A stretch of DNA of 13,034 nucleotides, from the NCBI GenBank assembly GCA_001871235.1, contig MNUV01000058.1, forward strand, positions 3,257 to 16,290, in the 5' to 3' direction. This document shows, piece by piece, positions 1 to 13,034 of this stretch. Source of the DNA: Candidatus Falkowbacteria bacterium CG1_02_41_21. GTDB taxonomy: Bacteria; Patescibacteriota; Patescibacteriia; Patescibacteriales; UBA12465. Position 1 is the stretch's first letter. Each line of letters opens with the position of its first letter. Position numbers and translations under genes: made by a program. The notes under the pieces are model-generated. The model saw nothing but the letters and a program-made list of their open reading frames with translations. It did no database searches and was not told where the DNA came from.

Positions 1-2
1 TT

Positions 3-113
3 TGGGACAGCCCCTATGAGCTTATTTTGGTTATAGATGGGCAAGAGAAAAAATTTACTATCCAAGAAGAATTAACTAGAGTAGGTGAAACCCCTCTTTT
101 CAGAGAGATATAA
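3..113 (+). CDS. 3' end of an unidentified protein gene (partial)
   Basis: An open frame runs in from the left edge and stops at TAA 111-113, giving 36 residues that begin WDSPYELILVIDG and end ETPLFREI. The mix of charged and hydrophobic residues looks like real coding sequence, and two hairpins follow before the next gene. I do not recognise the family from this C-terminal scrap. The frame could also be chance, since only 37 codons are visible. Confidence 0.45.
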   Translation, partial: WDSPYELILVIDGQEKKFTIQEELTRVGETPLFREI

Positions 114-128
114 AATTTTGATAATTTT

Positions 129-154
129 ATATTACAATTATTCTCTTGTAATAT
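129..154 (+). terminator. AT-rich hairpin after the partial gene
   Basis: Perfect 9-bp inverted repeat ATATTACAA (129-137) / TTGTAATAT (146-154) with an 8-nt loop, 16 bases past the stop of the partial gene. It lacks GC pairs and a clean T-run, so it is at best a weak terminator or an mRNA 3'-end stabiliser. Confidence 0.3.
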
Positions 155-192
155 TTCTAACATCATCTACGACCCCGAGCAAAAATACAAAG

Positions 193-214
193 ATGAGCTG
201 AAAGGCTCATTTTT
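193..214 (+). terminator. Rho-independent terminator upstream of the P-type ATPase
   Basis: ATGAGC (193-198) pairs with GCTCAT (205-210) around the 6-nt loop TGAAAG and runs into a T tract (210-214). An A-rich stretch precedes the stem, so the helix can extend by A-T pairs. This probably ends the transcript of the partial gene and insulates the ATPase promoter. Confidence 0.65.
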
Positions 215-239
215 GTTAGGTCTCAGACTATGGTATAAT
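213..239 (+). promoter_or_regulatory. Promoter of the P-type ATPase operon (extended -10)
   Basis: TATAAT at 234-239 is a perfect -10, preceded by TG-G (extended -10, 231-233). The best -35 is TTGTTA at 213-218 with a short 15-bp spacer, so the extended -10 probably carries most of the activity. The predicted RNA start is near 246, only about 20 nt before the ATG. Confidence 0.6.
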
Positions 240-258
240 AAGGTTAGAAATAACCTTA
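239..258 (+). promoter_or_regulatory. GAAA-tetraloop hairpin at the ATPase mRNA start
   Basis: TAAGGTTA (239-246) and TAACCTTA (251-258) form a perfect 8-bp stem capped by GAAA, a GNRA-type tetraloop, followed by six T and the ATG at 265. By shape it resembles a small terminator, but it overlaps the predicted RNA start, so RNA from this promoter would contain only part of the stem. Readthrough RNA from upstream would contain all of it, so it may act as a second terminator against readthrough. Confidence 0.4.
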
Positions 259-264
259 TTTTTT

Positions 265-2955
265 ATGATTAATTTTTATAACCTGGGGCGCCGTCAGGCC
301 TTTAAAGAGCTAAAAAGCTCTATTTCCGGTTTGACCGGTAAAGAAGCCGAGAAGCGCTTGGCTAAATTTGGCCCTAATAGTTTGGCCGAAGCCAAGACTG
401 TTAGTCGCTGGCAGATCCTCATTTCTCAATTCGCCAATCCTTTGATTTTTATTTTGTTATTAGCCGGATTAATATCTATTATCATGAGGGAATATACCGA
501 CGCCGAAGTAATCCTCGTGGCCGTTTTGATTAATACCATTATCGGTTATTTCCAGGAGAACAAGGCTAATCAGTCGCTGAGCGAGTTAAAAAAGGCGGTG
601 GAACATCGAGCGCTAGTTAGGCGCGATGGGTTTGAGACGGAAATTGACAGCGCCCAGTTAGTTCCGGGCGATATTATTATTTTGCAATCCGGCCAAAAAG
701 TGCCGGCGGACGCTCGAATGATAGAGAGTATTGATTTGCAGCTTAATGAAGCAATGCTGACCGGAGAATCGGTGCCGGTTTGGAAAACCGTCAAAATTAT
801 GCCGATCGGTGCGGCCTTGGCTGATCGAAAAAATATTGTTTATGCCGCGACTGAAATTGTGGGCGGAACCGGTCGAGCCATCGTGATTGCTACCGGGGTC
901 CAGACTGAGATCGGTAAAATTTCTGCCATGGTAGTGGAAACCAAAGAGGCCGCCACGCCACTTCAAATTCGATTGATTAAATTTTCTCGTTTGTTGGGGC
1001 TGATAGTCGGAATTATTTCAGTTTTGATTGTTGTTTTGGGAATCATCCAACAGCGAAATTTATTTGATATTTTTATTACCGCCATTGCGGTGGCCGTCGC
1101 GGCTATTCCAGAAGGATTGGCGGTAGCGGTAACCGTTATTTTGGCGGTTGGCATGAAACAAATTCTGAAGCAGAAAGCTCTAACGCGAAAATTATTGGCC
1201 GCGGAAACGCTGGGCTCAATCACGGTGATTTGTGCGGACAAGACTGGAACACTCACGGAAGGGAAAATGCGCGTGGCTCATATTTTTGCCGGCGGTCGGG
1301 AATTGGCGCTGGAGGATTTTTTGGAACAAGATAAGGGCAATAATTTAACGGCTATTGTTCGGGCGTTGGAGATTGGAATCATTTGCAATAATTCCATTAT
1401 TGAAAACAGCGAGAGCGGATTGAATCGGGAAAAAATTATCGGTCAGCCGACAGAAGCCGCCTTGCTCTCGGCCGGGTTAGACTTGGGCCTGGACCGAGAC
1501 AAACTTTTGGCTAAAGAGCCGAGAGTCGGAGAACTGCCGTTTAACAGTGATAATAAGTTTATGATCACTTTGCATAGCTTGGCTAAGAGCGGCTATGTTC
1601 TGTATGAGAAGGGAGCTCCGGAAAAATTATTGGCTAAAAGTTCTTCGATTTATATTAATAATTCCGTTCTGGCTACCAATCAAGCGGAGAAGAATTTGTT
1701 ATTAAAAAAATATGAAGAATTTACGGCCCAAGGACTTCGAGTTATTGCCGTGGCCTATCGTGAGCTTAAGGAATTACCTTGGTCAATCGATAGTGACCAT
1801 AAAGACTGGGATGCGATTGATTCGGATTTGATTTTTGTGGGGCTGATTGCTTTTAAAGATCCGTTGCGAGCCGAATCCCGTTCGGCCATTTCTGAATGTA
1901 AAAGAGCTGGAATTCGTCCGATTATTATTACCGGCGATCATAAATTAACGGCGCAAGTTATTGCCGCTGAGGCTGGAATTCATTGCGATATTAAGGATGT
2001 TATCACGGGAGAAATATTGGATGGCGTTGATGATTTGGAATTAAGGGCGCTCGTCAAAAAACATAATATTTTTGCTCGGGTCAGTCCCCATCATAAACTT
2101 AGAATTGTCGAGGCCCTGAGGGCCAACGGCGAGGTGGTGGCTATGACCGGGGATGGGTTAAATGATTCTCCGGCTCTGAAAGCGGCTAATATCGGAGTTT
2201 GCTTGGGCTCAGGCACGGAAGTGGCCAAAGAAACTTCTGATCTGGTTCTTCTGGACAATAATTTTCAGGTGATAGTGTCGGCCATTGAAGAGGGACGGGT
2301 TATCTTCCAAAATATTCGTAAGTCCATCACCTATTTAATTTCGGATTGTTTTTCGGAAATCACTTTAATTACTGGGTCCATTTTTTTTGGCATCCCTCTA
2401 GCCCTGTTACCAACTCAGATTTTGTGGATTAATATTATTAATGATGGCTTCCCCAATTTTTCTTTAGCTTTTGAAAAAGGTGACAAAAACATTATGGAGC
2501 AATTACCGATTAGTCCGAAGGAGCCATTAGTTAATTCTGAGATGAAAGTAATTATTGTTTGGCTTGGTTTGTTTCGCGATTTAGCGCTGCTAGCTATTTT
2601 TATTTATTTTTATCATCATCTGGATATTTTGGGTTGGGATATTAATTACTTGCGCACTTTATTTTTCGCCATTTTGGGAATTAAGTCGTTAACTTCCATT
2701 TTTAGCTTAAGAAGCTTTACTTTACCCATTTGGAAGATTAATCATGGGAGCAATCTTTACTTGTTAGGCGCTTTTTTTACCAGTCTAATTTTACTAATAT
2801 TAGGTATTTATCTGCCATTATTCCAGCCAATTTTGCAAACCCAAGCGCTTGGTTCGGGCAGCTGGCTATTGATTTTATCGATAGCTTTCATTAATATCTT
2901 AGTAATGGAGTTTATTAAATACTTCTTTACTGGCCAACGACATGTTAAACAATAA
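265..2955 (+). CDS. P2-type (Ca2+/Mn2+-like) cation-transporting ATPase
   Basis: An 896-residue membrane pump that couples ATP hydrolysis to cation export through a phospho-aspartate. All family hallmarks are present in order: N-terminal cation-ATPase domain, M1-M2 near residues 55-95, actuator TGES at 166-169, M4 IPEGL at 281-285, phosphorylation site DKTGT with Asp325, nucleotide-domain KGAPE at 449-453, hinge TGDGLND at 628-634, and a C-terminal transmembrane domain. Compared with SERCA from memory, site II residues in M4 (Glu283) and M6 (the Asn and Asp of WINIINDG) are kept. In site I, the M5 Asn is replaced by Cys (SDCFSE) and the M6 Thr by Asn, while the M5 Glu is kept. That suggests a one-site PMR1-like Ca2+/Mn2+ pump, though substrate is not provable from sequence. 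The start follows a T-rich leader without Shine-Dalgarno. The end overlaps the next gene by 14 nt. Confidence 0.93.
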   Translation: MINFYNLGRRQAFKELKSSISGLTGKEAEKRLAKFGPNSLAEAKTVSRWQILISQFANPLIFILLLAGLISIIMREYTDAEVILVAVLINTIIGYFQENKANQSLSELKKAVEHRALVRRDGFETEIDSAQLVPGDIIILQSGQKVPADARMIESIDLQLNEAMLTGESVPVWKTVKIMPIGAALADRKNIVYAATEIVGGTGRAIVIATGVQTEIGKISAMVVETKEAATPLQIRLIKFSRLLGLIVGIISVLIVVLGIIQQRNLFDIFITAIAVAVAAIPEGLAVAVTVILAVGMKQILKQKALTRKLLAAETLGSITVICADKTGTLTEGKMRVAHIFAGGRELALEDFLEQDKGNNLTAIVRALEIGIICNNSIIENSESGLNREKIIGQPTEAALLSAGLDLGLDRDKLLAKEPRVGELPFNSDNKFMITLHSLAKSGYVLYEKGAPEKLLAKSSSIYINNSVLATNQAEKNLLLKKYEEFTAQGLRVIAVAYRELKELPWSIDSDHKDWDAIDSDLIFVGLIAFKDPLRAESRSAISECKRAGIRPIIITGDHKLTAQVIAAEAGIHCDIKDVITGEILDGVDDLELRALVKKHNIFARVSPHHKLRIVEALRANGEVVAMTGDGLNDSPALKAANIGVCLGSGTEVAKETSDLVLLDNNFQVIVSAIEEGRVIFQNIRKSITYLISDCFSEITLITGSIFFGIPLALLPTQILWINIINDGFPNFSLAFEKGDKNIMEQLPISPKEPLVNSEMKVIIVWLGLFRDLALLAIFIYFYHHLDILGWDINYLRTLFFAILGIKSLTSIFSLRSFTLPIWKINHGSNLYLLGAFFTSLILLILGIYLPLFQPILQTQALGSGSWLLILSIAFINILVMEFIKYFFTGQRHVKQ

Positions 2956-3409
2956 ATACCGTTTAAGTCAAACTAAAAAGGTGGCCTATGTGCAAAAAGG
3001 CCTGACCGGTATTTCGGGTTATAGTTTGGGTCGTTTAATGTCTAATCAGGGACTGATGACCATTTTGATCTTGGGGGCCTTGGTTTTAATCAGTATCCCG
3101 GCGGTGAGAAATTATGCCCAAGAGAGAGCCGTTGATCTGGAAATTAATGAAGCGCGAGCGGAGATTGAACGATATACCAGTAAGAACAAAGAGCTGGGTG
3201 ATGTTATCGGTTATTTGGAGTCTGATCAGGCGGTCGAAGCCAAGGCTCGATTAAATTTAGGGCTTAAGAAGCAAGGGGAAAAGGTCGTAGTTATTACCGA
3301 TCGGCCTCAGGTTAGTGAGAACCCTTCGGCTAGGGCCGATTCTTCCCAGTCAAAATTATCCAATCCTCATAAGTGGCTAAATTATTTTTTTTCCATCAAG
3401 CCTCTTTAG
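2942..3409 (+). CDS. FtsB/DivIC-like septum formation initiator protein
   Basis: 155 residues with the layout of the FtsB/DivIC family: a short basic cytoplasmic N-terminus, one transmembrane helix near residues 39-57, a coiled coil near 62-100 (rich in E, R and K, with ERYTSKNKEL), then the short globular stretch ending near GLKKQGEKVVVI. In the family these proteins bridge early and late divisome components on the outer face of the membrane. The start overlaps the ATPase gene by 14 nt, so translational coupling is likely; an inner ATG at 3038-3040 is an alternative that still leaves the membrane helix. The last codons run into tRNA-Thr: the TAG at 3407-3409 is formed by tRNA positions 8-10. 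The C-terminal 35 residues are polar and low-complexity. Confidence 0.8.
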   Translation: MLNNKYRLSQTKKVAYVQKGLTGISGYSLGRLMSNQGLMTILILGALVLISIPAVRNYAQERAVDLEINEARAEIERYTSKNKELGDVIGYLESDQAVEAKARLNLGLKKQGEKVVVITDRPQVSENPSARADSSQSKLSNPHKWLNYFFSIKPL

Positions 3410-3470
3410 CTCAGTGGCAGAGCAGCGGTATCGTAAACCGTCGACGTCAGTCCGATTCTGACAAGAGGCT
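3400..3470 (+). tRNA. tRNA-Thr(CGU)
   Basis: Full cloverleaf by eye: acceptor GCCTCTT (3400-3406) / AAGAGGC (3463-3469) with discriminator T; D arm GCTC/GAGC with GG in the loop; anticodon stem GCGGT/ACCGT with loop ATCGTAA, giving anticodon CGT (reads ACG, Thr); T stem GTCAG/CTGAC. The 3' CCA is not encoded. Two oddities: the T loop reads TCCGATT, so the normally invariant T55 (pseudouridine) is C, and the variable loop has only four bases. The 5' end is shared with the last 10 bases of the upstream septum gene, so RNase P processing would cut that message. Confidence 0.9.
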
Positions 3471-3496
3471 CATTTAATAGTGTAAATCAAATTTTT

Positions 3497-5176
3497 ATGA
3501 AATTAAAGGAACAATTTAAAACCTGGAAACAAATAATTAGAAAGCGCGGCAGTACTTTGGCGATAGTTTTAGTGGCCTTGGCTTTTTTAATTCCTAATAA
3601 TATTATTTTGGCTTTGGCGGGGAATAATAGTTCGGTCAATTTGGAAGCCAATTATTTGGTCAATTCCAGCGAGTTTAAATTCGGAAAAACTATCAAGGCT
3701 TTTGATAATAACTTTCGGGTGATTTTTCCCAAAACCGCCGACATTACAGGCTTGACCGAGGAAGCGAATATCAGGTTAACTCAATTAAACGAAGACATGG
3801 CTACTCCTTGGAATTTAAATAAAATCAGCCAGATTTATCAATTTGATTTTGGCGCTCAGAACTTGCCTCGGACTTTTAATCTGGAAATTAGTTATCAAGA
3901 AAAACAAGCCATCCATGAATATAAGCAAGTTTTTTTCTATGATCGAAACAGCAATAGTTGGAAGCCGCTGCCGACCAAAGATTATCAGGATAAAAATTAT
4001 GTGGCCGCCAAAGTGACTATGCCTTATGCGCGGGTGGTGGTTTTGTCCTATCCGGGGGTGCTAGTGAGCGGTAAAGCCAGTTGGTATGCTTATAAAGGCG
4101 GACTTTTTACGGCTTCGCCCGATTTTCCCAAAGGCTCGAAATTGCGGGTTTATAACTTGGCCAATAATAAATTTGTCGATGTGGTGGTCAATGATTATGG
4201 TCCGGAGAGATTAAAACATCCGGATCGGGCCGTAGACTTGGACAAAGTGGCTTTCAAAAAAATTGCTTCCACCGGTGCCGGCATCATCAATATTAGAGTT
4301 GAGCCCTTGGAAATTAAAGCGGACAGTTCCGGTCGTTTAATGGGAATACCGGCGAAAGGGGCGACCAATAATCCGGCTCTAAGTTCCCGGGCGGCGATTG
4401 TGATGCGGGAGAGCGATCAACAGATAATTTTTTCTAAAAATTCTACCACCACTTTGCCTTTGGCCAGCTTGAGCAAAATGGTAGCCATAAAAACTTTTTT
4501 GGATATCAATAAAAACCGAACCAGATTGAGCGAGGCGGTGGCTTATAAATTGCAAGATGAGAAATATAATTATAAATATTGTCAGCCCTGGGAGTCACCC
4601 AAGATTAAGATGAGGGAGGGTGATAAGTTGACCATCAAGGATTTGATTTATTCCAGTTTAGTCGGGTCCACCAACAATACCGTGGAAACTTTAGTTCGGG
4701 TTTCGGGCGTCAGCCGGACAAAGTTTATCAGCTTAATGAATGCCAATGCCCAAGCTTGGGGCGCTAAAAATACTTTTTTCGTTGAGCCGACGGGACTCTC
4801 TCCTAAAAATGTCAGTACGGTGTTTGATTATGCTTTAATCACTAAACAAGTCAGCCAGGATGCCATTATTTTGACGGCCAGTGCCGCCAAGAAATATAGT
4901 TTCAAGACTATTAATGATAAAAAAACCCACAGCATTAAAAACACCAATTACCTTTTAGATTTATCCAAATATAAAATTTCTACTTCCAAGACCGGTTATT
5001 TGGACGAAGCCGGGTATTGCTTGATGACCCGCTTCCAAAATGGCAAAGACAATTTGATTGCCATCACTTTTAACGCTAAAACGCGTGATGTCAGCTTTAA
5101 TGAAACGGCCGAACTTATGAATTATAGCGTTCGTCTCATTCAAAACGGCCAGGTGGGGGTAGCTAGCGCCGAGTAA
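3497..5176 (+). CDS. RlpA-like barrel fused to D-Ala-D-Ala carboxypeptidase (peptidase S11)
   Basis: A 559-residue exported envelope enzyme. It has a basic N-terminus with a hydrophobic signal or anchor near residues 20-41, an uncharacterised beta-rich region (about 45-185), and an RlpA-like double-psi barrel (about 190-275) with SGKASWY, the NDYGP loop and a DRAVDLDKVAF stretch like the family's DLS region. The C-terminal half is a penicillin-binding-protein-5-like serine peptidase with all three motifs: SLSK (nucleophile Ser324, Lys327), STN at 391-393 and KTG at 498-500. It should remove the terminal D-Ala from peptidoglycan stem peptides, with the barrel probably binding glycan. It starts 26 nt after tRNA-Thr and may share its transcript; no Shine-Dalgarno is seen. 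There is no C-terminal amphipathic anchor like that of PBP5, so anchoring would be N-terminal. Confidence 0.88.
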   Translation: MKLKEQFKTWKQIIRKRGSTLAIVLVALAFLIPNNIILALAGNNSSVNLEANYLVNSSEFKFGKTIKAFDNNFRVIFPKTADITGLTEEANIRLTQLNEDMATPWNLNKISQIYQFDFGAQNLPRTFNLEISYQEKQAIHEYKQVFFYDRNSNSWKPLPTKDYQDKNYVAAKVTMPYARVVVLSYPGVLVSGKASWYAYKGGLFTASPDFPKGSKLRVYNLANNKFVDVVVNDYGPERLKHPDRAVDLDKVAFKKIASTGAGIINIRVEPLEIKADSSGRLMGIPAKGATNNPALSSRAAIVMRESDQQIIFSKNSTTTLPLASLSKMVAIKTFLDINKNRTRLSEAVAYKLQDEKYNYKYCQPWESPKIKMREGDKLTIKDLIYSSLVGSTNNTVETLVRVSGVSRTKFISLMNANAQAWGAKNTFFVEPTGLSPKNVSTVFDYALITKQVSQDAIILTASAAKKYSFKTINDKKTHSIKNTNYLLDLSKYKISTSKTGYLDEAGYCLMTRFQNGKDNLIAITFNAKTRDVSFNETAELMNYSVRLIQNGQVGVASAE

Positions 5177-5190
5177 TAGCTATTTTATTA

Positions 5191-5218
5191 AACTCATTGT
5201 TTCGGGCAATGAGTTTTT
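5191..5218 (+). terminator. Rho-independent terminator after the carboxypeptidase gene
   Basis: Perfect 9-bp stem AACTCATTG (5191-5199) / CAATGAGTT (5207-5215), 7-nt loop TTTCGGG, and a T tract at 5214-5218, starting 14 bases past the stop codon. It separates the carboxypeptidase transcript from ftsEX. Confidence 0.85.
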
Positions 5219-5221
5219 CGT

Positions 5222-5250
5222 TTGTCTACTCTTAATTATTTTGTTATAAT
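5222..5250 (+). promoter_or_regulatory. Promoter of ftsE-ftsX
   Basis: TTGTCT (5222-5227), 17-bp spacer, TATAAT (5245-5250) with an upstream TG-T making an extended -10. The predicted start near 5257 leaves a leader of about 12 nt before the ATG at 5269, so the message is nearly leaderless. It sits directly after the terminator at 5191-5218. Confidence 0.7.
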
Positions 5251-5268
5251 AGAGATAAGTTAATCTTT

Positions 5269-5949
5269 ATGATCAAGCTGGTTAATGTTTCCAAGGCATA
5301 TTTAAAGAATGTTAAAATCCTCCAGGACATCAATTTATATATTGAAGCTGGAGAGTTTGTGTCTTTGGTGGGCCAATCGGGGAGCGGGAAGACCAGCCTG
5401 GTCAAGATTTTAATCGGGGAAGAGAAAGTTAGCGATGGTCGGGTGATTATTGGCGATTGGGATATTACTAAAATTTCGCGTAAGGAAGTCCCTTATTTGC
5501 GCCGTCAAATCGGAGTTATTTTTCAAGATTTTAAGTTATTGCCCCAAAAGACTTTATGGGAAAATGTGGCTTTTGCTTTAGAAGTCTGCGGTCAACCTCA
5601 AGGGAAGATTAATAAAGTTGTTTCCAGCGTGATGCGTTTGGTCGGTTTGGAGGACAAGAAAGATCGTTACCCCCATGAAGTGTCCGGCGGCGAACAACAA
5701 CGGGCGGCCATTGCGCGAGCCTTGGTCCATCAACCGAAAATTTTATTGGCGGATGAGCCGACCGGTAATCTGGATTCGATTAATGCCAATGAGATCGTTG
5801 ATCTCTTGATTAGAATTAATAATTTTGGGACGACCGTCATTTTGGTGACGCATAATCGGGAAATTGTTAATCACCTTAAGAAACGAGTTATCGCCATTGA
5901 TAAAGGGCGCGTCGTTTCGGACCAAGAAAAGGGTAAATATTTATTATAA
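5269..5949 (+). CDS. ftsE: Cell-division ATP-binding protein FtsE
   Basis: A 226-residue ABC ATPase of normal FtsE length. Walker A GQSGSGKT lies at about 35-42, the Q-loop within VIFQDFKLLP, the signature SGGEQQRAAIARAL near 139-152, Walker B ILLADEP with NLD after it, and the H-loop in ILVTHNRE. FtsE pairs with the membrane protein FtsX and uses ATP to control periplasmic or extracellular peptidoglycan hydrolases during division. FtsX follows after 10 bases, which fixes the identity better than the ATPase sequence alone. The start has no Shine-Dalgarno and lies close behind the promoter. Confidence 0.93.
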   Translation: MIKLVNVSKAYLKNVKILQDINLYIEAGEFVSLVGQSGSGKTSLVKILIGEEKVSDGRVIIGDWDITKISRKEVPYLRRQIGVIFQDFKLLPQKTLWENVAFALEVCGQPQGKINKVVSSVMRLVGLEDKKDRYPHEVSGGEQQRAAIARALVHQPKILLADEPTGNLDSINANEIVDLLIRINNFGTTVILVTHNREIVNHLKKRVIAIDKGRVVSDQEKGKYLL

Positions 5950-5959
5950 TTAAATTATT

Positions 5960-6871
5960 ATGTTTTTATCTCTGATTCGGATTATCAAATTTAGCTTGCA
6001 GGATATCAGCCGCAATGTCTGGCTGACTATCGCTACCGTCACTATTCTAGTTTTGGCCCTGCTTTCGGTCAATACGCTTTTAACCGTGGATGTTTTAAGC
6101 CGCCATGCCATTGACGCCGTCAAAGAGAAGATTGATATCAGCTTATATTTGAAAGCGGATGCCAGCGAAGAACAAGTGACGAGTCTCAAAACTGAAATTT
6201 CCCAAATGAGCAAGGTGAAGCAAGTGATGTACACTTCCAAGGCCGATGCTTTGAGGTCTTTTCGGGAAACGAATGCGGATAATCCGGAAGTTTTAGCGGC
6301 CCTCAGAGAGTTGGGCCGAAATCCTTTGTCTCCGAGTTTAATTATTGTACCCAATAACGTGGAAGAGGCGCCTCAACTTATCAATGAAGTTAAACAAATT
6401 GACAGCGATATTATTGAATCTCGTGATTTTACGGATAATACTTTGATCCTAGATAAGATCAATGATATTACCAAAAAGATTAGCGAGGTCGGATTATTTA
6501 TTATTTGTATTTTTCTCTTTACCAGCATGTTGGTCGCTTATAATTCCATCAAAGTCGCTATTTATACTCATCGCCGGGAAATTGAAATTATGAGACTGGT
6601 GGGCGCTTCCAATAGCTTTATTTATTTACCGTTTGTCTTGTCGGCGGTTATTTATGCTTTCTTGAGCGTAATGTTGATTATCATTTTATTCTATCCGTTC
6701 TTGGGCATCCTCCAACCTTATTTGGAAGTTTTCTTTATGGATTATAATATTAATATTATCGATTATTTCCTTAATAACTTTATTATTATCTTCGGTCTGC
6801 AGTTTTTGGTCGTTTCCATTATCAGCGTCTTGTCTTCTTGGTTGGCCATCAGAAGATATGCTAAAGTCTAG
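5960..6871 (+). CDS. ftsX: Cell-division protein FtsX (ABC permease-like)
   Basis: 303 residues with FtsX topology: cytoplasmic N-terminus, first membrane helix about 21-43, a large external domain about 44-170, then three more helices near 172-196, 220-245 and 272-297. The REIEIMRLVGAS segment after helix 2 is the conserved cytoplasmic coupling loop of this family. It transmits ATP cycles of FtsE to cell-wall hydrolases outside the membrane. It is encoded 10 bases after ftsE on the same transcript. No clear terminator follows; a weak 6-bp hairpin with a G-T pair and short T run lies at 6931-6952, inside the leader of the tRNA-Gln transcript. Confidence 0.92.
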   Translation: MFLSLIRIIKFSLQDISRNVWLTIATVTILVLALLSVNTLLTVDVLSRHAIDAVKEKIDISLYLKADASEEQVTSLKTEISQMSKVKQVMYTSKADALRSFRETNADNPEVLAALRELGRNPLSPSLIIVPNNVEEAPQLINEVKQIDSDIIESRDFTDNTLILDKINDITKKISEVGLFIICIFLFTSMLVAYNSIKVAIYTHRREIEIMRLVGASNSFIYLPFVLSAVIYAFLSVMLIIILFYPFLGILQPYLEVFFMDYNINIIDYFLNNFIIIFGLQFLVVSIISVLSSWLAIRRYAKV

Positions 6872-6896
6872 GTTTTTAAGGGCCAAAAATTAATCC

Positions 6897-6925
6897 TTGA
6901 CGTTATAGATGTGATTTTGTATTAT
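6897..6925 (+). promoter_or_regulatory. Promoter of tRNA-Gln
   Basis: TTGACG (6897-6902), 17-bp spacer, TATTAT (6920-6925): five of six consensus bases in each box at ideal spacing. The predicted start near 6932 is about 27 bases before the mature tRNA 5' end. Confidence 0.7.
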
Positions 6926-6958
6926 ATAGGAGCTGATTAATCGTCGGCTTTTATTTAT

Positions 6959-7032
6959 TCGGGGATCGTCTAATGGTAGGACAGCGCCCTTTGAAGGCGT
7001 CGATCGGGGTTCGAGTCCCTGTCTCCGAGCCA
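6959..7032 (+). tRNA. tRNA-Gln(UUG)
   Basis: Cloverleaf by eye: acceptor TCGGGGA (6959-6965) / TCTCCGA (7022-7028) with one G-T pair; D stem GTC/GAC; anticodon stem GCGCC/GGCGT with loop CTTTGAA, anticodon TTG; T stem CGGGG/CCCTG with standard loop TTCGAGT; discriminator G as usual for Gln; CCA encoded at 7030-7032. The recombinase frame on the other strand runs into this gene to 6970, so the tRNA marks the probable integration site of the island. Confidence 0.95.
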
Positions 7033-8628
7033 ACGTAGATTAAGCGAGGTTAAAGCCTCGCTTTTTCTGTAATATAAGCCGATTTTCAACGGTTCTAACT
7101 TGGCCAATTCAGCGTTAAATTTTTCTACGTTCTCAAAGAGCGGTAAAAGCCATTCGTGATAAGAAATACTAATGTTTTTATGTATTATTGTTTGGTTCGA
7201 GCCTAATCTATTTATCGTTTCTTTTCGCTTGTTTTTATCACCCTCGGCAAATTCTTTGTTAGCATGAGCACAGAAGATAAAATTATCTTTAGTTAATTCA
7301 ATTAGCTCGCTTTGAAATTTGGGTTGCTTTTCCGGCTTTACATTTTTTAGATTATTAATATCTTTTTCCAGATCAGCCAGCTGGTTGGAAAAAGTGCTAT
7401 CGTTAATTAATTTTTTCGCTCGCATTTTAACTAATTCGTTTTTCTCGGTTTCCAAATTAATGATTTTATCTTTTTGATTATCAACGATAATTTTTTCAAC
7501 TTCATTATTTTCAGTTTTCTTTTTGTCTAAATGCTCCAATGCCCAATTTAAAAAGAGTGGGTGAATTTCAAATTTTTTCAGTTCCGACTTAACTTGTTTT
7601 TCCAATTCGTTTTGTTCCACCGAACCCTCTTGGCAATTAGCTGATTTTTTCTTATGGGTGCAGTGATAATAACTATAGCTTCGGACTTCATTTTTGCTTT
7701 TAATATATTTGGTTTTTCTTTCCGCCGTTATTGAACAACCACAAATACCGCACTTAAATATTCCGGAGTAGGGAAAATCATGTTTTTGCGGTTTCTTTTT
7801 ACAACCCCTCAAACCTAATAATTCTTGAATCCGATTAAACTCGTCTAGGGTTATAATTGGTTTATGTTTGCCCGGACTTTCTTTGCTGTTATAGGTAATT
7901 ACTCCGGCATAGAACGGATTAGATAGCATTTTATACCACACGCTCCGAGATAATGGCCGGCCACCCATTTTAGGTTTTTGGCGAGATATATATCCCCAGT
8001 CATTATTCAGTTTATTAAGCACTTCTTGAGCGTTATATGATCCGCTTAAAAATAGCTCAAAAGCTTTTCTCAAAAGTGGAGCTCTCTTTTTATCGGTAAT
8101 AAGTGTTCTTTGGCCTTTCTCGAGCCTGACATCGTTAATATAGCCCTCAGGAGCCACACCAGGGAGCCACCCTAAAGACACTTTCTTTTCTAAACCACGT
8201 TTAACATCTTTACCTAATTTTGAAGAAAAATATTGCGATTGCGACAGAGCTAATTGCAACATCATTATACCCTCGGGGCTGTTATCAAGATTATAGGAGG
8301 CAAATTTTAAGTCATAGATAACGCCAGTCCTAACCATATAAGTAATGGTTGAGGCGTCTATTTCATTTCTGGATAATCTGTCGGGATGCCAGGCAATTAT
8401 ACCTTGAGCCTCGCCTTTTCGAATTCGTTTAATCATTTTTTCAAACTCTGGCCGGTTATATGGTTTAAAGGCACTATGCCTTTCTTCAAAATAATCTACG
8501 ATTTCCAGACCACTAAAAAATTCTTTAACCTTATCCTTTTGGCTTTCAATAGATAAGGCTTGGCGTTCTTCGCCCTCGGTGGATTTGCGGACATAAGCGA
8601 AATATTTAATTTTATTTTCTGTTTCCAT
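6970..8628 (-). CDS. Large serine recombinase (resolvase/integrase family)
   Basis: A 552-residue site-specific DNA recombinase. The N-terminal resolvase domain (about 7-150) has YVRKST with nucleophile Ser16, IESQ near 27-30 and HPDRLSRN with Arg84 and Arg87. The recombinase domain follows (about 155-280), then a zinc ribbon near 290-335 (CGIC plus a later CTH...NC pair), then a charged coiled coil about 370-430. This layout matches integrases that insert and excise elements. The last 20 residues (from Trp, encoded opposite the tRNA CCA) are antisense tRNA-Gln sequence, ending RALSYH, so they are shaped by the tRNA and not by recombinase function. The stop lies at 6970-6972 inside the D arm of the tRNA. 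The start ATG has an AT-rich upstream stretch and no Shine-Dalgarno. A structured leader with its own promoter precedes it. Confidence 0.92.
   Translation of the reverse strand: METENKIKYFAYVRKSTEGEERQALSIESQKDKVKEFFSGLEIVDYFEERHSAFKPYNRPEFEKMIKRIRKGEAQGIIAWHPDRLSRNEIDASTITYMVRTGVIYDLKFASYNLDNSPEGIMMLQLALSQSQYFSSKLGKDVKRGLEKKVSLGWLPGVAPEGYINDVRLEKGQRTLITDKKRAPLLRKAFELFLSGSYNAQEVLNKLNNDWGYISRQKPKMGGRPLSRSVWYKMLSNPFYAGVITYNSKESPGKHKPIITLDEFNRIQELLGLRGCKKKPQKHDFPYSGIFKCGICGCSITAERKTKYIKSKNEVRSYSYYHCTHKKKSANCQEGSVEQNELEKQVKSELKKFEIHPLFLNWALEHLDKKKTENNEVEKIIVDNQKDKIINLETEKNELVKMRAKKLINDSTFSNQLADLEKDINNLKNVKPEKQPKFQSELIELTKDNFIFCAHANKEFAEGDKNKRKETINRLGSNQTIIHKNISISYHEWLLPLFENVEKFNAELAKLEPLKIGLYYRKSEALTSLNLRWLGDRDSNPDRRLQRALSYH
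7043..7066 (+). terminator. Rho-independent terminator of tRNA-Gln
   Basis: AGCGAGG (7043-7049) pairs with CCTCGCT (7056-7062) around TTAAAG and is followed by a T tract (7062-7066), 10 bases past the tRNA CCA end. The same bases read antisense as codons near the end of the recombinase frame. Confidence 0.8.
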
Positions 8629-8777
8629 ATTTTATATTAATTTTTTTAGATAACAAAAAGGGGCGGTCCTAAGGCTCCAACAGAATATCGCCAAAAGCAA
8701 TACTCGTCGGTAGAACCGTCCCTTTTTGAGGGCGAGTATAAAAAAAGCTTTTGACACTTATTATTCTATTGGAGCCT
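8629..8777 (-). promoter_or_regulatory. Structured leader of the recombinase gene with two competing hairpins
   Basis: Read on the - strand, the RNA would start near 8777. Three nested helices are possible: P1 8777-8762 with 8687-8672 (16 pairs, one G-U), P2 8753-8747 with 8698-8692 (7 pairs) and P3 8739-8733 with 8706-8700 (7 pairs). The 26-nt loop of P3 contains 8728-8711, which can instead pair with 8671-8654 directly downstream of P1 (17 of 18 positions pair, one as G-U). That second helix has a GC core and ends in CCCCTTTTTG, like an intrinsic terminator, 25 bases before the ATG. The pairings cross, and the short connecting loop cannot span P1-P3, so they should be mutually exclusive. 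An attenuator is the simplest reading; a DNA site for recombinase binding is the alternative. Confidence 0.6.
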
Positions 8778-8783
8778 AATTAC

Positions 8784-8811
8784 ATAATAACACGGTCGTT
8801 TATTTTTTCAA
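8784..8811 (-). promoter_or_regulatory. Promoter of the recombinase leader
   Basis: On the - strand: TTGAAA (8811-8806), 16-bp spacer, TATTAT (8789-8784) with TGT in front (extended -10). The predicted start falls near 8777, exactly the outer end of helix P1. The -35 box overlaps the 3' end of the upstream 60-residue gene. Confidence 0.6.
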
Positions 8812-8982
8812 GGCACCGTAGTATTTTTGGTGCTGGGCCCTGGTCATTGGTTTATACGTTAAATCAATGAGCCACAACAAATCCGAGGCCTGTTTATAGG
8901 CTTCGGTTCTAGTCAATTTCTTTTTGTATGTTTTCTCATATAATTCCATAAAACTGGTAATGTCGTTAGCGGTTAAGGTCAT
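8800..8982 (-). CDS. Small conserved-looking protein upstream of the recombinase (unknown function)
   Basis: 60 residues, mostly predicted helix: an acidic first half (DITSFMELYEK), a TRTEAYKQASDLLWLIDL middle and a basic end. It resembles, from memory, short proteins often seen beside serine recombinases in CPR elements with a pattern of the type EFxxLY-K-ExxxxEA; I cannot name a family. It is co-oriented with the recombinase, ends 23 bases upstream of the predicted RNA start of the recombinase leader, and has no cysteines or transmembrane stretch. A role as a recombination accessory or small regulator is possible but unproven. Confidence 0.6.
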   Translation of the reverse strand: MTLTANDITSFMELYEKTYKKKLTRTEAYKQASDLLWLIDLTYKPMTRAQHQKYYGALKK

Positions 8983-9024
8983 ATAGTTCGCTAAATCACC
9001 ATGTTTTACATCAAAGGTTTTTTT

Positions 9025-9063
9025 AAATAGCCAATATTTAACCCTACCAATTTCTGGCTATTT
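9025..9063. repeat. 9-bp inverted repeat between the two small genes
   Basis: AAATAGCCA (9025-9033) and TGGCTATTT (9055-9063), perfect, 21-bp spacer, lying between the stop of the 100-residue gene and the start of the 60-residue gene. No T tract follows on the - strand, so it is not a standard terminator for the upstream gene; an operator or message-stability hairpin is possible. Confidence 0.45.
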
Positions 9064-9071
9064 GAACGGTT

Positions 9072-9374
9072 TTAAAGCGACTGATTTTGGTGGACGACTA
9101 AGTTATCGACTTTGGCAGAATAAACTTTTAAAACAAATGGTTGGGTTTGTTTTTGGTTGTCCTCAGGCTTTTTTGTCAGCCTCTCGTGAAAGGCCATAAT
9201 TTCTTTTTTATCTTTTTTGGCATAATCGTTTTTATCAACTAATTTATTGAATCCTCTGGCGATAGTTTGACGACTAAAGTTTTGACCGATTATTGTCATG
9301 GCAAAACAAATACTGGTGCTAATCCCTGAATTTTTGTAATTAATTTTATTAAAACGTCTGGCGATTGATTTCAT
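9072..9374 (-). CDS. Small basic mobile-element protein (unknown function)
   Basis: 100 residues, strongly basic. The N-terminal 70 residues contain RFNKI, SICFAMTIIGQNFSRQTIARGFNKLVDK and DDKNDYAK-like elements that I recall from short CPR proteins found in mobile elements, where a similar CFA...G..FSR....FNKLV pattern recurs; I know no function for them. A helix-turn-helix-like DNA-binding fold would fit the spacing but is not demonstrated. The last 25 residues look less constrained. It is the first gene of the - strand cluster leading to the recombinase and is preceded by an operator-like inverted repeat at 9418-9456. Confidence 0.6.
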   Translation of the reverse strand: MKSIARRFNKINYKNSGISTSICFAMTIIGQNFSRQTIARGFNKLVDKNDYAKKDKKEIMAFHERLTKKPEDNQKQTQPFVLKVYSAKVDNLVVHQNQSL

Positions 9375-9417
9375 ATTATTTATTTAGGTTTTTATTAATG
9401 TTTTTTAAAATTCTCCC

Positions 9418-9456
9418 GGTGTGTGCGTATAGTCAAGTTTATATAAAGCACACACC
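9418..9456. promoter_or_regulatory. Operator-like inverted repeat around promoter elements
   Basis: Perfect 9-bp arms GGTGTGTGC (9418-9426) and GCACACACC (9448-9456). The spacer holds the palindrome TTTATATAAA (9438-9447) and, on the - strand, TTGACT (9436-9431). The arms thus bracket possible -10 or -35 boxes about 45-80 bases before the 100-residue gene. This is the layout of a repressor site, although no well-spaced pair of boxes can be fixed. Confidence 0.45.
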
Positions 9457-9485
9457 CTAGACAGATCTTATTTAAAATCTCATTT

Positions 9486-9568
9486 ACCGCCCCGACTTGT
9501 TTTTCTTTTTTCGGCGAGCGGACAAGCCTCGCCGAAAAAAATAGAAATAACAATGTTCGGGGGCGGTT
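9486..9568. repeat. Long imperfect palindrome in the divergent region
   Basis: The core is a perfect 13-bp stem TTTTTTCGGCGAG (9506-9518) / CTCGCCGAAAAAA (9528-9540) with a 9-nt loop. Outer arms continue the pairing with small bulges: ACCGCCCCGA (9486-9495) against TCGGGGGCGGT (9557-9567), with T/A-rich pairing between. T's precede and A's follow the core on both strands, so neither strand gives the U-tail of an intrinsic terminator. A protein-binding site, a replication or transfer origin hairpin, or a structured RNA are open options. Confidence 0.6.
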
Positions 9569-9616
9569 AAAAAAGAGATAGTTAAGAGAAAGACAACCTA
9601 ATTAACAGGGATAAAG

Positions 9617-9711
9617 CTATTAATAGGTTAAGACGAAATTAACACGTCTTTGCCAAAACAAAAAAACCGAGCACGGAAAAAATACTGGTTAATGAATTAA
9701 ATTGGCAAAGA
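9617..9711. repeat. Cluster of short inverted repeats
   Basis: Within about 95 bases: the 10-bp palindrome CTATTAATAG (9617-9626), a small hairpin AGACG/CGTCT (9631-9635, 9645-9649), and a perfect 10-bp inverted repeat TCTTTGCCAA (9647-9656) / TTGGCAAAGA (9702-9711). No open frame of note covers them. Their density suggests protein-binding sites in the gene-free region, but some would arise by chance in AT-rich DNA. Confidence 0.35.
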
Positions 9712-9955
9712 ATGGACTTTGCTAATTTACAGGGGATATTATTTTATGAGTTTGAAATTTTTATTTTACGTTTCATGCAAGCGACATCCGTTTAACAGTG
9801 GGTCCCGAGGTTATATATTTTTATTTTAATTAGTCCGTAGAGTATTATAGCATAAATTTGGGGTTAGGTTAAGAGCCGATTTTTCGAGTGATTTTTGGGA
9901 TTTTGACGAGGCCGTCTGATTGTGGCTGATTGGGCTGGGGATAAGTTTTTTTGGT

Positions 9956-9984
9956 TTGACTTTTGGCCTATTAAAAGCTAAAAT
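9956..9984 (+). promoter_or_regulatory. Promoter of the DUF5655 nuclease-like gene
   Basis: TTGACT (9956-9961), 17-bp spacer, TAAAAT (9979-9984): five of six consensus bases in each box. The predicted start near 9991 leaves about 25 bases before the ATG at 10016, which supports that ATG as the original start of the frameshifted gene. Confidence 0.6.
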
Positions 9985-10015
9985 TATCTTATAAAATGAC
10001 TTTAAATTTAAACTT

Positions 10016-10923
10016 ATGGCCCTATTTAAAATAAATGGCAATGATGTTAAAAAATAGTTGTTAAAAGCGTTGATCTTGAAAGACAATTGCAGAGATTATT
10101 TGAGGGGAATTTAGAGGAAATACTAAATATCACCTTTTTAGCGAGTGAATATTCAACTAGCAGTGGCGGAAGAATGGACACACTAGGAATAGATAAAAAT
10201 GGTGCCCCGGTTATTATTGAATTCAAAAAGAGCCAAAATGAAAATATCATTAATCAGGGCCTGTCTTATTTGCGTTGGCTTTTAGACCACAAAGGTAATT
10301 TTGAAATTTTGTGCAAAAATAAAAATGTTGACGTTGATATAGATTGGGATTCGCCTCGTGTTATTTGTATTGCTGAAAGCTATAATAAATTTGATATTGA
10401 TACCGTGGATATATTGCCAATTAATATTGAACTTTATAGATACAGAATTTATAATGAAAATATTTTATATTTGGAGCCGGAAAATTATCAGAAAGTTAGA
10501 ATTTCTACGTCTGGAATAATCAAAAAAAGCAATAAAGAAAAAACCGAGGTTTTGCAAAAAGATTATTCTGTAGATCAGCACTTAGAAATAGCTAGCGAAG
10601 ATATTAAGTCATTATTCCTAACCTTAAGAGAAAAAATCACAGCATTAGACGAGGATGTTGTTGAGGAGGCTAAAGCAAAATATATCGCTTATAAACTTTC
10701 AACTAATTTTGCCGATGTCGTCATTCTTCATAACTCGCTAAAAATATTTGTTAATGTAAAAAGCGGAAAATTAAATGATCCGGATAATATTGCTCGTGAT
10801 TTAGAGAAACCTAAGCATATCGGCCACTGGGGCAATGGTGATTATGAAATTAAGCTAGAGCACCAAAAAGATTTAGAAAAGGTTTTTAATTTAATTAAAC
10901 AAAGCTTTGACTTTAATAAGTAA
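10016..10923 (+). CDS. DUF5655 / PD-(D/E)XK nuclease-like protein, apparent frameshift near start
   Basis: Two domains are visible. The N-terminal half has a nuclease-type core with GGRMDTLG (Asp) followed by PVIIEFKKSQN (Glu-x-Lys), as in NucS-like and other PD-(D/E)XK enzymes. The C-terminal part (about the last 110 residues, from LFLTLREKI to LIKQSFDF) matches my memory of DUF5655. ATG 10016 opens MALFKINGNDVKK and then hits TAG at 10055. The frame one base over continues IVVKSVDLERQLQRLFEGNL, so adding one A to the A6 run at 10049-10054 restores the usual family N-terminus. As it stands, only TTG 10087 opens the main frame (278 residues), with both the nuclease motif and DUF5655 intact. 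It could be a sequencing error, RNA-polymerase slippage, or a real mutation. It sits just before the restriction-modification pair, suggesting a defence or DNA-repair role. Confidence 0.75.
10049..10054 (+). other. A6 run at the apparent frameshift
   Basis: Six A's between GTT and TAG. With seven, the reading MALFKINGNDVKK would pass into IVVKSVDLERQL without a stop. With six, the 5' frame ends after 13 codons. Homopolymer A runs are known sites both of base-calling error and of transcriptional slippage. Confidence 0.65.
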
Positions 10924-10976
10924 ATTTATCTTTATCAAAATTTTAACTATTTTTTAAATAAATTTCATCACTCATT

Positions 10977-10985
10977 TGCTATAAT
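10977..10985 (+). promoter_or_regulatory. Extended -10 box directly before the methyltransferase frame
   Basis: TG-C-TATAAT (TATAAT 10980-10985) is a perfect extended -10, but the first ATG of the methyltransferase frame begins at the very next base. RNA made from it would start near 10992 and lack that ATG; the next in-frame ATG is 11034. No good -35 box is visible. Confidence 0.5.
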
Positions 10986-11822
10986 ATGACTGAATCTAAA
11001 AAGGCGAAGAAGAAAATAAAAAAAGACAAAAAAATGATTACCCCATATTTCAAACATAAGGACTTTGAATTATTCAAGGCTAACAGTCTTGAGTTTTTGG
11101 CTACGCTAAAAGAAAATTCAGTCGATATGATTTTCGCTGATCCACCTTACTTACTTTCTAGCGGTGGCTTTACTTGCGATGGCGGTAAAATGGTCAGTGT
11201 TAATAAAGGGCAGTGGGATGTTAGCAACGGTCTAAAGAAAGATTTTGAGTTTCATTTGGCTTGGACTCAAGCTTGTCATAGGGTTTTAAAACCGGGTGGC
11301 ACTCTTTGGGTTAGTGGAACTTATCACTCAATTTACCAATGCGGATTTGCTTTACAGGTTAATAAATTTCATATTTTAAACGATATTGCTTGGTTTAAGC
11401 CAAATGCTTCACCGAATTTAAGTTGTCGTTTTTTCACTGCTAGTCATGAAACTTTAATTTGGGCTAGAAAAGATAAAAAAGGAAAGCACAAATTCAATTA
11501 TGATTTAATGAAAAATGGCAATTGGCCAGAAGATTTTTTGAAAAAGCCTAATTTACAAATGAGAAGTGTTTGGTCTATGGGCACGCCAAAACCATCAGAA
11601 AAAAAACATGGTAAACACCCAACTCAAAAACCAATCGATCTATTGGTCCGTATTGTTATGGCTAGCACCGATAAGGGCGATTTAGTCATTGATCCATTTA
11701 CTGGATCGTCAACGACTGGATTAGCCTGTGCTCTTAATGGCCGAAAATTTATTGGTATTGATTTGGAGAAAAAATACTTAGATTTATCAATAAAAAGATA
11801 TAAAGATTTAGATATTAAATAA
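10986..11822 (+). CDS. DpnA-like (beta-class) adenine-N6 DNA methyltransferase, GATC type
   Basis: Transfers methyl from S-adenosylmethionine to DNA, protecting it from the partner endonuclease. Motif IV DPPY (residues 52-55) precedes motif I DPFTGSSTTG (236-245), the beta-class order. The whole length resembles pneumococcal DpnA (M2.DpnII): MIFADPPYLLSSGG, PNLSCRFFTASHETLIWARK, GKHPTQKP. The target adenine in GATC is inferred from that likeness and the DpnII-family neighbour. From 10986 the frame adds a lysine-rich 16-residue head; ATG 11034 (residue 17, MITPYF) aligns well with the DpnA start and would suit RNA from the -10 box at 10980-10985. I give the longer frame because T precedes its ATG, as at most starts here, and cotranscription with the gene upstream would allow it. 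The endonuclease starts 4 bases after the stop. The alpha-class DpnM partner is absent. Confidence 0.9.
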   Translation: MTESKKAKKKIKKDKKMITPYFKHKDFELFKANSLEFLATLKENSVDMIFADPPYLLSSGGFTCDGGKMVSVNKGQWDVSNGLKKDFEFHLAWTQACHRVLKPGGTLWVSGTYHSIYQCGFALQVNKFHILNDIAWFKPNASPNLSCRFFTASHETLIWARKDKKGKHKFNYDLMKNGNWPEDFLKKPNLQMRSVWSMGTPKPSEKKHGKHPTQKPIDLLVRIVMASTDKGDLVIDPFTGSSTTGLACALNGRKFIGIDLEKKYLDLSIKRYKDLDIK

Positions 11823-11826
11823 TTCT

Positions 11827-12747
11827 ATGAAATTTTTAAATTTCTATAAAGAAACTTTAGGATGTAAAAGCGAGGATGATGTTTTTGCCTATTTCCTAAA
11901 TAATTTAAAACCGAGCAATATGTTTTGGTCTTATTTTGTGAATTGGGAAAAAGTTTTTGAAAATACCAGAAAAATAGAAATTGCTTTAAATAATCTTAAT
12001 TATTTAATTGGCAAAAAAGACTTTGACAAAGAGTTTAAATTTTTAGTTAAACAAAACCCCGAAATTATTAAAGTTATTCCTGCTTTAGCCGTGAGAGACG
12101 GTAGCAATAATAATAAATTTCAAATTCTCGTTGATTATAAGAGTAAAAAATTAGTTTATGAGGAATACGACTTTTCTAAAAAAGAAACAACCGATGAAGA
12201 CATCGAAAAATATTTGTTATTCGTAAAAGAAACCGGTCTTAAAGATTTGATAATTTCGCAAAAGATTAAAAATTTGGTTGATTATATGATCGGTGTTGAG
12301 GCCGGGCTAGATAGCAACGGTCGTAAAAACAGAGGCGGACATTCCATGGAGGATATTGTCGGTTTCTTTATAGCTGATATTTGTAAGACTAAAGGCTTTA
12401 AATATCTGAAAGAGGCAACTGCGGAAAAGATAAAGAGCGAATGGGGCTTTGACGTTCCAGTAGATAAATCATCTAGGCGATATGATTATGTTGTTAACAC
12501 CGGCAAAGAACTTATTATTTTTGAAACTAATTTTTATGGTGGCGGAGGATCAAAATTAAAATCAACCGCTGGTGAATACAGAGATTTATTTAATGTTTTA
12601 GGCGGAAAATATAAATTTATTTGGATTACTGACGGCAATGGTTGGAAAACAACCGCTAGGCCACTACGGGAAACTTTTAATCATAATGATTACATTTTTA
12701 GTTTGGATATGATTGAAAAGGGAGTATTAAATAATCTTTTTAAATAA
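11827..12747 (+). CDS. DpnII/MboI-family type II restriction endonuclease (GATC)
   Basis: 306 residues, close to the usual length of the family. The C-terminal half carries the family signature: GRKNRGGHSMEDIVGFF, then SRRYDYVV with Asp220, IIFETNFYGGGGSKLKS with Glu233-Thr-Asn235, then GEYRDL and WITDGNGW. The Asp...Glu-x-Asn set is the probable metal and catalytic centre, a PD-(D/E)XK variant. Such enzymes cut unmethylated GATC in front of the G. The reading frame is intact and no key residue looks lost, so the enzyme is probably active. It follows the methyltransferase by 4 bases, so production of toxin and antidote is coupled, with the protective enzyme made first. GATC sites occur inside both genes. 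Confidence 0.9.
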   Translation: MKFLNFYKETLGCKSEDDVFAYFLNNLKPSNMFWSYFVNWEKVFENTRKIEIALNNLNYLIGKKDFDKEFKFLVKQNPEIIKVIPALAVRDGSNNNKFQILVDYKSKKLVYEEYDFSKKETTDEDIEKYLLFVKETGLKDLIISQKIKNLVDYMIGVEAGLDSNGRKNRGGHSMEDIVGFFIADICKTKGFKYLKEATAEKIKSEWGFDVPVDKSSRRYDYVVNTGKELIIFETNFYGGGGSKLKSTAGEYRDLFNVLGGKYKFIWITDGNGWKTTARPLRETFNHNDYIFSLDMIEKGVLNNLFK

Positions 12748-12801
12748 AGTTAATAAATAATTTAAAATATATGTCAAAAAAAGATTTAATTTGATTAGTC
12801 C

Positions 12802-12866
12802 TGGCTATACTGAACTGGTAGGTATATGGGAAACTAACAGGCAATATTTCAAATTTTCAGTAGCCA
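12802..12866. repeat. Imperfect inverted repeat before the transposase-like gene
   Basis: TGGCTATACTGA (12802-12813) and TCAGTAGCCA (12857-12866) pair except for a 2-base bulge. They lie in the 154-bp gap between the endonuclease and the transposase start. TGAACTGGTAGG (12811-12822) begins with TGA like the ends of some IS3-family elements, so the left end of an insertion sequence may be here. The other end is outside the window. Confidence 0.35.
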
Positions 12867-12901
12867 TGCTATTGTAAAATCAAAATATAACCATTAAGTC
12901 T

Positions 12902-13034
12902 ATGCCAAAAATTAGTTCAGTGCTAGCGAAAATCACCCCCAAGAGAAAAAAGACTAGTTATACCGCTCAATTTAAACTCGACCGAGCGCTAGAAGCTGTT
13001 CAAACTAATAATATCTCCGAGATTGCCCGCAAGT
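12902..13034 (+). CDS. IS3-type transposase OrfA-like protein, N-terminus only
   Basis: ATG 12902 opens 44 codons that run off the right edge. After a basic head (KITPKRKKTS) comes YTAQFKLDRALEAV, then NISEIARK. This is the start of the helix-turn-helix typical of IS3/IS911-type OrfA and related transposases (compare the common pattern YTxEFKxxxALEA...I.E(I/L)A..Y). The rest of the DNA-binding domain and any OrfB catalytic frame lie beyond the window. T precedes the ATG and there is no Shine-Dalgarno, as for the other genes here. Confidence 0.6.
   Translation, partial: MPKISSVLAKITPKRKKTSYTAQFKLDRALEAVQTNNISEIARK

What the first reader, a model, noticed from the sequence alone, without database searches (positions are those of the whole stretch)
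8629..8811. Recombinase leader with two mutually exclusive long hairpins and a terminator-like end
Seen: three nested helices (P1 16 pairs, P2 7, P3 7) whose loop contains an 18-base segment (8728-8711) that can instead pair with the segment directly downstream of P1 (8671-8654) and end in a T5 tract just before the recombinase ATG. The promoter's predicted start falls on the first base of P1. Inferred: a transcription attenuator or riboregulator setting recombinase level, possibly sensing a ligand, protein or transcription speed. The alternative is a palindromic DNA site bound by the recombinase itself (autoregulation or part of an att site). I know of no described attenuator of this shape in front of large serine recombinases.
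Basis: partly seen in the sequence, partly recalled or inferred. Interest (0 to 1): 0.75.

Follow-up and report, generated by a model that had tools for sequence, protein, structure and literature searches.

The report
RNA switch before Patescibacteria recombinase genes
The mRNA of a DNA-integration enzyme in a mobile element of an ultrasmall bacterium begins with an RNA that can fold in two competing ways, one of them looking like a transcription stop signal; the same RNA recurs before distantly related integration enzymes, and no published description of it was found.

Summary
The leader (minus strand 8777-8651) folds as P1-P2-P3 (8811-8629: -49.8 kcal/mol, z -4.57), and loop segment 8728-8711 is complementary to 8671-8654. 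A covariance model finds 37 copies in 36 of 379 genomes of the window's phylum; 36 of the 37 lie upstream of a serine recombinase on the same strand, down to about 25% protein identity. In 43 aligned leaders all 33 nested pairs have compensatory changes (alignment fitted to that structure); the loop-to-3' pairing, not in the model, has them at 13 of 18 pairs and occurs in 64 of 64 leaders. Forcing it reveals a complete second hairpin (T1+T2+T3) that uses the 3' strands of P1-P3, so the folds are exclusive: -48.4 against -45.2 in the window. A U-run of 3 or more follows in 62 of 64; the -10 box ends 6 nt before P1 in 38 of 63. Best reading: a terminator/antiterminator attenuator. Termination, signal and effect are inferred. 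No Rfam match.

The parts
8784..8811 (-). Promoter-like site: -35 TTGAAA, 16-nt spacer, -10 TATTAT with TG before it; the hexamer ends 6 nt before P1
   Evidence: motif alone is no evidence: 20 found in 6800-10200, 10.4 expected; a 6-nt distance recurs in 38 of 63 leaders
8762..8777 (-). P1 5' strand; predicted first bases of the transcript
   Evidence: covariation
8747..8756 (-). P2 5' strand
   Evidence: covariation
8733..8739 (-). P3 5' strand
   Evidence: covariation
8720..8732 (-). P4 apical hairpin (8732-8729 with 8723-8720); its 3' strand is part of the T1 5' arm
8708..8718 (-). P5 apical hairpin (8718-8715 with 8711-8708); overlaps the T1 5' arm
8711..8728 (-).
8706..8710 (-). T2 5' strand CCGAC
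8696..8705 (-). T3 5' strand (overlaps the 3' strands of P3 and P2)
8700..8706 (-). P3 3' strand
8689..8698 (-). P2 3' strand
8683..8692 (-). T3 3' strand (overlaps the 3' strands of P2 and P1)
8677..8681 (-). T2 3' strand GUUGG (inside the P1 3' strand)
8672..8687 (-). P1 3' strand
8654..8671 (-). T1 3' arm with the T5 tract 8659-8655: terminator-like 3' end
6970..8628 (-). Serine recombinase, 552 aa: Resolvase, Recombinase, zinc-ribbon domains
6959..7032 (+). tRNA-Gln(TTG) antisense to the recombinase 3' end: likely integration site
   Evidence: same arrangement in relatives

Best explanation
A cis-acting transcription attenuator of the recombinase gene. Transcription starts at the first base of P1. 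As RNA emerges, P3, P2 and P1 zip up in turn (fold A, antiterminator), with P4/P5 holding the 5' arm of T1. While A is intact, polymerase passes the T tract and the recombinase is made. If something keeps the 5' strands from pairing, or loosens A, the 3' half folds instead into one long hairpin, T1+T2+T3, ending in the U tract, and transcription stops before the start codon. Shown by sequence analysis: conservation and covariation of A and of T1, a statistical co-evolution signal for T2/T3, the conserved promoter position, the U tract, and linkage to serine recombinases. Inferred: actual transcription and termination, which state prevails in the cell, and the signal. My guess for the signal is the recombinase or another element-encoded factor, because the leader stays with recombinases of different kinds of element.
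For: 43 leaders: 33 of 33 nested pairs change on both sides, 473 such cells against 134 in shuffles, 94.6% paired against at most 44.6% when slid (this alignment was fitted to that structure). T1, not in the model: 13 of 18 pairs change on both sides, 47 cells against 13.5; score above all of 20 shuffles in 64 of 64; own arms -25.05 against -15.49 for permuted partners, z -20.8. T2/T3: enclosed stretch z median -2.49, 39 of 64 below -2; own halves -7.63 against -6.11 permuted, z -6.9, and z -4.3 in the 41 more distant leaders. In the T1 pairs facing the U tract the 3' base stays mostly U while the 5' base is A or G (for example AU 18, GU 13), as selection on a U tract predicts. U run of 3 or more in 62 of 64, 4 or more in 51 of 64. 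-10 to P1 distance of 6-7 nt in 40 of 63 against at most 17 in shuffles. By lowest energy, fold A is complete before the T1 3' arm in 63 of 64 and still lowest at the arm's end in 58 of 64.
Against: No transcript ends were seen; no RNA data were used. U runs of only 3 in 11 leaders and none in two, so termination may be weak in some lineages. T2/T3 is weak in the L052-type group (z +0.4 to -1.5) and absent or weak in L075, L120 and L125 (z +0.4, +0.6, -0.4); own T2/T3 halves beat the median foreign partner in only 47 of 64. The fold with T1 forced is a median 6.0 kcal/mol above the lowest fold and within 5 in only 28 of 64, so A might never yield. T1 could instead pair as a pseudoknot with A intact; covariation cannot tell. 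In the 15 close leaders T1 has only 4 of 18 pairs with a change on both sides and 8 that never vary. Three relatives at 59% identity lack the full leader (L025-L027), so it is dispensable.
Confidence: 0.6

Rival explanations
1. Translation or stability control: transcription always reads through, and the folded leader (A, T, or A plus T1 as a pseudoknot) hides or frees the start region and guards the 5' end.
For: In 13 of 64 leaders an ATG lies within 6 nt of the U run, for example L030, L033, L035, L058, L066 at 2-3 nt (in L030 it starts a small ORF before the recombinase). P1 and the T1 3' arm abut with 0 nt between them in 43 of 64. The U tract is short in several lineages.
Against: In the window the ATG is 26 nt from the U run; the U tract has a strand bias that a plain helix would not need; L050 has about 225 nt between leader and the recombinase ORF.
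Confidence: 0.18
2. A trans-acting RNA: the short terminated leader is the functional product, a stable RNA of about 125 nt that pairs with or binds the recombinase or leaders of other elements, as an immunity RNA of the phage P4 type does (recalled comparison).
For: Predicted blunt paired 5' end and hairpin 3' end; leader found with recombinases of only about 25% identity; elements found in one assembly have different T1 arms (L021/L022, L036/L037, L035/L050, L023/L062; records, arms).
Against: In 36 of 37 genome matches it stands before a recombinase gene. Arms also differ between unrelated elements, so the co-resident difference has no control. T1 arms are used within the same RNA.
Confidence: 0.1
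3. A DNA site: a palindrome bound by the recombinase (operator or part of an att site), or a single-strand origin or packaging hairpin of filamentous phage.
For: 20 of the 43 A5 leaders have a filamentous-phage-type Rep in the DNA held upstream; Pfam REP_ORF2-G2P or Zot in the three such elements tested. P1 keeps a partly constant sequence (by eye).
Against: The leader also occurs where that Rep was not found, for example beside a D5-type primase (L074); the tRNA-type integration site is at the other end of the gene; G-U 136 against A-C 32 (the model's scoring favours G-U somewhat); promoter-like site in fixed register with P1. P1 constancy can be explained by its double use in T2.
Confidence: 0.06
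4. A guide RNA that directs the recombinase to its target, as the bridge RNA of IS110 elements does (recalled).
For: Tight linkage of RNA and recombinase; the integration sites are diverse tRNA genes.
Against: L024 (tRNA-Asn) and L032 (tRNA-Gln) share the same T1 arm, while six tRNA-Gln(TTG) elements (window, L020, L022, L023, L032, L050) have different arms; L025 sits at tRNA-Gln with only a 53-nt remnant of the leader.
Confidence: 0.02

Closest known systems
Terminator/antiterminator attenuators and transcriptional riboswitches (general class, recalled)
   Same: Two exclusive folds, one ending in a GC-rich hairpin and U tract before the gene
   Different: Gene class (serine recombinase of mobile elements), very long antiterminator starting at the predicted +1, apical P4/P5 holding the terminator arm, no known ligand; a leader peptide was not searched for beyond reading the sequence
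STAXI and Lacto-int motifs (PMC2864571; passages and table lines seen)
   Same: Structured RNA candidates near integrase or DNA-manipulation genes of mobile elements
   Different: STAXI is a repeated small pseudoknot; Lacto-int is listed for Lactobacillales and phages. Lacto-int shows no Rfam number in the line I saw and was not compared here
Phage P4-type immunity RNA and c4 antisense RNA (recalled; c4 is in the list)
   Same: RNA-controlled premature termination in a mobile element leader
   Different: No separate antisense segment or processing shown; stands before a recombinase; no Rfam match
Large serine integrases of phages, Ccr and XisF recombinases
   Same: The protein's domains and matches below cut-off to NCBIfam XisF, CcrB and CcrC
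   Different: Eight distant recombinase loci (of 438 phage and 59 plasmid records matched) and four from Acidobacteriota or Armatimonadota bins have no such leader (best E 0.062)

Membership tests
Transcription attenuator | Two mutually exclusive conserved folds in the leader | tested here: met
   T2/T3 weak in the L052-type group and three other leaders
Transcription attenuator | GC-rich hairpin followed by a U tract before the coding sequence | tested here: met
   U run >= 3 in 62 of 64, >= 4 in 51 of 64
Transcription attenuator | Leader is transcribed from a promoter upstream of both folds | tested here: inconclusive
   Promoter-like motif in fixed register; no transcript mapped
Transcription attenuator | Condition-dependent termination | not testable with these tools
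   Needs in vitro transcription or RNA data
Riboswitch | Ligand-binding pocket of conserved unpaired bases and a known ligand | not tested
   No ligand candidate; no test for a conserved unpaired core was made
T-box or any Rfam family | Score of the family's covariance model | tested here: not met
   No leader match at E <= 1 in the window or in 8 diverse loci
IS110-type guide (bridge) RNA | RNA segments change with the target site | tested here: not met
   Same arm with different tRNA targets, different arms with the same target
Recombinase DNA-binding site | Constant sequence, substitutions symmetric between strands | tested here: not met
   16 of 16 P1 pairs vary on both sides in A5; GU 136, AC 32. 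Binding itself was not tested
Serine recombinase (downstream gene) | Resolvase, Recombinase and zinc-ribbon domains | tested here: met
   All three above cut-off

The most novel reading that the evidence does not exclude
The short leader RNA is itself a mobile-element regulator acting in trans: made all the time from the integrated element, it forces termination in the recombinase leaders of related incoming or co-resident elements, an RNA-based integration-immunity system spread through the Patescibacteria, with T1/T2 arm variation setting specificity.
Probability: 0.1. Interest if true: 0.85.

Novelty: new variant of a known kind. Interest (0 to 1): 0.62.

Why it matters
It is an apparently undescribed structured RNA family, about 127 nt, present in roughly one in ten of the sampled genomes of the phylum (36 of 379) and tied to serine recombinases of filamentous-phage-like and other elements. 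It would be RNA control over a large serine recombinase, it gives a concrete testable switch in a phylum for which riboswitches have been named as promising expression tools (passage of PMC11665869), and the covariance model can be used to find such elements.

Tried and rejected
Pseudoknot-only view: at first I took T1 as a pseudoknot on an intact P1-P3, because the arms do not overlap it; one search showed a full nested alternative, so the pseudoknot stays only as a rival. A fold-back geometry test (P1 length tracking P2+P3 length) gave the opposite sign (rho -0.29) and is dropped. Guide RNA: rejected. Link to phage replication: rejected, since the leader occurs where no Rep was found, with the limit that several loci hold 1.5 kb or less upstream. 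A script count of the wobble position in T1 (last table) picked wrong positions and is not used; the wobble rests, column 63/121 (GU 6, GC 2, AU 1, not paired 6; at least five of the latter are A-C by eye). The P4 search was permissive: in about nine rows it found another hairpin than CCC/GGG; the sum is still 529.5 against 384.5 +/- 14.9 (maximum 433). In one search one of five measures, further pair types, did not exceed the shuffles (173 of 500 as high). Model searches over hundreds of genomes used stricter filters that lose weak matches. Searching other phyla with the model failed (the option needs a genome handle). Literature: nine searches showed no such leader in the rows listed; most lists were capped, and the library holds open-licence papers only. 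Of the papers opened I saw only passages. Dropped rows before the counts on 64: one antisense match (L030 minus), one double (L127 = L131 plus), and two identical leaders (L031, L124). L071, L073 and L079 were not given to because L111, L113 and L123 are the same places.

Full report
What is there. The minus strand of 8811-8629 holds a promoter-like site, a 127-nt structured leader (8777-8651) and, next to it, the start of a 552-aa serine recombinase (8628-6970; Resolvase, Recombinase and zinc-ribbon domains). The stretch 8811-8629 folds at -49.8 kcal/mol, z -4.57, none of 200 shuffles as good. P1 is 8777-8762/8687-8672, P2 8756-8747/8698-8689, P3 8739-8733/8706-8700, with small hairpins P4 and P5 in the P3 loop.

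Relatives. A pattern scan of genome contigs with the recombinase gave 45 loci and of viral contigs two; the named ones of highest identity are Patescibacteria, from which I infer the window's phylum. Printing the upstream DNA showed the leader in most of them with different letters and the same pairing. Model R1, built on 15 leaders (the window and 14 of these loci) with only P1-P3 as structure, finds the leader in 31 of these 47 loci and the window; the 14 match by construction. Of the 16 others, three (L028, L034, L051) have under 200 nt of upstream DNA; L025 keeps a 53-nt remnant; in L026, L027, L045, L047, L049, L054, L055, L059, L060, L061, L063 and L064 neither model finds one.

Linkage. 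Model R2 (43 leaders) searched in 379 genomes of the same phylum gives 37 matches in 36 genomes at E <= 0.01. No protein information is in the model, though 13 of the 43 training leaders come from this panel or the window. By, 36 of the 37 have a serine recombinase downstream on the same strand: 32 within about 0.15 kb, one (L078) at about 0.47 kb, three (L132-L134) about 0.83 kb away with room for another gene (their recombinases confirmed by Pfam). One (G238:C4:16719-16859, plus strand of L131) has none close by; its next plus-strand ORF of 90 aa or more is a helix-turn-helix gene. The recombinases range down to about 25% identity to the window's. Conversely, 17 of the 29 top recombinase loci given to R2 have the leader at E <= 0.001; four of the 17 lie in genomes whose leader was in R2's training set. 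Twelve recombinase loci outside the phylum, eight from phages or plasmids and four from Acidobacteriota or Armatimonadota bins, have none (best E 0.062). One leader (L046) comes from a bin labelled Dependentiae; I cannot tell whether it is misbinned.

Covariation. On 15 close leaders 23 of 51 pairs change on both sides, 94.8% of cells pair, shuffles give 12.9 pairs; T1 alone has 4 of 18 such pairs and 8 that never vary. On 43 leaders all 33 nested pairs change on both sides; 473 cells against 134; slid controls pair at 30-45%. That alignment was fitted to P1-P3, so it leans towards it. T1 was not in the model: 13 of 18 pairs change on both sides, 88.5% paired, best slid control 59.6%. T1 is found in 64 of 64 distinct leaders, 10-21 pairs long, always better than 20 shuffles of the 3' end.

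The second fold. When T1 is forced, the 39 nt it encloses in the window fold into T2 (CCGAC/GUUGG) and T3 (10 pairs), energy -17.0, z -5.5. These use the 3' strands of P3, P2 and P1, so the long hairpin T1+T2+T3 and fold A cannot both exist. Energies in the window are -48.4 (A) and -45.2 (T1 forced); over 64 leaders the median gap is 6.0 kcal/mol, 28 are within 5, and in 9 the lowest fold already contains at least half of T1. The enclosed stretch has a median z of -2.49, below -2 in 39 of 64. Own halves pair better than permuted ones, -7.63 against -6.11 (z -6.9), still z -4.3 among the 41 more distant leaders; own beats the median foreign partner in 47 of 64; reversing the second half gives -5.37. 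This control does not remove all effects of relatedness. The double use of GUUGG in P1 and T2 would explain why P1 keeps a partly constant sequence. T2/T3 is weak in the L052-type group and in L075, L120 and L125.

RNA rather than DNA. The -10 hexamer ends 6 nt before P1 in 38 of 63 leaders and 6-7 nt in 40; shuffled upstream DNA gives at most 17 for any two adjacent distances. So the transcript should begin at or next to the first base of P1. G-U pairs outnumber A-C mismatches 136 to 32. A U run of at least 3 follows in 62 of 64 and of at least 4 in 51 of 64. In the T1 pairs facing that run the 3' base stays mostly U while the 5' base varies between A and G, which points to selection on the U tract itself. 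Against a strong terminator in every lineage: 11 leaders have only U3, and two (L120, L128) have no run of three.

Order of folding. Lowest-energy folds of growing transcripts show A complete before the T1 3' arm in 63 of 64 and still lowest when the arm is out in 58 of 64. This is equilibrium folding by length, not kinetics. It suggests that read-through is the default and that termination needs A to be disturbed. What disturbs it is unknown.

Setting. In 22 of 26 loci scanned a tRNA gene lies antisense at the recombinase 3' end (Gln, Asn, Ser, Asp, Trp); in the window it is tRNA-Gln 6959-7032. The last residues of the window's protein are read from the antisense strand of that tRNA. In 20 of the 43 A5 leaders a filamentous-phage-type Rep lies in the DNA held upstream; Pfam finds REP_ORF2-G2P and Zot in L065, REP_ORF2-G2P in L041 and Zot in L030, and a D5-type protein instead in L074. 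Filamentous phages with serine recombinases, and with hosts in the candidate phyla radiation, are known (passages of PMC6813254). The 13-kb window has no such Rep. So the leader seems to follow the recombinase, not the replication module.

Known or new. Rfam 15 has no match at E <= 1 in the leader. The nine literature searches named in Tried and rejected listed no paper on such a leader; lists were capped and the library holds open-licence papers only, so this is not proof. The kind of device, a terminator/antiterminator attenuator, is long known; the RNA family, its host group and its gene are new to me.

Noticed in passing
window 6959-7032 (+) and 6970-8628 (-); loci: Serine recombinase ORFs end inside tRNA genes read antisense, with many different tRNA targets (22 of 26 loci scanned), so the C-terminal tail depends on the integration site.
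   Followed up: partly
L048:2134-2377 (-): A group I intron (Rfam 95.4 bits) directly follows the recombinase 3' end, where other loci have the target tRNA; perhaps an intron-bearing tRNA target.
   Followed up: no
L131:5720-5860 (+): One copy of the leader without a recombinase close by; the next plus-strand ORF of 90 aa or more is a helix-turn-helix gene, in a genome with a second, recombinase-linked copy.
   Followed up: partly
L050, about 557-783: About 225 nt, seemingly flanked by an inverted repeat (by eye), lie between leader and recombinase ORF.
   Followed up: no
window 10087-12747: DpnII-type restriction endonuclease with an N6/N4 methyltransferase, and a DUF5655 protein before them, perhaps cargo of the element.
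   Followed up: no
window 8800-8982 (-): Small ORF just upstream of the promoter with look-alikes at the same place in other loci (by eye); no Pfam match.
   Followed up: no
A2 column 63/121 (T1): A T1 pair that is mostly G-U or A-C and rarely Watson-Crick, as if a wobble were kept.
   Followed up: partly
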